A DNA stretch of 64,000 nt. Source: Streptomyces sp. NBC_01717. Lineage in GTDB: Bacteria > Actinomycetota > Actinomycetes > Streptomycetales > Streptomycetaceae. The notes beneath the pieces were generated by a model. That model saw only the letters and a program-made list of their open reading frames with translations. It was not told the DNA's origin and did not search any database. Below, one piece after another: positions 1-64,000 of the stretch (its first letter is position 1; the number at the start of each line of letters is the position of its first letter). Location of the stretch: NCBI RefSeq assembly GCF_036248255.1, contig NZ_CP109178.1, positions 434,001-498,000 on the forward strand, written 5' to 3'. The position numbers were made by a program, and so were the translations under genes.

Positions 1-558
1 CAGGGGCGGCGGCTCGGCAAGGACGGCAAGCCGATCTCGTTCAAGTTCAAGGTCCCCACCGCGTACACGGACTGGGTGGCGGCGGCGGAGATCCTCGTCA
101 AGAACCTCAAGGCGCTCGGACTGCAGGTCGAGCTGGACCGCACGTCGCCCGAAGCCCACGACGAGGACCGTGCGTACGGCCGCTACGACATGATGTTCGG
201 AGCGCACGGCGGCGACTGCAACATGTCCCTCGGTTTCGGCCACCCGCTCGGCAGTGACGGCACGGCCCCCATCGGCAAGCGGGCCTTCAGCAACGAGGTG
301 CGCTGGAAGGACAAGAAGACCGACGACCTGCTTGCCGATCTGCGGACCGCCAGCAGCAAGAGGGACCAGAAGAAGGCCGTCGCCGGCCTCGTCGAGATCA
401 TGCAGACCGAGGTTCCGATGATCCCGATCTGGTACGGAGCCAAGTGGTTCCAGTACGACACCACCAGGGCCGTCGGCTGGCCGAACGCGAAGAATCCGTA
501 CGCCGCCGGGGGCGACAACCTCATCCTGCTGACGCATCTGCGTCCGGCCAGGGGCTGA
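1..558 (+). CDS. ABC transporter solute-binding protein, family 5, C-terminal part
   Basis: The frame is open from base 1, so the start lies left of the window; about 185 codons of the C-terminal lobe are present. The segment has the tail of OppA/DppA-type binding proteins: a basic helix, then EVPMIPIWYG and an aromatic-rich stretch before the stop at 556-558. In this family the protein is an extracellular lipoprotein that hands peptides or, in many actinobacteria, oligosaccharides to the permease pair. The next gene starts five bases after the stop, so it leads an operon running to 4370. The substrate cannot be read from what is here; the carbohydrate enzymes that follow make a sugar plausible but do not prove it. 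Confidence 0.85.
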   Translation, partial: QGRRLGKDGKPISFKFKVPTAYTDWVAAAEILVKNLKALGLQVELDRTSPEAHDEDRAYGRYDMMFGAHGGDCNMSLGFGHPLGSDGTAPIGKRAFSNEVRWKDKKTDDLLADLRTASSKRDQKKAVAGLVEIMQTEVPMIPIWYGAKWFQYDTTRAVGWPNAKNPYAAGGDNLILLTHLRPARG

Positions 559-563
559 CCGGG

Positions 564-1559
564 ATGATCTACTTCATCCGCCGTGCCGGCTTCCTCCTGG
601 CCACCCTCTGGGCCGCGGTGACGCTGAACTTCCTGATCCCCCGGCTCCAGCCGGGGGATCCGGCCCAGGCGCTTCTGTCCCGTCTGGTGGGCAAGACCGG
701 CGTGATCGATCCGGACCAGCTGGCAGCCGTCCGCAAGATGCTCGGCGCCCCGGACGGAAACCTGCTCGCGCAGTACTGGGACTACCTCGGGGCGCTCGCT
801 CACGGGCAGTTCGGTATCTCGTACACCTATTACCCGTACAGCGTGGGCGACGTCGTCGCCCAGGCCGTGCCCTGGACCCTGATGCTGGTCGGCGTGACGC
901 AGATCCTGTCGTTCGTGATCGGCACGCTGCTCGGAGCCTGGGCCGCGTACCGGCGCAACAGCCGGGTCGACACGGTGATCACGCTGGGCTCGACCTTCGT
1001 GGGCACGCTGCCGTTCTTCTGGATCGCGCTGCTGCTGGTGTTCGTCTTCGCGATCAGTCTCAACTGGTTTCCCGAGGGCGGTGGTTACGGTGGCGGCAGC
1101 AGTCCGGGCTGGACCTGGCTGTTCTTCTCCGACGCCTTCCAGCACAGTGTGCTGCCCGCGGTCGCCCTGCTGATCACCGGACCGATCGGCTGGATCATCG
1201 GCATGCGCAACAACATGGTGCAGACCCTCGGCGAGGACTACGCGCGCCTCGCCCGCGCCAAGGGGCTGCCGCGGCGCCGGATCGCCCTGACATACGGCGC
1301 GCGGATCGCCATCCTGCCGAACGTCACGGGCTTCGCGATCGCGCTCGGCAGCATCCTCGGTGGCACCGTTCTCGTGGAAAGCATCTTCAGCTATCCGGGC
1401 CTGGGGCGGCTTCTCCTCGAAGCGGTCACCAACAAGGACTTCCCGCTCATGCAGGCGCTGTTCCTGTTCACCACCGTCGGGGTGCTGATCGCCAACTTCC
1501 TCGCCGATATGGCGTACGGGCTCCTGGACCCGCGGGTCCGGCGGACGGAGGCGGCATGA
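564..1559 (+). CDS. ABC transporter permease, DppB/OppB type
   Basis: Predicted 331-residue inner-membrane permease. The first membrane segment begins at once (MIYFIRRAGFLLATLW), followed by the periplasmic PGDPAQ stretch usual in DppB proteins. The cytoplasmic EAA loop (DYARLARAKGLPRRR) contacts the ATPase. An in-frame ATG at 444 lies inside the upstream gene; 564 is preferred because it follows that gene's stop and gives the normal family N-terminus. The stop overlaps the next start as ATGA (1556-1559), implying translational coupling to its DppC-type partner. Confidence 0.9.
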   Translation: MIYFIRRAGFLLATLWAAVTLNFLIPRLQPGDPAQALLSRLVGKTGVIDPDQLAAVRKMLGAPDGNLLAQYWDYLGALAHGQFGISYTYYPYSVGDVVAQAVPWTLMLVGVTQILSFVIGTLLGAWAAYRRNSRVDTVITLGSTFVGTLPFFWIALLLVFVFAISLNWFPEGGGYGGGSSPGWTWLFFSDAFQHSVLPAVALLITGPIGWIIGMRNNMVQTLGEDYARLARAKGLPRRRIALTYGARIAILPNVTGFAIALGSILGGTVLVESIFSYPGLGRLLLEAVTNKDFPLMQALFLFTTVGVLIANFLADMAYGLLDPRVRRTEAA

Positions 1560-2494
1560 CCATCGCGAACACCCCGAGCGCCACGACAGCGGCCACCGCC
1601 GGGGACACCGAAGGCGTACAGATCGCCGCGATCACCGCGGGCAGATCACGGCGGCTGCCCGGCTGGTTCCTCATCCTGTGGCGCAACGGCAAGTGCCGCA
1701 TCGGTCTGCTGCTCCTTGCCGCCTTCGTCCTGGTCGCGCTGTGTGCTCCGGTCATCGCCCCGTTCGCACCCCGCACGGACACCTTTGCCCTCTCCGAGGG
1801 ACCGACAGCCGCCCACTGGCTGGGAACCACGGCACGCGGCGAGGACGTCTTCTCGCAGCTCGTCTACGGAGCACGGACCTCACTGATCGTCGGCGTGGTG
1901 GCGGGCACGCTGTCCACCCTGATCGCGGTCGTCGTCGGGCTCACCGCCGGCTATCTGCAGGGCGTGGTGGACGAGGTGCTGTCGTTCTTCATCAACCTCG
2001 GCCTCGTCGTGCCGGTGCTGCCCCTGATGATCACTCTGGCGGCCTACGCGCCGGTCAAGGGCCTCGGGCTCATCATCATCGTGATCACCATCACCGGCTG
2101 GGCGTTCGGCGCCCGCGTCAAGCGCGCCCAGATCGTCACACTACGGACCCGCGACTACGTGACTGCCGCCAAGTTCGCAGGCGACAGTACCGCTCGGATC
2201 ATCGCGTTCGAGATCGCGCCCAACATGATCTCGCTGATCGTGGTCGACTTCATGGGATCGGCCCTCGGCGCGATCGGTGCCGAGGCCGGACTCGCCTTTC
2301 TCGGCCTGGGCGATCCCTCGACGACGAGCTGGGGCACCATGCTCAACCAGGCGAGCATGGGCGGCGCGATGACAACGGGCCAGTGGGCGTGGCTGATCGC
2401 GCCGGGGCTGGTACTCGCCCTCCTCGTCACCTCGTTCTCACTCATCAACTTCGGCGTCGACGCACTGAGCAACCCCCACCTGAGGGAGGACTGA
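1556..2494 (+). CDS. ABC transporter permease, DppC/OppC type
   Basis: A 312-residue second permease of the importer. A hydrophilic N-terminus of about 40 residues precedes the first helix, as in DppC proteins, then the sequence LGTTARGEDVFSQLVYGART, a DppC hallmark region. The EAA loop (DYVTAAKFAGDSTAR) and several hydrophobic segments follow. It overlaps the upstream permease by four bases and ends one base before the ATPase gene. It should pair with the DppB-type subunit to form the channel. Confidence 0.9.
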   Translation: MTIANTPSATTAATAGDTEGVQIAAITAGRSRRLPGWFLILWRNGKCRIGLLLLAAFVLVALCAPVIAPFAPRTDTFALSEGPTAAHWLGTTARGEDVFSQLVYGARTSLIVGVVAGTLSTLIAVVVGLTAGYLQGVVDEVLSFFINLGLVVPVLPLMITLAAYAPVKGLGLIIIVITITGWAFGARVKRAQIVTLRTRDYVTAAKFAGDSTARIIAFEIAPNMISLIVVDFMGSALGAIGAEAGLAFLGLGDPSTTSWGTMLNQASMGGAMTTGQWAWLIAPGLVLALLVTSFSLINFGVDALSNPHLRED

Positions 2495-2495
2495 G

Positions 2496-4370
2496 ATGGC
2501 TCTGCTCCAGGTCAAAGACCTCACCGTCACCTACAGTCCGCGCGGCGCCCGCGCCGTACGGGCCGTCAACCGGGTCGGTTTCGAGGTCGCCGAGGGCGAG
2601 TTCGTCGGCCTGCTCGGCGAGTCGGGCTGCGGCAAGTCGACCCTCGGCAACGCGATCCTGCGGCTCCTGGAGAAGCCCGCCTCGATCACCAGCGGCAGCA
2701 TCACGTTCGACGGACGCGACATCACGCACGCGGGCGAGGACGAGCTGCGGCCGCTGCGCTGGGCCGACCTGTCGACCGTCTTCCAGTCCAGCATGAACTC
2801 GCTCAACCCGGTGATCACTGTGCGAGAGCAGTTCGCCGACACCTTTGCCGCGCACCCCGAGGCTGCGGGCGAGAACCTGGACGTGGACGAACGCGCGGGC
2901 GAGCTGATGGAGTTGGTGTCGCTCGAGCGAGGCGTGCTGAAGCGCTACCCGCACGAGTTGTCCGGCGGTATGAAGCAGCGTGTCGCTCTCGCGCTCGCCC
3001 TCGCGCTCCGGCCCCGGTTCGTGCTTCTCGACGAGCCGACCACCGGCCTCGACGTGGTCGTCCAGCGCGACATCCTCGACCGGCTCCGGGAGCTGCAGCG
3101 ACAGCTCGGCTTCGCCGTGCTGTTCATCAGCCACGACCTCGGTACGGTCATGGAGATGGCCGACCGCGTGATGGTGATGTACGCGGGCGAGATCGTCGAG
3201 AACCAACCCGCCGCCGACATGGTCGCCGCCCAACTGCACCCCTACAGCACCGGCCTGCTCGGCTCGTACGCCGATCCCCGCGACGAGGTCGTCCACGTCG
3301 CCTTCATACCCGGCCGGCCGCCGGACCTGTCCCGCGAGCACGCGGGCTGTCTGTTCGAGCCGCGCTGCGCAGTCGCCGTCGACGCCTGCCGCACCCGGCA
3401 CCCCGAGCTGCTGCCCGCCGCACACGGCCAGGCCCGCTGCCTGCTCGTCGAAGAGTCCGCGGGCGCCGGGGCGCCGCCGGGGCAGGCAGCCTCGGCCGAT
3501 CGCCCCACCTCGGTGTTCTCCGCCCCCGCGGGTGCCCGCGACCGGGGCGCCGTCGACGCCGAGCCGGTGCTGGTCGTGGAGCACGCTAGCAAGACGTACA
3601 GGACGAAACGCGGCCTGCGGACCACGACCGTCCAGGCCGTGGACGACGTGTCGTTCGCACTGCGGCCGGGGCGCGTCAGCGCCCTCGTCGGCCAGAGCGG
3701 CTCGGGCAAGACCACCATCGCCCGGCTTATCACCGGGGTGGAGCGGCCCACCACCGGAGCCGTCCGCTTCAAGGACGAGCGCGTGGACAAGCTGCGGCGT
3801 CGGGCCCTACGCGGCTACCGACGGCATGTGCAGCTGGTCTTTCAGGACCCGTTCTCCGCGCTCAACCCCACCCGTACGGTCGCCTACTCGCTCAGCCGGC
3901 CGCTGCGGAACCACCTGGGCATGGACCGGCAACAGGCCCGTACCCGCGCCGCGGAACTCCTCGAGACTGTCGGTATGAGCCCCGCCGAACAGTATCTGGA
4001 CAAGCTCCCCAATCAGCTCTCGGGCGGGCAGCGGCAGCGGGTCGTCATCGCGCGGGCACTCGCACCGGAGCCGGAGGTGCTCGTCGCCGACGAGCCGATC
4101 TCGATGCTGGACGTGTCCATCCGCGCCGAGATCGTCGAACTTCTCGACCGGCTCGTACGCGACCGGGGCATCGCGATGCTCTACATAACGCACGACCTGC
4201 TCAGCGCCCGGCTCCTCGCCGACGAGGTACTCGTGCTCAACAAGGGCATCCTGGTCGAGCACGGGCCCACGCTCACCGTGATCGGCGAGGCCAAGGATCC
4301 GTATACGCGCAAGCTGCTTGCGGCGATTCCCCGGCCGGGCAGAACGCGAACGGAGACCGTCGGGGCGTGA
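2496..4370 (+). CDS. Fused double ABC ATPase, OppD-OppF type
   Basis: A 624-residue protein carrying both ATPases of an Opp/Dpp importer in one chain. Domain 1 has Walker A GESGCGKST (residues 41-49), signature LSGGMKQR and Walker B followed by DEPTTGLD. It ends in the oligopeptide-transporter cysteine tail (GCLFEPRC...ARC). A roughly 45-residue Ala/Gly/Pro linker leads to domain 2 with GQSGSGKTT, LSGGQRQR and DEPISMLD. Most family members keep D and F as separate genes; the fusion is common in actinobacteria. It is the last gene of the operon and is followed directly by a strong hairpin. Confidence 0.93.
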   Translation: MALLQVKDLTVTYSPRGARAVRAVNRVGFEVAEGEFVGLLGESGCGKSTLGNAILRLLEKPASITSGSITFDGRDITHAGEDELRPLRWADLSTVFQSSMNSLNPVITVREQFADTFAAHPEAAGENLDVDERAGELMELVSLERGVLKRYPHELSGGMKQRVALALALALRPRFVLLDEPTTGLDVVVQRDILDRLRELQRQLGFAVLFISHDLGTVMEMADRVMVMYAGEIVENQPAADMVAAQLHPYSTGLLGSYADPRDEVVHVAFIPGRPPDLSREHAGCLFEPRCAVAVDACRTRHPELLPAAHGQARCLLVEESAGAGAPPGQAASADRPTSVFSAPAGARDRGAVDAEPVLVVEHASKTYRTKRGLRTTTVQAVDDVSFALRPGRVSALVGQSGSGKTTIARLITGVERPTTGAVRFKDERVDKLRRRALRGYRRHVQLVFQDPFSALNPTRTVAYSLSRPLRNHLGMDRQQARTRAAELLETVGMSPAEQYLDKLPNQLSGGQRQRVVIARALAPEPEVLVADEPISMLDVSIRAEIVELLDRLVRDRGIAMLYITHDLLSARLLADEVLVLNKGILVEHGPTLTVIGEAKDPYTRKLLAAIPRPGRTRTETVGA

Positions 4371-4410
4371 CAAGGGGGGCTCACCGCGTGAAACGGTGAG
4401 CCCCCCTTGT
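4370..4410. terminator. Strong hairpin terminator after the peptide-type ABC operon
   Basis: A nearly perfect inverted repeat, with arms starting ACAAGGGGGGCTCACCG and its complement around a short loop (about 4387-4393). It begins at the last base of the ATPase stop codon. It may also serve the opposite-strand GH39 gene ending at 4550. Confidence 0.85.
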
Positions 4411-4549
4411 GGCGCTTGCGGCAGGGCACGAGCGGCGCAGCCGGTACCCGGGGAGAGCGGTGACGGCCGACCGCGTCAGCGTGGCCCCCTCGTCGCCCCG
4501 CCGGCCCCGTGCGCACGGACCGGCGGGACCGGAGCGGAGACCACGACCG

Positions 4550-6430
4550 TCAAGGACTCACCTGCACGAGGACCGCGGACGGCTGAGGCAGTTCGAGCGT
4601 GAGGAATACCGCGTCCCTGGTGTGCTTCAGCGCTGCGGGCTCGGCCACCAGCGCGTCCGCTGAACGCAGTTGGGCCCATTGCTCGTCGGTGGGCCAGTCG
4701 CTCACCCCGAGGCGCCCGGCCAGCGTGGTGACATCGCCGTGCTCCGCGTCGAGGCGGGTGATCCGCGCGGTGGCACCCTCGCCGAGGCCGTCGAGGCGCA
4801 GTCGGACCGTACGTGCCAGGGCGGCGTCGCCCTGGGCCTTCTGCTGGTCGAGTGTGTGGTTCCAGAGCAGGATACCGAGCGAGCCGTCGTCGTGCCGCGA
4901 AGCCCACGACTGTACGAGTCCGTCGGCGCCGTCGCCCTGTGCGGTCACCGGAAGCTGCGTGCGGCCGAGGCGGGAGAGCAGCCACAGTGCGTGGTAGCGC
5001 GCCTTGGCGATTCCGCCCACCGTGATCAGGCCGAACCCGCCGTGCAACAGCCTGGGCGGCCGGCCGAGCTCCTCGAAGTGATCACTGGCCACCCAGTACG
5101 AGAGCGCCTCCATCCGTCCCGCCGCGGAACGCATCCCGTGCAGCAGGAACGTAGCCGATGAGACGGTGTCGTTGACCGGGTTGAAGTGGGATGGCGTGAC
5201 GCCCCACTCGGTCCACACGATGCGCGCCGTACTGCCGTATCGCTCCAGCGTGGGGCGCAGGTCCAGCGGCGCGTTGCCGTAGGTGTGGGTGGTGACGAAG
5301 TCGACCGGTGAACCGGAGCGGGCGGTGTGCTCCAGGAGCTCGTCCACCCAGGCCGCGGCCGCCGAGGACGGGCCGCCCACGGCAAGTCGCGGGTCGACCG
5401 ACTTCACTGCGGATGCGGTCACGTCGTACAGGTGCATCCACATGTCGCGCGTACTGGACCAGAAAACCCCAAGGTTGGCTTCGTTCCACACCTCGAAGTC
5501 CCAGCCGAGCACCTCGTCCTCGCCGTAACGGTCCATCAGATGCCGTACCAGGGCGCTGATCAGGTCGTGCCAGCGGTCCCAGCTCTTGGGCGGCGAGACG
5601 ATGGCGCCGTACTCGAACACGGTCTTCCCGTTGTCGCTCGCCAAGTCCTGCGGCATGAATCCGAGTTCGACACAGGGTCGCAGGCCGATCGCCGTGATCC
5701 GGTCGTAGACCTCGTCGACCAGGGTGAAGTCGTACACGGGTTCGCCGTCGACCTCGCGATAGACGCCCAGGTCGTCATGGAGGATCGCGTGCGCCCGCAC
5801 CGCATGGACGCCGATCTCGTCGTGCACCCGGCGCAGCGCGGCCTCCAGCTCGGTGCCGATCGTCCTGCCGCCGGAGGTCTCGGTGCACAACAGCTGGCTC
5901 AGCCGCTCGCTTCCGATCATCGGCTGCCATGGTCGGGACAGCGGCTCACCGGCAGCCGCGGCGTCCACCGCCAACGCGACCTGGGGAACTGCGCCTTCGG
6001 GCTTCGCCGAGCCGCCGGTCACCACGTCGCCCGGCCGGCCGCATTCGGTCACGGTCGGAACGGATGCGACCGCGTAGTCGTAGACGACTCCCGGCTCGCC
6101 GGTGGTGTCGACGTACCAGACGTCCGGAATGGCCAGTACGTCGCGGCCGAGGTGGTCCACCGGCTTGAGTTCGTCCCGCGGTGCCCCGGCCGGGGCCCGG
6201 TGCACCAGGTAGCCGATGGCTTGCTCGACGGGCTGCCAGCGCAGCAGCACGTGTCCGGTGCCCTGCGTGAGGGTGAGTCCGGCCGGGGGCGGCAGATCGG
6301 GGGCGGGGGCCGTCACACGGGTGTCGGACCGGGTGGTGATCCGCTGTTCCCAGTCCTGGCGAGCCGTGAGATCGCGGCCCGCGCCGCTCTCGCAGCCGCT
6401 CTCCGCAACGCGCTCGATGCCGGTGCTCAT
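4550..6430 (-). CDS. Glycoside hydrolase family 39-type enzyme with N-terminal FN3-like domain
   Basis: A 626-residue protein. Residues about 40-140 resemble a fibronectin type III module (GHVLLRWQPVEQAIGYLVHR). A TIM-barrel of the GH39 (beta-xylosidase/iduronidase) kind follows: the acid/base lies in DFEVWNEANL (Glu317) and the nucleophile in IVWTEWG (Glu408). A beta-sandwich C-terminus is expected from about 500 on. No signal peptide is visible, so it is probably intracellular. Start 6430 is chosen because GGAGG sits just upstream; an in-frame ATG at 6481 lacks this. A perfect LacI-type palindrome at 6504-6517 probably controls it. The family assignment is good; the sugar (xylose, glucuronate or other) is not determined. 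Confidence 0.82.
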   Translation of the reverse strand: MSTGIERVAESGCESGAGRDLTARQDWEQRITTRSDTRVTAPAPDLPPPAGLTLTQGTGHVLLRWQPVEQAIGYLVHRAPAGAPRDELKPVDHLGRDVLAIPDVWYVDTTGEPGVVYDYAVASVPTVTECGRPGDVVTGGSAKPEGAVPQVALAVDAAAAGEPLSRPWQPMIGSERLSQLLCTETSGGRTIGTELEAALRRVHDEIGVHAVRAHAILHDDLGVYREVDGEPVYDFTLVDEVYDRITAIGLRPCVELGFMPQDLASDNGKTVFEYGAIVSPPKSWDRWHDLISALVRHLMDRYGEDEVLGWDFEVWNEANLGVFWSSTRDMWMHLYDVTASAVKSVDPRLAVGGPSSAAAAWVDELLEHTARSGSPVDFVTTHTYGNAPLDLRPTLERYGSTARIVWTEWGVTPSHFNPVNDTVSSATFLLHGMRSAAGRMEALSYWVASDHFEELGRPPRLLHGGFGLITVGGIAKARYHALWLLSRLGRTQLPVTAQGDGADGLVQSWASRHDDGSLGILLWNHTLDQQKAQGDAALARTVRLRLDGLGEGATARITRLDAEHGDVTTLAGRLGVSDWPTDEQWAQLRSADALVAEPAALKHTRDAVFLTLELPQPSAVLVQVSP

Positions 6431-6503
6431 CAGTCCTCCAGGCCGTCGTTCGCAGACATGTCCCTGGTCCCGGACGCTCACGGGACGGGTGGGTGTCCGG
6501 TCG

Positions 6504-6517
6504 TGAAACCGGTTTCA
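6504..6517. promoter_or_regulatory. LacI-family operator, perfect 14-bp palindrome
   Basis: TGAAACCGGTTTCA is its own reverse complement and matches the general LacI-family operator shape with a central CG. It lies 74 bases upstream of the GH39 start. The only LacI-type regulator in the window is at 10548-11597, so that protein is the first candidate to bind here. Confidence 0.7.
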
Positions 6518-6653
6518 GGATCAGCTCACAGCACCCCAGGCCGCATGTCAAGACCGTGATCCCTTGGGGCCGTCGGACCGTACGGGGCTTATGAGCAACT
6601 GCAGTTGGGGTTCCCGTGAGCCCCGAGCCCGGATCCCACCGGAGCGTCTCCGC

Positions 6654-7472
6654 TCACGACGCCCGGTACGCGCGCGGCGGCATGCCGAAGTGCGCGCGGA
6701 ACCGTCGGGAGAAGTGAAACTCGTCGGCGAAGCCCAGTGTCCTGGCGATCTCACGATGGGTCATGTCGGTGAGTCGCAGCAGCGTCGCCGCTGCCTGCAG
6801 ACGCCGCACGCTGCGGAAGGCGGACGGTGTCTGACCGACCTCCGTGGTGAATCGGCGGCGGAACGTGTCGTACGTCAGGCCCGACTCCGCCGCGACGGTC
6901 TCCAGATCCACGCTGCCCGTGAGGTCGTCGGACAGCCGGCTCACGCCCTGGGCGACCTCTGGACTGAGGTCGGGTGCGGAACCGTCGGGCGCTCCGCCCG
7001 AGTCCGCGGCGTCGTGCAACCAGTCAACCAGCGCGAACAGTTGGTGCTCCGCGGCACGCTGCGAGCGCGGCGGCGTCCGCAGCACACTGCGTAGCGCCTC
7101 GATCGAGGGCACGGGGCGCGGGTAGCGGGGCCCGGCGACCGTGAGACCGCTCAGCTCGGCCACGGAGTCGAACAGCGGACCCGTGAAGACGACGAAGAGC
7201 TCCGTCCAGCGCCGCCCCGGGTCGGTTCCGTACCAGTGCGGGACGCCGGGCGGCACGATCGTGTGCGCGCCGGGCAGGAGCCGCTCCTCGCGCCCTTCGG
7301 CGTCTCGATAGGTACCCTCGCCCTCAAGGACGACTGAGAGAACGTACTGGTCCATGACTCGCAGGGTCGAGGGCATGATCGGTTCGTCGTCGACCACCTC
7401 GCCCGCGAGTACCACCTGACCGAGCCGTGTCACGGGCCCCTCCGCGACCGCGACGACCGTACGCACACCCAT
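6654..7472 (-). CDS. AraC-family transcriptional regulator
   Basis: A 272-residue protein with an N-terminal cupin-like sensor (GEGTYRDAEGREERLLPGAH and VPPGVPHWYG fit the AraC_binding barrel). The C-terminal double helix-turn-helix covers about residues 180-268 (VDLETVAAESGLTYDTFRRR, then HREIARTLGFADEFHFSRRF). Such proteins sense sugars or related small molecules. It is transcribed away from the dioxygenase/cupin/ROK operon, with 144 bases between the two starts, and so probably regulates that operon and itself. Confidence 0.9.
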   Translation of the reverse strand: MGVRTVVAVAEGPVTRLGQVVLAGEVVDDEPIMPSTLRVMDQYVLSVVLEGEGTYRDAEGREERLLPGAHTIVPPGVPHWYGTDPGRRWTELFVVFTGPLFDSVAELSGLTVAGPRYPRPVPSIEALRSVLRTPPRSQRAAEHQLFALVDWLHDAADSGGAPDGSAPDLSPEVAQGVSRLSDDLTGSVDLETVAAESGLTYDTFRRRFTTEVGQTPSAFRSVRRLQAAATLLRLTDMTHREIARTLGFADEFHFSRRFRAHFGMPPRAYRAS

Positions 7473-7616
7473 GCGAGCGACTGTACCGGCGCCAAAACGT
7501 TCATGTCCGTGCCGCCCACGTACATTCCACGGCCCTCGCCCGTCGCCCTAGCGTCGAGGGCGTAGGGATCACTCCCGTCCGAAGCACTCCCGTCCCGCAT
7601 GGTCCAGGAGGCCCCC
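7473..7616. promoter_or_regulatory. Divergent promoter region between AraC regulator and PhyH operon
   Basis: This 144-base gap separates opposing starts. It contains AAAACGTT at 7494-7501, an octamer that recurs at 18124-18131 in front of the GH3 gene. GGAGG (about 7607-7611) precedes the dioxygenase start. No clear -35/-10 pair was picked out by eye. Confidence 0.45.
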
Positions 7617-8393
7617 ATGACAGCGACCCCCACCGTACGCAGCGGTCTGGTGACGCCCGAACTGCGCGAACAATACGAGAACGAGGGCTACTTCGTCCTT
7701 GAGAAGGCGCTCACCGACGAGCAGCTCCAGCTGTTGCGTAGCGGCGCGCAGTACTCGATCGACCGGCTCGATGCCGAGATGGACGCAGCCGGCGTCGACC
7801 GGATCGGCATCAACCATCGAGGCAAGCGCTACTTCAGCAACATGATCTACCAGCAACGACCGGAGCTTCGGCAGTTCCTGTTCAGCGACACCGTCGCCGA
7901 GATCTGCAGGGCCACCCTTGGCGAGGACGCCTACCTCTTCTGGGAGCAGTACGTCATCAAGGCGGGCGATCCGGCGACGGCGTTCGCCTGGCACCAGGAC
8001 TCCGGCTACGTGCATGAGGATCACGAGCCCTACGTGACCGTGTGGATCGCGCTCGACGACGTCACCGAGGACAACGGCCCGGTCTATCTGCTGCCGTACT
8101 CGCGCTCCGGAATCAAGTCGTACGTGAAGCACATCACGGACCCTTCGACCAACGACCGGGTCTGCTACTTCGGCTCCGACCCCGGCATCCCGATGACCGC
8201 ACCGGCGGGCTCCATCGTGGTGTTCTCGAGCGTCGTGATGCACCGCAGCGGCCCCAACTTCACCGACCGCAACCGGCGGGTGTACATCGCGCAGTACTCC
8301 AAGGAGATCATCACCGCCAAGGACGACGCGGCCACGCCGCAGGGAGCCGTCGAACGTTTCCTCGACGGCGGCGAGGTCGTGGCGGACATCTGA
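7617..8393 (+). CDS. Phytanoyl-CoA dioxygenase (PhyH) family Fe(II)/2-oxoglutarate oxygenase
   Basis: A 258-residue protein of the PhyH superfamily. The Fe(II) triad is visible: His126 and Asp128 in FAWHQDSGY and distal His209 in VVMHRSGPNF, with Arg220 nearby as a likely 2-oxoglutarate ligand. The family hydroxylates many small molecules with O2 and 2-oxoglutarate, so the substrate is open. ATG 7617 is chosen over 7599 because an AGGAGG-like site precedes it at the right distance. A bicupin and a ROK protein follow closely, suggesting a small pathway acting on a sugar or sugar-like acid. A second, unrelated PhyH gene lies at 21865-22698. Confidence 0.85.
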   Translation: MTATPTVRSGLVTPELREQYENEGYFVLEKALTDEQLQLLRSGAQYSIDRLDAEMDAAGVDRIGINHRGKRYFSNMIYQQRPELRQFLFSDTVAEICRATLGEDAYLFWEQYVIKAGDPATAFAWHQDSGYVHEDHEPYVTVWIALDDVTEDNGPVYLLPYSRSGIKSYVKHITDPSTNDRVCYFGSDPGIPMTAPAGSIVVFSSVVMHRSGPNFTDRNRRVYIAQYSKEIITAKDDAATPQGAVERFLDGGEVVADI

Positions 8394-8412
8394 AACGGGA
8401 GGGAGCGGGAAG

Positions 8413-9300
8413 ATGAGGAAAGATGCGATGAGCGAAGCCGTCCGACGACCGACACCGCGCCCCACCTACGACCACCCCACCGTCATCCGGCAGCAGGACG
8501 CGGTGCGCCATCTGTGGGGCGACCCGAACGGTTCGGGCCATGTCAGCGACCAGGTGTACGTGTCCTCAGCGGACCTGCATGTACTGCAGTTCACGCTCAC
8601 CCCGCGCGGACGGTATGTGCACTCGGCGATGAACCCCACCGTGTTCGGCGCCGACGTGGCGTACGTCGTGCTCGAGGGGGAACTCGTCCTGATCGATCCG
8701 GAGCACGGCGAGGTTCGTCCGCTCACGGCGGGGGACGTCGGATTCTTCCGCCGCGACACCTGGAACCACGCGGTGAACCCCCGCCACGAGCCCGTACGCG
8801 TACTGGAGTTCTTCTCCCCGCCGCCGTCACGCAACACCGCTTCGCCCTATGCGCGCAGCAAGCCGCTCCTGGCGGAAACGCACTATCGCGACGCCCGTTG
8901 GGACAGGCGGTGGCCGGCCGCGCAGGCCGAGCGGGACGCTGCCGCCCGTCTTCACGTCGTACGCGACGAGGACCAGTTGCACTGGCTTCCCGAGGAGGAC
9001 GGCGGCCATCTGGCGGGGACTGCGGTCGACACCGAGTATCTGACCGTCACGCGCGGGCGGCTCTCACCCGGGCACACGGGAGAGGTGCACACCACGCTCG
9101 ACGAGACCGTGCTGTACGTCACGGACGGCACGCTGTATGTCCATCTTCCCGCGCACGACGGCCCGGCATGGCATCGCGTCGAACCGGACGACGCCGCCTA
9201 CCTGCCGAAGGGGACCGCGTACCGGCTGGTGGACGTCGACGGCAGCGGGGCCCGCTACTGGGCGGGCGCCGGGCGCGTACCGGAGGGATGGCAGCCGTGA
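8413..9300 (+). CDS. Bicupin-domain protein
   Basis: A 295-residue protein with two beta-barrel modules. The first (about residues 45-130) has HSAMNPTVFGADVAYVVLEG and a later FFRRDTWNHAV segment; the second (about 195-285) has HTGEVHTTLDETVLYVTDG and LPKGTAYRL. The His/Glu spacing suggests a metal site in at least the second barrel. Cupins include isomerases, dioxygenases and epimerases, so no reaction is claimed. The gene begins 19 bases after the PhyH stop with a GGAGGGAGCGGGAAG leader. Its stop overlaps the GTG of the ROK gene, so the three are one unit. Confidence 0.8.
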   Translation: MRKDAMSEAVRRPTPRPTYDHPTVIRQQDAVRHLWGDPNGSGHVSDQVYVSSADLHVLQFTLTPRGRYVHSAMNPTVFGADVAYVVLEGELVLIDPEHGEVRPLTAGDVGFFRRDTWNHAVNPRHEPVRVLEFFSPPPSRNTASPYARSKPLLAETHYRDARWDRRWPAAQAERDAAARLHVVRDEDQLHWLPEEDGGHLAGTAVDTEYLTVTRGRLSPGHTGEVHTTLDETVLYVTDGTLYVHLPAHDGPAWHRVEPDDAAYLPKGTAYRLVDVDGSGARYWAGAGRVPEGWQP

Positions 9301-10316
9301 GCACGCTGCTGACCGGCTCCGAGGCCGAAGGCGCGCGCGTGGTGGTGGCCCTCGACATCGGGGGCACCACGCTCGTCTCCGGTCTGGTGACCGCCGACGG
9401 CACCGTGCTGCACTCGGCCGCACGCCCTGCCGTGCGGGACGGAAGGCGGGATCCGGATCTCGTCGGCACCGTCACCGTGGCGCGGGAGATGACCGAGGCG
9501 GCCGCAGCCATCCGCGCGCAAGTGGTCGGCATCGGTGCCGGTTTTCCCGAATATGTGGATGCGACAGGGAAGTTGACCAGTCGCGAGGTCCTCGACCGGG
9601 CCGTCCAGCCCGCAGACCTGCTCGACCCGCTGATACCCGGACGGCCGGTGGTCGTGGAGTCGGACGTGCGCTGTGGGGCACTGGCCGAGGCCCGGTTCGG
9701 CCGCGGCCGCGGGCTCGGCTCGTTCCTGTACGTCTCCCTGGGCACCGGACTGTCCGCCGCATTCACACAGGGCGGACGGGTGTGGGAGGGGCATCGCGGG
9801 GAGGCGGTGGCATTGGGCAACTGGGAAGTGCCCGCGTCCGTCGACCCGGAATTCTCCGCTGCCGTACGCGACGGTCGTACGCCGAACCTCGAGGAGTACG
9901 TTTCCGGCGCCGGCATCGCCGCCCGGTACGCGGCGGCCACCGGAGCCGACGTCACCGAGGCCCGCCAGGTCGTGCTGCGGGCCGCGGCCGGTGACGGCGC
10001 GGCGGCCGCGCTGCTCACCACGGCAGGCAGGGCCCTGGGCGCCGCACTGGGGTGGGCGGTGTCGCTGCTCGACCCCGAGGCGATCGTCATCGGCGGCGGA
10101 CTCGGCACCGCCGGAGGGCTGCTCCACGAGGCGGCGTGGGACACCTACGCCGAGCGCTCCCCGCGCCCGGGCCGGCCCCCGATGCGCTACGCCGAGCTCG
10201 GCGAGCGGTCCGGGCTCCTCGGCGCAGCGCTGGGCGTGTGGGACCATCCGGCCGTGAACGGTAGCGCCCGGTGCGCCTCCCGCTCCCGGCCGCTCGCCCC
10301 GCACCGGACCCCGTGA
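9297..10316 (+). CDS. ROK-family sugar kinase-like protein lacking the usual zinc motif
   Basis: A 339-residue protein with the ROK phosphate-binding motif ALDIGGTTLVSGLV near the N-terminus and a second ATP-site region SLGTGLSAAF. ESDVRCGALAEARFG holds the position where ROK kinases carry the catalytic Asp. The HxCxCGxxGCxE zinc signature expected after GHRGEAVALG is absent; no cysteine cluster is present. There is no N-terminal HTH, so it is kinase-type rather than repressor-type. GTG 9297 overlaps the cupin stop and has GGAGGG nine bases upstream; ATG 9288 is too close to that site. The arginine/proline-rich last 25 residues look non-family. Confidence 0.8.
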   Translation: MSTLLTGSEAEGARVVVALDIGGTTLVSGLVTADGTVLHSAARPAVRDGRRDPDLVGTVTVAREMTEAAAAIRAQVVGIGAGFPEYVDATGKLTSREVLDRAVQPADLLDPLIPGRPVVVESDVRCGALAEARFGRGRGLGSFLYVSLGTGLSAAFTQGGRVWEGHRGEAVALGNWEVPASVDPEFSAAVRDGRTPNLEEYVSGAGIAARYAAATGADVTEARQVVLRAAAGDGAAAALLTTAGRALGAALGWAVSLLDPEAIVIGGGLGTAGGLLHEAAWDTYAERSPRPGRPPMRYAELGERSGLLGAALGVWDHPAVNGSARCASRSRPLAPHRTP

Positions 10317-10343
10317 CCGTACGCGCCGCACGGGACGCCGTGA

Positions 10344-10384
10344 CCGTGCGCGCCACATCCTCCACGACTTGGTGGCGCGCACGG
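10344..10384. terminator. Hairpin terminator after the ROK gene
   Basis: Arms CCGTGCGCGCCAC (10344-10356) and GTGGCGCGCACGG (10372-10384) pair perfectly around a 15-base loop, 28 bases after the ROK stop. There is no T-run, as is usual in high-GC actinobacteria. Confidence 0.75.
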
Positions 10385-10547
10385 CCGACAAACCCGTCAC
10401 GTCCGCCCGTTCAGGTGCGTGATCTCACCCGTCCCAGCCCCCCTTCCCCCGTGCGGCGTCCGCCCCTAGGCTGAGCGCGCTTTCGGGCAGGTCAAACGGC
10501 TTGCCGGATGCGCAGGTCAAGGGATGCAGGAGAGGCAAGGCAGCACC

Positions 10548-11597
10548 ATGAGTACTCCGACGGTGTACGACGTCGCCGAGCAGTCCGGCGTCTCCATCGC
10601 GACGGTGTCGCGCGTGTACCGCAATCCCGACTCCGTACGCGCCTCCACCCGGGAACGAGTGCTGGCCGCCGGTCGCGAGCTGGGATACGTGCCCAGCGGT
10701 AGCGCTCGGGGACTGGCCAGCCGTACGACGGGAGTCCTCGGCCTCTACTTCCCCGACATCCACGACGCCGTCGCGGAGAGCGTCCCGACGGTGGACGACA
10801 CCGAGCTGATGCTCTATTCCGACCAGGTGATCCGTGGCATGGAACGCGCCGCCCGGCAGCACGGCTACGCGCTCCTGATCGCCGCGGCGCACGCGGAACG
10901 CGCGAGTGAGCAACTCGCCGAGGTCGCGGGGCGGGTGGACGGGCTCGCCCTGCTGGCCCAGACCGGGATAGCGAGCGAGGACCTGGAGGTCATTTCGAGA
11001 CGGCTGCCCGTCGTCATGCTCGCCGGGGACCGGGACGCCGACCACGACCACATCGAAGTGGCCAACTTCGACGGGCAGTTGGAGCTCACCCGACATCTGA
11101 TCGCCGACCATCGCCTGCGCAGACTGGCTTTCATCGGCGGCCCGGCGGACTCCCCCGACGGCGAGGCGCGCTTCCGCGGATTCCAGGCGGCCCACCTCGA
11201 GGCGGGGCTACCGCTTCCGCAACAGCCCGATGCGCGGGGCGATCTGACCCAGGATGCCGGCCGCCGTGCCGTCGAGGGGCTCCTCGACCTACCGGGGCAA
11301 CGCCCCCAGGGGCTGGTGCTCGCCAATGACCAGATGGCTGTGGGTGCGCTGCATGCGCTGGCGTCGCACGGCATCGGCGTGCCGGGCGACATGACCGTGA
11401 CCGGCTTCGACGGGATCCCGCTGAGCCGCGTGGTGCGGCCCGCGCTGACGACCGTACGACAGCCGATGGGCCGGCTCGGACAGGAAGCGGTCGAGCTGCT
11501 CGTCGCCAGGATCGCGGACCGTCAACGGGTCTCCGTAGCACGGGTGTTGCCGGTGACGCTGATGCGGCGGGCCAGTTGCGGCTGCGCGACGCAGTGA
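10548..11597 (+). CDS. LacI-family transcriptional regulator
   Basis: A 349-residue regulator with the classic N-terminal HTH (TVYDVAEQSGVSIATVSRVY) and hinge helix (SARGLASRTTG). A periplasmic-binding-protein-like effector domain follows (GFDGIPLSRVVRPALTTVRQ near the end). ATG 10548 gives the normal family N-terminus; ATG 10524 would add eight non-family residues. It stands alone upstream of the sugar ABC operon at 11794-14925. LacI-like palindromes occur in front of that operon, of the GH39 gene and of the GH3 gene, so it is a good candidate for a local sugar-responsive repressor. Confidence 0.92.
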   Translation: MSTPTVYDVAEQSGVSIATVSRVYRNPDSVRASTRERVLAAGRELGYVPSGSARGLASRTTGVLGLYFPDIHDAVAESVPTVDDTELMLYSDQVIRGMERAARQHGYALLIAAAHAERASEQLAEVAGRVDGLALLAQTGIASEDLEVISRRLPVVMLAGDRDADHDHIEVANFDGQLELTRHLIADHRLRRLAFIGGPADSPDGEARFRGFQAAHLEAGLPLPQQPDARGDLTQDAGRRAVEGLLDLPGQRPQGLVLANDQMAVGALHALASHGIGVPGDMTVTGFDGIPLSRVVRPALTTVRQPMGRLGQEAVELLVARIADRQRVSVARVLPVTLMRRASCGCATQ

Positions 11598-11733
11598 GCG
11601 CCGCAGCCGGCCGCACAGCGAGCGGTGCAGAACACCCTTGCAGCACACGGAATTCCGCACGTTTACGAAAGTGTTACCGACGCGCCCCTTGAGGCCACCC
11701 GAGGCATGCTGCAGGGTCATCCGTGCGCCAATC

Positions 11734-11775
11734 TGTAAGCGCATACATGAAGCGCATACATGAAACGCACACATG
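11734..11775. promoter_or_regulatory. LacI-type operator overlapping three 13-bp direct repeats
   Basis: The palindrome-like TGTAAGCGCATACA (11734-11747) is embedded in three head-to-tail 13-mers: AAGCGCATACATG (11737-11749), an identical copy (11750-11762) and AAACGCACACATG (11763-11775). They end 18 bases before the ATG of the sugar-binding protein. This suits cooperative repressor binding over the transcript start. Confidence 0.7.
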
Positions 11776-11793
11776 CACTCGAGGAGGAGTCAC

Positions 11794-13038
11794 ATGTCAC
11801 GCATCGCCAAGTCCGTCGGCCTGGCCATGACAGTGGTCTCGGCCATCGGTCTGACCGCCTGCGGCAGCAGCGGCGGCAACGGGGTCGCGGCCGACGCCAA
11901 GCAGACCGTCACCGTTTGGGCCATGGGCGAGGAAGGTGCGCGACTCCAGTCCGTCACCAAGGAGTTCACCAAGGAGCACCCCAACATCACTGTCAAGGTG
12001 ACCCCCGTCGGCTGGGACGTCGTCCACCAGAAGCTGGTGGCGGCCGCGGCTGCCGGCAAGCTGCCCGACATGGCGCAGATGGGCTCCACGATGATGGGCG
12101 AGTTCATCTCCCTAGACGCCCTCGAGCCGGTGGACACCCAGACCTTCGACAAGGACGACTTCTTCCCTGCCGCCTGGAACGGCAACGTCCAGGACGGCAA
12201 GGTCTACGGAGTGCCGTGGTACGCCGACACCCGGGCGCTCTACTACCGCACCGACCTCGCCGACAAGGCCGGCGTCACCAAGGCCCCGACCACCTGGAAG
12301 GAACAGAGCGACCTCGCCTCCGCGTACCAGCGCAAGGCCGGGGCCGACTGGGGCACGGCCCTCCAGCCCGGCAGTACCGGCGCCTGGCAGGGCTGGCTGC
12401 AGTACCTCTACTCGGCGGGCGGCGAGCTGCTCGGCAAGGACGGCAAGCCCGCCCTCGACTCCCCCGAGGCCATCAAGTCGTTCACGGAGTTCGGCCACTA
12501 CTTCGACGCCGGGCTCGCCAAGAAGAACTTCGTGCCGGGTGAGGACGTCCTCAAGGGCTTCGCCTCGGGCAAGACGCCGATGTTCCAGTCCGGCCCCTGG
12601 ATGGTGCAGAACATCGCGGACCAGGCGCCCCAGCTGAAGGGGAAGTGGAAGGTGGTGCCGGTGCCGGCCGACAAGACCTCCACGTCCTGGGTCGGCGGCG
12701 CCTCACTGGTCACCTTCAAGGACAGCGAACACAAGGCGGCCGCGGAGGAGTTCACCAAGTTCCTCAGCACGCCGAAGATGCAGGCGCACTGGTACGAGAT
12801 AGCCAAGTCGCTCCCCGCGAACAAGGCCGCATGGAACGAGCCCGCCCTCAAGAGCGGCGGAGAGTCCCTCAGCGCCTTCAAGCAGTCCCTCGACACGGCC
12901 GAGGCGGTCCCGCCGATGGCCAAGTGGAACGAATTCGCCGCCCAGATCGAGAGCGCCCTCGAGAAGATCGCGCGTGGTGCCGACCCGGCCGCAACGGCGA
13001 AGCAGCTCCAGAAGTCCACCGAGGGCCTGGTGGGCTGA
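11794..13038 (+). CDS. Sugar ABC transporter substrate-binding lipoprotein (CUT1 type)
   Basis: A 414-residue extracellular solute-binding protein family 1. The N-terminus has a lipoprotein signal peptide with lipobox LTAC (about residues 22-25), so the mature protein is lipid-anchored outside the membrane. Typical family segments include KEHPNITVKV, GVPWYADTRALYY and FQSGPWMVQNIADQAP. GAGGAGGAG sits at the right distance before ATG 11794; an in-frame ATG at 11773 lies in the operator repeats. Two permease genes follow. No ATPase gene is in the operon, as in many Streptomyces CUT1 systems that share the MsiK ATPase. Confidence 0.92.
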   Translation: MSRIAKSVGLAMTVVSAIGLTACGSSGGNGVAADAKQTVTVWAMGEEGARLQSVTKEFTKEHPNITVKVTPVGWDVVHQKLVAAAAAGKLPDMAQMGSTMMGEFISLDALEPVDTQTFDKDDFFPAAWNGNVQDGKVYGVPWYADTRALYYRTDLADKAGVTKAPTTWKEQSDLASAYQRKAGADWGTALQPGSTGAWQGWLQYLYSAGGELLGKDGKPALDSPEAIKSFTEFGHYFDAGLAKKNFVPGEDVLKGFASGKTPMFQSGPWMVQNIADQAPQLKGKWKVVPVPADKTSTSWVGGASLVTFKDSEHKAAAEEFTKFLSTPKMQAHWYEIAKSLPANKAAWNEPALKSGGESLSAFKQSLDTAEAVPPMAKWNEFAAQIESALEKIARGADPAATAKQLQKSTEGLVG

Positions 13039-13042
13039 CCTC

Positions 13043-14041
13043 ATGAACAGCACCGCCGCCGAGGCCGGCGCGCCGGAACGGGCACCGGGATCCGCACAGC
13101 ACCCGGCCGTCCAGGGCGCGCCGGCCGAGGAGCCAGGGGCGGCCCGGCCCCGCCGGGACCGGCTGTCCCGGCAGAATCTGGCCGGCTGGCTCTTCTCCAC
13201 GCCGTTCCTGTCGCTCTTCCTCACCTTCATGGCGTTTCCCATCGTCGCCACGCTGGTGATGAGCTTCACGGACTTCGGCCTCCGCAATGTCACGGACCCG
13301 CTCTCGGTGAATTTCATCGGCTTCGACAACTACACGAAGCTCTTCGAGGACGAGAAGTTCGTCCGGGCACTGCTCAACACCGGCTACTTCGTGGTGCTCG
13401 GCGTGCCGCTGACCATCGGCAGCGGACTCCTGGCGGCGGTGCTGCTCAACTCCGGCATCGACCGGATGCGCACCTTCTTCCGTGTCGGCTTCTATGCGCC
13501 CGTCGTCACCGCCATCGTCGCGGTCGCCGTCATCTGGCGCTTCGTCCTGGACCCCGGCGAAGGACTGATCGCAGGGCTCGGACACCAGATCGGCCTGGAC
13601 ACACCGGACTTCCTCGGCTCCGAGGCGCTTGCCATGCCCTCCCTGATCGTGATGGCGGTCTGGCGCAACATGGGCACCGCAATGGTCCTCTTCCTCGCCG
13701 GGCTGCAAGCCATCCCGACCGACGTCCGGGAGGCGGCAAGGATCGACGGTGCGGGGGTCTTCCAGGAGTTCCGCAGGATCACGGTCCCCCTTCTGCGGCC
13801 GACCATGCTCTACGTCGCGGTGATGACCTCCATCGGCTTCCTCAACGTCTTCGAGGAGCCGTTCGTGATGACCGACGGCGGCCCGTCGGACAGCACGCTG
13901 ACGATCTCCCTGCACATGTACCGGGAGGGCTTCAACTTCTTCCACATGGGTTACGCCAGCGCCATGGCGTACGTCCTGTTCGTGATCGTCCTGGCGGTCA
14001 CGCTGCTCCAGCTCCGTCTGCTGAAGGACAAGACCGCATGA
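13043..14041 (+). CDS. Sugar ABC transporter permease 1 (MalF-like)
   Basis: A 332-residue permease. A hydrophilic Ala/Pro-rich N-terminus of about 45 residues precedes the first helix (WLFSTPFLSLFLTF). The EAA loop (DVREAARIDGAGVFQEFRRI) identifies a CUT1 permease. It starts four bases after the binding-protein stop and overlaps the partner permease as ATGA at 14038-14041. Six membrane segments are expected. Confidence 0.92.
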   Translation: MNSTAAEAGAPERAPGSAQHPAVQGAPAEEPGAARPRRDRLSRQNLAGWLFSTPFLSLFLTFMAFPIVATLVMSFTDFGLRNVTDPLSVNFIGFDNYTKLFEDEKFVRALLNTGYFVVLGVPLTIGSGLLAAVLLNSGIDRMRTFFRVGFYAPVVTAIVAVAVIWRFVLDPGEGLIAGLGHQIGLDTPDFLGSEALAMPSLIVMAVWRNMGTAMVLFLAGLQAIPTDVREAARIDGAGVFQEFRRITVPLLRPTMLYVAVMTSIGFLNVFEEPFVMTDGGPSDSTLTISLHMYREGFNFFHMGYASAMAYVLFVIVLAVTLLQLRLLKDKTA

Positions 14042-14925
14042 GCGCCACCGAGACCCGAGCCCATTCCGCACCCACGGTCCGCGCCGCGCCGCAGTCCTCG
14101 GGCGCCCGCGGCCGCAAGGCGCTCGTCTACGTCCTGCTCAGTGCCGGTCTGCTGGCCATGGCCGCGCCGTTCCTGTGGATGGCGCTGTCGGCCTTCAAGA
14201 CTCCCCAGGAGCTGGGGGCCAGCCCGCCGGCGTGGATTCCGACCGAGTGGACTCTGCAGAACTTCAGGGATCTGCTGGCGAAGATGGACGTCGGCCGGGC
14301 CCTCTTCAGCTCGGTGCTGGTGGCGGTACTCGTCACGGTCTGCAATCTGCTGTTCTGCTCGATGCTGGGTTATGCCCTGGCCAAGCTGAACTTCGTCGGG
14401 AGGAAGCCGGTGTTCGGCGTCGTCCTCGGCGCACTCATGGTGCCGGGCAACCTCATGCTGCTCCCGCAGTTCGTGATGATGAGCCAGATGCGGCTGCTCG
14501 ACACCTACACGGCGCTGATCCTGCCGTTCGCGGCAGGTGCCTTCGGGGTCTTCCTGATGCGGCAGTTCATGATGGCCATTCCGGACGAGCTTCTCGAGGC
14601 GGCCCGCATCGACGGAGCCCGCGAGTGGTTCATCTTCTGGCGGATCGTGCTGCCTCTGGTCAAGCCGGCCCTGGCGACGCTGACGATCTTCGTGTTCCTC
14701 GGCTCCTGGAACAACTTCCTGTGGCCGCTGATCGCCACCAACGACCCGGACAAGTACACGCTGCCGGTGGCCCTGGCCACCTTCGCCACCGATCCGACCA
14801 AGGCGGACGGCTCCAACGGCGTCCTGATGGCGGGGGCCTTCCTGGTGGTGCTGCCGGTGCTGCTCGTCTTCGTCCTCCTTCAGCGTTTCTTCACGCAGGG
14901 CATCGCCACGGCGGGTCTCAAGTAG
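14038..14925 (+). CDS. Sugar ABC transporter permease 2 (MalG-like)
   Basis: A 295-residue partner permease with the EAA loop DELLEAARIDGAREWFIFWR and the MalG-type C-terminus ending GIATAGLK. It overlaps the upstream permease by four bases and is the last gene of the operon; a strong hairpin follows at 14959-15002. The transported sugar is not determined; neighbouring GH39, GH13 and GH3 enzymes suggest an oligosaccharide. Confidence 0.92.
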   Translation: MSATETRAHSAPTVRAAPQSSGARGRKALVYVLLSAGLLAMAAPFLWMALSAFKTPQELGASPPAWIPTEWTLQNFRDLLAKMDVGRALFSSVLVAVLVTVCNLLFCSMLGYALAKLNFVGRKPVFGVVLGALMVPGNLMLLPQFVMMSQMRLLDTYTALILPFAAGAFGVFLMRQFMMAIPDELLEAARIDGAREWFIFWRIVLPLVKPALATLTIFVFLGSWNNFLWPLIATNDPDKYTLPVALATFATDPTKADGSNGVLMAGAFLVVLPVLLVFVLLQRFFTQGIATAGLK

Positions 14926-14958
14926 TCCCCGGGCCACGATGCCCTGCCTCCCCTGAGC

Positions 14959-15002
14959 CCGTGCGGGGCCGGCCCTTCCTGACGACGGCCGGCCCCGCAC
15001 GG
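14959..15002 (+). terminator. Hairpin terminator after the sugar ABC operon
   Basis: Sixteen-base arms (14959-14974 and 14987-15002) pair perfectly: CCGTGCGGGGCCGGCC with its complement, around a 12-base loop. It lies 33 bases after the permease stop. Confidence 0.85.
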
Positions 15003-15129
15003 CACCCACAGTCGTATCCACGCCTTTCGCCCCAGGAGTCGCCCCCGCACGGACCACCGCTCATGCCCCGCACTCGCACGTGGCGCAGGCCCCGCGCCGG
15101 CCTCCCCTGCAGGCCGCTGACCATCAAAA

Positions 15130-15466
15130 AGTGCTCCGGGCCGGGACCACGAACCCTGGCCATGACCGACAACCATGCGGTCCCGGCCATCGGCGCGTAC
15201 GGCAGTGTCATCAACAGGACTCCGGCCGTCGGCCGCCTCGCCGCCGAGGCATGCGATTCGACAACGCCTTCTGCACCAACTCGACCTGCTCACCGGCCCG
15301 TGCGACCCTGCTCACCGGCACATACAGCCACATCAACGGAATGACCACGCTGGAACAGCCCGGGCAGCTCGGCGACGCGGCGGTGGTGGTGGCCGTCGAG
15401 GGCCGGGCGCACGGTGCTGAGCGTGCGGCGCGCGGAGTTCACCGTCCGCAAGGGCTGAGGCCTGCC
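15130..15466 (+). pseudogene. Sulfatase gene remnant (N-terminal part), frameshifted and truncated
   Basis: One frame reads [20 protein letters not shown] from 15162, the usual start region of a type I sulfatase. The frame then breaks at about 15249 and continues in another as [20 protein letters not shown] (from 15251). CSPAR at 15287-15301 is the CxPxR site whose cysteine becomes formylglycine in active sulfatases. Restoring one G in GAGGCATGCG would rejoin the frames. After about 15365 the similarity stops, and a short piece ending [11 protein letters not shown] follows, possibly the C-terminus of a different gene. A sulfated-glycan enzyme once stood in this carbohydrate region. Confidence 0.75.
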
Positions 15467-15467
15467 C

Positions 15468-15513
15468 CACGACGACGGGCCCCTCCGCCGGATACGGAGA
15501 GCCCGTCGTCGTG
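15468..15513. terminator. Bidirectional hairpin between sulfatase remnant and GH13 gene
   Basis: Arms CACGACGACGGGC (15468-15480) and GCCCGTCGTCGTG (15501-15513) pair perfectly. The GH13 stop on the minus strand is about 50 bases to the right, so the hairpin most likely ends that transcript. Confidence 0.75.
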
Positions 15514-15563
15514 CGAGGAGCCTCGGTCAGGGGTACGAGGATGCCCTGCGTGAGGAGCCGCGT

Positions 15564-17156
15564 TCAGAGCTCGAATATGCCGTATCCGAAGCCTTCGGCC
15601 CGGATCCGGTCGCCGGCCACAGTGACGCCGTGGGCCTCCAGAGGGGCGGCCCCGCCCGCGGGAGCAGCAGTCTCGGCGGCGTCGCGGCGCGGGTTGACCA
15701 CCACGAGGTAGCGGCCGCCGCGGATGTACACCAGTGGATAGTCGGCGTGCAGGATCTCCGTGCTGCCGACGGCGCCCAGCTCTCGGATGTCCTTGCGCAG
15801 TGCGATGAGGCGGCGCACCAGGTGCAGGAGGGAGCCGTCGTCGGCGCGCTGGGCCGCGACCGTCGGACGGCCCGGGTCCGGGTCGACGGGGAGGTAGAGG
15901 CGGTCGGCCGGGGCGGTGGAGAAGCCCGCGTTCGGCGAGTCGTCCCACTGCATGGGGGTGCGGGAGCCGGCGCGGTTGTAGCGGGGGCCCAGCCGGCTGC
16001 CTTCGTGTCCGGGCAGGCCGGGCACGTAGCGCATGCCGATCTCGTCGCCGTAGTAGATCGCCGGCAGCGTGGGCCAGGTGAGCTGGAAGACGAAGGCGGC
16101 GGGCAGCTGTTCGGCGGTGCGCGGACCGCAGGCCAGGCGGGAGAAGTCGTGGTTGGCCGTGGGCAGGGAGATGAAGCCGGCGTCACCGACGGCGTCTGTC
16201 GCGTCGCGCCAGTCGGCGAGGAAGGTGCGCGGGGAGCCCTTGCCCTCGGCGTCGAAGTAGGGCGCCTGCGGCTCCCATTGCTCGCTGACGGTGCCCTCGA
16301 AGTTGTTCCACAAGGAGCGCAGTGCGAGCCCGTCGTCCTTGGGGCCGAACTGCAGGAAGAAGTCGGCGTGGAAGCCGGCCGGGACGGACGTTGCGGGGTC
16401 CCCCCATTCGGAGAGCAGCGCCGCCTGCGGGTGCTTGCCATCGAGCCAGCTGCGAAGTTCCCGCCAGACCGCGGCGGACTGTGCCTGGCCGGGGTCGTCC
16501 TTGACGAGGGAGGCCGCCATGTCGACGCGGAATCCGGACAGGCCGAGGGTCAGCCAGTGGTCCATGATCTCGCGCAGAGCCTGGCGGTTGGCGCGCGGCC
16601 CCTCGGCGTCGACGGGCAGGCGCCAGGGTTCCGCCTCGTTCATGCGGGCGTAGCCGAAGTTGAGGGCGGGCTGGGATTCGAAGAAGTTCGGCAGGTAGTA
16701 GCCGGGCCGGGTACCCGGCGAGGCCACGAATCCGTCCGGCAGTGCGGCAGGGTCCGTCGGGTCGGCCCAGATGTAGCGGTCGTCGGACGGGTCGTCGGCC
16801 GAAGCGGTGAACCAGGGGTGCTGGTCCGAGGTGTGGCCTGCGACCAGGTCGAGCAGTACGCGGATGCCACGGCGCGCCGCGGCATCGGTGAGCCGGGCGA
16901 GGTCGTCGTTGGTGCCGTAGCGCGGCGCGACGGTGAGGTAGTCGCTGACGTCGTAGCCCGCGTCGAGGAACGGCGAGGCGAAGCACGGGTTGAACCAGAC
17001 GGTGTTGACGCCCAGCCAGGCGAGATGGTCCAGCCTGGCCTCGATTCCGGCGAAGTCTCCGATGCCGTCGCCGTTGGAGTCGGCGAAGCTCTGCGGATAG
17101 ATCTGGTACAGGATGGCGTCGGCGAGCCATTCGGTGGCGGGGCGGGGGGACATCAT
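15564..17156 (-). CDS. Glycoside hydrolase family 13 (alpha-glucosidase / oligo-glucosidase type)
   Basis: A 530-residue cytoplasmic GH13 enzyme without a signal peptide. The four conserved regions are complete: DLVAGHTS (region I, about 103-110), GFRVD with nucleophile Asp212, LLSEWGD with acid/base Glu250, and TANHD with Asp337. DSNGDGIGDFAGIEARLDHL matches the oligo-1,6-/alpha-glucosidase subgroup rather than secreted amylases. Starts at 17156 or 17153 are equivalent. It follows the EEP gene on the same strand by 46 bases and is probably co-transcribed. It likely hydrolyses imported alpha-linked oligosaccharides. Confidence 0.92.
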   Translation of the reverse strand: MMSPRPATEWLADAILYQIYPQSFADSNGDGIGDFAGIEARLDHLAWLGVNTVWFNPCFASPFLDAGYDVSDYLTVAPRYGTNDDLARLTDAAARRGIRVLLDLVAGHTSDQHPWFTASADDPSDDRYIWADPTDPAALPDGFVASPGTRPGYYLPNFFESQPALNFGYARMNEAEPWRLPVDAEGPRANRQALREIMDHWLTLGLSGFRVDMAASLVKDDPGQAQSAAVWRELRSWLDGKHPQAALLSEWGDPATSVPAGFHADFFLQFGPKDDGLALRSLWNNFEGTVSEQWEPQAPYFDAEGKGSPRTFLADWRDATDAVGDAGFISLPTANHDFSRLACGPRTAEQLPAAFVFQLTWPTLPAIYYGDEIGMRYVPGLPGHEGSRLGPRYNRAGSRTPMQWDDSPNAGFSTAPADRLYLPVDPDPGRPTVAAQRADDGSLLHLVRRLIALRKDIRELGAVGSTEILHADYPLVYIRGGRYLVVVNPRRDAAETAAPAGGAAPLEAHGVTVAGDRIRAEGFGYGIFEL

Positions 17157-17202
17157 GACGGTGGCGTCCTTCGCGGGTCGGGGTGACGGGGGGGGTTGGG
17201 GA

Positions 17203-18006
17203 TCAGCGTGCAGTGCGCAGGATTGCCTGTACGGGCAGATGGTCGCTGGGGTAACGGCCGTTCGGTGCGAAGTCGTTGAGCATCGCCCGGCGCACGCGGG
17301 TGCCCCGGGACGCGAGGATCCAGTCGATGCGGTCGCCGCCGGGGACCGGCGGCCGGTAGTCGTGGAAGGTGCCGTGGGCCGGGCCGCGTTCGTCTGCGGC
17401 TTCCCAGGTGTCCACGAGATCCGCCTGGGTCAGGAGCGCCGCGTGGACGGTGCTGTCGCCCGCGGGAGTGTTGAAGTCACCGGTGACGATGCGCGGAACG
17501 TCGGGCGCGAGCGTGTTGAGTCGCTCGGCGAGGAGTTCGGCGGAGCGCTCCCGAGCGTGTGCGCTCGCGTCGTCGAAGTGGGTGTTGGCGGCGAAGAGCT
17601 CGCCGCCGCCGGACAGGTCATGGAAGCGCACCCATGTGACCATCCGGGTCCAGCCGCCGCCCCAGGTGTTGGAGCCGGGCTCCTGCGGGGTGCCGGAGAG
17701 CCAGAAGTGGTCGTACTCCAGAGGTCGGAGCCGTGTGCGGTCGTAGCCGATGGCCATGAACTCTCCGCGGCTGCCGCCCTCCCTGCCCTGGCCGATCCAG
17801 CCGTAGTGCTCCGGCCCCAGGTCGGCTTCGAGATCCCGCAGGGGTCCGTGGAGCCCCTCCTGAGTGCCGATCAGATGGGGCCGCTCCATCCGCAGCAGGT
17901 GAGCCACCACGTCCCGCCGTTCGCGCCAGGGTCGGGGCGACGCGGGCCAGTCGACATGCAGATTGAAACTCATGACCCGCAGCCAGGGCGGATCGTTGTC
18001 CGTCAT
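17203..18006 (-). CDS. Endonuclease/exonuclease/phosphatase (EEP) family hydrolase
   Basis: A 267-residue EEP-fold protein. The metal and catalytic motifs occur in order: VMSFNLHVD (Asn), IGTQEGLHG (Glu), VTGDFNTPAGDS (Asp/Asn) and YPSDHLPVQA (terminal SDH). No signal peptide is seen. Members range from nucleases to phosphodiesterases acting on lipids or sugars; placement just ahead of a GH13 enzyme hints at a metabolic phosphodiesterase. It diverges from the GH3 gene at 18176, with operator-like palindromes between them. Confidence 0.85.
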   Translation of the reverse strand: MTDNDPPWLRVMSFNLHVDWPASPRPWRERRDVVAHLLRMERPHLIGTQEGLHGPLRDLEADLGPEHYGWIGQGREGGSRGEFMAIGYDRTRLRPLEYDHFWLSGTPQEPGSNTWGGGWTRMVTWVRFHDLSGGGELFAANTHFDDASAHARERSAELLAERLNTLAPDVPRIVTGDFNTPAGDSTVHAALLTQADLVDTWEAADERGPAHGTFHDYRPPVPGGDRIDWILASRGTRVRRAMLNDFAPNGRYPSDHLPVQAILRTAR

Positions 18007-18096
18007 GCGTTCGCCTCCGAAGCGACTTCGGGGTGGAGTCCGGCAATTCCCTCGGTATCCGCGAAACAGCTCTGCCCGGGGGCTTGTCCGCAGTTG

Positions 18097-18131
18097 ATGA
18101 ATGCGCTTTCATTCATGCCGCGCAAAACGTT
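18097..18131. promoter_or_regulatory. Operator-like palindromes between EEP and GH3 genes
   Basis: A perfect inverted repeat ATGAATG - CGCTTT - CATTCAT spans 18097-18116, with a LacI-like GCGC core. It is followed by AAAACGTT at 18124-18131, an octamer also found upstream of the PhyH operon (7494-7501). The 169-base gap serves both directions. Confidence 0.6.
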
Positions 18132-18175
18132 AACTTCACAGGTAGCGATACGGCAACAGGTAAAGAGGTCACGAC

Positions 18176-20332
18176 GTGCTTCGAGCGTACGAGGACAAGG
18201 TGAAGGACCTGCTCGGCCGGATGACGGTCCAGGAGAAGCTGGGGCAGATCCAGCAGTTGACCTGGACCGGTGACACCGGCCCGGGCGGCGGTCAGACCGA
18301 GCAGACGGAGGCCGCGGCCCGTGCGGGACTGCTCGGTTCGGTGCTCAACATCCACGGCGCCCGCAGCAGCAACTCCCTCCAGCGCATCGCTGTCGAGGAG
18401 TCCCGGCTCGGCATCCCGCTGCTCTTCGGCCTGGACGTCATCCACGGCTTCTGGACCGCCTTCCCGATCCCGCTGGCCCAGGCGTCCAGCTTCGACCCGG
18501 AGGTGGCGCGACGGGACGCCGAGGTGTCGGCGAAGGAGGCCCGGTCCGAGGGTGTGCGCTGGACCTTCTCCCCCATGATGGACGTCACCCACGAACCGCG
18601 CTGGGGCCGGATCGCGGAGAGCTGCGGCGAAGACCCCTGTCTCAGCGCAGCCTTCGCGGTGGCCAAGGTGCAGGGTTACCAGGGCCCGGCCGACGGCAGC
18701 GAACTGTCGCGCATGGATCGGATCGCGGCCTGCGCCAAGCACTTCGTCGCCTACGGGGGAGCCGAGGGCGGCCGCGACTACAACACGGTCGACGTCTCCG
18801 AGCAGCGACTGCGCAACCTCTACCTGCCACCCTTCAAGGCGGCGGTCGACGCCGGGGTGGCCACCGTCATGGCCGCGTTCAACACCATCGGCGGGGTACC
18901 CGCGCACGGCAACGCGCACACGATGAACTCCGTCCTCAAGGAGGAGTGGGGCTTCAAGGGCTTCGTGGTCAGTGACTACACAGGCGTCGAGGAGCTGATC
19001 GCGCACGGCTTCGCCGAGGACGGCGCCGAGGCGGCCAGGCTCGCGCTGACCTCCGGCCTCGACATGGAGATGGTCTCCACGAACGTCGCCGTCCACGGCG
19101 AGGCACTTCTGTCCGACGGCCTGATCACGATGGAGCGCCTCGACGATGCGGTGACGCGCATCCTGCAGCTGAAATTCGACCTGGGACTGTTCGACGACCC
19201 GTACTCCGACGAGTCGGCGGCTGTCGCCGAACCCACCGCCGCAGCACGGGCCGCATCCCGTGAGAGCGCCGCCCGGTCGATGGTCCTGCTCAGGAACGAG
19301 GGTTCCGTCCTCCCGCTGAACCCGGCCGCCGGCTCGATCGCGGTCGTCGGCCCCTTCGCCGACTCCACCCGCCTGCACGGCACCTGGGCGGGACCCGGTG
19401 CGTCCAGGTTCCCGTCCGTCAGCGTTCTGGACGCCGTGCGCGAGGCGGCGCCCGGCGCGAAGGTCACGCACGCCGGTCAGGACCTGACCCAGGCGGTCGC
19501 CGCCGCCGCGGCCGCCGAGGTCACCGTCGTGGTGGTCGGCGAGGACCCCGAGCTCAGCGGTGAGGCGGCCGTGCGAAGCGACATCGGTCTGCCCGCGGGC
19601 CAGGAGGAACTCATCGCGGCTGTCGCCGCGACCGGCAAGCCCTTCGTGGTGGTACTGGTCAACGGCAGGCCACTGGTGCTGGGCGACTGGCTGGACTCCG
19701 CGACCGCGGTACTGGAGGCCTGGCACCCCGGCATCGAGGCCGGTCACGCGGTGGCGGATGTGCTCTTCGGCGCGGTCAACCCGGGGGGCAAGTTGCCCGT
19801 CACCTTCCCGCGGGCCGTGGGTCAGATCCCCCTCTACTACAACCACGAGAGCACGGGCCGTCCGTACAACCCGGCACGGCCGGAGGAGAAGTTCGTCTCG
19901 AAGTACCTGGACCTGGCCGACGGACCGCGCTTCCCCTTCGGATACGGCCTCAGTTATACGACCTTCGCCGTCTCACAACCGCAGTTGAGCCAGGAGAGCA
20001 TCGCAAGGGAAGCCCTGGAGCGAGGCGAGACGGTCGAGGTGTCGCTGACGGTCACCAACACCGGCGAGCGGGCGGGCGACGAGGTCGTCCAGCTCTACGT
20101 CCACGATGTGGCGGCCAGCATCGCCCAACCGGTGCGCCGACTGCGTAGCTTCGAGCGGGTCACCCTCGAGCCGGGCCGGAGCACCACCGTGTCCTTCCGT
20201 CTCGGTGCGCAGGACCTCGGGTTCTGGACCAACGACCCGGCGGGGACATTCACCATCGAACGCGGCCGCACCGACGTCTACACGGGTACGAGTTCGACGA
20301 CGCGGGACTACTGCCCGCTGACCGTGGTCTGA
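18176..20332 (+). CDS. Glycoside hydrolase family 3 (beta-glucosidase/xylosidase type)
   Basis: A 718-residue GH3 enzyme. The TIM barrel carries the nucleophile in GFVVSDYTG (Asp267), with upstream signatures IAACAKHFVAYG and GEDPCLS. An alpha/beta sandwich follows (VVVVGEDPELSGEAA holds the probable acid/base region), then a C-terminal FN3-like domain (VTLEPGRSTTVSF). No signal peptide is seen, so it acts on imported oligosaccharides. GTG 18176 is preceded by an AAAGAGGT site. A truncated DUF2264 gene begins three bases after its stop. Confidence 0.92.
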   Translation: MLRAYEDKVKDLLGRMTVQEKLGQIQQLTWTGDTGPGGGQTEQTEAAARAGLLGSVLNIHGARSSNSLQRIAVEESRLGIPLLFGLDVIHGFWTAFPIPLAQASSFDPEVARRDAEVSAKEARSEGVRWTFSPMMDVTHEPRWGRIAESCGEDPCLSAAFAVAKVQGYQGPADGSELSRMDRIAACAKHFVAYGGAEGGRDYNTVDVSEQRLRNLYLPPFKAAVDAGVATVMAAFNTIGGVPAHGNAHTMNSVLKEEWGFKGFVVSDYTGVEELIAHGFAEDGAEAARLALTSGLDMEMVSTNVAVHGEALLSDGLITMERLDDAVTRILQLKFDLGLFDDPYSDESAAVAEPTAAARAASRESAARSMVLLRNEGSVLPLNPAAGSIAVVGPFADSTRLHGTWAGPGASRFPSVSVLDAVREAAPGAKVTHAGQDLTQAVAAAAAAEVTVVVVGEDPELSGEAAVRSDIGLPAGQEELIAAVAATGKPFVVVLVNGRPLVLGDWLDSATAVLEAWHPGIEAGHAVADVLFGAVNPGGKLPVTFPRAVGQIPLYYNHESTGRPYNPARPEEKFVSKYLDLADGPRFPFGYGLSYTTFAVSQPQLSQESIAREALERGETVEVSLTVTNTGERAGDEVVQLYVHDVAASIAQPVRRLRSFERVTLEPGRSTTVSFRLGAQDLGFWTNDPAGTFTIERGRTDVYTGTSSTTRDYCPLTVV

Positions 20333-20335
20333 CCT

Positions 20336-20746
20336 GTGTCCGTGCACCGCCGCCGCACCGATCTGTACGGCGGCGGTCGCCCCTCCCCCTCTCAGCCCAC
20401 CGGAGGCGCCCCCGAAGCCCACCCCGTCCCCTGGCCGCTCCCGCCCGAGGACCGCGCGGCGAGCCCGTACACCGGCTGGTCCCGAGCCCACTGGGAGGCC
20501 ACGGCGGACGGACTGCTCGACTCGGTCGACCGCCACGCGTCGCCGGGCCGCGGGCTCATCCTGCTGCCCGGCAGGCACAGTTGGTCGGGGGCGCGCTCCG
20601 ACGGCCTCGAAGGCAATGCCCGCACCTTCCTGCTCGCCGGCTTCCGCATCGCCGGAGCCGCGGGCGACGACCCGCACGGCATCCTGCAGCGGTACGCGGA
20701 CGGCCTCGCCGCGGGCACGCGTACCGTTCCTGACAAGTGCCCGTAA
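20336..20746 (+). pseudogene. DUF2264 protein, 3'-truncated
   Basis: The 136-residue frame matches the N-terminus of DUF2264 proteins (PWPLPPEDRAASPYTGWSRA, SDGLEGNARTFLLAGFRIAG, ILQRYADGLAAGT), which are normally about 600 residues long and often sit beside polysaccharide-degradation genes. Family sequence stops near 20730 and the frame closes a few codons later in unrelated sequence. It is placed as the gene downstream of GH3 (three-base gap), so a larger operon appears to have been cut by the rearrangement that also brought the IS5 fragment at 21664. Confidence 0.7.
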
Positions 20747-21052
20747 GTGAGTCTTGGACCCACTGCTGCGTGCTGGGCGCATCCCGAACGGTTTTGGATG
20801 CGCTGGTCCCACGCTTTCGCTTCCCGTTCGGCGCTGGCCCTTCAGGGGGCCGGTCCGTTGTGGGTGGGCGGGTTCCCTCACGCCCCCGGGTGCCCGGTAG
20901 GTCCTGGACGTTCCGATGCCCGCACGATCACTCCGTTCGTGTGGGGGCGGTGCCGTCCTTCCTCGAGCTCTCAACTCCGTTCGAGCAAGGGAGACCCCAT
21001 CCCGGATCAGCTGCAATCCCGATCTGTCAGACCTCAAGGGCAAGATCGAGCC
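20747..21052. other. Junction region without recognisable gene
   Basis: These 306 bases lie between the truncated DUF2264 gene and the nucleotidyltransferase. An open frame joins the latter on the plus strand but shows no family features and has lower coding character. I read it as rearranged non-coding DNA. Confidence 0.4.
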
Positions 21053-21652
21053 ATGGATCACAATGGCAAGGCGAGAACGCTGACAGGCCCGGCGGAGCTA
21101 CAGAACGTCCTCTCACTGCTCCTTGATCAGGTCGATCCGGACGCCCTGGGGCTTGATTATCGGTTGGTCGGCACCGGCGCGGCTCTAGCGCAGGGCGTCC
21201 AGCTTCCTGTCAACGATGTGGACATCCTGATGATCCGGCGCGGCGATGTCGACAGGGCTGCGGCTGCTTTGTCTGGATTCCCGTGTCGGGATTCGCCGGT
21301 CTGGCTTCCCGACGCTCGGCAGTATTTTGCACGGTTCGAGGTTGCGGGCATCGAGGTGGAGATCAGCACCGTCGAGAGATCGGCCGACGCCGACACGCTC
21401 GAATGCGTGGGGCGTGGCCCCTGGGAGCACTTCGTCGGCGTCGGGGTGGGCAGGCACCTCGTTCCCGCGGTCGGCCTCGAGCTGCGGTTGGTCACTGAGC
21501 TTGTCCGGGACCGACCCGATCGGTATGAGCCGTTGATGGAGCATATGCGGCTGCACGGCGCCGATCTTCCCCTACTGCGGAAGGCTATGGGTGAGCGCGC
21601 AGTGGACCCGGCGTGGCGAGAGCACATCCTTGAGCAGCTGCAGCCGCACTGA
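21053..21652 (+). CDS. Nucleotidyltransferase-fold protein
   Basis: A 199-residue protein. LVGTGAALAQGVQLPVNDVD followed by ILMIRR has the Gly-rich turn and D-x-D (VNDVDIL) of minimal nucleotidyltransferases; a third acidic residue may be in GIEVEIST. The C-terminal half (RPDRYEPLMEHMRLHGADLP) is helical. Related folds include aminoglycoside adenylyltransferases and toxin-type NTases, but I cannot name a substrate. ATG 21053 has only a weak purine-rich leader. Base composition is lower in GC than its neighbours and it sits between gene fragments, suggesting acquisition. Confidence 0.65.
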   Translation: MDHNGKARTLTGPAELQNVLSLLLDQVDPDALGLDYRLVGTGAALAQGVQLPVNDVDILMIRRGDVDRAAAALSGFPCRDSPVWLPDARQYFARFEVAGIEVEISTVERSADADTLECVGRGPWEHFVGVGVGRHLVPAVGLELRLVTELVRDRPDRYEPLMEHMRLHGADLPLLRKAMGERAVDPAWREHILEQLQPH

Positions 21653-21663
21653 GCCCTGTCCTC

Positions 21664-21813
21664 TCAGGCGGACGTGGCGAGATGGAGGGCCAGGACGACT
21701 TGGCCGATGCCGGTGATGAGGGTGGTGCTGCAGCGGAGTTTGCGTAGGAGGCGCCAGGTTTTGAGGGTGGCCATGGCCTGCTCGCCGAGGGCTCGGATCT
21801 TGTGTGGGAGACG
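21664..21813 (-). mobile_element. IS5-type transposase, C-terminal remnant
   Basis: The minus strand reads HKIRALGEQAMATLKTWRLL and continues RKLRCSTTLITGIGQVVLAL before a stop at 21664, the typical end of the actinobacterial IS5-group DDE transposase. Upstream of about 21813 the similarity ends, so only some 50 codons remain. It marks the breakpoint between the carbohydrate region and the catabolic cluster. Confidence 0.75.
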
Positions 21814-21864
21814 TTGACGGCGCGCTGGCCATGGCCTGCCTCCCCGGCGGCCCTGCGCGACCCC

Positions 21865-22698
21865 CTACTGCGAACGGCGGTCGAAGAGGACCGGGTTGCG
21901 CGGGGTGTCGGGAATGGCGCCGACCTCCGCACCCGGCATCCACCCGCGGTCCGCCACCTGGTGGTCGTTGACAGGATCGGCGACCCTGATGTCCGCGTCC
22001 ATGTAGATCACCGTCATGACGCGGCGCGGCACGGAGCCTCTGTTGGGCCCGGCGTGGTGGAAGGTCCACCCTCGATGGAAGCTGGCGTCTCCCAGTGCGA
22101 ACGGCTCCACAACGTCCTCGAAGTCATGCTCGGCCAGCGCCTGCGCGACGCGGGCCTCCGACTCGTCGCTGATCGGCAGGTCGCGGCCGAGCGAGAAGGT
22201 ATGGCTGCCCCGCGCGAAGGCCAGCGGCCCCATCTCCATCGGGGTCTCCTGCAGCGGCAGCCACAGCGTGCCCACCCGATCCGTCGACAGCGGCCAGTAG
22301 TACTGGTCCGCGTGCCAGGGCGTGATCCCGCCGCTCGGCTCCTTGTACAGCGCCTGGTCGTGGTACAGGCGTACCGACGCCACGCCGAGCAGGCCGGCGG
22401 CGATGGAGGCGAGCCGTCGGGAGAAGACGAGTTCCCTCACCTGCGCGCTGTGTTCCCACAAATTGCCCACCTGCAGGAACGCCTTGCCATAGGTGTCGCG
22501 CTCCGCCAGCGGACGGTGCTGCCTGTTCAGCCGGATGACTTCGCTGGTGACCGCCGGCTCGTACGTGGCAACCGTCTCCGCCGTCAGCACCGCCGGCAGT
22601 TGGACGAAGCCGTCACGTGCGAAGTCGTCGACGGCGCGCCGCGGGAGCGGGTAGGGCCGGTCCAGTTCGGTGACGGCCGTTTCGGACGTGGGGCTCAT
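21865..22698 (-). CDS. Phytanoyl-CoA dioxygenase (PhyH) family oxygenase, second copy
   Basis: A 277-residue Fe(II)/2-oxoglutarate oxygenase. ITPWHADQYYWPLSTDR carries the HxD pair, and GWTFHHAGPNRG supplies the distal His, with a likely co-substrate Arg downstream. It differs in length and sequence from the PhyH protein at 7617. It is the last gene of the long minus-strand cluster, 88 bases downstream of the IclR gene. In context it probably hydroxylates a pathway substrate or intermediate. A CTTTCG-rich leader with GGAGCAG lies before ATG 22698. Confidence 0.85.
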   Translation of the reverse strand: MSPTSETAVTELDRPYPLPRRAVDDFARDGFVQLPAVLTAETVATYEPAVTSEVIRLNRQHRPLAERDTYGKAFLQVGNLWEHSAQVRELVFSRRLASIAAGLLGVASVRLYHDQALYKEPSGGITPWHADQYYWPLSTDRVGTLWLPLQETPMEMGPLAFARGSHTFSLGRDLPISDESEARVAQALAEHDFEDVVEPFALGDASFHRGWTFHHAGPNRGSVPRRVMTVIYMDADIRVADPVNDHQVADRGWMPGAEVGAIPDTPRNPVLFDRRSQ

Positions 22699-22786
22699 GG
22701 GACTGCTCCTTCGAAAGGGGAAGTCAGTTCGACGCCTCCCAGCCTCACAGGGCGATCAGTCGACAACTACCGTTCAGCCGGCTCCG

Positions 22787-23563
22787 TCAGGCGACCGAGG
22801 ATCTGAGCCGTGCGCCGAGGGAGCGGGAGATGCCGCGCGCCGCGACCTGCACCAGAGGGGCGAGGGCGTGCGGGTTCACGGCATCCGCGTGGGCGACCAC
22901 CGATACCGCGGCGACGACGGTGTTCTCCGGCCCGTACACGGGGGCGGCGACCGACACGGCATCCATCGTCACCTGCCGGTCGCTGACGGCGACTCCGGTA
23001 CGGCGCACCTCGGCGAGGGCGCGGCGGACCTCGGCCGGGGCGCAGAGAGTCTTCTCCGTGTGCCGGACAAACGGTCGGGAGAGCACCTGTTCCTGGACAT
23101 CCTGGCCGGCGTGGGCGAGGAGGACGAGGCCGACGCCGGTGGGCGCGAGGTCGAATCGCCCGCCGACGCGGGTGAGGACCCGGACCGCGTCGCGGCCCGC
23201 GAGGCGCTCCACATACACGACGGACAGCTCCTCGCGGACGGCGAGCTGCACGTTCTCGCGGGTGATGTGGCCGAGGTCGGAGAGGTGCGGCAGGGCCGCC
23301 TCGCGCAGGCCGAGGCCGCGCGGGGCGAGGGAGGCGATCTCCCACAGCCTCAGCCCGATGCGATATCCGCCGCCCGGCTCGCGTTCGAGCGCGCCCCAGT
23401 CGGCCAGTTCCTTCACCAGCCGGTGGGCGGTGGTGAGGGGCAGGCCGGTGTGGCGGGAGATCTCGGCGAGCCGCAGCACGGGCCGAGCCGGAGCGAAGGC
23501 TTCCAACACCTGGAGAGCCCTGGCTGTCACCGAACAGTTGCCGGTCGAGGCTTTGCGCTGCAT
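22787..23563 (-). CDS. IclR-family transcriptional regulator
   Basis: A 258-residue regulator. The winged HTH is at about residues 10-65 (VLRLAEISRHTGLPLTTAHR, LVKELADWGALER), followed by the GAF-like effector domain (ENVQLAVREELSVVYVERL; PTGVGLVLLAHA). ATG 23563 follows GAGGAGGCC; an in-frame ATG 48 bases upstream adds non-family residues. IclR proteins usually control aromatic or organic-acid catabolism. An IclR-like palindrome (26195-26211) lies in front of the Rieske oxygenase gene, so that unit is the likely target. Confidence 0.92.
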   Translation of the reverse strand: MQRKASTGNCSVTARALQVLEAFAPARPVLRLAEISRHTGLPLTTAHRLVKELADWGALEREPGGGYRIGLRLWEIASLAPRGLGLREAALPHLSDLGHITRENVQLAVREELSVVYVERLAGRDAVRVLTRVGGRFDLAPTGVGLVLLAHAGQDVQEQVLSRPFVRHTEKTLCAPAEVRRALAEVRRTGVAVSDRQVTMDAVSVAAPVYGPENTVVAAVSVVAHADAVNPHALAPLVQVAARGISRSLGARLRSSVA

Positions 23564-23767
23564 GCCGGCCTCCTCGCCGTACGCCCTGCGCTCCACCGTG
23601 GACCCGGGCACTTCACCGAGAAGCTAGGCAGACATCTCCCGGCCGTCAACACTCTGTCAACGATTCGCCGTGGCGTGCCCTGCGGGAACCGGAGGCTTCG
23701 GGCGACTGCGGACATTCACCGGCGTCCGGACGCCGACATGCCCTGCCGTCGCCGATCCCAGCAGCCG

Positions 23768-24736
23768 TCACAGATCCAGGACGAGCCTTGGGCATGATGC
23801 CCGGGAAACGCAGATCATCATCGTGTCATGGCTGCTCTGCTCGGCGGGGGTGAGGAGCGAGTCGCGGTGGTCGACCGTGCCGTCCAGCACCGCGGTCTCG
23901 CAGGTGCCACAGGTGCCCTCCTGACAGGAGGAGAGGACCTGTACACCGGCCTCCTCGACCGCCTGGAGCACGGACTTGTCCGGCGGAACGGTCACCGTGA
24001 TGCCGGACTGCGCCAGTTCGACAGCGAACGCCGCGTCCCGCAGGGGCGCCTGCAGCTCCTTGGGCGTGAACCGTTCGAGGTGCAGGGCGCCGTCGGGCCA
24101 GTCGGCGCACCGCTCCTCGACGGCCTTGAGCAACGGCTCCGGGCCGCAGCAGTAGATGAGTGTGCCCGGCTGCGGGGTAGCCAGGAGCGCGTCCAGGTCG
24201 AGGAGGCCGTACTCGTCCTCGGGGCGGACCCGCACCCGCTCGTCGTACCGCTTGACGAGTTCGTCACGGAAGGCCATCGACGCCAGGGTCCGCCCTCCGT
24301 ACACCATCTCCCATGCGGATCCGAGCCGTTCGGCCTCAGCCAGCATCGGGATGATCGGTGTGACGCCGATCCCGCCCGCGATGAAGAGGTACCGTTCGGC
24401 GCGCTCCAGGGGGAAGTGGTTGCGCGGACCGCGCACCCTGACCGCGTCGCCTTCGGCCAGCGTGTCGTGCACGTGGAGTGAACCGCCGCGGCCGTCCTTC
24501 TCCAGGAGGACGGCGACGCGCCACACCTCCGCTTCTTCCGGCGAGGAACACAGCGAGTACTGCCGCACAAGGTTCGGTGCCGGCAGGAGGTCGATGTGCG
24601 CGCCGGGCGTCCAGGCGGGCAGGGAGGCGCCGTCGGGCCGCCGCAGGTCGAGCGAGACGACGCCGTCCGCCTCGTCGGTACGGCGGGCCACGACGAGTTC
24701 GAGTTCGGCCTCGGGCGCGGTGGTGTTTCTGGTCAT
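23768..24736 (-). CDS. VanB-type oxygenase reductase (FMN / NAD / plant-type ferredoxin)
   Basis: A 322-residue electron-transfer protein. The order is FMN-binding barrel (about 1-110; RQYSLCSSPEEAEVWRVAV), NAD(P)-binding domain (FIAGGIGVTPIIPMLAEAE; IYCCGPEPLL) and a C-terminal [2Fe-2S] ferredoxin. Its ligands are seen as SSCQEGTCGTC plus a distal Cys in MMICVS (C-x4-C-x2-C-xn-C). This is the phthalate/vanillate reductase layout that feeds electrons to a Rieske oxygenase. It is 25 bases downstream of the 76-residue protein and in one operon with the oxygenase. Confidence 0.92.
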   Translation of the reverse strand: MTRNTTAPEAELELVVARRTDEADGVVSLDLRRPDGASLPAWTPGAHIDLLPAPNLVRQYSLCSSPEEAEVWRVAVLLEKDGRGGSLHVHDTLAEGDAVRVRGPRNHFPLERAERYLFIAGGIGVTPIIPMLAEAERLGSAWEMVYGGRTLASMAFRDELVKRYDERVRVRPEDEYGLLDLDALLATPQPGTLIYCCGPEPLLKAVEERCADWPDGALHLERFTPKELQAPLRDAAFAVELAQSGITVTVPPDKSVLQAVEEAGVQVLSSCQEGTCGTCETAVLDGTVDHRDSLLTPAEQSSHDTMMICVSRASCPRLVLDL

Positions 24737-24760
24737 CAGAGGATCCTTGAGTACGCGAGG

Positions 24761-24991
24761 TCAGGCGCCGACGAGTCGGCGGGGGTGGGGAGTTACTTCT
24801 GGGGGCGGGGCGGCCCCCTGGCCCGGGTGCCCGTCGGGGTGGGCGAGCAGCCACTCCCACAACTCCACCGGGTCCTCGGACTCCCGGTCCTCACCGCACC
24901 AGCACCAGCCGCGCAGCCGGTCCGTGCCGGGGACCCACACGATCCGGTAGACCGTCTCCCCGTCGAGCATCGTCGTGGGCTGCGTGCTCAT
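24761..24991 (-). CDS. Small CWCG protein between Rieske oxygenase and reductase
   Basis: A 76-residue soluble protein with a central GWCWCGEDRESEDPVELWEW segment and a proline-rich tail. ATG 24991 overlaps the oxygenase stop as ATGA, so it is translationally coupled. The spacing and GC pattern of neighbours support a real gene. I do not recognise a named family. A role in metal or cluster handling or as a small accessory of the oxygenase would fit the CxC motif and position, but this is inference. Confidence 0.75.
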   Translation of the reverse strand: MSTQPTTMLDGETVYRIVWVPGTDRLRGWCWCGEDRESEDPVELWEWLLAHPDGHPGQGAAPPPEVTPHPRRLVGA

Positions 24992-26058
24992 CGGACGCCC
25001 ACCGTGGAGCCGGCGGTGCCGGCCTCGACCATCCGCTTGAGGATGCGCCGGGCGGCCAGGCCACCGGTGTCGATGTTGATGCTGAGCTCCTGCGTCCCGG
25101 CCGGCTCGGAGGCGATGACCCGCTCCAGTTTGTCGAGTGCGACGACGTCCTGGAGGACGACGGTGCGGTTGTTCTCCAGCAGGAAGTCGGAGACCTTCTG
25201 GTCCTGCAGGGCGAAGTCGCGTGCCACGGCCCAGAAGTCGTGGGTGCTGTGCTCGGTCTCGGGGGTGATGGCGTAGACGACCTCGACGTGGAAGGCGTCC
25301 GGATCGCTGCCGTCGACGTGCGGGCCCGGCGTTCCGACCGGGGCGATGCGGGAGTGCAGAAGGTAGAGGCAGGGAGCGTGGTACTCGATGTCCTGCCATC
25401 GCGTGATGCGGCCGGTGATGCCGGTGGACTCGGAGTAGAACGGCGGGCAGGCCGCGTCGTCCATGTGCCGACTGACGTGGACGACGCCCGCCTTGTCGTC
25501 GACCTCGGTGGTGATCGGGGTCTCGGCGACCTCGGGCGTGCCGATGTAGCCGCCGTGCAGGTACGTCTCGTGGGACAGGTCGAGCAGGTTGTCGACGAGA
25601 AGACCGTAGCGGGCCGCGAGCGGCTCCATGCCGCAGACGGTGGTGTAGTCGGACGAGTCCAGCCAGGGGGCACGCGGGATCAGGGTCTTGTCGGCCTGGT
25701 CGTGGTCGCCGATCCACACCCACACGAAGGAGTCCTGCTCCGTGACGGGGTAGGAGGTGAGCCGGGCGGTGCGCGGCACGCGCTTCTGTCCGGGCACGCT
25801 CACGCAGACACCGTCCGCACCGTAGGTGAAGCCGTGGTAGCCGCAGACGACCGTGTCGCCGTCCAGTCGGCTCGGCTTCTCGGAGAGCGGGAAACGGCGG
25901 TGCACGCAGCGATCCGCCATGGCGGTGACCTCGCCCGCCTCGGTGCGCCAGAAAAGGATCGACTCGCCACAGATGGTGCGGGTGAACAGCTCCCGCCCGA
26001 TCTCGCTGCCGTAGGCGGCCACGTACCACTGGTTGCGCGCGAATGACGTCGTCGTCAT
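24988..26058 (-). CDS. Rieske non-heme iron oxygenase, VanA-like
   Basis: A 356-residue oxygenase component. The Rieske cluster ligands are Cys51/His53 (DRCVHRRF) and Cys72/His75 (VCGYHGF). The mononuclear iron site is in DNLLDLSHETYLHGG (two His), with a later Asp expected near the C-terminus. Length and motifs match the one-component-alpha vanillate/dicamba demethylase group rather than ring-hydroxylating alpha-beta enzymes. ATG 26058 is chosen because GGGGAG sits six bases upstream; ATG 26064 abuts that site. O-demethylation or N-demethylation is the commonest activity of this group; the substrate is unknown. Confidence 0.9.
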   Translation of the reverse strand: MTTTSFARNQWYVAAYGSEIGRELFTRTICGESILFWRTEAGEVTAMADRCVHRRFPLSEKPSRLDGDTVVCGYHGFTYGADGVCVSVPGQKRVPRTARLTSYPVTEQDSFVWVWIGDHDQADKTLIPRAPWLDSSDYTTVCGMEPLAARYGLLVDNLLDLSHETYLHGGYIGTPEVAETPITTEVDDKAGVVHVSRHMDDAACPPFYSESTGITGRITRWQDIEYHAPCLYLLHSRIAPVGTPGPHVDGSDPDAFHVEVVYAITPETEHSTHDFWAVARDFALQDQKVSDFLLENNRTVVLQDVVALDKLERVIASEPAGTQELSINIDTGGLAARRILKRMVEAGTAGSTVGVR

Positions 26059-26373
26059 CGTCATCTCCCCTGCGTTCGGGCGGGCCCGAACGCGTAGACG
26101 GATTGCGGGATTTGGATACCGTTGCCCTGCTGCCTGCGGGCCGGGGCGGAGCGCTTCCCAGAGTGCTGCAGGCACGCGCCTGCGAACAGGGCGCCTTCCG
26201 TTGAACGGAAGTCCGGCGCCGGGTGGTTCGGGGCCTTCGCGGCCGCGATGACGTCCGTCCGCCCCCGCGATCGGCAGGCCGCCGGTCAGCGGGTCGGACC
26301 CCACCGGGCCGGCCGGGAGCGCAGCCCATGGCGCTTCGGCGCCCGACCCCGGCCAGGGAGAACGGACTTGCGG
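26059..26373. promoter_or_regulatory. Promoter region of the Rieske operon with two palindromes
   Basis: This 315-base gap has no gene. Two inverted repeats stand out. GTTCGGGC-GG-GCCCGAAC is at 26074-26091, next to the ribosome-binding site. CTTCCGTT-G-AACGGAAG is at 26195-26211 and resembles known IclR-family operators. The second is placed for regulation by the IclR protein at 22787-23563. The gap separates two transcription units of the catabolic cluster. Confidence 0.6.
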
Positions 26374-27792
26374 TCAGGTCTGGACCGCCGGCCTTGCCGT
26401 CGTCACGCCGGTCGCGGGCAGCTCCGCGGACAGTGCGCCCTCGGCCTCGGCCGGCAGCCTGCGCTGGACCCGGCCGAGCGCGAACAGCACGAGCACCATC
26501 ACCGCCGGACAGACCGAGAACACGGTGAACGCCCCGCGTGCCCCGAGACCGGCGTCGAGGATGACGCCGCCGAGCCAGGGTCCGGCCATGGCACCGACCT
26601 TGGCGACGGAGGACGCCCAGGCGGCACCGTTGGCTCGGATCGCCGTGGGGTAGAAGGTGCCGGCGATGCTGGTGATGCCACCATGGCCGCTGTTGATGAA
26701 CATCTTGGCGCCGATGACGAAGGCGACGTAGACGGCCGGACCGAGCACACCGGTGCCCAGAACCAGCATGCAGACGACGGCTGCGAGCGGCATCCACAGG
26801 ATGGTGCCCGCGCCCTTGCGATCGACGAACCGGCTGATGAACAGCTGCCCGACGGCGCCCGCGACGCTCGCGCACGCGGCGATGGTGGCGGCGGCGCTCA
26901 CGCTGAAGCCCATCCGCTCGTTGATCATCGGGGTCCAGAAGACCATGAAGTAGATCAGCGCCGAGGAGAGCAGGTAGACCAACCACAGCAGTGGTGTGAT
27001 GCCCATGAGGTGGCCGCGGAAGAGCTGGGCAGGGGTGAACCGCTTGCCGTGATCGGCCTGTTGCGGATCGCCGGTGGTGAAGCGGGTCCCGGGCTCGATG
27101 GCCAGGTCCGGCTGGAGGCGGGCCAGGATGCGGGCGATGCGCTCATCGCTGCCGGGGCGGGCCTTCAGCGCCAGGAACTTCACCGACTCGGGCAACAGCG
27201 CCAGCATCGCAAAGACGGTGAGCAGGGAGCAGACACCGCCGACGACGAACACCGAGCGCCAGCCGTGTTCCGGAATCAGCCAGTTGGAGACGGGGCCGCC
27301 CGCGGCGCCGCCGAGGGTGTAGCCGGCCATGATGATCGACACAGCGGTCACCCGGAACCGCTTCGGCGCGTACTCGGCCGCCAGGGCCCAGGTCAGTGGT
27401 AGCACCCCGCCGAGGAAGAGCCCGGAGACGAACCGCAGGGCGACCAGGTGTCCGTACGTGCCCGCATAGGCGAAGCCGAGCATGAAGAGGCCGAAGCCGA
27501 CGACCGAGACAGCGATGATGGGACGGCGGCCGATCCGGTCGGCCAGATAGCCCATGATCAAAGCACCGATCATGGTGCCGAACAGGCCGACCGTACCGAG
27601 GGTGCCGAGCTGGGTCTCGGTGAGCGCGAAATCCTTCCGGATGTAGGTGGCGGCGAACGACAGGATCTGGAAGTCGAAGCCGTCGAGGAAGGTGATCAAG
27701 CAGCAGACGGCGTACATCAGCAGCCATGAGCGGCTCGCGCGCTGCCGCTCGACGATCGGGGCCAGTTCCACAACGGGCGGTGCGGCGCTCAT
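26374..27792 (-). CDS. MFS transporter, aromatic-acid:H+ symporter-like
   Basis: A 472-residue protein with about 12 membrane segments. LITFLDGFDFQILSFAATYI is the TM1 signature (DGFD) of the AAHS group, and the loop 2-3 motif is GYLADRIGRRP. A cytoplasmic loop of about 60 residues separates the halves. ATG 27792 follows GAGGAGCTGTCC and overlaps the AcnX small-subunit stop, so it is coupled to the dehydratase genes. It probably imports the acid that the cluster degrades. Transporters of this type carry benzoates, vanillate and non-aromatic acids, so the cargo remains open. Confidence 0.88.
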   Translation of the reverse strand: MSAAPPVVELAPIVERQRASRSWLLMYAVCCLITFLDGFDFQILSFAATYIRKDFALTETQLGTLGTVGLFGTMIGALIMGYLADRIGRRPIIAVSVVGFGLFMLGFAYAGTYGHLVALRFVSGLFLGGVLPLTWALAAEYAPKRFRVTAVSIIMAGYTLGGAAGGPVSNWLIPEHGWRSVFVVGGVCSLLTVFAMLALLPESVKFLALKARPGSDERIARILARLQPDLAIEPGTRFTTGDPQQADHGKRFTPAQLFRGHLMGITPLLWLVYLLSSALIYFMVFWTPMINERMGFSVSAAATIAACASVAGAVGQLFISRFVDRKGAGTILWMPLAAVVCMLVLGTGVLGPAVYVAFVIGAKMFINSGHGGITSIAGTFYPTAIRANGAAWASSVAKVGAMAGPWLGGVILDAGLGARGAFTVFSVCPAVMVLVLFALGRVQRRLPAEAEGALSAELPATGVTTARPAVQT

Positions 27793-28241
27793 GGACAGCT
27801 CCTCGTCGCTGAGGTGTGCGGGATCGGTGCGGGGTGCACGGTGACGGTGCCGTGGTCGGCGTCGATGCGGACCCGGTCGCCTGTGCGGATGACGGTCAGC
27901 GGGTCCTGGTCCAGGCCGGTCACGGTGGGTACGCGGGTGACGACCGCGCCGAGGGCGGCCTTGGTGGTCGTCGTCACGAAGATCATGCCGAGGGGGGCGG
28001 TGCCGGCGAGCCGGGTCGCCTGGAAGAAGCCCGCCCAGCCGGAGGAACCCTTGGCGCCCGGGAACACCAGGATCTTCCCGGCGAAGGACTGGCCGTACAG
28101 CGGGTGGCGGCGTTCGATGACGACGCCGCGGGCCGGGTCGATGCCGCCCCATCCGGAGACGGTCTCGGCCGATACGAGTGCCTCGCCCTCCACTAGGCCG
28201 GGGACGACGGTCCGCCCCCGCAGGACCACGGCGTCGCTCAT
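27789..28241 (-). CDS. Aconitase-X small (swivel) subunit, DUF126
   Basis: A 150-residue protein with the DUF126 core: LRGRTVVPGLVEGEALVSAE, GWGGIDPARGVV and FPGAKGSSGWAGFF. In AcnX enzymes this swivelling domain pairs with the DUF521 catalytic subunit and carries the serine-containing loop (KGSSG). Here the two are separate genes, with large and small overlapping as ATGA (28238-28241). Characterised AcnX enzymes dehydrate cis-3-hydroxyproline (bacteria) or mevalonate 5-phosphate (archaea); this one may act on another hydroxy acid. Confidence 0.88.
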   Translation of the reverse strand: MSDAVVLRGRTVVPGLVEGEALVSAETVSGWGGIDPARGVVIERRHPLYGQSFAGKILVFPGAKGSSGWAGFFQATRLAGTAPLGMIFVTTTTKAALGAVVTRVPTVTGLDQDPLTVIRTGDRVRIDADHGTVTVHPAPIPHTSATRSCP

Positions 28242-29518
28242 CGCAGGTCTCCTTTCCAGATGCCGGTGACAGCGGCATCGATGCAGTCGGCGAGCGTGCC
28301 GAACCAGGCCTCGATGCCGAGGATCGCGGGCAGGTAGTGGGCCTGCTTCGCCGAGTCGGTGGCGAAGACCTTCGTGCCGGGTGGCGCGGAGCGGGACATG
28401 GCGGGGCAGGAGTCGGTGAGCACGCGGCCGCCGGCGCGCTCGATGGTCTGCGTCCAGCCGTTGCGGTCCGCGGTCGTGCGCAGTGCTCGTGGCACCATCA
28501 GCCACAATTGGGTGCCGGAGTTGAGCCGCCGCCCCTCCAGCAGCCGCGCGGTGTCGCGGACCTGGTCGAGCGAGGCGTGCGGGCAGCCGAGCAGGACGAA
28601 GTCCACGTCCGGGCTTGTGCCCTGGGAGTTGAGGTCCTCATAGACGGCACGGCGCTCGCGTTCCCCGTACGGCACGGCCTCGGGGATCCGCCGGCCGCCA
28701 AAGGCTGCCTCGAGACTCGGGGCTTCGGGGGTGATGCCGGGAAGGTGGTAGATCTCGACCCCGCCGGAGGATGCGGCGGCCGCCCCGAAGTGCTTGAGGT
28801 CGAGCAGGTCGGGCTGGGCCAGCGCGCCGGTGACGACCGGGCGTTCCTCCTGGACGAGGCCTCCGGCGAAGTAGCCGAGCATGCCCCAGTCGAGTGGCCC
28901 CGCCACCGGTGTGCGGACGTCGACGTGGTGGGTGCCGATCCGGTTCTCGGTGCGGTGGTTGCCCCAGCAGGGGATGCGGCCGGTGAGCGAGGCCGCTCCG
29001 GTGGAGGCCGTGCCTTCGCAGTTGGTGCGTGCGCCCACCACCGAGTTGGCGTAGACGACCGCCGAGGACTCCATCCAGGCCAGATGTTCGCCACGTACGG
29101 GGATGTTGCCCACTTGGTACGGCGTGCAGGTGGCGAGGATGTTGACGCCCTTGCGGCTGTAGAACGCCTCGGCGTCGGACTGCAGCGCGACGAGCTCCTT
29201 CGGGTAGGGGGCGACGCCCTCGGCGTCGGGACCGAAGCTCTGCTGGAGCTGGCAGGTGGGTACCTTCATGTCGGGGATGGTGAAGTCGCCGTCGCTGTCG
29301 AGGTTGAGCACGGCGTACGCCTTGTGCCAGCCACCTTCCCGTGCGAGCTGTGCTTTGGCGGGCGACGGCTGGGTCATGGTCCCCGCCACGTTCCGCACGT
29401 CGCACAGCTCCTCGGCGTCCAACGCTTGCCCGTAGCGGACGAGGAGGTCCATAGCTGCCGCGACCGCGGGTCCTTCGGCGCCGTCGAGCATGGCCTTGTC
29501 GGTGTCGTTGAGCTTCAT
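28238..29518 (-). CDS. Aconitase-X catalytic large subunit, DUF521
   Basis: A 426-residue protein of the AcnX/DUF521 family. MKLNDTDKAMLDGAEGPAVA is the family N-terminus; conserved blocks AVVYANSVVGARTNCEGTAS and VDFVLLGCPHASLDQVRDTA hold likely cluster cysteines and active-site residues. ATG 29518 follows an AAGGA site and overlaps the IlvD-type stop as ATGA. The enzyme should contain an iron-sulfur cluster and dehydrate a hydroxy acid with the small subunit. Its pairing with a second dehydratase, of IlvD type, is unusual. Confidence 0.88.
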   Translation of the reverse strand: MKLNDTDKAMLDGAEGPAVAAAMDLLVRYGQALDAEELCDVRNVAGTMTQPSPAKAQLAREGGWHKAYAVLNLDSDGDFTIPDMKVPTCQLQQSFGPDAEGVAPYPKELVALQSDAEAFYSRKGVNILATCTPYQVGNIPVRGEHLAWMESSAVVYANSVVGARTNCEGTASTGAASLTGRIPCWGNHRTENRIGTHHVDVRTPVAGPLDWGMLGYFAGGLVQEERPVVTGALAQPDLLDLKHFGAAAASSGGVEIYHLPGITPEAPSLEAAFGGRRIPEAVPYGERERRAVYEDLNSQGTSPDVDFVLLGCPHASLDQVRDTARLLEGRRLNSGTQLWLMVPRALRTTADRNGWTQTIERAGGRVLTDSCPAMSRSAPPGTKVFATDSAKQAHYLPAILGIEAWFGTLADCIDAAVTGIWKGDLR

Positions 29519-31209
29519 GCGCTCGTGGTTCCTTCCCTGGGCGTGCGCGGGGTGAGTACCGCGCCTTCCTGGAGCGGGCGGACCGTCCGCAGGTAGACGG
29601 ACAGCCATCCGCGCTCGGCCTCCGCGCACGGGGTCCAGGGGATGCGGGTGGCCAGTTCCTCGTCCGGTACGAGGAGGTCGGCGCGCCGGGTCGTGAGGTC
29701 GATGGAGATCGTGTCGCCGTCCCGGACCAGGGCCAGCGGCCCGCCGTCGGCGGCCTCCGGGGAGACCTCGCCGACGACGATGCCCTTGTTGACCAGGCCG
29801 GAGAGTTGTCCGTCGGTGACGACGGCGACCTTGCCGGTCAGCCCGGCCCCGTCGAGCGCGAAGACGGGCCGCGAGGCCATGCCCATGCCGGGAGTGCCCT
29901 TGGGCCCGAGACCGCGCAGCACCAGCACCTGTCCCGGCAGCACATCTCCGGCACGCAACCCGTCAAGCGCGTCCTGCGGACTGTCGTACACCTTGGCCGG
30001 TCCGGTGAACGACGGCGGGCGCTCCTCGTCGACCGCCAGCTTGACGATTCCGGTGGCCGGCGCGAGCGAGCCGCGGACCAGGACGATCGTGGGCCTGCGG
30101 CCGAGCGCTCGCTCCGGCGGCCGGATCACCTCGGGGTCCTTGGGCTGTCGTTCCCTGAGCTCCTCACCGAGAGTGCGGCCCGTGATGGTCAGGGCCTCGG
30201 TATGCAGCAGCTCGCGCAGCTGCCACAGCACTCCCGACGCTCCGCCGGCCGCCTCGAACTCGTCGATGGAGTACGGTCCGTTCGGCCGTACGGCGGCCAG
30301 CAGCGGGACCTGGTCGGCGAGCCGCTCGTACATGCCGTACACGTCGATGCCGGTGTGCGCCTCCTCGGCGATCGCCTGCAGGTGCTTGACGGAATTGATG
30401 GACGCGCTGACGGCGAGCATGACCGTCACCGCGTTCTCGAAGGCCTCGCGGGTGAGCAGGGCGCGGGGGCGCAGGTCCTCGCGGACGACGTCGACGATCC
30501 GGCGCCCCGCAGCCCGCACATCGGCCCACATCCTCGGGCTGTTGGCGAGCACCGGTGTGGAGCCGGGCAGCGCCATACCGAGCGCCTCGCAGGCGATGTG
30601 CATGGAGTTGGCGGTGCCCATGCCGGCGCATACGCCCGGTCCCGCGACGGCGTTCTCGCTCATACCGGTCAGTTCGTCCAGGCTGATGCGGCCCTGTGCG
30701 TGGTGGCCCGCGGCGAGGAAGACGTCCTCGATGTCGCAGTGGCGCCCGGCGAAGGTGCCGCAGGCCTGATAGCCGCAGCCGACGACGACGGTCGGCAGAT
30801 CGAGCCGCGCTGCCGCCATCAGCTGCCCTGGGGCGGTCTTGTCGCAGGAGGCGAGCGTGAGCATGCCGTCGAGCTGGGCGCCTTCGACGGCGGCCTCGAT
30901 GTCATGGGTGATCAGGTCGCGAGCGGAGAGAATGTAGCCACCGCGGCCGCCCGCGCTGTGGATGAAGTCGCTCGGGGCAACGGTGCGGATTTCGAAGCCG
31001 ATGCCGCCGGACTCGGCGATCGCCTCCTTGGCGGCCCTCGCGATGTCGTCGAGGTGGCTGTAGCAGGTGGCGAGCTGGGACGAGGAGTTGACGATGGCGA
31101 TCTTCGGCTTGGCCATGTCCTCGTCGGTGAGGCCGAGGGCTCGCCACTGTGCGCGCCGGACGGCCCACGGAGACGTTCCGGGGGTGTAGTTGCTGCGGAG
31201 TGCGGTCAT
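29515..31209 (-). CDS. IlvD/Edd-family dehydratase
   Basis: A 564-residue dehydratase. The Fe-S cysteines appear in SSSQLATCYSHLDD, LASCDKTAPGQLMAAARLD and GYQACGTFAGRHCD. The C-terminal barrel includes GTPGMGMASRPVFAL and VTDGQLSGLVNKGIVVGEVS. This family covers dihydroxy-acid, 6-phosphogluconate and several sugar-acid dehydratases; the length and RHCD motif lean toward the sugar-acid/IlvD group rather than Edd. Placement with AcnX, a FAD oxidoreductase and oxygenases argues against branched-chain amino-acid synthesis. It ends in an ATGA overlap with the AcnX gene and starts 11 bases after the FAD oxidoreductase stop. Confidence 0.88.
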   Translation of the reverse strand: MTALRSNYTPGTSPWAVRRAQWRALGLTDEDMAKPKIAIVNSSSQLATCYSHLDDIARAAKEAIAESGGIGFEIRTVAPSDFIHSAGGRGGYILSARDLITHDIEAAVEGAQLDGMLTLASCDKTAPGQLMAAARLDLPTVVVGCGYQACGTFAGRHCDIEDVFLAAGHHAQGRISLDELTGMSENAVAGPGVCAGMGTANSMHIACEALGMALPGSTPVLANSPRMWADVRAAGRRIVDVVREDLRPRALLTREAFENAVTVMLAVSASINSVKHLQAIAEEAHTGIDVYGMYERLADQVPLLAAVRPNGPYSIDEFEAAGGASGVLWQLRELLHTEALTITGRTLGEELRERQPKDPEVIRPPERALGRRPTIVLVRGSLAPATGIVKLAVDEERPPSFTGPAKVYDSPQDALDGLRAGDVLPGQVLVLRGLGPKGTPGMGMASRPVFALDGAGLTGKVAVVTDGQLSGLVNKGIVVGEVSPEAADGGPLALVRDGDTISIDLTTRRADLLVPDEELATRIPWTPCAEAERGWLSVYLRTVRPLQEGAVLTPRTPREGTTSA

Positions 31210-31220
31210 GAATCGGCTCC

Positions 31221-32513
31221 TCAGTCGTCGACGTTTGCGGCGAGGCGGGCGCGGAGGGCTGCGAGGTCGATCCCGTGCACGCTGCCATCGCGTCCGGCGA
31301 GATCCAGGGCGTGGGCGGCGCCCGCCCCCATGGCCGCGCAGGGACCCATGACGCGCACGCTGGAGAGGGCCGCCGCATCGCCGTCGGCGCAGCGTCCGGC
31401 GGCCACGAGGTTGTCGCAGTCCGGGGAGAGCAGGGAGCGCAGTGGTACGTAGTGGACGTGGTCGGCGTCGAAGGTCTCCCAGACGTACCCGTCCGCACGG
31501 TCGTGCAGCTCGATGGGCCAGGCGGTGCGGGCGACCGCGTCCTCGAAGCGGGTTCCGGCCCTCACCTCGTCGAGCGACAGCTGGTGGCTGCCCTTGATCC
31601 AGCGGGTCTGCCGCCTTCCCGGGAGACCGTACGAGCGGACTTTCGCCTCGCCGAAGGCCTTCGGGAATTCCGCACGCAGGAACTCGACCACCCGGTCGGC
31701 CTGTTCACGGCCGTCGAGCTGGGCGGCAGACGCCTCGACCGGGTCGAGCGGGGCCGGTATGTGGGTCATGTTGAGGACGGCGGTGTTCCGTCCGGGGAAG
31801 AAGAAGGCGAGCCCGTCGCGGCGGACCAGTCCCCATTCGGGCGCCTTGGCGTGGACCTGCTCGGCAAGCTCCTCACGGCCCGGCTGATGCTCCTCGTGCA
31901 GGTGCTCCAGGACGATCTGCTGCGATCCGTAGATGGTTCGTTCCGGCACGCGGCAGGCCAGCCCAGCCTCCCAGGCAAGCGCCGCGTCGCCGGTGGCGTC
32001 GACGAAGCCGGGCGCGGTGACCCGCACGGTTCCGTGCCGGGTGGCGAAGGACACCGCCGCGATGCGCCGACCGTCCCGCTCCACACCGGTGATCGAGGCC
32101 CCGAGGACGACACGGATGCCCAGTTCCCGGATCCGCCGCTCCACCCACCGGCCCAGCGCCACCTCGTCATAGGTGACGGTGATGGTGTGGCCACGGTTGG
32201 TGTGCAGATCGCCGGAAGCATCCAGGTCGGCGAAGATTCCGTCGAAGATGCCGTGGGTGAGCTGCCGGTAGCCGGGCCCGTTTCCGTACACCCCGCAGAA
32301 CAGTCCGATCAGCGAGTTCACCATCTGCCCACCGAGCACGGGCAGACTGTCCACGAGGACGACGTCCCGCCCGAGCTGCGCGCTCTCGATCGCGGCGGAG
32401 ATTCCGGAGACCCCCGCCCCCACCACGCAGACATCGGCGTCGAGTTGATGGCTCGCCGTACCGGTCTGCTTGGTGACGGTATGGACTTTCAGCTCGGTCA
32501 GGGCATGGGGCAT
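31221..32513 (-). CDS. FAD-dependent oxidoreductase (FAD_oxidored type)
   Basis: A 430-residue flavoprotein. The dinucleotide-binding motif is DVCVVGAGVSGISAAIESAQ near residue 27, followed by VVLVDSLPVLGGQMVNSLIG, typical of the PF12831-like group. FVDATGDAALAWEAGL and DCDNLVAAGRCADGDAAALS are further FAD contacts. ATG 32513 has AGGAGATCTCC directly upstream; an in-frame ATG at 32555 does not. It is the first enzyme gene after the LysR gene and probably oxidises or isomerises an early intermediate. No signal peptide is seen. Confidence 0.87.
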   Translation of the reverse strand: MPHALTELKVHTVTKQTGTASHQLDADVCVVGAGVSGISAAIESAQLGRDVVLVDSLPVLGGQMVNSLIGLFCGVYGNGPGYRQLTHGIFDGIFADLDASGDLHTNRGHTITVTYDEVALGRWVERRIRELGIRVVLGASITGVERDGRRIAAVSFATRHGTVRVTAPGFVDATGDAALAWEAGLACRVPERTIYGSQQIVLEHLHEEHQPGREELAEQVHAKAPEWGLVRRDGLAFFFPGRNTAVLNMTHIPAPLDPVEASAAQLDGREQADRVVEFLRAEFPKAFGEAKVRSYGLPGRRQTRWIKGSHQLSLDEVRAGTRFEDAVARTAWPIELHDRADGYVWETFDADHVHYVPLRSLLSPDCDNLVAAGRCADGDAAALSSVRVMGPCAAMGAGAAHALDLAGRDGSVHGIDLAALRARLAANVDD

Positions 32514-32641
32514 GGAGATCTCCTGTGCGAGGGGGCTGTGCCGCAGTCGGCTCACTGCTTGCCCGGCACACTAGGAAGCCCTGTTCCGCGGAGGGAATGC
32601 CCAGGTCGATAGAGCGTTCGGCTGGGTGGCATCAATGGCGT

Positions 32642-33598
32642 TTATGGTCCGAGGCTGTCCGCTGCCCGGGCCACCAGTTCACGCAGCCAGCTGTGCGCCG
32701 GGTCCTCGTCGTGGCTCGCGTCCCACCACAGGTGCTCCTCGAGCGAATCGAGCGGTACCGGACAGTCGAGCGTGCGCAGTCCGTGAGCCGACGGCAGCCG
32801 CGCGGTGAGCCGCTCCGGGATGAGCGCCACCCTCCGCGTGCCGGCGATGAAGTCGGGTACGGCCCGATAGCTCTCCACGCGTACGGCGATCCGCGGCCGG
32901 ATGCCCAGTGCGGTCAGCTGCCGGGTCGCCGGAGCGGCCGAGGGGTAGCCGTCGTCCCGGTGGTAGGGCACCACCCACGGCAGCCGTGCCAGGTCCTCGA
33001 TGCCGAATGCCCCGGCCTCGCACAGCGGATGACCGGTGGACACCAGGCAGACCCACCGGTCGCGGAAGAGCGGAACCGACCCGACCCCCGGGGTGCGAAA
33101 GTGGCCGAGAGACGGGGACACCAGACCGTCGACGAGGCGAATCGTGTCGCCCGCACCGCTGCCCAGAGTCTCCCGGACGAGCTGGAGATGAAGCGCCGCG
33201 TGCGGTGCGTCGCTGTCGAACAGCCGCGAGAGCGCGGGGCCGAGAACGGTTGCCGGATAGTCGGCCATCAGCAGCGTGAACTCCCGCTGTGTGGTGGCCG
33301 GATCGAACGCCGTGCCCGTCGCGAAGAGCCGCTCCGCCGCAGCGCACACCGTCTCGACCTGACCGGCGAGCTGCGCGGCGAGCGGCGTCAGCACGTAGGT
33401 GCCCTGGACCCTGACGAGCAACTCGTCCGCGAAGTGCCGGCGCAGCCGGGACAGCGAGGCGCTGACGGCCGGCTGGGTGACGCCGAGGTTGCGGGCGGCA
33501 CGGGTGACGTTCCGCTCGCGCAGCAGTGCGCGGAGCGTGACCAGGAGGTTGAGGTCGAGGTTGGCGAGGTGTGTGGGACGGGACTGCCGTGGGGTCAT
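32642..33598 (-). CDS. LysR-family transcriptional regulator of the catabolic cluster
   Basis: A 318-residue regulator. The N-terminal winged HTH begins LDLNLLVTLRALLRERNVTR and contains VTQPAVSASLSRLRRHF. The effector domain includes FTLLMADYPATVLGPALSRL. It resembles the NodD/NahR-type subgroup that responds to aromatic or organic acids. The frame stays open upstream for another 102 codons, but those residues are not LysR-like, so ATG 33598 is preferred. It is transcribed in the same direction as the FAD oxidoreductase, which starts 128 bases downstream of its stop. Confidence 0.9.
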   Translation of the reverse strand: MTPRQSRPTHLANLDLNLLVTLRALLRERNVTRAARNLGVTQPAVSASLSRLRRHFADELLVRVQGTYVLTPLAAQLAGQVETVCAAAERLFATGTAFDPATTQREFTLLMADYPATVLGPALSRLFDSDAPHAALHLQLVRETLGSGAGDTIRLVDGLVSPSLGHFRTPGVGSVPLFRDRWVCLVSTGHPLCEAGAFGIEDLARLPWVVPYHRDDGYPSAAPATRQLTALGIRPRIAVRVESYRAVPDFIAGTRRVALIPERLTARLPSAHGLRTLDCPVPLDSLEEHLWWDASHDEDPAHSWLRELVARAADSLGP

Positions 33599-34011
33599 GA
33601 GCTCGGGATCCTGCCGCATACGCATCGCCAGGGCCAGCCATGATTCCGTTGGCCGGAATCCCGCGTCGACCGCCCGGCTGGAGTCACTGCGATCGAAGGC
33701 GAGAAGCCTGGTCGCGCGACTGACTGGCCGAGCCATCGTCGCCACATTCGCCGTCGGCATTCCCCGGTCGACGAGAACACCACACAGTTCGCCGTCACCG
33801 AAGTCTGCGACCAGGGCCTGCCCGATGGATCGCGTCACGACCCGACGTTCAGATCGTTCCGGCCGGTGTGGGGCGGGACGGTCACGCAAGATCGACAATG
33901 GCACAAGTAACTTTCATCCGACCGATTACTTCGCCTGTCGCTTCCGGTCATACAAGCAAAGCAGATCAGCACCTCAAGATCATTTTTCGCCGAGAGATGG
34001 GACACTGCGAT
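33599..34011. other. Intergenic region between LysR and DUF4287 genes
   Basis: These 413 bases separate divergently oriented genes. The right part (33880-34011) is distinctly poorer in GC than the surroundings and probably holds the DUF4287 promoter. The minus-strand frame continuing from the LysR gene is open but shows no family features. No clear operator palindrome was found. Confidence 0.4.
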
Positions 34012-34224
34012 ATGACTGAAGCCGTGAAGGGCCCTGCCAGCTACTTCCCTTCGATCGAGAAGAAGTACGGCCGTCCGATAGCCGAGTGGAAGGACATCAT
34101 CCGCTCCTCACCCTTGACCAGGCATATGGAACTCGTCTCCTGGCTCAAAACCGGGCACGGGCTCGGGCACGGTCACGCAAACGCCCTTGTCGCGCACACC
34201 CTTGCCGAGGACGCCGGGAAGTGA
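34012..34224 (+). CDS. DUF4287 small protein
   Basis: A 70-residue protein, MTEAVKGPASYFPSIEKKYG, with PIAEWKDIIRSSPLTRHMEL and a GHGLGHGHANALVAH tail. This is the complete DUF4287 module, common as a stand-alone gene in actinobacteria. The segment GLGHGHANA is the family signature, possibly a nucleotide or DNA contact; the function is unknown. ATG 34012 has GAGAGATGGGACACTGCGAT upstream. It stands alone. Confidence 0.85.
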   Translation: MTEAVKGPASYFPSIEKKYGRPIAEWKDIIRSSPLTRHMELVSWLKTGHGLGHGHANALVAHTLAEDAGK

Positions 34225-34289
34225 GCCGCTCCATCCTGGAAACATGAGAGCGCATCGCCACCGGTCGTGATCCCGGTGCTGAGCCTGTC

Positions 34290-34560
34290 TCAGCTCCGAT
34301 GGGCCAGCGGGCCGGCCTGCCGGAACGGGCCTTCGAGGGCTGCCCATTGGAGCAGCATGATGGTTTTGGCGTCGACGATCGTGCCGTCGCGCACCATCGA
34401 GTGCATCGGCGAAGGGGAGTTCGACGGTGGAGAGGCCTTCGCCCTCGGCCGCGATTCCGGTCCTCCCGGTGGGGTTGTCCGCCGGATCGTAGTGGGCGGC
34501 GTAGAAGTGCAGACGCTCAGTGACGGAGCCGCCGGGGTGGCGTGATGCGTCAGGTACCGG
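34290..34560 (-). pseudogene. NUDIX hydrolase C-terminal remnant, frameshifted
   Basis: On the minus strand one frame reads GSVTERLHFYAAHYDPADNP and then EGEGLSTVELPFADAL. The next lines of the family continue in another frame as MVRDGTIVDAKTIMLLQWAA, ending near 34290. Together these are the last third of an ADP-ribose-pyrophosphatase-like NUDIX protein, but one or two bases are missing between the two parts and the NUDIX box itself is absent. The gene is therefore dead. Confidence 0.65.
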
Positions 34561-35072
34561 ACGCGACGGGTGGGATCAGCGGCCCGTGGGCGGTCTCCGC
34601 GGCCATCGGGGCGCCGAGCAGGAGATCCTCGCTGCGGTGAGGCGGATCGAATGGTGCGGCGGCCCGGTCCACCGGCACGAAGCGGCATGACGCCGGGGGT
34701 GCCCCGACCCTCCCGTGGGGAGGTCGGGAGGGGCGGTGGGTCCCGCCAAGTACGCAGCGCGCGGCGGGCCCCGAAACGAGGCCTCGGCCCAGGGGCTTCG
34801 GGGTCCCGCGCGATCAACGATGCACCTGAATCAGCCACTACGGAAGAGACCTGACCAGAAAACGTTGGAGCATGAGCGGTTCCGTTCCTCTAGCCCCGCA
34901 CCGTTCAACAGAGCACGCGGGTCGGACGGTTGGCGCCCTACCCCGCCCGCACCACTCCACCCGCCCCGCACCATTTAGTCACAGCTTCGTCACTGCCGGA
35001 ACAACCCACTCCCTCGTCACATCCCGCCCGCATACGGTCATTCCTTCATGAACCGCACCTTGGGGGGACAAC
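34561..35072. other. Intergenic region with no recognised gene
   Basis: About 510 bases between the NUDIX remnant and the lipoprotein gene. A G/C-rich imperfect palindrome lies around 34696-34725. The last 200 bases are C-rich on the plus strand and should include the lipoprotein promoter. No family features were seen in any frame. Confidence 0.4.
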
Positions 35073-35708
35073 TTGAACACCCGCACACTTACGGCCGCGC
35101 TCGGCTGTCTGGCCGCTGTGACCCTGGTCGGCTGTGACCCGGCCACCACAAGCCAGCAGCCCGCCGCTCCGACTCCTTCTGTCACCGCGGCGGAAACGAC
35201 ACCGTCGGCGAAGGACGACAAGCCTGCAGAGCGCAAGGCGGTAGCGAACTTCGTCGGCATGGGCCTGCAGTCCGCTCAGGACAAGGCCCAGGCTGACGGC
35301 TTCTACAGCCTGCGGTCCCACGACAGTGCAGGCCGGGATCGGCTGCAGGCGTTCGACCGGAACTGGAAGGTCTGCTCGCAGAACTACCCGCCGGGGAGGA
35401 CCGTCCCGGTCGACACCGAGCTGGACTTCGGCACAGTGAAACTCGAAGAGTCCTGTCCCTCGAAGGATCAGAAGGAGCCGAGGGTCGAGGGCGGCAAGAT
35501 GCCGAATCTGGTCGGCAAGTCCCTGAAGGCCGCGCGTGGGGCCCTCGACTCGGGTACCTCAATCACGGTGACCGATGCGGCAGGTGACCGCATGGTGCTG
35601 CTGGAGAGCAACTGGCAGGTCTGCACACAGTCCCCCAGTCCCGGAGTCGCCCTTCGCGGCCAGCCGGTCAAGTTCACCGCAGTCAAGTTCGAGGAGACCT
35701 GCCCGTAG
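35073..35708 (+). CDS. Secreted lipoprotein with two PASTA-like modules
   Basis: A 211-residue protein starting at TTG 35073, preceded by GGGGGGACAAC. The signal peptide ends in the lipobox LVGC (about residues 18-21). A Thr/Pro-rich linker leads to two repeats of about 65 residues: VANFVGMGLQSAQDKAQADG and MPNLVGKSLKAARGALDSG. Each runs to a matching end, VKLEESCP or VKFEETCP, with a W(K/Q)VC segment in the middle. The layout is that of PASTA modules, which bind peptidoglycan or beta-lactams. The paired cysteines suggest a disulfide per module. Exact function unknown. Confidence 0.8.
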   Translation: MNTRTLTAALGCLAAVTLVGCDPATTSQQPAAPTPSVTAAETTPSAKDDKPAERKAVANFVGMGLQSAQDKAQADGFYSLRSHDSAGRDRLQAFDRNWKVCSQNYPPGRTVPVDTELDFGTVKLEESCPSKDQKEPRVEGGKMPNLVGKSLKAARGALDSGTSITVTDAAGDRMVLLESNWQVCTQSPSPGVALRGQPVKFTAVKFEETCP

Positions 35709-35733
35709 AGACGCGGTAGCTCTGGCCTCGGAC

Positions 35734-35780
35734 GCAACGATGCCGCCGCCGCCCAGGACGGGCAGCGGCGACATCGTTGC
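35734..35780 (+). terminator. Hairpin after the PASTA-like lipoprotein gene
   Basis: Outer arms GCAACGATG (35734-35742) and CATCGTTGC (35772-35780) pair exactly, with an inner GCCGC/GCGGC helix after a two-base mismatch. It lies 25 bases past the stop. Confidence 0.65.
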
Positions 35781-36070
35781 TCAGGGGGGTGCCCTCTGTG
35801 ACGGGAGATAAGCCGGGTAGGTGCAAGAGTCCCTCGTACCGCGGGAACAGCTGTTTCTCGGCGGCTCCGAGGTCAACGAGCGTGCCCGCGCCTGCGGCGC
35901 CGCTGTCCCTGCCGCAGCGGAAAGTCAGCCATCGAAGCTCCTGTACGCCGAAGTTGCCGTGAAGGAGCCGAGCCCGAGCAGCTCGGCAGAAGGGCATGTC
36001 CCGACCTGCGAGGAATGGCACCCGGTGCATCAGAACGTTTGGGCAGGCACCCAAAGGAAACGCGAGAACC
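35781..36070. other. Intergenic region upstream of the Ala-rich protein
   Basis: About 290 bases. A plus-strand frame from GTG 35821 (85 codons) overlaps the start of the next gene by eight bases but has no family features; I could not decide whether it is coding. Confidence 0.3.
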
Positions 36071-36535
36071 ATGACTGAAGAGGCCAAGAATTCCGAGAAG
36101 GCAACAGGCACGTCCAACTCCGCGTCGTCTGCCACCGGACCTGGTGCGGGTCGCACGTCCCAGGCAGCCGGCAAGAAGACCACCGCGGCCGCTGGACGTG
36201 CGACAGAGGGAGACATCCACACCGCCGAAGCCGCGAAGTCGTCGGCCTCCGACGCTCAGGAGGCGACCGCCGCCGGCACGAGGTCCATCTCAACGGCCAC
36301 TCAGCAGGTGAGCCGGGCCGCGACCGCTGGGGTGGAAAGCGGCAAGCGCGCCGCCGCATCCGTCGGCGGCAAGGTCACTTCAGGGGCGCTCACGATATGG
36401 ACCGCGGTCAAGCATCGCAACGCCGTTGTAGCGGGCGCCGGTGCCACCGTCGTAGGCGTCGCCTTCGCCGCGGGGCGCCACACGGCCAAGCGGAAATTGG
36501 GGCCGGTGACTCGCCTCACCGGAGGCCGCATCTGA
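36071..36535 (+). CDS. Ala/Thr-rich small protein with C-terminal membrane segment
   Basis: A 154-residue protein. Residues 1-100 are low-complexity Ala/Ser/Thr/Glu with helix-forming spacing (SISTATQQVSRAATAGVESG), reminiscent of phasin-like or surface-coating helices. A hydrophobic stretch NAVVAGAGATVVGVAFAAG near residues 118-136 could be a tail anchor, followed by a basic end (RHTAKRKLGPVTRLTGGR). ATG 36071 has AAGGAAACGCGAG upstream. A hairpin follows at 36605-36649. Family not recognised. Confidence 0.6.
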   Translation: MTEEAKNSEKATGTSNSASSATGPGAGRTSQAAGKKTTAAAGRATEGDIHTAEAAKSSASDAQEATAAGTRSISTATQQVSRAATAGVESGKRAAASVGGKVTSGALTIWTAVKHRNAVVAGAGATVVGVAFAAGRHTAKRKLGPVTRLTGGRI

Positions 36536-36604
36536 ATGGCGCCTTGTGCGAAACGGGGGCTGTCCAAATGGTTGCTGCGCGGCTCGACTTGGCGAGCCGC
36601 GCCG

Positions 36605-36649
36605 AGGGAGCGGCGTACGCCGACGCGATGTCGGAGTACGCCGCTCCCT
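36605..36649. terminator. Bidirectional hairpin between Ala-rich gene and ABC-2 permease gene
   Basis: Arms AGGGAGCGGCGTAC (36605-36618) and GTACGCCGCTCCCT (36636-36649) are perfect complements around 17 bases that can form a further small stem. Two genes converge on it. Confidence 0.85.
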
Positions 36650-36693
36650 CTGGCAGGACGAGCCGCGGGAGGCCGTTCGCGCAGTCGTCGCGG

Positions 36694-37479
36694 CTACTTC
36701 GAATCGCGGTTGAAGACCGCCTTCGACCAGAAGTAGCCGAGCACCGCGAGACCCAGGCACCAGGCCACCGCGAGCCACCCATTGTTGCCGATCTCGCTAC
36801 CGAGCAGCAGCCCGCGCAGGGTCTCGATGGCCGGGGTGAAGGGCTGGTACTCGGCGATCGGCTGGAACCAGCCCGGCATCGCGTCGACCGGGACGAAGGC
36901 GCTGGAGATGAGCGGGAGGAAGATCAGCGGCATCGCGTTGTTGCTGGCCGCCTCGGCGTTCGGGCTGACCATGCCCATCCCGACCGCGATCCAGGTGAGC
37001 GCCAGGGCGAAGAGCACGAGCAGCCCGAAAGCCGCGAGCCACTCCAAGGCCGTGGCGTCCGTGGAGCGGAAGCCGATGGCCACGCCGACAGCGCCCACGA
37101 GCACCACGCTCACGACCGACTGCAGCACGCTGCCGATGACGTGCCCGATGATCACCGACCCGCGGTGGATCGCCATCGTGCGGAAGCGGGCGATGATGCC
37201 CTCGGTCATGTCGTTGGAGACGGACACCGCGGTCCCGATCGTGGTACTGCCGATGGTCATCAGCAGGAGGCCCGGCACGAGGTAGGCGATGTACGCGGAG
37301 CGGTCGGCGCCGCCGATGCCCGCGCTCATCACATCGCCGAAGATGTAGACGAAGAGCAGCAGCAGCACGATCGGCGTGAGCAGCAGGTTCAGCGTCAGGG
37401 ACGGGTAGCGGCGCGCGTGCAGGAGGTTGCGGCGCAGCATCGTGGACGAGTCGCGCACGGTGAGGGACAGGGAGCTCAT
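36694..37479 (-). CDS. ABC-2 type exporter permease (DrrB-like)
   Basis: A 261-residue membrane protein of the daunorubicin-resistance DrrB group. It has a cytoplasmic N-terminus (MLRRNLLHARRYPSLTLNLL), six predicted helices and the ABC-2 signature region LPLISSAFVPVDAMPGWFQP. The start overlaps the ATPase stop as TCAT on the plus strand (37476-37479). It should form an exporter with the ATPase; the cargo is unknown (drug, lipid or metabolite). Confidence 0.92.
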   Translation of the reverse strand: MSSLSLTVRDSSTMLRRNLLHARRYPSLTLNLLLTPIVLLLLFVYIFGDVMSAGIGGADRSAYIAYLVPGLLLMTIGSTTIGTAVSVSNDMTEGIIARFRTMAIHRGSVIIGHVIGSVLQSVVSVVLVGAVGVAIGFRSTDATALEWLAAFGLLVLFALALTWIAVGMGMVSPNAEAASNNAMPLIFLPLISSAFVPVDAMPGWFQPIAEYQPFTPAIETLRGLLLGSEIGNNGWLAVAWCLGLAVLGYFWSKAVFNRDSK

Positions 37480-38459
37480 CGGACAGCCTCCTTGGGCTGG
37501 CTGGGCAGGCTGGACTGGCCGGGCTGTGGGTCGGTGCCGCCGGTCAGGGCGAAGAACACGTCGTCGAGGTCGGGGGTGTGCACGGTCAGCTCGTCCGCCT
37601 CGATTCCGGCCGCGTCCAGCCAGTCGAGGATGGAGCGCAGTTCGCGCTGGCTGCCGCCGCTGGGGATCTGCAGCGCGAGCGCCTCGTCGTCCCTGGTGGC
37701 CTCGCGCAGCGCGGCGGCGGCGGACTGGTACGCGGTCGGGTCGGTGAACCGGAGTCGCACGTGGCCGCCGGGGACGATCCGCTTGAGCTCCTCGGCGGTG
37801 CCCTCGGCGGCGATCCTGCCGTTGTTGAGGACCGCGATACGATCGGCGAGCTCGTCGGCCTCCTCCAGGTACTGGGTGGTGAGGAAGACCGTGACGCCGT
37901 CGGAGACCAGCTCACGGATGATCCCCCACATGTTGTGGCGGCTGCGCGGGTCGAGGCCGGTGGTCGGCTCGTCGAGGAAGATGATCCGCGGGTTGCCGAC
38001 CAGCGTCATCGCGATGTCCAGGCGGCGCTTCATGCCGCCGGAGTAGGTGGAGGCGGGCTTCTTCGCCGCCTCCACCAGGTCGAAGCGCTCGAGGAGTTCG
38101 GCGGCGGTGCGCCGCCCCTCGCTCTTGGACAGGTGGTGCAGGTCCGCCATCAGGAGCATGTTCTCCTCGCCGGTGATCAGCCCGTCGACGGCGGAGAACT
38201 GTCCGGTGACGCCGATCGCGGCGCGGACCGCCTGGGGGTCGGCGGTGAGGTCGTGGCCGCCGACGCGGATCTCGCCGGAGCCGGCGTCGGCGCTGATCAG
38301 AGTGGAGAGGATCTTGACGGCGGTGGTCTTGCCGGCGCCGTTCGGGCCGAGCAGGGAGAAGATCGTTCCTTCGGGGACGGTCAGGTCGATGCCGTCGAGC
38401 ACGACCTTGTCGCCGTAGGACTTGCGCAGCCCGTTCGCCGTGATGGCCGGGTTGGTCAT
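37476..38459 (-). CDS. ABC exporter ATP-binding protein (DrrA-like)
   Basis: A 327-residue ATPase. It has Walker A GPNGAGKTT, signature YSGGMKRR (the DrrA form), and Walker B IIFLDEPTTGLDPRSR. A C-terminal extension of about 90 residues is typical of DrrA regulatory tails. It starts 15 bases after the DUF4097 gene and overlaps the permease gene, forming a three-gene operon. Confidence 0.93.
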   Translation of the reverse strand: MTNPAITANGLRKSYGDKVVLDGIDLTVPEGTIFSLLGPNGAGKTTAVKILSTLISADAGSGEIRVGGHDLTADPQAVRAAIGVTGQFSAVDGLITGEENMLLMADLHHLSKSEGRRTAAELLERFDLVEAAKKPASTYSGGMKRRLDIAMTLVGNPRIIFLDEPTTGLDPRSRHNMWGIIRELVSDGVTVFLTTQYLEEADELADRIAVLNNGRIAAEGTAEELKRIVPGGHVRLRFTDPTAYQSAAAALREATRDDEALALQIPSGGSQRELRSILDWLDAAGIEADELTVHTPDLDDVFFALTGGTDPQPGQSSLPSQPKEAVR

Positions 38460-38474
38460 GGGGGTTGCTCCTCT

Positions 38475-39143
38475 TTAGAGGCTGCGGGCGACGATGTCGC
38501 CGTGGGCGGTGGTCGCGCGGATGTGCAGGCCGGCGGCGGCGCCGTCGGTGTTCTCGAGCGCGTTGTGAATTCGGCCGTAGGCGGTGCCGGCATCGAGGGA
38601 GGCGGAGACTCCGTGGGCGGCACCGACCGAGATCTCGCCGACCTCGGTGTGCAGCACGACCGTGCCGCCCACGGCCTCGGCGATCCGGATGTCGCCCTTC
38701 TTGGTGCTGATCTCAGCGGGGCCGCCCAGGCGGCCGATGGATACGTCACCGGCGGCGGCAGTCAGGCGGACTCTCGCGGCCTCGTCGATCTTGACCGAGC
38801 CGTGGGCGCCCTCAAAGGCGATATCGCCGAACCGTCCGACAGCCCGCAGTTCGGCGCCGGCCGCCTTCGCCTCGACGCGGGAACCGGCGGGCAGCTGGAT
38901 AGCCACCGCGACGGATCCGGAGGGGCCGAGTATCTGGTTCTTCGCCGAGGCCGCGATCCGCAGCACGCCGTCGCCGTATTCGACCGTGGTCTGCTCCGCC
39001 GCCTTCACGTCGCGGCCCTTCGAGGCATCCGCAGGCAGCACCTCGACCACGGTGTCGGCCCGATCGGCGGCGATGAGCCGGATGCGTCCCGCAGGGATGT
39101 CCAGGACGGCTGAGATCGGGGTGGGGGTGTCGAACTTCTGCAT
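38475..39143 (-). CDS. DUF4097-family beta-helix protein
   Basis: A 222-residue protein with the repeated short beta-strand pattern of DUF4097 (AGRIRLIAADRADTVVEVLP; GSVKIDEAARVRLTAAAGDV; STKKGDIRIAEAVGGTVVLH). This predicts a right-handed beta-helix. No signal peptide or membrane helix is present. ATG 39143 follows GAGGAGAGCAC. In Streptomyces this gene commonly precedes DrrA/DrrB-like exporters; its role there is not established. Confidence 0.85.
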   Translation of the reverse strand: MQKFDTPTPISAVLDIPAGRIRLIAADRADTVVEVLPADASKGRDVKAAEQTTVEYGDGVLRIAASAKNQILGPSGSVAVAIQLPAGSRVEAKAAGAELRAVGRFGDIAFEGAHGSVKIDEAARVRLTAAAGDVSIGRLGGPAEISTKKGDIRIAEAVGGTVVLHTEVGEISVGAAHGVSASLDAGTAYGRIHNALENTDGAAAGLHIRATTAHGDIVARSL

Positions 39144-39577
39144 CGTGCTCTCCTCCTGTGCTCGTTGTTTCTGACACTCGCTGGCCACAGCGCAGACGTT
39201 CATCGGGGCTCAGGGGAACTCACGGGGTGTCGCGCACTGCTCCAGCACGTCGAATGCCTCGGTGCGGAAATTCACCGCATATCCGCTCGGCTCACGGCGC
39301 CGGCGCCCGCTCCGCCACGGTGACCGCACAGCCGTTCCGGGCCGACCGGTACGCCAGCACCGGACCGGCCCGCTCGCGCCCGAGGTCAACTCCCGCTTGG
39401 TCATGCCCACTTCCCGTCCCACGCCGCAGCCGTGCCTGCGGCGCGGCTGGCAACAGCGTGAACGGTCGCCGATCGATGATCAACGGCGAAGTCGGCAAGG
39501 CTGCGTTACCCGCTGGGTCATCGATACGCATTGTGTCAACGCAGCGATGACCGATAGGTTCACGATCAGGAGGGGAC
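39144..39577. other. Intergenic region with a possible decayed small gene
   Basis: These 434 bases divide the DUF4097 operon from the LysR pair. On the minus strand at about 39210-39405, pieces in three frames (MTKRELTSGASGPV, LAYRSARNGCAVTVAERAPA, YAVNFRTEAFDVLEQC) could be parts of one small broken gene. This is a weak call. The remaining bases should hold the promoters. Confidence 0.3.
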
Positions 39578-40477
39578 ATGGAACTGCGCGACATCGGGAT
39601 ATTCCTGACGCTGGCGGAGGAACCGCACTTCGGACGCACCGCCGAGCGACTGCACGTCACCCCGTCCCGGGTCAGCCACGCCATCAAGAAGCAAGAACGC
39701 CGCATCGGCGCCCCGCTCTTCGAGCGGACCTCACGCACGGTCCGCCTCACCCCGCTCGGCCAGCAGCTCCGGGACGACCTGCTGCCTGCCCACCAGCGGA
39801 TCCAGCAGGCCGTCGACCGGGCCGCGGCCGAAGCGCGGACCGGCTCCGGCACGCTGCGCGCCGGCTGCACCACCCCCTGGTGCGCCGACCTGCTGCTGCG
39901 GGCCGCCGATATCTTCCGCGGCCGGCATGCCGGATGGACCGTGGGTGTCCGGGAGATTCAGTTCAACGACCTGTACGGCTCGCTGCACCGCGACGAACTC
40001 GACCTGCAGCTCATTGAATTCCCCGTGCACGAAGCCGGCACCGCGGCCGGGCCCGTGCTGTTCCGCGAGCGCCGGGCGCTGATGGTCCCGGCCCCCCACC
40101 CCCTGGCCCGCCGCGAGAGCGTGTCGCTGGAGGACCTGGCCGACGTGCCGCTGATCACCCTGGACCACAAGCTCCCGAAACCCGTGGCGGACATCCACTT
40201 TCCCCCTCGTACGCCGATGGGCCGCCCCGTCCCTCGCGGCCCGTCCTACACCTTCTGGCCCGAGGTCCCCGCCCTGGTCGCCGCGGGTCTCGGTGCCTCC
40301 ATCGTGGCGGCCCGTGCCGCCCGCTACCACAACCGGCCCGGCATCGCCTTCATCCCCTTCCGGGACGGGCCGACCTTGGACTACGGCGTGCTGTTGCACG
40401 CCGACAAGCAGGCGCCGCTCGTTCCGGCGTTCGTCGACCTGCTCCGCGAGCTCGCCGACTCGGACGGCGGTGAGTGA
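39578..40477 (+). CDS. LysR-family regulator, first of a tandem pair
   Basis: A 299-residue protein. The winged HTH is MELRDIGIFLTLAEEPHFGR with VTPSRVSHAIKKQERRIGAP, followed by a divergent effector domain (GTLRAGCTTPWCADLLLRAA). GAGGGGAC precedes ATG 39578. Its first 64 residues differ at only four positions from the next gene, while the effector halves are clearly different. No obvious target gene adjoins it, so the regulated function is unknown. Confidence 0.9.
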   Translation: MELRDIGIFLTLAEEPHFGRTAERLHVTPSRVSHAIKKQERRIGAPLFERTSRTVRLTPLGQQLRDDLLPAHQRIQQAVDRAAAEARTGSGTLRAGCTTPWCADLLLRAADIFRGRHAGWTVGVREIQFNDLYGSLHRDELDLQLIEFPVHEAGTAAGPVLFRERRALMVPAPHPLARRESVSLEDLADVPLITLDHKLPKPVADIHFPPRTPMGRPVPRGPSYTFWPEVPALVAAGLGASIVAARAARYHNRPGIAFIPFRDGPTLDYGVLLHADKQAPLVPAFVDLLRELADSDGGE

Positions 40478-40479
40478 GC

Positions 40480-41355
40480 ATGGAACTGCGTGATATCGAG
40501 ATCTTCCTGACGCTGGCGGAGGAGCTGCACTTCGGGCGCACCGCCGAGCGGCTGCACGTCACCCCGTCCCGGGTCAGCCACGCCATCAAGAAGCAAGAAC
40601 GCCGCATCGGCGCCCCTCTGTTCGAGCGGACCTCCCGCACGGTCCGCCTCACCCCGGCCGGTGAGCAACTCTCCCTGGCCCTCCGGCCTGCCTATCGGCT
40701 GCTTATCGACGGGATCGAGGAGGTGTCGGTGTCCGTCCGGGGCTCGGGCGGCACGCTCACGCTCGGTACCATGGGCCCGCAGAGCTGGATGATCCGCGAG
40801 ATCATCGAACACTTCCAGACCCGTCATCCGGCCGTGCGGCTGGTCCACAGAGAGCTGAGCACCGTCGATCCGCTCACGCCGCTGCGATCGGGCGAGATCG
40901 ACGTGGCGCACGTGTGGCTGCCGGTGCGCGAGCCCGACATCACCGTCGGCCCGATCACCCACACCTCGCCGATCATGCTGTTCATGGCCGCCACCCACCC
41001 GTACGCCGACCGCGAGTCGGTCTGCCTGGAGGACTACGGTGAGCTGACCTTCCTGGCCCACCGGTCGCCGATCCCGGCCTCCATGGAGGAGGTCTTCCAG
41101 CCCTTCCGCACCCCCTCGGGACGCCCCATCGCCCGCGGCCCGGAGGTCGCCGAATGGGACGACATACTCAAGGTGGTCAGCGCCGGGCAGGCCGTCGCCG
41201 CCACCGCCGCCGAGGCCGCCCGCTTCTACCCCTGGCCCAACCTGGTCTACCTCCCCGTCCGCGATGCGACGCCCTGCCGCTGGGCGTTCGCCTGGCGCAC
41301 CGACGACCACAACCCCCTGATTCGTGCCCTCGCCGATGCCGCCACCGAGGAATGA
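40480..41355 (+). CDS. LysR-family regulator, second of a tandem pair
   Basis: A 291-residue protein when started at ATG 40480; GTG 40474 would add two residues and overlaps the end of the first gene. The DNA-binding half is nearly identical to its neighbour's. The effector domain (GTLTLGTMGPQSWMIREIIE; GEIDVAHVWLPVREPD) is different. The pair is probably co-transcribed. Having the same DNA reader with two sensors suggests both act on the same operators in response to different signals. Confidence 0.9.
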   Translation: MELRDIEIFLTLAEELHFGRTAERLHVTPSRVSHAIKKQERRIGAPLFERTSRTVRLTPAGEQLSLALRPAYRLLIDGIEEVSVSVRGSGGTLTLGTMGPQSWMIREIIEHFQTRHPAVRLVHRELSTVDPLTPLRSGEIDVAHVWLPVREPDITVGPITHTSPIMLFMAATHPYADRESVCLEDYGELTFLAHRSPIPASMEEVFQPFRTPSGRPIARGPEVAEWDDILKVVSAGQAVAATAAEAARFYPWPNLVYLPVRDATPCRWAFAWRTDDHNPLIRALADAATEE

Positions 41356-41657
41356 CCACGGACTTGCACGTCGCTCCCACCGCCGAGCGGCTACAGCCGA
41401 CCGCGCAGTAAGGACAGATGGAAGGAACCACCCGTTCGGCCGTGTCGGTGCGCGGCCTGAGCCGCTGTGTGTGTGCGGAGACGGCAGCCCGGCCACGCCC
41501 CAGCGGGTCGGTTCCGGTCAGCTGTCGGTAGACGGGCCAGTCGCTGACCCAGGTGCGCACACCCATCACGTGTCCTCTCGGGCGGCCGGACTCCTGCCGG
41601 CAGTCGCGGGCGTTCCTCCCAGCGTCACCCGCCGGGCCTCCTGCTGCGCGCGGAGCT
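41356..41657. other. Intergenic region, nothing recognised
   Basis: Three hundred bases between the second LysR gene and the convergent 85-residue protein gene. No frame shows family features, and no perfect hairpin was seen. Confidence 0.4.
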
Positions 41658-41915
41658 TCAGGCGGACGGTTCGTCGGGCACGGGATGTCCGGGACGGTTG
41701 CCGGAGCGCGGGGCGCCCCTCCGCCCGGTGCCGGCCTCGTCCGTATCGGGAATCTTCGGGTCGGGCTGCTCGTCGGCGGTGGAGTGAATCGAGGCGCCTG
41801 GGACGTCCCAGGGGTCCTCGTCAGCGGTGACCTGCTGATCGGGCAGGTCCCTCGGTATCGGCTTCGGTGTCGGCCCCCCGCTGTTCCCAGGGGCTTCCGG
41901 GCGGTGCTCGCTCAC
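41658..41915 (-). CDS. Small acidic, proline-rich hypothetical protein
   Basis: An 85-residue hydrophilic protein rich in Pro, Asp and Glu (KPIPRDLPDQQVTADEDPWD; PDPKIPDTDEAGTGRRG). It looks intrinsically disordered. GTG 41915 is preceded by GAGGAAG at a good distance. The codon pattern and the ordered acidic motif argue that it is translated, but I do not recognise a family. Confidence 0.5.
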   Translation of the reverse strand: MSEHRPEAPGNSGGPTPKPIPRDLPDQQVTADEDPWDVPGASIHSTADEQPDPKIPDTDEAGTGRRGAPRSGNRPGHPVPDEPSA

Positions 41916-42383
41916 TGCGTTCTCGCTTCCTCACAGGGGGTGGCGTGTGGCGCGAGTACCCGGGCGGCCCGCGAGTATGCCGGCGATCGGAGCCCCTACG
42001 CCGAGACTGGTCAGCTGCGCAACGTCGAGGGGCTCCCCCTCGGTCGTGCGCGACCGCCCTCGCCCCCGACCCTCTCTACGCCTCTGCGGGGAGGTCGTCC
42101 TCGGTGCGCTCCTCCTGCGCGCCTACCTGGCCGGCCCGGCGGCGACCGCACCTGTCAGGAAGCCGTCGCGCTGTTGGCGATCCTGGCCGCCTTCTCCTCG
42201 CTGCGCAGGGCCAGACAGGTCTTTTCATCCCCGATCCGAGGCGTGGGCACGGGCGTTCCTCCGCTCCCCTCCGCCTGGAACTGCTTTGCTTCCAGTTGAT
42301 TCCCCCTGCGGCCGGGGAATGTGTGCAGCCCCACCGGGCACCGGATGAACACGAGCCATGCACGACCACCACGAGGAGGCACC
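41916..42383. other. Upstream region of the antiporter operon
   Basis: This 468-base stretch precedes the cation-antiporter genes. Open frames exist on both strands but none shows conserved features. It must contain the operon promoter; a clear promoter was not identified by eye. Confidence 0.4.
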
Positions 42384-42434
42384 TTGCGCATCACAGAGTT
42401 TCCTGCGGCGGCCCGCCCTCCGGCCCTCGCATGA
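42384..42434 (+). CDS. Possible 16-residue leader peptide of the antiporter operon
   Basis: TTG 42384 has GAGGAGG four bases upstream and opens a 16-codon frame (MRITEFPAAARPPALA). Its TGA overlaps the ATG of the next gene as ATGA (42431-42434). The following gene has no ribosome-binding site of its own, so translation of this short frame could be what delivers ribosomes to it. Confidence 0.35.
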   Translation: MRITEFPAAARPPALA

Positions 42435-42613
42435 CGGGAAGACGGCTGGGTGGCCTGGTCGCCGAAATCCTCGTGTGGCAAGTGTCGCTGTCGGCACTTT
42501 GGTTGGTGCTCATCAGCACGCTCGAACCGCTGGAGGTGTTCGCCGGTCTGGGATGCGCACTGCTGGGGGCCGTCGCCGCCGTCGCTGCACGCAGGGCTGT
42601 GAGCGGCCGGTGA
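42431..42613 (+). CDS. Miniature MnhE-like subunit
   Basis: A 60-residue protein with two hydrophobic helices (ILVWQVSLSALWLVLIST and FAGLGCALLGAVAAVAARRA). Its place as first gene of an Mrp/Mnh operon suggests the E subunit, but normal MnhE has about 160 residues, so only the membrane part would remain. It overlaps the next GTG start as GTGA (42610-42613). Confidence 0.6.
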   Translation: MTGRRLGGLVAEILVWQVSLSALWLVLISTLEPLEVFAGLGCALLGAVAAVAARRAVSGR

Positions 42614-43071
42614 ACGCATGGCTCGCGTGCGCATCCGTACTCCTGGTAGCAGGTCTCTTCCCTGTCGTGTGGGGTGTGGCGACCGGATCGCTCGGGCGCA
42701 GGGTCGTCGCCCAGAACTTCGGCACCTCGGTGGTCTGTCTGGTCATGCTGCTGCTCGCCCAGGGATACGACCGCCCCGCCTACACAGATCTCGCTCTGGT
42801 CCTCGCCGTGCTGGGCCCCGTCGGCACGCTCGTGTACGCACGGCTGCTCGCCGACGAACTGGGCGAGTCCCCGCCAAAGGCACAGCTGCCGACCGTGCTG
42901 GCGGCCGCAGCGACCGTGCCGGTCGTGATCGCGTCGTGCGTGGCCGCCGGCCCGGGGCGGGCGGCGGTGAAACTCGTGGTCGTGGGAGTTCTGCTCGTCG
43001 CCGGAAACGTGATTTCCTCACGGACACTGTCCGGCGCCTACGTGGAGCCGAGCGAGGCCCGACGTGACTGA
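42610..43071 (+). CDS. MnhF-MnhG-like fused membrane subunit
   Basis: A 153-residue membrane protein starting at GTG 42610. The first half (RRVVAQNFGTSVVCLVMLLL; TDLALVLAVLGPVGTLVYAR) has the MnhF pattern with acidic residues between helices. The second half (AAVKLVVVGVLLVAGNVISS) resembles MnhG. In Mrp/Mnh complexes F and G are usually separate small subunits of about 90-110 residues each, so the fusion appears compact. It overlaps the DUF4040 gene by eight bases. Confidence 0.65.
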   Translation: MNAWLACASVLLVAGLFPVVWGVATGSLGRRVVAQNFGTSVVCLVMLLLAQGYDRPAYTDLALVLAVLGPVGTLVYARLLADELGESPPKAQLPTVLAAAATVPVVIASCVAAGPGRAAVKLVVVGVLLVAGNVISSRTLSGAYVEPSEARRD

Positions 43072-43324
43072 CGGCCTCATCGTGATCTCCCTGTTCCTGG
43101 TCGCGACCACCGCGACGGCCGCCGTGGCGGTCCGTGATCCGGCCCGTCAGGCTCTGGTTCTCTCGGTGCTCGGTCTGGCGCTCGCGGTGCTGTTCACCGT
43201 CCTCCAGGCGCCGGACGTCGCCCTGTCACAGCTGGCGGTGGGCTCGGCACTGACCCCGTTGCTGATCCTTCTGTCCGTCCGGAAAGTACGCCGCCGTGGC
43301 CAGCGCGACGAAGGCGGCCGATGA
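43064..43324 (+). CDS. DUF4040 membrane subunit (MbhD-like)
   Basis: An 86-residue protein with helices LIVISLFLVATTATAAVAVR, LVLSVLGLALAVLFTVLQAP and the signature DVALSQLAVGSALTPLLILL. This segment is normally part of the MrpA C-terminus or a separate MbhD subunit and helps form the proton or cation path. It starts at GTG 43064 and overlaps the next gene as ATGA. Confidence 0.8.
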   Translation: MTDGLIVISLFLVATTATAAVAVRDPARQALVLSVLGLALAVLFTVLQAPDVALSQLAVGSALTPLLILLSVRKVRRRGQRDEGGR

Positions 43325-44061
43325 GCCGCAGACTACGGATGTGGATCCTGGCCGTGGGCTGCCTGGGCTTCGCCGCCATGTTCGGGGCGGCCTGCCTGCG
43401 GCTGCCGGGCTTCGGCGGTGACAGCCACCCCTACGGCGAGCGTGCCGTCCGGGCCGCGCTCGCCCACCGCACCGCCAATGTGATCTCGGCTGTCAACTTC
43501 GACCAGCGGGCCTTCGACACCCTGGGCGAGGAGACCATCCTCTTCGCGGCAGTGCTCGGAACCGTTGTGCTGCTGCGACAGACCCGCGAGGAGCGTCAGG
43601 TGCCTCCCGCGCCGGTCCATGTTGCGCTCCCCGTGAGGCGGTACGCATTGATCCTGCTGCCCGTCGCCCTCGTCGTCGGTCTCTATGTCGTCGCGCACGG
43701 CCAGCTCAGCCCGGGCGGCGGGTTCCAGGGCGGGGTCGTCGTGGCGACCGCGGTCCACCTGCTCTACATCGGGGCCGACTACCGCGCGCTGGAGCGGGTC
43801 CGCCCGGTCGGCGTGTACGAGGTCGGCGACGCGGTGGGCGAAGCGACGTATCTCGTGCTGGGCCTGGCGGGTCTCGTCGCGGGTTCTTCGTTTCTGGCCA
43901 ACACTCTGCTGCCGTACGGAACGTTCAACACGCTCGCCTCGGGCGGATCCGTGCCCTTGTTGAACATGGCCGTCGGCATGGAAGTGGCGTGCGCCGTGGT
44001 GGTGCTGCTCGCCCGCTTCCTCGACCAGGCCGTGGAGATCGAGGAGGAAGGCGAGAATTGA
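43321..44061 (+). CDS. MnhB-type antiporter subunit with N-terminal MbhE-like part
   Basis: A 246-residue membrane protein. The N-terminal part (SAVNFDQRAFDTLGEETILF) matches the MbhE/MrpA-tail region with its conserved D-x-R-x-x-DTxGE. The C-terminal part is MnhB (LYVVAHGQLSPGGGFQGGVV). The two are fused, as in several actinobacterial and archaeal Mrp/Mbh systems. It is followed after 19 bases by the C subunit. Confidence 0.85.
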   Translation: MSRRLRMWILAVGCLGFAAMFGAACLRLPGFGGDSHPYGERAVRAALAHRTANVISAVNFDQRAFDTLGEETILFAAVLGTVVLLRQTREERQVPPAPVHVALPVRRYALILLPVALVVGLYVVAHGQLSPGGGFQGGVVVATAVHLLYIGADYRALERVRPVGVYEVGDAVGEATYLVLGLAGLVAGSSFLANTLLPYGTFNTLASGGSVPLLNMAVGMEVACAVVVLLARFLDQAVEIEEEGEN

Positions 44062-44080
44062 GTAGGGGGACGAGCTCGTC

Positions 44081-44431
44081 ATGATGTCGGTATTGCCGTA
44101 TCTGGTAGCCGGCTGGATCTTCCTGGCCGGGTGTTACGGACTCGCCACCAGCCGCCACCTCGTTCATGCGGTGGGCTGCCTGGCGGTCTGCCAGTCATCC
44201 ACCTATGTGCTGCTGCTCGCCGTGGGCTATCGCGATGGCGGCACCGCACCCGTCTTCTCCGACCTCAAGCCTGGATCGAGACCGCTCGTAGACCCCGTCG
44301 TGCAGGCACTGGCTCTGACCGACGTGGTGGTCGGCGCCACCGTGACCGCTCTGCTGCTGGCCCTGGTGATACAGGTCGCCAAACGCCACGGCACGGTGAA
44401 CCCCGACGAATTGACCGAGCTGCGCGGATGA
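44081..44431 (+). CDS. MnhC / NuoK-like antiporter subunit
   Basis: A 116-residue protein with three helices. It shows the NuoK-like pattern: [20 protein letters not shown], a periplasmic loop with [20 protein letters not shown], and a membrane-embedded acidic residue. GGGGGA lies upstream of ATG 44081. The stop overlaps the D-subunit start. Confidence 0.88.
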
Positions 44432-46170
44432 GCAATCTGCTGCCCCTGGTCGTCGCACTGCCGCTGATGGGAGCCGCCGTGCTGGTGGCCGCCGGACGGC
44501 GTCTGCCGCGCATCGCCGCCGAGTCGATCGGCTGCAGCGTGGCCGTGGCCACCGCCGGCCTGGCCATGGCGCTCCTCATCAGCGCCTCGCCGAATGCTGT
44601 CGAATGGGTCGGCGGCTGGCGCCCGAGCGGCGGCGAAGGTGTTGGCATCGTCCTGGTCGGCGACGTTCCCGGGGTGGGCCTGGCGGCACTGGTCTCTCTC
44701 CTGGTCGTCGCGGTACTCGTCTACTCCTGGCGCTACTTCGACGAGCCACCGCATCGGCACGCGGGCTCCTTTCCGGCTCTCGTGCTGCTCTTCCAGGCGG
44801 GCATGTGCGGCTTCGCGCTCACGGGTGACCTCTTCAACGCCTTCGTCTTCTTCGAGCTCATGAGCGTCGTGGCGTACGCACTGACCGGCTACCGCGTGGA
44901 GGAAGCGAAGGCCGTGCAGGGCGCGCTCACATTCGGGGTGATCAACTCCCTCGGCGCGTACACCACGTTGACCGGGATCGTCCTGCTGTACGCCCGCACC
45001 GGTGAGCTCGGCATGCGGCAGATCGGACAGCGGCTCGACGCACAGGGTGCGCCCGACGCACTGACCCTGTGCGCATTCGTCCTGGTGCTGACGGGTCTCC
45101 TCACCAAGGCGGCCGCCGTCCCGTTCCACTTCTGGCTGCCCGATGCACACGCCGTCGCGCCGACCCCGGTCTGCATGCTGCTGTCCGGAGTCATGGTCGA
45201 ACTCGGCGCGTACGGCGTGTGGCGGGTGTACCACACGATCTTCGCCGGGCCCGGCGGCATCCCCGCACCGGACGCTGAACGCGCCCTGGTGACGCTCGGC
45301 GTGCTGACCGCGCTGATCGGCGCGGTGATGTGCTGGCAGCAACGGCACGTGAAGCGGCTCCTCGCCTATTCGACGGTCGCCCACACCGGACTCTTCCTCA
45401 TCGGAATCGGCCTCCTGCGCCCCGAGGCAACCGGTGGGATCGCGGTCTACATCCTGGGCCACGCAGGGGCGAAGGCCGCCCTGTTCGCTTGCGTGGGCAT
45501 CCTCCTCGACCGGTACGGGAGTGTCGACGAACACGAACTGTTCGGTCGGGCAAAGGAGTTGCGATGGGTCGGCGTCCTGTTCGCGACCGGTGCGCTGGCT
45601 CTGTCCGGGCTGCCCCCATTTGCCATGGCTCTCGGCAAAGCGGTCACGGAAGAAGCTGCGGGCGGACTCCTCGCCGTGGTGTTCGTGGTGGTATCCGCGG
45701 TCACCGCGGGAGCGGTGCTCCGGGTCGCCGCACGGGTGTTCCTCGGCGCCGGGAAGCGACCCGAGGCCGAACCGGCACACGAGACGAAGGGTGAGGACGA
45801 GGAGCCGGAGACCAAGGGACGTATCCACCGCGTGCCCATGACGATGACCGCGGTCCCCACCGCGCTGCTCATCGGAGCCGTCGCGGCCGGCCTGGCCCCA
45901 TGGCTTGCCACGTCCGTGGGCGACGCGTTCGGCGCCCATCATGCACCTCACTGGACTCCGGCCGGGACGATCCTCGGGTTCCTCTCTGCCGCACTCGCCG
46001 TGGGCTTGGCCGCAGCGGCCGTACATGGCCCCGCCCGTCAGGAAGCTCAGAGCTGGACGACGCCGCTTCGGCGCATGCACTCGGGACACATCGGTGACTA
46101 CGTGGTCTGGCTCCTGGCCGGCACCACCCTCATCGGCGCGCTCTCGCTTCCCGGCATCCTTACGGGGTGA
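44428..46170 (+). CDS. MnhD-type antiporter subunit (NuoN/NuoM-like)
   Basis: A 580-residue protein with about 14 membrane helices of the proton-antiporter-M family. Conserved segments include [20 protein letters not shown] (key Glu), [20 protein letters not shown] (key Lys and His) and [17 protein letters not shown] charged, probably cytoplasmic insertion ([18 protein letters not shown]) precedes the last helices. It is the only NuoL/M/N-like subunit in the operon; the large MrpA antiporter half is not present here. Confidence 0.9.
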
Positions 46171-46185
46171 CCCAAGTCCAGCGGC

Positions 46186-46340
46186 ATGTCGGCACAGCTC
46201 GGCGCGGCCGTCATCGAGGGCAGCGGACGCGCATTCATGAACGGCGTGCACAGCGTCGTACTCATCACGGGCGCGCTCTGTGTCGTAGGCGCGGCACTGG
46301 CCACGGTCGGCGTCCGGAGCACTCAGTCATCCCGCACCCG
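46186..46340 (+). pseudogene. C-terminal remnant of an EmrB/QacA-type MFS transporter
   Basis: The frame MSAQLGAAVIEGSGRAFMNG followed by VHSVVLITGALCVVGAALAT has the look of the last helix region of DHA2 drug exporters (family form: AxFVxGxHxxxxxxA). No other part of such a gene is present. It directly follows the MnhD stop, so it is probably a rearrangement scar. Confidence 0.5.
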
Positions 46341-46456
46341 AACGGGAGGCACATCATGGGGTTCGGCCCGTCACCATCGAGACGCAGGCGCCCCGGAAGA
46401 ACCGCGGCAGCCACACCTTCATCGTGGAAGTTGCACACGCGGGACGATCGATCCCG

Positions 46457-48373
46457 TCAGTGGCCGTGGCCACCGCCGTGGTCGCCACCGCCGTGGTCGC
46501 CGTGATCGAGGATCGTCCACGGGCGCATCAGGTCGTCGTCTTCGTGTTCGAGAATGTGGCAGTGGTGGATGTATGTCGCCGGGAACTCGGTGCCACTGCC
46601 CGGAATCGACGCGATCGTACTCGTCGGCGGAGTGAATTCCTGAATGATGATCCTGGTCACCGTCTCCGGATAGGACTTGAACGTGTCCTTGTTGGACCGT
46701 GCTTCGTCCGGGTCCGGCGGAATCGGTGGACCGGTGAAATAGTTCTCCAGCACCGGCAGATCCTCCGGTTTGCGGCCATCGTCAATCCATTTTTCGTAAT
46801 CCGCCTGGTATTCGACCGCGTCGATCGGCTGCCTGTCCAGCACCTGGAAGTTGACGAGGTGAACATGCATCGGGTGGGCGTCATGGTTGGGATTGATGTA
46901 CTCCCAGATCTCGGACGAACCCTCCTCGATGAAGTCCTGGGACGGCGCCTCGAACGGCATCGCGTTGAACGTCATGGTCCTGAAGAGCTTGTGCTGGTAC
47001 GTAACCCATTGCCGCCGACGGGTGTGCGGTTTCGGCTTGACAGGCGCGACCGTCGGCAGCCTGAGTTCCTTGGGCGGCCTCGTCGTGTCCGTGCCTCCGG
47101 GTTCGGTGACCCGGAACTCCATGATTTCCCGGATTTCCGGTCCTTCGCCGGGCATACCGGGGTAGTGGACCGGCGCATGATAGTTCGTCAGTCTGACGTT
47201 CGTACCCACGGGCATCTGACTGAAGTCGACGATCAGGTCGTACCGCTCGGCCGGCGAGATCAGGAAGTTCAGCATTTGCAACGGAGCACGGAAGCCGCCG
47301 TCGGTGCCGATCAGCCAGAACGGCAGTGTCGGCTGAGGCAGTACGTCCCTGGGATAGACGTCGAACCTCAGCCGCCAGAAACGCTCGTTCGAAGCGTTGA
47401 GAACGCGCAGCCGGTAGCGTCGCTGCTCGACGTCCAGGAAAGGGTACGCCTTCCCGTTGACGACCGGGGTGTCCTCGCCTTCCCTCAGGGTCATGGTGTA
47501 GGCGAGCGAGCCGTCCGGGTTGAAGGTCCGGTCCTGCAGGATGAGGGGGACCTCGAATTCGCCTCGCGGCAGCCCGAGCCGCTCGTCGGCGGGGTCACTA
47601 ACCCGCCAGAGACCGGCAAGGCCCGCATAGACGTTGAGGCTGGTCATCCCCATGCCGTGATCGTGATACCAGAGCATGCACGAACGGTCGTGGTTCGTGT
47701 AGCCGTAGATCGCTTCGTTCCGTTCGACCCGGCCCGGTTCCAGAGTGGTGTAGTGCTCGGCGTGGATGCCGTCCGGGCTAAACGACTGCATCGGCATGCC
47801 GTCGGACTGTGGCGCTGTGAAACCGCCGTGCTGGTGTACGACGTTCCACACGTTGACATTCGGGGGAAAGGGCAGAACCGGCTTGTAGGGAGGTGGAGGG
47901 GTCGGCGTGAGCTCGGAGCACCCGTTGCGAATGGCGTCGATCACGAACTGGAAGAGGTGGGTGGTCGGCAGCTCGTTGCGGTACTTGACGACCGTCGGGC
48001 GGTCCGTGGTCACGCTGACGGTCGGCCCGAGGTAACCCATGCCGGTCGGCTTGTCAGGATCGTGCGGGTTATTGGCCCAGTAACCCCACACGGTTGCCGG
48101 CTCGAGATCCTGGTGGAAGCTCCACGAGCCCTGCCGCATCGTGATCTCGTAGTAGTCGGCGCCCGGATAGACGGAAGGATCCGAGACGGCTGTCAACGGC
48201 GTGGGGAGCGGGTCGACATACCTCTTCAGCGGAGGGGTGTGCGTGACCGGGATGTCCGGACACCCTGTCTCTTGAGTCGTCGCCGCATACGCCCGCGCTC
48301 CCAGAACACCCTGTGGAAGCATGACCGCACCTCCCACAGCACCGGCCTTGAGAAATTTCCTTCGCCCGAACAT
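46457..48373 (-). CDS. Tat-exported multicopper oxidase (bilirubin oxidase/CotA-like)
   Basis: A 638-residue enzyme. The N-terminus MFGRRKFLKAGAVGGAVMLP is a Tat signal with RRKFLK. Copper ligands are seen in the order HQHGG (about residue 182), LWYHDHGMG, NHDAHPMHVHLVNFQ and THHCHILEHEDDDLM-like (HHCHILEHEDDDL), giving the trinuclear site plus a T1 centre with a Cys in HCH. The axial ligand is probably the Met in DDDLM. Proteins of this layout oxidise phenols, bilirubin or metals outside the cell. It ends with a histidine/glycine-rich tail (DHGDHGGGDHGGGHGH) that may help capture copper. Confidence 0.93.
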   Translation of the reverse strand: MFGRRKFLKAGAVGGAVMLPQGVLGARAYAATTQETGCPDIPVTHTPPLKRYVDPLPTPLTAVSDPSVYPGADYYEITMRQGSWSFHQDLEPATVWGYWANNPHDPDKPTGMGYLGPTVSVTTDRPTVVKYRNELPTTHLFQFVIDAIRNGCSELTPTPPPPYKPVLPFPPNVNVWNVVHQHGGFTAPQSDGMPMQSFSPDGIHAEHYTTLEPGRVERNEAIYGYTNHDRSCMLWYHDHGMGMTSLNVYAGLAGLWRVSDPADERLGLPRGEFEVPLILQDRTFNPDGSLAYTMTLREGEDTPVVNGKAYPFLDVEQRRYRLRVLNASNERFWRLRFDVYPRDVLPQPTLPFWLIGTDGGFRAPLQMLNFLISPAERYDLIVDFSQMPVGTNVRLTNYHAPVHYPGMPGEGPEIREIMEFRVTEPGGTDTTRPPKELRLPTVAPVKPKPHTRRRQWVTYQHKLFRTMTFNAMPFEAPSQDFIEEGSSEIWEYINPNHDAHPMHVHLVNFQVLDRQPIDAVEYQADYEKWIDDGRKPEDLPVLENYFTGPPIPPDPDEARSNKDTFKSYPETVTRIIIQEFTPPTSTIASIPGSGTEFPATYIHHCHILEHEDDDLMRPWTILDHGDHGGGDHGGGHGH

Positions 48374-48873
48374 CGTCTCCAGCCTTCCATCGCCTCACGT
48401 GACGTTGAACAGATACAGGGCCGGTTCGGAACGTTGCCGCAGCACACCGGTTGGGTCCGGGAAAGCCACTCATTGAGCCGATCTCAGCAGCAATTCGGCA
48501 GATATCTGAATTGGAATCGAATTACTACCATCAGTCTGAATGCCTGTAAACCGTCCTACCTGGTGCGGTCGAGCTCGTCCACCCCGTCCGCAGCCGCTCC
48601 CGCCGAACGGCGACTTCCATCCCTCCGTGAACCAGTACGACGGCGCACCATTTGTCAGCACCCTGAATGAGTCGACAATCCACCGAACATTCTTCTGGCG
48701 CGTCACATTCGACTGCGCGGCGGGCTGTGAGTCTAATTTTCACCGCTTCTCTGTGCGCCAATTCAATACGGCGGCGCTTTCGGGATACCGGCACAACCTG
48801 TTACCTCTCAAGTGGAGGGCGGGGCCGGCCGCCAGGGCACGGCGGTCCCCCGGCAGGCGTCGTGATGGCCGCA
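48374..48873. other. Low-GC intergenic region upstream of the multicopper oxidase
   Basis: These 500 bases have visibly lower GC than the surroundings (for example around 48490-48540 and 48720-48800). Frames on both strands carry no conserved features. The oxidase promoter lies at its left end. The composition change suggests that the foreign, fragment-rich part of the window starts here. Confidence 0.45.
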
Positions 48874-49344
48874 TCAGGAACCGCTGAGCTGGTCTCCTTC
48901 ATGGTCGCGCGCAGAGCCTGACTGTGTCGCGTCCGTCGCCGTGACCGTCGTGAACGGCAGCACGAGCCGGGAGGGCTGCGCGGCGTCGCGGTAGATCTTG
49001 TGGGTAACCGAGCGGCCCACCGGCAGGTGGAAGGCATCCGGCGGCAGCAGCGCGTTGTGCGCGTCGGCCAGCGGCTCGTTGTTCGACAACTCCACCACCA
49101 GGCGGTGACCGGGCTGGAAGGTGGCTGCGAACGGGTAGAGCCGCAGTACGTACTCCTCGATCTTCCCGGGCTCCACCGGCACCGTGTGGGTGTGCGGGCG
49201 GTAGGGGTTCCCCTCGCCGCGTCCGACCAGAAAGTCGATCTTGACCCCGTGGTCGCGGTCGATCCCCTTCAGCTTCCCGGCGGAAATGACCGTGCCTCCG
49301 AGCCGCTGAATCTCTACGCCGAGCGAGGAGATCCACGTATCGCT
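48874..49344 (-). pseudogene. CocE/NonD-family hydrolase, C-terminal fragment
   Basis: The frame matches the PepX C-terminal jelly-roll domain of CocE/NonD hydrolases (SSDTWISSLGVEIQRLGGTV; FQPGHRLVVELSNNEPLADA; LPPDAFHLPVGRSVTHKIYR). The catalytic alpha/beta-hydrolase domain (about 400 residues) is missing. The fragment begins abruptly next to the hairpin at 49345, so it was truncated by rearrangement. Confidence 0.65.
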
Positions 49345-49383
49345 GGACCGCCCGCACCACCGCACCGGTAGTGCGGGCGGTCC
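49345..49383. terminator. Perfect 13-bp hairpin downstream of the small secreted protein gene
   Basis: GGACCGCCCGCAC (49345-49357) pairs exactly with GTGCGGGCGGTCC (49371-49383). It lies 31 bases past the stop of the minus-strand gene at 49415. Confidence 0.8.
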
Positions 49384-49414
49384 ATGGAGGGCGAACGACT
49401 GGCAAGTCGCCGCG

Positions 49415-49801
49415 TCAGTCGAGCCAGAAGCATGCCTTCTGCTTCGAGCCCTTGAACTGGGTACAGACCGTCGCCTTGGTCAGCTTCGGCCCGCCCGCCC
49501 GTCCGCTATGGCCCCACAGGGTCTCCACTGCAACCCCGGGTGCCCCGCCGTTGTCGCCGGTCCAGCTGGACTTCTTCCAACCGCTGACCTTCGAGCCCCC
49601 TCTGGACTTCCTGTACGTCCACCGGGCCCAGTAGGCGTGCCCCTTCTTGCCCGACACCTTGTGGGCGATGATCAGCGGTACCCGGTGGGGCGACGCCTCG
49701 GTGTATTTGATGACGATGCAGTAGTCCTTGCTCCGGGTACATCGGTGAGTTTCAACGGAACTGGCCTTGCTGTTGGCCTCCGCGAACGTCGGGGCCGACA
49801 C
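49415..49801 (-). CDS. Small secreted cysteine-containing protein, start region probably damaged
   Basis: From GTG 49801 the frame gives 128 residues; most are basic and rich in Ser/Gly/Trp, with four cysteines (THRCTRSKDYCIV and TVCTQFKGSKQKACFWLD). The first residues (VSAPTFAEANSKA) look like the end of a signal peptide. In the same frame just upstream one reads VSAV, an in-frame TGA (49820-49822), then VGVVLLVSAPTFAEA. The hydrophobic core of the signal peptide is therefore interrupted by a stop. Either the gene is dead by that stop or a truncated protein is made. Family unknown. Confidence 0.5.
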   Translation of the reverse strand: MSAPTFAEANSKASSVETHRCTRSKDYCIVIKYTEASPHRVPLIIAHKVSGKKGHAYWARWTYRKSRGGSKVSGWKKSSWTGDNGGAPGVAVETLWGHSGRAGGPKLTKATVCTQFKGSKQKACFWLD

Positions 49802-50349
49802 GAGTAGTACGACACCGACTCACACCGCGGAGACCAGAGGCAGGGACCTGCACAAGCAGCAGCAGGCCGCTGCATCCGTGCGGCACGAGCCCGGCTACCA
49901 GCCGCCGGCACCGAGCCGCTCTGGACCGTCCCGAGGGCTATGACACCGCCAGCTCCGTGAAAGGCACCTCATGCTCAGTGCGGAGAAGGCCGACGAAGAC
50001 GAACGCTGGGAATACTCCGCCACCGACGGCATCCGTCTCTGACAGCAGCAACCGGCCCCGGGAGAGCACTCGTCCCCCCGGGGCTACCGCGTGCCCGGCT
50101 GCTGTCCTGGGCCGAGCACTTCCCTGTAGCGCGGAATGGGTGATGGGTTAGTCGAGGGACGCGGGCAATCCCTTCCTGGACGGACCGCCGCTACGGCAGG
50201 ATGTCTGACGGGTGGTACCTGCACACCGCGCGCCTGCGGGCCACGATCCAAGGCGCACAGACCGACGGACGGCTGCCCGCCATCGTCCGGGCAGGCGCAA
50301 CGATGCTGACCTCCCGAGTTGGCCGAGGCATTCCCCGCACCCGCGCAGC
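49802..50349. other. Region with no secure gene
   Basis: About 550 bases. A 56-codon plus-strand frame from ATG 50201 to 50371 (MSDGWYLHTARLRATIQGAQ...) has reasonable codon bias but no family features and overlaps the IS701 remnant. The rest is unassigned. Confidence 0.3.
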
Positions 50350-50563
50350 CACGCGGCCAGCACTCCGGTAACTGCGGCCCCTCGGCCGCCTGCCGGGTCT
50401 CGCGTCCGGCAGGCCGAATCCGCGAGACCACAAACCGCTCGAAGCCACTGCGGCCGGTGCCGGGCCGGGAGCCCTCACGCCATTGCACCGGCTTTGCTGC
50501 CTTCCGGCCGGCCGTGGTGACCAGCTGCTTGACCAATTGCGGCTTGTCCGAGTACTCCGCCAC
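50350..50563 (-). mobile_element. IS701-type transposase, internal fragment
   Basis: The minus strand reads PQLVKQLVTTAGRKAAKPVQ, WREGSRPGTGRSGFERFVVS, and RIRPAGRETRQAAEGPQLPE before CW. This order (VxWRxGS...RFVxxRxRPAGR...LPECWLL) is characteristic of the DDE region of IS701-family transposases in Streptomyces. Only about 70 codons remain. Confidence 0.6.
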
Positions 50564-50706
50564 CGGCGGGCTTCAGCCTACGAAGAGGCGCGGACAGCTG
50601 TCCCGTCTCACGCCAGCTACTCCGGTGCCGGTGAGGCCCTTGAGGCGTAATCTCACTGAATCCGCTCTGCGGCCTGCTCGGCCTCCCAGTCGGGCGCGCC
50701 TACGTC

Positions 50707-51253
50707 TCAGTGAACCTGCCTCGTTCGGGACGAAAAGTCATTGGCTTCCCGTTCCATCTGGCGAGGAGACTTCCGACGTGACGCTTCACGAGAATGAGAT
50801 CCCAGTCGATGAGACGCTAGTCCGAGCACTACGGCGCTGCACGCCGTGGTGATGCGTTCCATCAGCCTGGTGGAGCGGCAGATCTCTACCGTGGACGCCT
50901 CGGTGACGTCGTCGGCGAGCCAGATGCGTCCGGCCAGGCCACCCGTCTCGGTGACGACCTCCACCAGGGCGCCGAGCAGCGCGACCGGCGCCGACACGGG
51001 CGTCACCAGCCGGTACCAGGCGGAGCCCTCGGACAGCCAGTCTTGGCCAAGGACCTGCCCGAGGACGATCTGGCAATGCGTGGCCAGCACCGCACCCGGC
51101 CCGTCGTACACCACGGTGGTCGGGGTCTGGCCGGGCTCTCCGGTCACCGGGTCCAGAACGGGCTGCCCGGCGGTACGGGAGATCCGCACCGTGTCGGTCA
51201 GCTGCGCCTCCAGGTCAGCCCTGGCCTGCAAAGATCAAGCGGCACCGGCTCAC
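50707..51253 (-). pseudogene. DUF6093-like phage protein, second copy, frame-damaged
   Basis: The body reads LEAQLTDTVRISRTAGQPVL, DPVTGEPGQTPTTVVYDGPG and later SAWYRLVTPVSAPVALLGAL. This matches the pattern of the upstream copy (LDPxxGxYxPxPxxIxYxGxGA...YRLLTPLxVP). GTG 51253 overlaps the upstream TGA as GTGA, as in phage gene strings. The first codons need at least one frame change to join the body, and the C-terminal 30 codons look random. It is a decayed prophage head/tail gene. Confidence 0.5.
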
Positions 51254-51689
51254 GCCCCGGTCGTCTGGGTGACCTCGTCCAGCCACGTCGTACGGACGAC
51301 GGCGAGGCTGTTGGCGTCGGAGATGTCCATGACCCGCCACACCCTGTTGATCAGGCCCAGGTCCTGTGTGGCCACGGTGACGCGCACCCGGTCCTCACGC
51401 GACGCGAGCGGGACGTCCAGGGGAGTCAGGAGCCGGTAGCGGTTACGGGTGTCGTCGGCGTACGCCTGTCCTTCCAGAGACAGGACCAGGCCGGGACCAC
51501 GGCAGAGAAGATCGCACCGGCCCCCGTGTAGAGGATCTGATCCGGGCCGGGGTGGTACTCGCCGGAGTCCGGGTCAAGAACCGGCTCCCCGGCACGGAAG
51601 ATCTCGACAGTGTCCACGAGGATGCGCGTCTCGACGATGGGAGCGACGGCAGCAAGCGAAAGCCCCTCAGAGGGCGGAGGAGTGCTCAT
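51250..51689 (-). pseudogene. DUF6093-like phage protein, first copy, single frameshift
   Basis: Frame 1 reads MSTPPPSEGLSLAAVAPIVE to GAIFSAVVP near 51500. Frame 2 continues LSLEGQAYADDTRNRYRLLT, PLDVPLASREDRVRVTVATQ and NSLAVVRTTWLDEVTQTTGA to the stop at 51250. Restoring one G near 51500 would give a full-length protein of about 146 residues. DUF6093 proteins belong to actinophage head-tail modules. Its ATG overlaps the stop of the glycine-rich protein gene as ATGA. Confidence 0.6.
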
Positions 51690-51806
51690 ACGTTCGAGCG
51701 TAGGGCGGTGCACGGACAGCTCCCCCGGCCCGAGGTGCCCGTGGACGCATCCGAGTCGCCCAGGTGCACGACTCTCGGTCCGGCGTGACCATCGGTGCAG
51801 TGGTGA
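51686..51806. repeat. Long imperfect direct repeat, copy A
   Basis: Copy A begins TCATACGTTCGAG and runs through GACGCATCCGAGTCGCCCAG and TCTCGGTCCGGCGTGA. The same order occurs at 54446-54565 with scattered differences and small gaps. On the minus strand it encodes the last residues of one reading frame (HAGPRVVHLGDSDAS...SNV) and the ATGA junction to the next gene. Confidence 0.8.
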
Positions 51807-53299
51807 TGGTGCGGCTTGCAGGGGTGATGGTGCGGGGGTCGGGGACGGTGCACTGTCACGGTCAGGGTGGCGGTCTGGGTGGTGGTGGTGCCGGCGGTGT
51901 TCGTGAAGACGGCCCGGAACTGGCTGCCGTTGTCGGCCGCGGTGGCTTTGGTCAGGGTGTAGGTGATGGTGGTGGCGCCGGGGATGTCGACCCACGCCGC
52001 GTTGTCGCTGGTTCGGCGCTGCCACTGCACCGTCGGGGCGGGGTCACCGGACGTGGTGGCGGTGAACGTGGCGTCCTGGCCGGGGTTGACCGTCTGATCC
52101 TTCGGCTGTCCGGTGATGACCGGTGGTGTGTTGACGGTGTAGGAGATCGTGACTGAGCCGTTGCCGGTGTTCGTAGCGATGGTGAACGATGTGCCGGCCG
52201 GGCCGAAACTCGAACCGCCACCACCACCCGTTGACGCCGCTTGTGCGGTGAACAACGGATTGCTGCTCGCGCCGCCGCCACCGCCTGTGAATCCGCCGCC
52301 GCCACCGCCGGCACCGCCGAGGCTGATCGGATCACCGTTGGCGCCCGTGCCGCCCGCGCCGGGCGTCCCGGCTGTCCCGCTGCTGCTTAGGCAACCGGGT
52401 GCGCTGTTGTTGAGTACCTGGCCGGCGGCTCCGCCGCCGCCGCCGGTCTGGCCGGTGCCGCCGGGACTGGCCGTGCCTGCCTGGCAGTCGATGTCGCCAC
52501 CCGCGCCCGCGCCGGTGGTGGCCGATCCGCCCGAGGGCCCGCCGGCGCTGATCACCTGGTTGTCGGACCCGGCACCGCCGCCGCCTCCGCCCGCGACCAC
52601 CAGGCGCGGGTCTCCAGGACCGGCGGTCAGGCCGCCGCCGGACGCGGTCTGGGTGCGCACGTCGGACGCACCGCCGCCGGCTCCCCCACCCCCGACCCCA
52701 CAGCGGGCGCCTCCGCCGGGGCCACCACCGTTGACGCCGGCGCTCCCGCCCGCGCAGTTAGGGCCGTTGGTCCCGTTGCCGCCGGCGCCTCCGACCTCCA
52801 CGTACAGCGTGCCGTGGCCCCCGACCGGGACCGTGGGTGCGGTCACGACCGCTCCGGCCCCGCCGGGCGCACCGGGCTGTCCTCCGCCGTAGTCGCCGCC
52901 TTTGCCTCCGGGTGCCCCGATAGCCGTCACGCTCACGCCGCTGACCCCGGGGGGCACCGTGAAGGTGTCCTCACCCGCAGCTGTATAGGAGCAGGACACG
53001 GTGGAGCCGGACTGCGAGAACACGCCGTTTGCTCCGCACGGTCCAGCGGCGATCGTGGTGACCGTCTTGCCAGTCAGCGACGCCGGCACGTTCGTCTGCC
53101 CCTCGCCGTTGTAGCCCCAGGCGATGACCCGGCCCCCCACACCCGATGCCGGCACCCCGACCGGATCCGCCACCGCGGGGCCCGCCGTGGCCGCAAATAG
53201 GGCCATAAGACCGGTCGACAGACCACCCACCACCCTCGCCGACCGCCACGCCGCAGCTGCCCTGTCCGCACGCAGACCCATCACGACCGGACCACCCAA
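51686..53299 (-). CDS. Glycine-rich secreted protein with RCC1-like and Ig-like parts
   Basis: A 537-residue predicted secreted protein (531 from the alternative ATG 53281, which gives a better signal-peptide N-terminus: RSARVVGGLSTGLMALFAAT, cut near AVADP). An RCC1-like half repeat follows (VIAWGYNGEGQTNVPASLTG). Next is a 280-residue glycine-rich region full of GGGG runs, and then an Ig-like domain (PPVITGQPKDQTVNPGQDAT; PTVQWQRRTSDNAAWVDIPG). A His/Pro-rich segment (HHHPCKPHHHHC) leads into a tail duplicated at 54446 that seems phage-derived, so the original C-terminus was probably replaced. It is likely a surface or matrix protein. Confidence 0.7.
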   Translation of the reverse strand: MGGPVVMGLRADRAAAAWRSARVVGGLSTGLMALFAATAGPAVADPVGVPASGVGGRVIAWGYNGEGQTNVPASLTGKTVTTIAAGPCGANGVFSQSGSTVSCSYTAAGEDTFTVPPGVSGVSVTAIGAPGGKGGDYGGGQPGAPGGAGAVVTAPTVPVGGHGTLYVEVGGAGGNGTNGPNCAGGSAGVNGGGPGGGARCGVGGGGAGGGASDVRTQTASGGGLTAGPGDPRLVVAGGGGGGAGSDNQVISAGGPSGGSATTGAGAGGDIDCQAGTASPGGTGQTGGGGGAAGQVLNNSAPGCLSSSGTAGTPGAGGTGANGDPISLGGAGGGGGGFTGGGGGASSNPLFTAQAASTGGGGGSSFGPAGTSFTIATNTGNGSVTISYTVNTPPVITGQPKDQTVNPGQDATFTATTSGDPAPTVQWQRRTSDNAAWVDIPGATTITYTLTKATAADNGSQFRAVFTNTAGTTTTQTATLTVTVHRPRPPHHHPCKPHHHHCTDGHAGPRVVHLGDSDASTGTSGRGSCPCTALRSNV

Positions 53300-53328
53300 T
53301 CACTGGTGTTCGACTCTCCCACCGACGA

Positions 53329-54231
53329 TTACGGAACGTAGCACTCTGGAAATGCTCTATAACTCACCGTGACGGTCGGCGTGGCGGATCCGGCGAGCTC
53401 TTCCAGGTTCGTCGGTAGAGCCCGAGCCGGACGGTCCGTCAGTGGGAACTGCGGGGACGGCTGGCGGCCGCCGTGCGGTGTCCTCAACAGCGGCGATGGT
53501 GGTGGTGATTGTGCCGGTGGCAGCGTCCGCTGCGGTTGATGGTGGTGGGGTCGGTGGCAGTGTGGGTAGTGCTGTCGCCGCCCCCGGTGACCGTGGCGGT
53601 GTTGGTGCGATGGGCAGAGGCGTTGCAGGAGACGTTGACCTTCAGTGTGATGGGCGGATAACTGTCCCGGCGGGCAGGGCGTGGCTGCGGGTGCAGGTGA
53701 GGGTGGCCAGCGTGCAGCTCCACCCGATGCCGGTGATGCTGGCGGCAGTGAGTCCTGCCGGGAGGGGTCGTGCACGTTGACCGTGGTGCCATCGGTTGCG
53801 CCGGGCCCGGTGTTGTCGACCGTGATGGTGTAGGTGCCCTGCAGGCCTTGGGTGAACTTCCCGGTGTGGCTCTTGCTGATGGTCAAGGAAGGTGCCGGGC
53901 AGATCGGGCTGATCGCGACACCATTCGGCTGGGTGCCGACGGTGACGGTGGCGGTGACCATGTTGCTGGCGGTGGCGATCACCGACACATTGCCTGAGCC
54001 TAAGTTGGTGACGTAGGTGTGCAAGCCGTCCGGGGTGATCGCCACACCGAACGGGATGCTGCCGACGGTGACCATGTTGGTGGCGGTGTCGATCACCGAC
54101 ACATTGTTCGAACCCAGGTTGGCGACGTAGGCGTTCGAGTCTGAGGCGGCCCAGGCGGGGGACGGGGCGATGGCCGGCAAGGCCAGCCCCGCCAAGATGG
54201 CCAGCCCCGCCATACAGACCCGCACCCACAC
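53329..54231 (-). pseudogene. YVTN beta-propeller / DUF11 surface protein, two frameshifts
   Basis: The start is intact: signal peptide (AGLAILAGLALPAIAPSPAW, cut after AWA), then YVTN repeats (NAYVANLGSNNVSVIDTATN; HTYVTNLGSGNVSVIATASN). A DUF11 domain follows (SLTISKSHTGKFTQGLQGTY; ATDGTTVNVHDP). At about 53765 the frame slips, and the domain continues in another as LPAGLTAASITGIGWSCTLA to about 53660. It slips again to LKVNVSCNASAHRTNTATVT. Each slip is explained by one missing base. The 300-codon open frame is thus only partly the original protein. Confidence 0.7.
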
Positions 54232-54445
54232 CCATGGCCGATGTCAACTTTTCTCGGGCCCCGGACCGCGATGCGATCCAGTCTGCTTGCTCATGCGCCT
54301 GATCACCGACACCTCCGCCCTCCAGGCTGGCCCACGGTGACGTCAGGCGCAGGCCGACCGAGCTGCGGAGAGTCCGGCCCTCGAAAACGATCAATGTAGG
54401 TGGTGGTTCTGAGGTTTCCCGACCGGCGGCCTGGACCGCCACCGC

Positions 54446-54565
54446 TCATACGTTCGAGTGGGGGCGGCGCGCGGACAGGTCCCGGCCCGAGGAAACGGCG
54501 GACGCATCCGACTCGCCCAGCTGCACGGGTCTCGGTCCGGCGTGAGGATCGTTGTACCGGTGGTG
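54446..54565. repeat. Long imperfect direct repeat, copy B
   Basis: Copy B of the repeat at 51686-51806. It starts TCATACGTTCGAG and includes GACGCATCCGACTCGCCCAG and GGTCTCGGTCCGGCGTGAGG. On the minus strand it encodes HAGPRPVQLGESDASAV...SNV, parallel to copy A, and also ends in an ATGA junction (54446-54449), here to a frame that soon loses similarity. Confidence 0.8.
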
Positions 54566-54640
54566 GCTCAGATGTCCCTTCGACTGGACCGCCGCCGGAC
54601 TCACCTGGGGGCGACGTAGTGTGTCCAGGGCCCGGGATAG

Positions 54641-54901
54641 TGGCAGGCGTGCCTTCCCGGCCCCGCCCCACTTTGGGCGCCCAGGGCCGGCGCCGAGCGG
54701 CTCGACGGCAGCCATCGGTGCGCGCTCTGCGGCAAGCTCGCCAGAGGGACCGTGAGCGTCGGCACACCCTGCCTCATCGCCACCACCCCACGCGGTAGTC
54801 CCCGCGCGCCGCTCGCGGACACGCTGGCCGTTCTGCGGGAGGCAGCCCGAGAGGCGGGCGCCACCGTGACCATCAGGACCGACGAGTCGTGGCGGCCCTG
54901 A
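54641..54901 (+). pseudogene. Possible small zinc-finger-like gene remnant
   Basis: The frame reads HRCALCGKLARGTVSVGTPC then LIATTPRGSPRAPLADTLAV and ends EAGATVTIRTDESWRP. It has a CxxC pair and good coding character. No start codon occurs upstream of the CxxC; GTG 54752 would make a 49-residue protein without it. I treat it as a fragment of an unknown gene. Confidence 0.3.
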
Positions 54902-54921
54902 TCCAGTTGCGTGAAACACGA

Positions 54922-54962
54922 GCGGCCGCCGTTGCACCTTCGTTCGGTGCAACGGCGGCCGC
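54922..54962. terminator. Exceptionally strong 17-bp hairpin
   Basis: GCGGCCGCCGTTGCACC (54922-54938) and its exact complement (54946-54962) flank a seven-base loop TTCGTTC. It lies 17 bases past the stop of the minus-strand gene at 54980 and probably ends that transcript. Confidence 0.85.
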
Positions 54963-54979
54963 GTCGGCGGGGGCCGCTA

Positions 54980-55153
54980 CTACAGCTGCCGCTGGATCTG
55001 CTTCTCCTGGACCAGCTCTTCTTGCTGGTTCTTCTCGTTCTTGACGGTGTACTTAGCCTGTGACCCCTGGCCCTCGGCGCGCTCGATCCGGCCCTGCGCC
55101 TGCTCGCCTTGCTGGGTCTGGTACTCGACGCGCTGTCCCTTGGTATACGGCAT
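54980..55153 (-). CDS. DUF2945 (hypervirulence-associated TUDOR-like) small protein
   Basis: A 57-residue hydrophilic protein: MPYTKGQRVEYQTQQGEQAQ, GRIERAEGQGSQAKYTVKNE and a Glu/Gln-rich end. The KGxRVEYxTxxG...GxIERxxG...YTVKNE order matches the DUF2945 beta-barrel, which is very common in actinobacteria and of unknown role. GGAGAG precedes ATG 55153. A strong hairpin follows it. Confidence 0.75.
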   Translation of the reverse strand: MPYTKGQRVEYQTQQGEQAQGRIERAEGQGSQAKYTVKNEKNQQEELVQEKQIQRQL

Positions 55154-55315
55154 GAACTCTCCAAGTCTCGTCGGTGGGAGGCTGGCCCCGCTCATTCGGC
55201 GAGGGACGCCCCTCCTTGCGCCCGTGACTATCGCTAGGCGCACTGACAGCTCACCCCCACCTCCACACCACAGCAACCACTACGGGCCGAATAGAGGACG
55301 TCGTAGTCTGCCGCC

Positions 55316-55513
55316 GTGGACCGCTATCGCGTGACCCTATCGATCGGAGCCCGCATCATCATGCGCGGCTGGTGGTCCGACGAGGCGGCGGCCGAGCGGA
55401 AATACACGCGCTGGATAGGCGAACGTGGCGGCGTCGACGGCGCCCGGATCACGCTGACCGACGAGGCGGACGGCGGGCGCGTGCTGCAGTCCTGGCCGCC
55501 CGAGAACCCCTGA
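55316..55513 (+). CDS. Small hypothetical protein
   Basis: A 65-residue protein from GTG 55316 (VDRYRVTLSIGARIIMRGWW; SDEAAAERKYTRWIGERGGV; ITLTDEADGGRVLQSWPPEN). The alternating beta-strand and helix pattern, with a helix AERKYTRWIG, looks like a genuine small Streptomyces protein. GAATAGAGGACG lies upstream. Function unknown. Confidence 0.6.
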   Translation: MDRYRVTLSIGARIIMRGWWSDEAAAERKYTRWIGERGGVDGARITLTDEADGGRVLQSWPPENP

Positions 55514-55747
55514 TGCTGCCCGGCCCGGTCGTCCTGCCGGCCCGCTACCGTTGAACCGTCCTTATCCCCGGGGCGCACGCTTTCCAACTCTGCACGGCCC
55601 TGTTCACCCTGGTTCGCGGTCGTCCGGAGGCCAGGCCACAGATGGGGTCGCTGGGAAGCCGAACGGCCACGAACTGCGACGAACGAGAATGTGGATGAGA
55701 CTGAGCAGATGGCGTCCGGCCGGCGGAACAACGGTCTCTCGCGGCGT

Positions 55748-55927
55748 CTACCGCTTCTTGCGGATTTGGCGCTTCTTCGCCTTGGCCTCCTTCTCCTTGC
55801 GCTGTGCGACCCCGTAGGACGACCAGGAGCCTTGGTGCTTGGCGCAACGAGAAGTGCCGATCACTGCGAGGCTTCGGCACGCTGTTCCAGCCTTGGTGCG
55901 AGCGCCGCACTTGGACTGAGATGCCAT
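55748..55927 (-). CDS. Small basic cysteine-containing protein (HGGxSTG-like group)
   Basis: A 59-residue protein: MASQSKCGARTKAGTACRSL, then VIGTSRCAKHQGSWSSYGVA and a Lys/Arg-rich tail. The CGARTKxGxxCRxxxxxGxxRCxxHxG pattern is that of small zinc-binding proteins frequent in phages and mobile elements. ATG 55927 has GGAGGT five to six bases upstream; the tail could bind nucleic acid. Confidence 0.7.
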   Translation of the reverse strand: MASQSKCGARTKAGTACRSLAVIGTSRCAKHQGSWSSYGVAQRKEKEAKAKKRQIRKKR

Positions 55928-56156
55928 TGCATACCTCCTACCGAAAACCTTGGTACCTCCGGACCTCACGCACACTCCCACTCGTCGCCCAGGGGCGGGA
56001 GGCGCATACGCGATGCACGGGCGCACACTCGCGCTGACTGTCTTTCCGCGGAAGCACAACAGAGAGTCGGCTGACCATCTGAGCTTGGGAATCACCGGCC
56101 GATCAAGCTCGACCAGGGACCTGACCTGCGCGTAAGCGCGCCTCTGCTCTTGTCGG

Positions 56157-57482
56157 TCATGATTGCGACTGACCCTGAGTGGGAGCGGCTTGAGCCGTTG
56201 CTGCCGGTGAGGTTCTCGGGCCGGTGTAGGCGGCGTTGGGCGCGGGCCAGTCCAGGCACAGGACGGTGGCGTCGTCGCGGGGGTCGTGGTTCGAGAATTC
56301 GAGGACGGCTTCGGTGAAGACGCGTACAGCGTCGCGTGGGTGCCACTCGCTGGTTTGTCGGATCAGGTCGCACAGGTCGGCTTCGGGCCCGTGGGGCTCC
56401 AGCATTCCGTCGGTGAGCAGGATCAGTCGGTCGCCCTGACGCAGGTCAAGGCTCTGGATGCGGTATCCCGGGTTCGGGGTGATACCGAAGGGCAGGTCGA
56501 CCAGGGGAGCGATTTCCTCGACCTGCCCGTCGCGCAGGCGCAATGGCCAGACGTGGCCGGCGTTGACGAAGGTGGTCTGGCCGGTGTCGAGACTGACACG
56601 CAGCAGTTGACCGGTTGCCATGGCCTGTCCGCCGTGCTGGGCGACGGCCTGATGTACCTGGTCCGATTGGTTGGCGTACGCCTGATGTGCTTGGTGGGCG
56701 TAGTCGACGACGGCCTGATGGGCATCGTTTGCCTGGTCGAGGAGGCTGCCGCTCCCTCGGCGGGCATTGCGCAAGGCTCCGACGATCACGGTCGCCAGCA
56801 GTGCCGCCTGTACGTCGTGGCCCATGGCGTCGGTGAGGGACAGGTGCAGGGCGTGACGGTCGAGCGTGTAGTCGAACGTGTCCCCGCCAATGTCGGCAGC
56901 TGGTTCCAGTGCTCCCGCGACGATGAACCGGCCGGTGTCGCAGGTGAAGGAGTCGGGGAGCAGACGGTGCTGGATCTCGGCGGCCAGCGACAGCCGTGTG
57001 GTGCGCCGGCCCCATTCGTACAGATCGGTGAAGCGCCGGTTGACGATCACCACGTATGCCAGCGCGTGGGCGGCCTCCACGATGAGTTGCATCGTCTGGC
57101 GGTCGGGGCGGGCGGGCAGAGTCAGCTCCAGCAGGCCGATCGCATCCCCGCGGTCGGATACCGGCGCGATGACCTTGACCAGGCCCGGTCCGGTCTCTCC
57201 CGCCCGCTCGCCACTCGCCACGTGCGCTTGCTGGGAGCGGACCACTCCGTCGTAGATCGAGCCGCGCAACTCGATCCGCTGCGGCTGCTCCGGCCCACCC
57301 TCCCCCGGGGCCCCGGTGAGCCGTACGACGGCCTTGCCGCCAAGGTCCGTGATCAGAAAGGACACCTCGGTCGCGGCAAGCCTCCTCGTCAGCAGCTCGG
57401 CCAGTACGGCGACAGCCACCTCCGGGGGTGCTGACTCCACTGCTGCCAACAACTCGCCCAACCATGCCCGTTCATCAGCCAC
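56157..57482 (-). CDS. SpoIIE/PP2C-type serine phosphatase with GAF-like domain, altered C-terminus
   Basis: A 441-residue protein. A GAF-like sensor is at about residues 10-150 (EVSFLITDLGGKAVVRLTGA; GDAIGLLELTLPARPDRQTM). A SpoIIE phosphatase domain follows (IQHRLLPDSF; AADIGGDTFDYTLDRHALHL; LTDAMGHDVQAALLATVIVG; DRLILLTDGMLEP; DPRDDATVLCLDW). The metal-binding acidic residues are all present. Within the domain an HQA-rich insertion (HQAVVDYAHQAHQAYANQSD) is unusual. GTG 57482 is preceded by AAGGAGGTG, a better start than ATG 57566. The last residues (ATAQAAPTQGQSQS) read antisense through an IS5 remnant at 56159. It may control an anti-sigma-factor antagonist. Confidence 0.85.
   Translation of the reverse strand: MADERAWLGELLAAVESAPPEVAVAVLAELLTRRLAATEVSFLITDLGGKAVVRLTGAPGEGGPEQPQRIELRGSIYDGVVRSQQAHVASGERAGETGPGLVKVIAPVSDRGDAIGLLELTLPARPDRQTMQLIVEAAHALAYVVIVNRRFTDLYEWGRRTTRLSLAAEIQHRLLPDSFTCDTGRFIVAGALEPAADIGGDTFDYTLDRHALHLSLTDAMGHDVQAALLATVIVGALRNARRGSGSLLDQANDAHQAVVDYAHQAHQAYANQSDQVHQAVAQHGGQAMATGQLLRVSLDTGQTTFVNAGHVWPLRLRDGQVEEIAPLVDLPFGITPNPGYRIQSLDLRQGDRLILLTDGMLEPHGPEADLCDLIRQTSEWHPRDAVRVFTEAVLEFSNHDPRDDATVLCLDWPAPNAAYTGPRTSPAATAQAAPTQGQSQS
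56159..56215 (+). mobile_element. IS5-type transposase, N-terminal scrap
   Basis: The plus strand reads MIATDPEWERLEPLLPVR, the standard start of IS5-group transposases (TDxEWERLEPLLP). About 19 codons remain before the similarity ends, and they lie antisense to the end of the phosphatase gene. Confidence 0.55.
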
Positions 57483-57801
57483 TCGGCACACCTCCTTGGC
57501 GACATCAACCGACCAGTCGACCGGTTGCCCTGGCCGGGACCGCTCGGACGAGTCATGAGGGAACAACGAACCACGTGATCAGACAGACACGCCCCTAGGC
57601 GTAAGGCCATGCGGCAGCCCGCAGTCCACGCCGGTGCTGTGGGTGACTTACAGCCGCCCCGCGCGTTGGACTTCCTATGACAACGCTGCCGATTACGCCG
57701 CAGCTCCTACCGATAGTGCCAGCCACCGCTGGGCATCTCGTGACGGGTGCCACCGACCGCGGGCAGGCTCGCCCGACCGGGCTACTCCGACGGGTCAGCC
57801 G

Positions 57802-58005
57802 GTGACCGGCGAGCCGTACGGGCCTTCACCGCCTCCAGCGACCCCCAACCACCTCGGCACGCTGATCGACCAGATCGTGGAAGCCGTGCAGACCGGAAAC
57901 GACGCCGAGGTCCGCAGACAGCTCGCGCGCCTGACCGACGACGTTGCCCACACCCAGGCGCTCCTTGTGCTGCGCCAGCGCCTCAACGACGATCTGCACC
58001 CCTGA
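57802..58005 (+). CDS. Small helical hypothetical protein
   Basis: From GTG 57802 the frame gives 67 residues. The proline-rich start is followed by a regular amphipathic region (NHLGTLIDQIVEAVQTGNDA; EVRRQLARLTDDVAHTQALL; VLRQRLNDDLHP). The coding pattern is good from here and poor upstream (57634-57800), so the longer frame is not used. Family not recognised. Confidence 0.45.
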   Translation: MTGEPYGPSPPPATPNHLGTLIDQIVEAVQTGNDAEVRRQLARLTDDVAHTQALLVLRQRLNDDLHP

Positions 58006-58009
58006 CCAC

Positions 58010-58602
58010 TCCGGCTACGCAAACTCGGCATCCCCGGCGAAAGAGAACTCTCCGGCCGCGGGCTGCCCTGGGGTGCCACCTGCAACGGATTCATCTTCCG
58101 CGACCGGACATCGTCGTGGTCGGAAGCGGCGACTCTGCCATGGAGGAAGCCACCTTCCTCACCTGCTCGCCAAGTCCGTGACCGTCGCCTACGGCCGCTC
58201 CGCCCTACGCGCCTCGAAGGTCCGGCAGAACCGGGCCTTCGCCGACGACAAAATCTCCTTCGCATTCGACACCGAGGTCGCCGAACTCAAGCAGGACGGT
58301 CTCATGCTCAGCGGCGTCGTACTGCGGGACGGTTTCCCCGGAGCCACGCGCGAACTCGCGGCCACCGGCCTGTTCATCGCGATCGGCCACGACCCGCGCA
58401 CCGAGCTCTTCCACGGCCAGCTCGACCTGGACGAATCCGGGTACCTAAAGGTCGCCTCACCCACCACCCGGACGAACATCCCCGGCGTCTTCGGCGCGGG
58501 CGACGTCGCCGACCACACTTACCGCCAGGCCATCACCGCCGCCGGCAGCGGCGCTTCGGCGGCCCTGGTCGCCGAGCCCAACCTGACCGCACTCATTAGT
58601 CG
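58010..58602 (+). pseudogene. Thioredoxin reductase (trxB-like) pseudogene
   Basis: Three frames carry pieces in the correct order: KLGIPGERELSGRGLPWGAT with CNGFIF; DIVVVGSGDSAMEEATFLT; and AKSVTVAYGRSALRASKVRQ through LAATGLFIAIGHDPRTELFH to GVFGAGDVADHTYRQAITAA. These are the C-terminal two thirds of a bacterial thioredoxin reductase. At least two single-base losses separate the pieces. The redox CATC motif has become GATC (first Cys lost), and the FAD-binding N-terminus is missing. The gene is inactive and stops where the Tn3 fragment begins. Confidence 0.85.
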
Positions 58603-58994
58603 TCGGTGGCGTCCAGGGCGCGCAGGGGCCGCAGGCCGCCGGGCAGGGCGGGGAGCTGAAAGGAGTAGCGGCCTAGCATGCTGATGTGACGGCGGACGAA
58701 CGGGGATAGGCGGGCCACGTCCTCGTCGCGGACCTCGAACCCGTCCTCGCGCAGCTGCGTAATGGCGGCGTCCATGTACCTCGTGTTGAACAGCACGAGC
58801 GCATTCAGGACCAAGCCCAGCGCGCCGATCTGGTCCTCCATGCCGTCCTGGTAACGCTGGTAGAGCTGTCCGGCCTTGCCGTGGAAGATCTTCCGGGCGA
58901 GCGCGTGGCGGCCCTCCTGGAGGTTGGCCTGCACCTTGATCGTCCGCCGGTCGGCCGGTTCGTCGGCAGTGTCCTGCGCCAGTAGTTGATCGTT
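58596..58994 (-). mobile_element. Tn3-family transposase, C-terminal fragment (type 1)
   Basis: The minus strand reads DTADEPADRRTIKVQANLQE, GRHALARKIFHGKAGQLYQR, EDQIGALGLVLNALVLFNTR, YMDAAITQLREDGFEVRDED and VARLSPFVRRHISMLGRYSF. This is the final part of a Tn3 transposase of the LxxGRHALAR...RYxxAxxxLRxxG class. The rest of the roughly 1000-residue protein is absent. Its right end joins the IS630 remnant. Confidence 0.8.
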
Positions 58995-59040
58995 AGTTGG
59001 TGTGTGACTTCTGCTGCTGGTGCGTCCGTTCCTCGTCGGG

Positions 59041-59262
59041 TCCGAAGCTGGAGCCGTTGCTGCTGTCTGATGACGAGCGGGCTGAGTTGGAGCGGTGGAC
59101 GCGTCGGGCGACATCGGCCCAGGCCCTGGCTCTGCGGGCGCCGGATCGTGCTGGCGTGTGCGGGGCCGAAAGTACCGCCGATTGTCGCGGTTGCCCGGGA
59201 TCTGCGGGTGACCGCGGACATCGTCCGCAAGTGGCAGCGGCGCTTCCTGGCGGACTCGGCGC
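59041..59262 (+). mobile_element. IS630-type transposase, N-terminal fragment
   Basis: The first frame reads LLLSDDERAELERWTRRATS then AQALALRA. After a one-base slip near 59140 a second frame gives RIVLACAGPKVPPIVAVARD and LRVTADIVRKWQRRFL. This is the HTH start of IS630-family transposases (xxLxxRxRIVLxxAxGxxxxxIAxxLxxxxxTVxKWxxRF). The catalytic DDE part is missing. Confidence 0.7.
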
Positions 59263-60038
59263 TACTCCCCTTCCGGTCGGGTGAGAATTTCGGCTCCGCT
59301 GTCGGTGATGGCGATGGTGTGCTCGCTGTGCGCGGTCCGGCAGCCTGTCGCGCTGCGCAGCGTCCAACCGTCGGCGTCGGTCACGAGTGTGGCAGTGTCG
59401 GCCATGACCCAGGGCTCCAGGGCGAGCAGCAGTCCGGGGCGCAGCTTGTATCCGCGGCCTGGCCGTCCGGTGTTCGCGACGTGTGGGTCCTGGTGCATGG
59501 TCGAGCCGATGCCGTGGCCTCCGAACTCGGTGTTGATCGGGTAGCCCGCCTTGCTGAGGACCGTGCCGATGGCGTGGGAGAGGTCGCCGATGCGCGCCCC
59601 AGGCTTGGCGGCGGCGATGCCGGCGGCGAGTGCACGTTCGGTCGTCTCGATCATCGCGACGCTCTCCGCTGGCCTGGCCTTGCCCACCAGAAAGCTGATC
59701 GCGGCGTCCGCGGCCACCCCGCCCCTGGCTACGGCGAGGTCGAGAGTCAGCAGATCCCCGTCTGCCAGCGTGTAGTTGTGAGGCCGCCCATGGAGCACTC
59801 CGTCGTTGACGGCCGTGCAGATGTAGTGCCCGAACGGGCCGCGCCCGAAGGAAGGCGCGTAGTCGACGTAGCAGGACTGCGCTCCCGCCTCGGTGATCAT
59901 CTCCTTGGCCCACTGGTCGATGTCTAGCAGGTTCGTCCCGACCGTGCTGCGCTGCTTCAGCGTGTGCAGGATGTTTCCGACCAGGGCGCCGGTGTCCCTC
60001 GCCCGCTCAAGCCGCGCGGAGTTCAGGATCTCAATCAT
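59262..60038 (-). CDS. map: Type I methionine aminopeptidase, accessory copy
   Basis: A 258-residue MetAP with all five metal ligands: Asp100, Asp111 (LTLDLAVARGGVAADAAISF), His175 (GGHGIGSTMH), Glu208 (LALEPW) and Glu239 (HSEHT). His83 (VLHGRPH) is the substrate-side histidine. It removes initiator Met from new proteins. It is not in the ribosomal-protein context of the housekeeping map gene, so it is an extra copy. GAGAGG precedes ATG 60038. It diverges from the HTH gene at 60103, with only 64 bases between them, and lies between two Tn3 remnants, suggesting a mobile pair. A resistant MetAP guarding against MetAP-inhibiting natural products is one possible role. Confidence 0.92.
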   Translation of the reverse strand: MIEILNSARLERARDTGALVGNILHTLKQRSTVGTNLLDIDQWAKEMITEAGAQSCYVDYAPSFGRGPFGHYICTAVNDGVLHGRPHNYTLADGDLLTLDLAVARGGVAADAAISFLVGKARPAESVAMIETTERALAAGIAAAKPGARIGDLSHAIGTVLSKAGYPINTEFGGHGIGSTMHQDPHVANTGRPGRGYKLRPGLLLALEPWVMADTATLVTDADGWTLRSATGCRTAHSEHTIAITDSGAEILTRPEGE

Positions 60039-60102
60039 GGGGGCCTCTCACGTATGTCCAATAACTATCCCGGTCTAACTGTACCGGTATTAGAATGGGG
60101 TC
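60039..60102. promoter_or_regulatory. Divergent promoter with operator-like repeat between MetAP and HTH genes
   Basis: Imperfect inverted repeat CTATCCCGGT (60065-60074) and ACCGGTATTA (60083-60092), seven of ten positions pairing. CCGGT also recurs as a direct repeat at 60070 and 60084. TAGAAT at 60091-60096 fits a -10 box seven bases before ATG 60103, which would make the HTH message leaderless. Confidence 0.55.
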
Positions 60103-60408
60103 ATGGTCAGGTTGCCGCTCACCCCCGCCGAGGTAGAACGCGGACAGCGCCTTGGCGCCCTGCTCCGCCGAGCCCGGGGCTGCCGCTCGATGCTGGACGT
60201 GGCGCTCGCTTCGCACATCTCGCCGGAAACTCTGCGGAAGATCGAATCCGGCCGTGTGGCTACCCCCGCCTTCCCGACCATCGCAGCGATCGCCGACACC
60301 CTCGGCCTGTCTCTCGACGCCGTCTGGGCCGAGATTAGCCAGGCGGAGCGAACCGTCGAGGATCAGTCGGTCCTGCCTGTCACACGGCAGGCATTGCTGG
60401 TTTCGTAA
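60103..60408 (+). CDS. XRE-family HTH regulator next to MetAP
   Basis: A 101-residue protein with one lambda-repressor-like HTH at about residues 15-75 (GQRLGALLRRARGCRSMLDV; SHISPETLRKIESGRVATPA; FPTIAAIADTLGLSLDAVWA). The short acidic tail has no further domain. The start is near-leaderless (see the promoter at 60039-60102). It most likely represses itself and the divergent MetAP gene. Confidence 0.85.
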   Translation: MVRLPLTPAEVERGQRLGALLRRARGCRSMLDVALASHISPETLRKIESGRVATPAFPTIAAIADTLGLSLDAVWAEISQAERTVEDQSVLPVTRQALLVS

Positions 60409-60432
60409 CGCCGCACTCAGAGAGTCAGCGGT

Positions 60433-60640
60433 TCACTGACCGTGCTGTGCCGGTACGCCTGCGCGCACGCTGATGACCTCGTCGACCAGCCCGAGCACCA
60501 CCTCGGCGGCTACACCGACCTGACCGCCTGTCGGCTCCGTCGCTTCCTGCCCGAAGGGCGCGAGCGCCCGCACCCTCGCGGTGTGCCCGCACGCGGGGAA
60601 GGTGTGGGAGACCCAGTAGCCGACGCACTCGCGTCAGGCG
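60433..60640 (-). pseudogene. Possible decayed small gene
   Basis: The minus strand carries GYWVSHTFPACGHTARVRAL then APFGQEATEPTGGQVGVAAE up to a stop at 60433, with good coding character and a CGH motif. No usable start exists in this frame; ATG 60653 with MSPPDASAS lies one frame away. It may be a frame-broken small protein gene. Confidence 0.3.
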
Positions 60641-60658
60641 GCGACATCGCCGTTCTTC

Positions 60659-60866
60659 CTACTTCGGCATCGCGGTGCGGTTGGAGATCCGCTCCTCCCG
60701 CTCGTGCCCGGCCGCACACCGCCACCACACCGCGACCTGCATCTTCGGCGTCGCCTTCTGCGGCGTCAGCCCGCCGTTGCGCTCCTGAAGCCACATCGCG
60801 GCGACCTGCGGATACGTTTCGACCAGCGAGACCCCTAACGCGCCATGGTCCCCTTCCTCTGCTCGG
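60659..60866 (-). pseudogene. Zinc-ribbon / treble-clef protein fragment
   Basis: The frame reads VSLVETYPQVAAMWLQERNG, GLTPQKATPKMQVAVWWRCA and AGHEREERISNRTAMPK before TAG at 60659. This is the repeat unit of treble-clef zinc-ribbon proteins (PxxAxxWxxxxNGxLTPxxVxxxSxxxVWWxCxxGHEWxxxIxxR), but the second CxxC half is missing. ATG 60796 gives a 45-residue product; upstream the frame runs into the Tn3 fragment. Confidence 0.4.
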
Positions 60867-61782
60867 TCAGGTCGCCTGACCGAAGCCCTCGCTGGTGAGG
60901 TTCTCCTCCCGCAGTCGTGTGAAATCCATATTCAGCTTCGGGTCATACGCCTCCGGCTGGATGCCGAGCTCATGGGTGCTGTACTCGCCGAACCGCTTGA
61001 TGTGCTCGGTCAGGTACTCCGAGATGTGAGCCAGGTCCTCGGGGTCGATGGCGTAGCCCTCCTCCTGGAGCTGGCGCACGATCTCGGCGATGTCCAGGGC
61101 ATGGCGGAAGATCACCGCGTTCGTGAGCAGAGCGTAGAATTTCGCGCTCTTCTCCTGCTCGACGGGGTCGTTGTCGGTGATGACGCCGCCGTTGCCGAAG
61201 CCGATCCACTGGGAGAAGCCGTTGAACGCCTCGACCTTGTTCGTGGCGGCCACCCACCGGCGCAGCGGGGCGTCCGAGAGGTAGCGCAGCAGCTGAACGG
61301 TACGGATGACGCGGCCGACCTCGCGGAAGGCCGTGTACGTCGCGTTCTTGCGCGAGCCGGTTCCGCAGGCGCCGCAGCAGCAGCGTGGAGGAGATGACGC
61401 CCTCGCGCACGGAGACAGCCGCCCGCATCAGGTGCCGGAACTGGGACTCGATCAGGTCGAAGTCGATGCTGTTGCGGCCGCTCTCCCCGAACAGGGCGTC
61501 GATATGTACGTACTCGGTCCGCTTCGTGGCGGGCATCGCGGCGGCGGCCTTCCTGAGCCGCTCGTGCGCGGCGGGGAAGACGCCTTGGGCCCACGCGTCC
61601 TGTTCTCGGACCCGCTTGCTTCCCTCCTCCATGTTGATCTGCGTGATCGCCAGGGCCGGGCAGTCGGGGGTGTGCCAGGTCTCGCTGATCCCGCCGCCGG
61701 TCCTCACGTATGCGACGCGGGTGTTGTCGGGGCCCGGCAGGGCGAACCAGTCGGTGCAGTCGACGCGTTCCGTCTCAGTCAT
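60867..61782 (-). mobile_element. Tn3-family transposase, C-terminal fragment (type 2), frameshifted
   Basis: From ATG 61782 (AAGGGAG upstream) the frame passes through about 90 unfamiliar residues with two cysteines. It then enters Tn3 sequence: HIDALFGESGRNSIDFDLIE, SQFRHLMRAAVSVREGVISS and TLLLRRL. At about 61372 a base is lost, and the rest continues as GSRKNATYTAFREVGRVIRT, LLRYLSDAPLRRWVAATNKV, EAFNGFSQWIGFGNGGVITD and YLTEHIKRFGEYSTHELGIQ to the stop at 60867. It belongs to a different Tn3 subgroup from the fragment at 58596. Confidence 0.8.
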
Positions 61783-61844
61783 CGCGGAGCTCCCTTCAAG
61801 TGGAGGCAGAGCCTGCCGCGCGGTCACGGCAATAGCATGCTCGG

Positions 61845-62495
61845 ATGCCTGCCGAACCTGCCCCCGCCGCGCTGGCGGACCTGGCCCGACGGCTGGTGCG
61901 CACGACCTTCGGGGTGCGCGCAACCGAACCGCAGCCGCTGGCGGCCGGCGCCTGGTCCCAGGCGTTCGAGCTGACCATCGACGGCATGGAGGTGGTACTG
62001 CGCATCGGCGCACATGGTACGGACTTCGCCAAGGACGAGATCGCCGCCCGCTTCGCCGGACCCCACCTGCCCGTCCCGCCGGTACTGGCGAGGGGCGTGG
62101 TCGACAACTGGCACTTTGCGATCTCGGCCCGCGCGCACGGGACCGGGTTCGACGACCTGTCCGCCGCCGACGTGGCGCTGACGCTGCCGAGCCTGCTGAC
62201 CACGCTCGACGCCATCGGCAGCATCGACCTTGCCGGCACCGGCTACGGCATCTGGCCCCCGGACAGGCGGGCACCGTACGACTCCTGGGCAGATGCGCTG
62301 CTGGCCATCGGTACCGAGACGGCCCGGGTACCTGGCTGGCGAGCAGCGCTGACCGACTCCGAGATCGGGCTCGGGCCGGTGGAAGCCGGGCTGGCCGCAC
62401 TCGCCACACTGGCGCCGTACCTGCCCAACGAGCGCCGCATGGTCCATGGGGATCTGCTCAGTCGCAACGTCCTCGCTGCTGGCGGCGATGACGGA
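61845..62495 (+). pseudogene. Aminoglycoside phosphotransferase-like kinase, cut after the catalytic loop
   Basis: The frame matches APH-fold kinases: VRATEPQPLAAGAWSQAFEL (nucleotide loop), MEVVLRIG (Lys replaced by Arg at the usual ATP-binding position), LPNERRMVHGDLLSRNVLAA (HGDxxxxN catalytic loop). Normal proteins continue with a metal-binding Asp (IDW/DFG) and about 80 more residues. Here the sequence changes at about 62490 to unrelated DNA, and the frame runs on to 62648. Without the metal-binding Asp the product should be inactive. ATG 61845 diverges from the Tn3 fragment. Confidence 0.7.
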
Positions 62496-62706
62496 CCACG
62501 AACAGCAGCGCAGACGAGAGCAGTTCCTCCAGGGCAGCCGGGACGCGCAGGAGATGTGGGAGCGGGAGACCGCCTCCCCTGCCGGGCCACTGCCGGGCGC
62601 GGTGCTCGATGTGCTGGAGCACGGCAACGGCTGCTGGTCAGTGCCTGATCCTGAGCGGCAGGCCAGCCTCGGCCGCCCGGCGGAAGACGTCCCCACACGT
62701 GGGTAA
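62491..62706 (+). CDS. Small hydrophilic hypothetical protein
   Basis: An ATG at 62491 (in the frame of ATG 62446) opens a frame giving about 71 residues (MTDHEQQRRREQFLQGSRDA; QEMWERETASPAGPLPGAVL; DVLEHGNGCWSVPDPERQAS). The charged helical start looks coding, but it begins exactly where the kinase gene is cut and its end overlaps the convergent gene at 62638. It may be a real phage or plasmid gene or a remnant. Confidence 0.35.
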   Translation, partial: TDHEQQRRREQFLQGSRDAQEMWERETASPAGPLPGAVLDVLEHGNGCWSVPDPERQASLGRPAEDVPTRG

Positions 62707-63150
62707 CCGTATCGGCGCGCGTTCGGCGAGGACGAGCAGTGCATGCCGCAGTTCCGTGCTCAGCTGGGTGAGTCGATGGCTGGACTGGCTGCCCCTGTAT
62801 ATGTGCAGGCGGAAGACGTTGACGGCGTGTCCGTCACGGTCGTCGGCGAAGGTTTTCGGGAGCCCGGCAAGCAGTTCGTAGTCACGCTTGCCGGTCGCCG
62901 CGTCGGCCACGGCTTTGAGGGACAGATCATCAAATTCTGCGGCGGACAATGAAGTGTCGACTGCGACAGCATGGGTCACCAGAGCCGCGAAGAGCTCGAT
63001 CAGTCGCTCGCCTGCCGTCGTGTCGATGCCCCAGGCCTGCAGGTTCTCGTGGCGACGAGCCTGCCGCCATGGCTCCTGGTCTACCAACGGCAGCAGAACA
63101 CGGCCCAGATGAGCGCAACGACGCCACAGCATGTCGTGGTCGGGGGGCAC
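62638..63150 (-). CDS. Hypothetical helical protein
   Basis: A 170-residue protein from GTG 63150 (AGGA six bases upstream) or ATG 63132. The sequence is mainly helical with no signal peptide or membrane segment (DTTAGERLIELFAALVTHAV; AAEFDDLSLKAVADAATGKR; DYELLAGLPKTFADDRDGHA). Codon use is good throughout and no frame break is seen, unlike its neighbours. No family recognised. Confidence 0.6.
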   Translation of the reverse strand: MPPDHDMLWRRCAHLGRVLLPLVDQEPWRQARRHENLQAWGIDTTAGERLIELFAALVTHAVAVDTSLSAAEFDDLSLKAVADAATGKRDYELLAGLPKTFADDRDGHAVNVFRLHIYRGSQSSHRLTQLSTELRHALLVLAERAPIRLPTCGDVFRRAAEAGLPLRIRH

Positions 63151-63212
63151 GGTCGATCCTCTCGACGGCGAGTGGAAGGCCTGGGGCCGAGGGGTGTATG
63201 CGGGACGTCAGG

Positions 63213-63709
63213 TCACGTCGAGTCCACAGCCGAGCCGGAGCCGCGGTTGTCCCGCCTCTTCTGCTGGGTGGCCACCACGATCCAACCGGCGGCTATCACG
63301 ACGCCTACCGTGCTCGCCGCCGTCACCCAGGCCCCAAGCGGGAATCTTGTCGTCGCCGCCCGGATACCTCTGGCCGCACACCCGCACCGATTCCGGGTGC
63401 TCGGCAGAGACTTCGAGGCACACCGCAGTGCCAACCGTGGGAGTCGTTCGCCCGACCCCCTGCAGCACCGGCAGATCCTCGGTGGCGAACCGCTGACCGC
63501 CAACCTGATAGGACACCCGGATATCGGCCCCACCTTTGACCTGAACCACCCGGTCAACGACACCGTGGACCCGCACGGGCGAGGCGTCGATCTGCCAGCT
63601 TCTGAGATCTCGACAGCCAGAGAACAGCCTCCCGCCAGTGCCACCCCAGGCACCCCACGGCGACCGCAAGCGGCACCAACCTCTTCCACTCGAAAGCACC
63701 CCACCCCAT
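63213..63709 (-). pseudogene. Two-helix membrane protein (DUF3592-like layout), two frameshifts
   Basis: Three frames in order give a plausible protein: MGWGAFEWKRLVPLAVAVGC and a first membrane helix; then SWQIDASPVRVHGVVDRVVQ, GGADIRVSYQVGGQRFATED and HPESVRVCGQRYPGGDDK; then PLGAWVTAASTVGVVIAAGW with a second helix and a charged tail. The breaks are near 63605 and 63345, each explained by one base. The layout (helix, beta-rich outer domain, helix) resembles DUF3592 proteins. The gene is inactive as written. Confidence 0.55.
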
Positions 63710-63732
63710 ACCGACGTGGTACCCGCCCACCT

Positions 63733-64000
63733 TCAGCCGAACCAGACGTCCTGCAAGGCCGGGGTGTTGCCGTAGTAGTGCGCGCCCCAGCCTGTGTGCA
63801 GGGTCAGGCTCAATCCGTGGCGGGCGGCGCGGGCGTCTGCTTTGCAGAGCTCGCGCAGCGGGACGTCGTAGGGGTACCAGACGCAGGCACGCGTTGAGCC
63901 AGCAGGAACAGCCCTGGCAGCCGGGCCCGCACGATCTGCCCTTCACCACCCACCTGATCAGCACGGCACCTGCGGCGTCCTCGCCCAGCCGCAGGGCGTT
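63733..64000 (-). pseudogene. C-terminal part of an unknown gene running off the window
   Basis: One minus-strand frame ends RACVWYPYDVPLRELCKADA, RAARHGLSLTLHTGWGAHYY and GNTPALQDVWFG at a stop (63733-63735), with convincing coding character. Upstream of about 63900 that frame loses sense and another (IVRARLPGLFLLAQR) looks better, so one base change probably separates them. The gene starts beyond 64000. Family not recognised. Confidence 0.4.

Follow-up and report, generated by a model that had tools for sequence, protein, structure and literature searches.

The window analysed here is a stretch of 64,000 nucleotides from the genome of the soil bacterium Streptomyces sp. NBC_01717. Profile matches across the window place ten genes on the minus strand between positions 21865 and 33598, forming two adjacent units and a stray PhyH gene (Table 1). 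The original prediction had counted eleven consecutive same-strand genes. The common strand and the gene content (an importer, oxygenases, two Fe-S dehydratases, a flavoprotein, and LysR and IclR regulators) were confirmed by family scores far over chance, but the genes number ten and no eleventh was found between these positions. The first unit, from the LysR-family regulator to the MFS importer, is a tightly coupled operon. The predicted ATGA overlaps exist at three of its junctions (IlvD/AcnX large subunit, AcnX large/small subunit, and AcnX small subunit/MFS; 4 nt each), whereas the other junctions are gapped. Upstream in the operon the gaps are 11 nt (FAD to IlvD) and 128 nt (LysR to FAD). 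From the MFS gene onward they are 309 nt (MFS to VanA), 251 nt (VanA to reductase), 156 nt (reductase to IclR), and 88 nt (IclR to PhyH), so the ten-gene stretch as a whole is not one coupled operon.

Table 1. Genes and palindromes at the locus, in window positions; each gene start codon is one choice among several possible.
Feature	Position	Strand	Evidence and remarks
LysR-family regulator	32642-33598	-	Pfam HTH_1 + LysR_substrate; first gene of AcnX operon
FAD-dependent oxidoreductase (FAD_oxidored PF12831)	31221-32513	-	Pfam match; core gene
IlvD/EDD-family Fe-S dehydratase	29515-31209	-	Family profile matches; core gene
AcnX large subunit	28238-29518	-	PF04412, 364.6 bits (cut-off 31.5); Type-II kind
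AcnX small (swivel, DUF126) subunit, catalytic-Ser motif GSSGW	27789-28241	-	Match to 7cnr_B, E 1e-23
MFS importer, aromatic acid:H+ symporter-like	26374-27792	-	TIGR00895, 342.7 bits, under cut-off 418.55; last coupled-operon gene
VanA-type Rieske O-demethylase oxygenase (VanA_C)	24988-26064	-	PF19112, 144.8 bits; separate module
Ferredoxin/FAD reductase partner, VanB-like	23768-24736	-	Fer2 + NAD_binding_1
IclR-family regulator of VanA module	22787-23611	-	Best NCBIfam match PcaR/PcaU/PobR, TIGR02431, 117 bits, under cut-off 284.75
PhyH Fe/2-oxoglutarate dioxygenase	21865-22698	-	PF05721, 78.9 bits
TTCCG-N5-CGGAA palindrome preceding LysR (unit 1)	33644-33658	.	Pattern search
TTCCG-N5-CGGAA palindrome preceding VanA (unit 2)	26196-26210	.	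Pattern search

Both AcnX subunits belong to the AcnX family, the large one through PF04412 and the small one through its match to the Thermococcus swivel subunit. In the alignment, three cysteines and the catalytic Glu, Ser, Ser, Lys, and Tyr are kept in 84/84 rows of the clade. The landmark residues of cis-3-hydroxyproline dehydratase were taken from PMC8184944. None of the 82 clade rows with letters at the Asp203 site has Asp there, the aligned segment being NVAGTMTQPSP, and the equivalents of Thr72 and Cys71 are Gly and Ser in 82/82 aligned swivels. Judged from the alignment, the window AcnX is without the substrate-binding residues of cis-3-hydroxyproline dehydratase. Those of mevalonate-5-phosphate dehydratase would likewise be missing by inferred equivalence; the phosphate-binding Ser50 and Asn53 would correspond to Met and Pro when placed by the At/Tk equivalences of PMC8184944, the Tk segment itself being unaligned. 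The phylogeny proposed with the original prediction puts the window AcnX outside the characterised clades, in a clade of its own with support 99/94.

The window AcnX shares with Type I AcnX the family, the catalytic Ser, Glu, Ser, Lys, and Tyr, and two Fe-S cysteines. However, Type I is fused, whereas the window enzyme has separate subunits. Its GCPHAS position holds a third cysteine where the three Type I rows have Ser, Cys510 is replaced by Ala, and the amine-binding Asp203 is missing; it also has an insert of about 16 residues (LDSD/LDCD) and a different gene neighbourhood. With the Type IIb enzyme of Thermococcus (TkAcnX, 7cnr/7cns, mevalonate-5-phosphate dehydratase) it has in common two subunits, the same three cysteines, and the E-S-S, K, and Y residues. 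It differs by sitting in a bacterial operon with an importer and on a separate branch, the Tk row being partial and long-branched in the tree. Despite these likenesses, it is extremely improbable that AcnX is simply one of the two known dehydratases, since the Asp203, Thr72, and Cys71 equivalents are missing wherever rows have letters, the clade is separate, and no proline racemase occurs among the ten window genes or the annotated neighbour groups; the loci L099 and L100 differ in this last point. The missing landmark residues led us to rule out a cis-3-hydroxyproline dehydratase identity. As far as tested, the sequence would fit the heterodimeric Types IIc-IIf, which have neither set of landmark residues, with the mevalonate residues inferred and the lettered subclasses defined by the supplementary alignment of PMC8184944, the 2021 crystal-structure paper that left these subclasses without function.

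The source genome has three IlvD/EDD-family genes, one of which is the window gene. Its product resembles the dihydroxy-acid dehydratase IlvD (6nte, 5ym0) in family and in keeping the three Fe-S cysteine motifs, but the pocket motifs are changed (DGRFSGG to DGQLSGLVN and GGSTNA to SASINS), and the altered motif TDGQ.SGLVN.G is shared by 54 aligned rows. The dihydroxy-acid dehydratase equivalog cut-offs are missed (504.4 bits vs 644 for PRK00911; 477.7 vs 618 for TIGR00110). IlvD-family enzymes act mostly on sugar or dihydroxy acids. The AlphaFold model of the FAD oxidoreductase has a pLDDT of 88.5 and no close solved relative. Its best structural matches, at a TM of about 0.5, are mixed hydroxylases and reductases, and we gave up naming its reaction from the fold.

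We compared 80 related AcnX loci from outside the window, with 10-kb flanks. Related sequences are not independent (L003, L024, and L148, for example, share one genome, and L033 and L142 another), so p-values serve as a guide only. A PF12831 FAD oxidoreductase lies near AcnX in 70/80 loci. Its close form, present in 60, is on the AcnX strand in 60/60 with a median gap of 48 nt, and a diverged form accounts for the other 10, on the same strand as AcnX in 2. An IlvD homologue is found in 53/80 loci and both partners in 50/80; among the 27 loci missing IlvD, nine are shorter than 20 kb. The small subunit was found in 79/80 loci, and a LysR homologue in 33/80, always on the AcnX strand (33/33). 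Loci with the AcnX core are spread over three phyla. AcnX of the window kind was found in 2/60 Streptomyces genomes. None of the nine loci in the class sample whose AcnX is of another kind has a FAD or IlvD neighbour. The importers vary, with MFS, NMT1-type ABC, and branched-chain-type ABC systems, and a TRAP set on the opposite strand in one locus (L006). Two loci (L055 and L058) carry window-type LysR and MFS genes beside the core of another lineage, a mixture that we counted for the same substrate across the clade. FAD, IlvD, and AcnX stay together as a conserved block in the majority of the loci compared. Together with the placement of AcnX outside the characterised clades, this supports the suggestion of an undescribed catabolic route; the two outcomes named as speaking against it, a characterised clade and an unconserved block, did not come true for the AcnX core.

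The second unit (VanA, reductase, and IclR) is a common free-standing module, and by analogy with Streptomyces scabies a vanillate demethylase. It has the VanAB architecture, a VanA_C and Rieske oxygenase with a separate ferredoxin reductase, and the closest solved relative of VanA is the dicamba O-demethylase DdmC (E 4e-38). The reductase adjoins VanA in 10/10 VanA loci fetched, the order VanA-reductase-IclR occurs without AcnX in two loci (L089 and L090), and a full-length VanA with 68% identity or more is present in 73/199 Streptomyces genomes, plus one partial. Passages of PMC6904314 name the S. scabies set (SCAB_15301/15321/15331) vanillate monooxygenase and regulator, overexpressed with hydroxycinnamates. 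The window module has the same three protein types, and its VanA is closest to O-demethylases; it differs in lying 309 nt behind an AcnX operon with the same palindrome at its promoter. PhyH was absent from all 80 AcnX loci and all 10 VanA loci, so we dropped it as a pathway member, and it probably belongs to neither module.

The palindrome TTCCG-N5-CGGAA occurs twice in the 64 kb, at the promoters of both units, where 0.05 occurrences are expected. In 11/15 other VanA loci it is found upstream of VanA, no more than about 250 nt away. The exact palindrome precedes LysR in 0/32 other LysR-type loci; nine of its ten letters are found before LysR in L009 and L026, a score of at least nine being reached by 2% of random 380-nt stretches. 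Across the 10.2 Mb genome it is present at 18 places vs 2 for the reversed pattern, including promoters of other operons and sites beside isomerase-like and lactate-permease genes. These 18 places rule out a palindrome specific to an AcnX/VanA regulon. The two units are possibly under partly shared control.

The AcnX and VanA units lie next to each other more often than expected by chance: VanA lies within the 10-kb flanks of the AcnX core in 5/80 related loci vs 0.09 expected, an expectation that used a VanA-positive genome fraction of 0.52 (recount 25/50). The original prediction had joined all the genes in a single integrated pathway, in which VanA removes the methyl group from a methoxylated or methylated acid and IlvD and AcnX then dehydrate the product. 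This proximity, which comes in several arrangements, would suit such a pathway, as would a DesA/LigM-like protein beside the core in 3/80 loci, VanA of at least 69% identity in 10/12 Streptomyces carriers of the core vs 73/199 (at least 68%) genus-wide, and the palindrome shared by both window promoters. However, 75/80 core loci are without VanA, the ten fetched VanA loci are without the core, and the S. scabies set is described in the same passages of PMC6904314 as converting vanillate to protocatechuate. We regard the integrated pathway as quite improbable. With a common VanA module and no PhyH at any of the 80 related core loci, the proposed order of steps and a single eleven-gene pathway gave way to ten genes in two modules; what stands of the one cluster is the recurrent AcnX-VanA proximity and the shared palindrome in the window.

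New here is a near-obligate co-occurrence of window-kind AcnX with pcaH (protocatechuate 3,4-dioxygenase), which is present in 73/81 genomes carrying this AcnX (50/51 and 23/30); the class base rate is 133/393 genomes. The eight carriers without pcaH are one isolate and seven MAGs. In the class sample pcaH is found in 7/7 carriers of window-kind AcnX and in 0/7 carriers of hydroxyproline-type AcnX, a comparison that leaves out one genome of unclassified AcnX kind (G567) and is confounded by the mostly small size of the control genomes (1.5-3.5 Mb; one of 5.7 Mb). Within Streptomyces, 23 of at least 43 genomes have pcaH, and a test against this base rate gives a bound only. In the source genome pcaI, J, H, G, B, and R stand together in one pca cluster. 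No AcnX locus contains pcaH, which makes the association one of whole genomes, and a life on plant matter could lie behind it.

The last point also favours a reading without any tie to aromatics, in which the AcnX core breaks down a hydroxy acid of plant or sugar type and pcaH co-occurs only through carriers that are plant-litter generalists. The variety of importers and the usual substrates of the IlvD family fit it too. On the other side, VanA of at least 69% identity is present in 25 of the same 50 AcnX-carrier genomes in which pcaH reaches 49/50, so living on aromatics does not bring each marker to saturation, although VanA is a weak lifestyle control with a taxon-limited spread; the class-sample contrast also speaks against it. 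We consider the hydroxy-acid reading somewhat unlikely. The near-obligate pcaH would also suit a core that acts after protocatechuate, its substrate being a tricarboxylate or lactone from ring fission, with aconitase-like chemistry on carboxymuconate, which may be seen as resembling aconitate. The operon has its own importer, however, and the pca cluster already includes a pcaB-type gene, which makes this option very improbable.

Our main reading, with a probability of about 0.48, is that of two adjacent catabolic units, possibly partly co-controlled, in which the AcnX operon feeds the protocatechuate branch and the VanA unit demethylates vanillate-type acids. Going by gene content, the first unit would take up a carboxylic acid and subject it to a single redox step by the flavoenzyme and two dehydrations by the Fe-S enzymes. 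The pcaH co-occurrence suggests that the product would enter the protocatechuate branch of the beta-ketoadipate pathway. The second unit would convert vanillate-type acids to protocatechuate, with PhyH as a presumed bystander. Both units would then supply one ring-cleavage pathway, which would explain their side-by-side placement. The widely shared set of AcnX, IlvD, FAD oxidoreductase, and importer probably converts an acid taken up by the cell into a product that feeds a plant-aromatics pathway. An AcnX clade without characterised landmark residues thereby gains conserved partners, an importer, and protocatechuate catabolism as a near-obligate companion, and an AcnX of no assigned function gains a short list of substrates testable by growth and in vitro.

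In its boldest form, the two-unit reading would have a hydroaromatic acid at the quinate oxidation level (C7H12O6) pass through one dehydrogenation and two dehydrations to protocatechuate (C7H6O4). The classical enzymes from quinate and shikimate to protocatechuate are NAD/PQQ dehydrogenases, dehydroquinate dehydratase, and dehydroshikimate dehydratase. The proposed route would resemble that pathway in its one oxidation, two dehydrations, and end product, but would use the AcnX and IlvD-type Fe-S dehydratases and the PF12831 flavoprotein instead. Such a second, non-homologous route is unlikely, and a simple mapping onto quinate fails because AcnX homologues take off a beta-OH with an alpha-H. 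If protocatechuate is indeed reached through Fe-S dehydration, this would be a new entry to a well-studied aromatic funnel, bearing on lignin and plant-acid turnover, and a quinate-level route would assign a function to the uncharacterised AcnX kind.

Other neighbours of the core were considered as well. A UGSC protein and its partner, from Microbacteriaceae, were rejected as a replacement for FAD and IlvD: one locus (L020) has both with FAD, and another (L056) and six further loci have them beside the diverged FAD, with IlvD also present in five of these six further loci. PF04909 proteins beside the core were not accepted as proven oxygenases, no Rieske ferredoxin motif being found in those loci. 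For the one such protein compared, from L027, the nearest relatives with a solved structure are AibH1H2, described in passages of PMC10811679, and related monooxygenases.

All the gene types listed in the original prediction lie on the minus strand of the 10.2-Mb genome, although they number ten rather than eleven. The six genes transcribed first (LysR, FAD oxidoreductase, IlvD, AcnX large subunit, AcnX small subunit, and MFS) form a compact unit, with gaps of 128 and 11 nt followed by three 4-nt overlaps. The end of the MFS gene is 309 nt from the start of VanA, and the gaps downstream of VanA are 251, 156, and 88 nt. The AcnX is split into two subunits as predicted, but this is nothing unusual, being the ordinary form of Type-II AcnX (PMC5144071).

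We scanned the AcnX large subunit against one genome per species, obtained 341 matching places, and kept the best 80 as loci, in which neighbor homologues were called at an E-value of 1e-15 and 40% coverage. In these best 80 of 341, the closest relative is from S. antnestii (94%), and the carriers span Actinomycetota, Rhizobiales, and one Terriglobia MAG; plasmid-borne versions occur in Paroceanicella and Burkholderia. Of the 80 loci, 79 have the small subunit and 70 a PF12831 FAD oxidoreductase, of which 60 are window-type and 10 diverged. The window-type FAD gene is always on the AcnX strand (60/60, median gap 48 nt), the diverged type in 2/10. IlvD is found in 53/80 loci and neither partner in 7/80; FAD and IlvD stand together beside AcnX in 50/80. 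For the 59 of these loci of at least 20 kb, the counts are 53 (FAD), 41 (IlvD), and 40 (both). As a control, 393 genomes of the same class yielded 16 full-length AcnX matches besides the one in the window; weak matches and L117, whose AcnX is incomplete at the end of a contig, were left out. In this class sample, neither FAD nor IlvD adjoins AcnX at seven hydroxyproline-type loci (L132-L138) or two loci of other kinds (L139, L147). Nine window-kind loci, seven from the class sample and two from the same-genus sample (several already in the one-per-species scan), have FAD in 8/9 and IlvD in 7/9; the exceptions are L141, on a 7-kb contig and without either gene, and L143, without IlvD.

The large-subunit phylogeny proposed earlier (67 rows thinned from 110, with the long branches L147 and Tk unsure) placed the window's AcnX in its own clade of 51 rows with support of 99/94. 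Most of this clade is marked by an insert of about 16 residues with LDSD or LDCD. Residues C131, C312, and C371 (Thermococcus-type), E150, S151, S152, K391, and Y395 are invariant in 84/84 clade rows (one genome twice). The small-subunit catalytic Ser is kept in 82/82 aligned swivels, where the Agrobacterium Trp35 position is Trp in 70 and Phe in 12. The residues binding cis-3-hydroxyproline and mevalonate 5-phosphate were taken from PMC8184944, through whose equivalences the mevalonate-phosphate positions were inferred. The segment expected to hold the amine-binding Asp203 is NVAGTMTQPSP, with no acidic residue in either the HMMER or the MAFFT alignment, which are one column apart; in the small subunit, Thr72 is replaced by Gly and Cys71 by Ser. 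Judged by these alignments, the window's AcnX is an unassigned Type-II enzyme that keeps the carboxylate and hydroxyl contacts, while the contacts specific to cis-3-hydroxyproline are missing and those specific to mevalonate 5-phosphate probably are too. According to PMC8184944, subclasses IIc-IIf have no landmark residue of either substrate type.

The IlvD-type protein, one of three IlvD-family genes in its genome, keeps the Fe-S cysteine motifs and scores under the dihydroxy-acid dehydratase cut-offs (504.4 vs 644 and 477.7 vs 618), and its own pocket motifs are common to 54 aligned rows. The FAD protein gave a good structure model with no close relative among solved structures. The core enzymes belong to known families. 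In the open-licence literature, we found no paper on a combination of families, and among the matches listed for AcnX and DUF521/DUF126, the titles and opening lines of abstracts hold no description of this cluster.

We infer that this unit would import an acid and process it by a single flavin-dependent redox step plus two dehydrations, and that the product would enter the protocatechuate branch. The mass balance fits a quinate-level substrate (C7H12O6 - 2 water - 2 H = C7H6O4). Other hydroaromatic acids may fit better, since AcnX homologues eliminate a beta-hydroxyl together with an alpha-proton. The protocatechuate 3,4-dioxygenase gene pcaH (TIGR02422, E 1e-40) is present in 50/51 carriers of window-kind AcnX, own genome included (49 above the cut-off), and in 23/30 further carriers, together 73/81; two plasmid records without pcaH, not being genomes, are not among the 81. 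Among the carriers, pcaH is missing from seven MAGs (L016, L019, L049, L051, L063, L079, L084) and from a single isolate, Trebonia kvetii (L072). The background is 133/393 class-sample genomes, in which pcaH occurs in 7/7 window-type carriers (one a split match under the cut-off) and 0/7 hydroxyproline-type carriers, although most of the latter have small genomes. A second aromatic marker, VanA, occurs in 25/50 carriers of window-kind AcnX. No AcnX locus contains pcaH, which means that the two are associated without being physically linked; in the window's genome pcaI, J, H, G, B, and R lie together 3.1 Mb away. In L055, only remnants remain between a window-type LysR (88%) and MFS (86%), and a core of another lineage comes next (IlvD 57%, FAD 68%, AcnX 70%). 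Here, as in L058, the core was exchanged while the regulator and importer stayed. A shared importer and regulator for the two cores is thereby suggested, and hence one substrate across the AcnX clade.

The second unit (VanA, reductase, and IclR) is most probably a standard vanillate demethylase, because VanA is widespread and stands without the core, and such a trio is so named in S. scabies. Full-length VanA of at least 68% identity was found by protein search in 73/199 same-genus genomes, plus one partial, vs 2/60 (G045, G032) for window-kind AcnX. No AcnX, IlvD, or FAD of the window kind lies in the 7.5-19 kb of ten VanA loci from same-genus genomes, and L089 and L090 have VanA, reductase, and IclR in the window's order. 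In PMC6904314, the S. scabies trio is overexpressed with a hydroxycinnamate and is named as a vanillate monooxygenase, a reductase, and an IclR regulator.

The two units may nevertheless be linked. VanA is inside 5 of the best 80 of 341 AcnX loci (L010, L013, L029, L033, L058) in several arrangements, with about 0.09 expected under random placement (P(>=5) 5e-8, P(>=3) 1e-4), and VanA of at least 69% identity occurs in 10/12 Streptomyces carriers of window-kind AcnX. The palindrome TTCCG-N5-CGGAA occurs exactly twice in the window, upstream of VanA and of LysR (0.05 expected; two in 0/100 shuffles). It precedes VanA in 11/15 other VanA loci and lies between IclR and the core in 10/15 IclR-NMT1 loci. 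Before LysR, L009 and L026 match 9/10 letters, as do 2% of random 380-nt stretches, and L010-L013 match 7 or 8. Since the exact LysR-side palindrome occurs in 0/32 other loci and the genome has 18 sites, the palindrome suggests joint control of the units in this strain but not across the family. The palindrome looks like an operator type common to several IclR-family systems because sites also adjoin gene starts in L165, L171, and L177.

Locations of palindromes, core replacements, and accessory genes (L, named loci; G000, genome of the window)
Feature	Location	Description
Palindrome by gene start (L165)	G000:C1:2103659	lactonase/isomerase-like divergent pair
Palindrome by gene start (L171)	G000:C1:5692281	lactate permease
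Palindrome by gene start (L177)	G000:C1:8188090	DUF6986 protein
VanA-upstream palindrome present	L010, L013, L058, L089, L091, L092, L093, L095-L098	L091: one of two VanA genes
VanA-upstream palindrome not found	L029, L090, L094, L033	L033: only ~200 nt of upstream sequence
Putative core replacement	L055:3915-11718	window-type LysR and MFS around remnants (FAD residues 1-55, swivel residues 66-139), other-lineage core after
Putative core replacement	L058:4045-11748	window-type LysR and MFS around remnant (swivel residues 66-146), other-lineage core after
PhyH dioxygenase	window 21865-22698	after IclR
UGSC-family homologue and partner	L020, L048, L056, L064, L068, L070, L071, L074, L075; also L144, L146	
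TauD-family dioxygenase	L007:13083-13997	between MFS gene and AcnX, Burkholderia cenocepacia plasmid
NDMA-dependent (TIGR03989) alcohol dehydrogenase and aldehyde dehydrogenase	L020:7227-9838	near core
NDMA-dependent (TIGR03989) alcohol dehydrogenase and aldehyde dehydrogenase	L056:18325-20989	near core

In the best 80 of 341 loci, a DesA/LigM-like protein is found in 3/80 (Microbacterium, Phytoactinopolyspora); the one tested, of L056, scored 565 and 517 bits, where the cut-offs are 800 and 580. Amidohydrolases belonging to one group lie near AcnX in 13/80, and 7 of the 13 loci also have an acyl-CoA ligase and an SDR. These may represent a ferulate-type set, resembling the one known from S. 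scabies (PMC6904314) and that from Agrobacterium (PMC7797058).

Several accessory genes were also observed. The PhyH dioxygenase has a counterpart in 0/80 AcnX loci (best 80 of 341) and 0/10 VanA loci, and is possibly a local addition. PF04909 proteins, mostly in at least two copies, adjoin the core in L016, L026, L027, L038, L046, L053, L054, and L083, only where IlvD is missing (IlvD in 0/8 vs 53/72 other loci, best 80 of 341). The L027 protein was compared with solved structures, among which AibH1H2-type dinuclear monooxygenases come closest. A UGSC-family (seleno)protein homologue adjoins AcnX, mostly in Microbacteriaceae, with a partner protein that had no Pfam match in three copies scanned. 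A TauD-family dioxygenase and dehydrogenase pairs also occur (Table).
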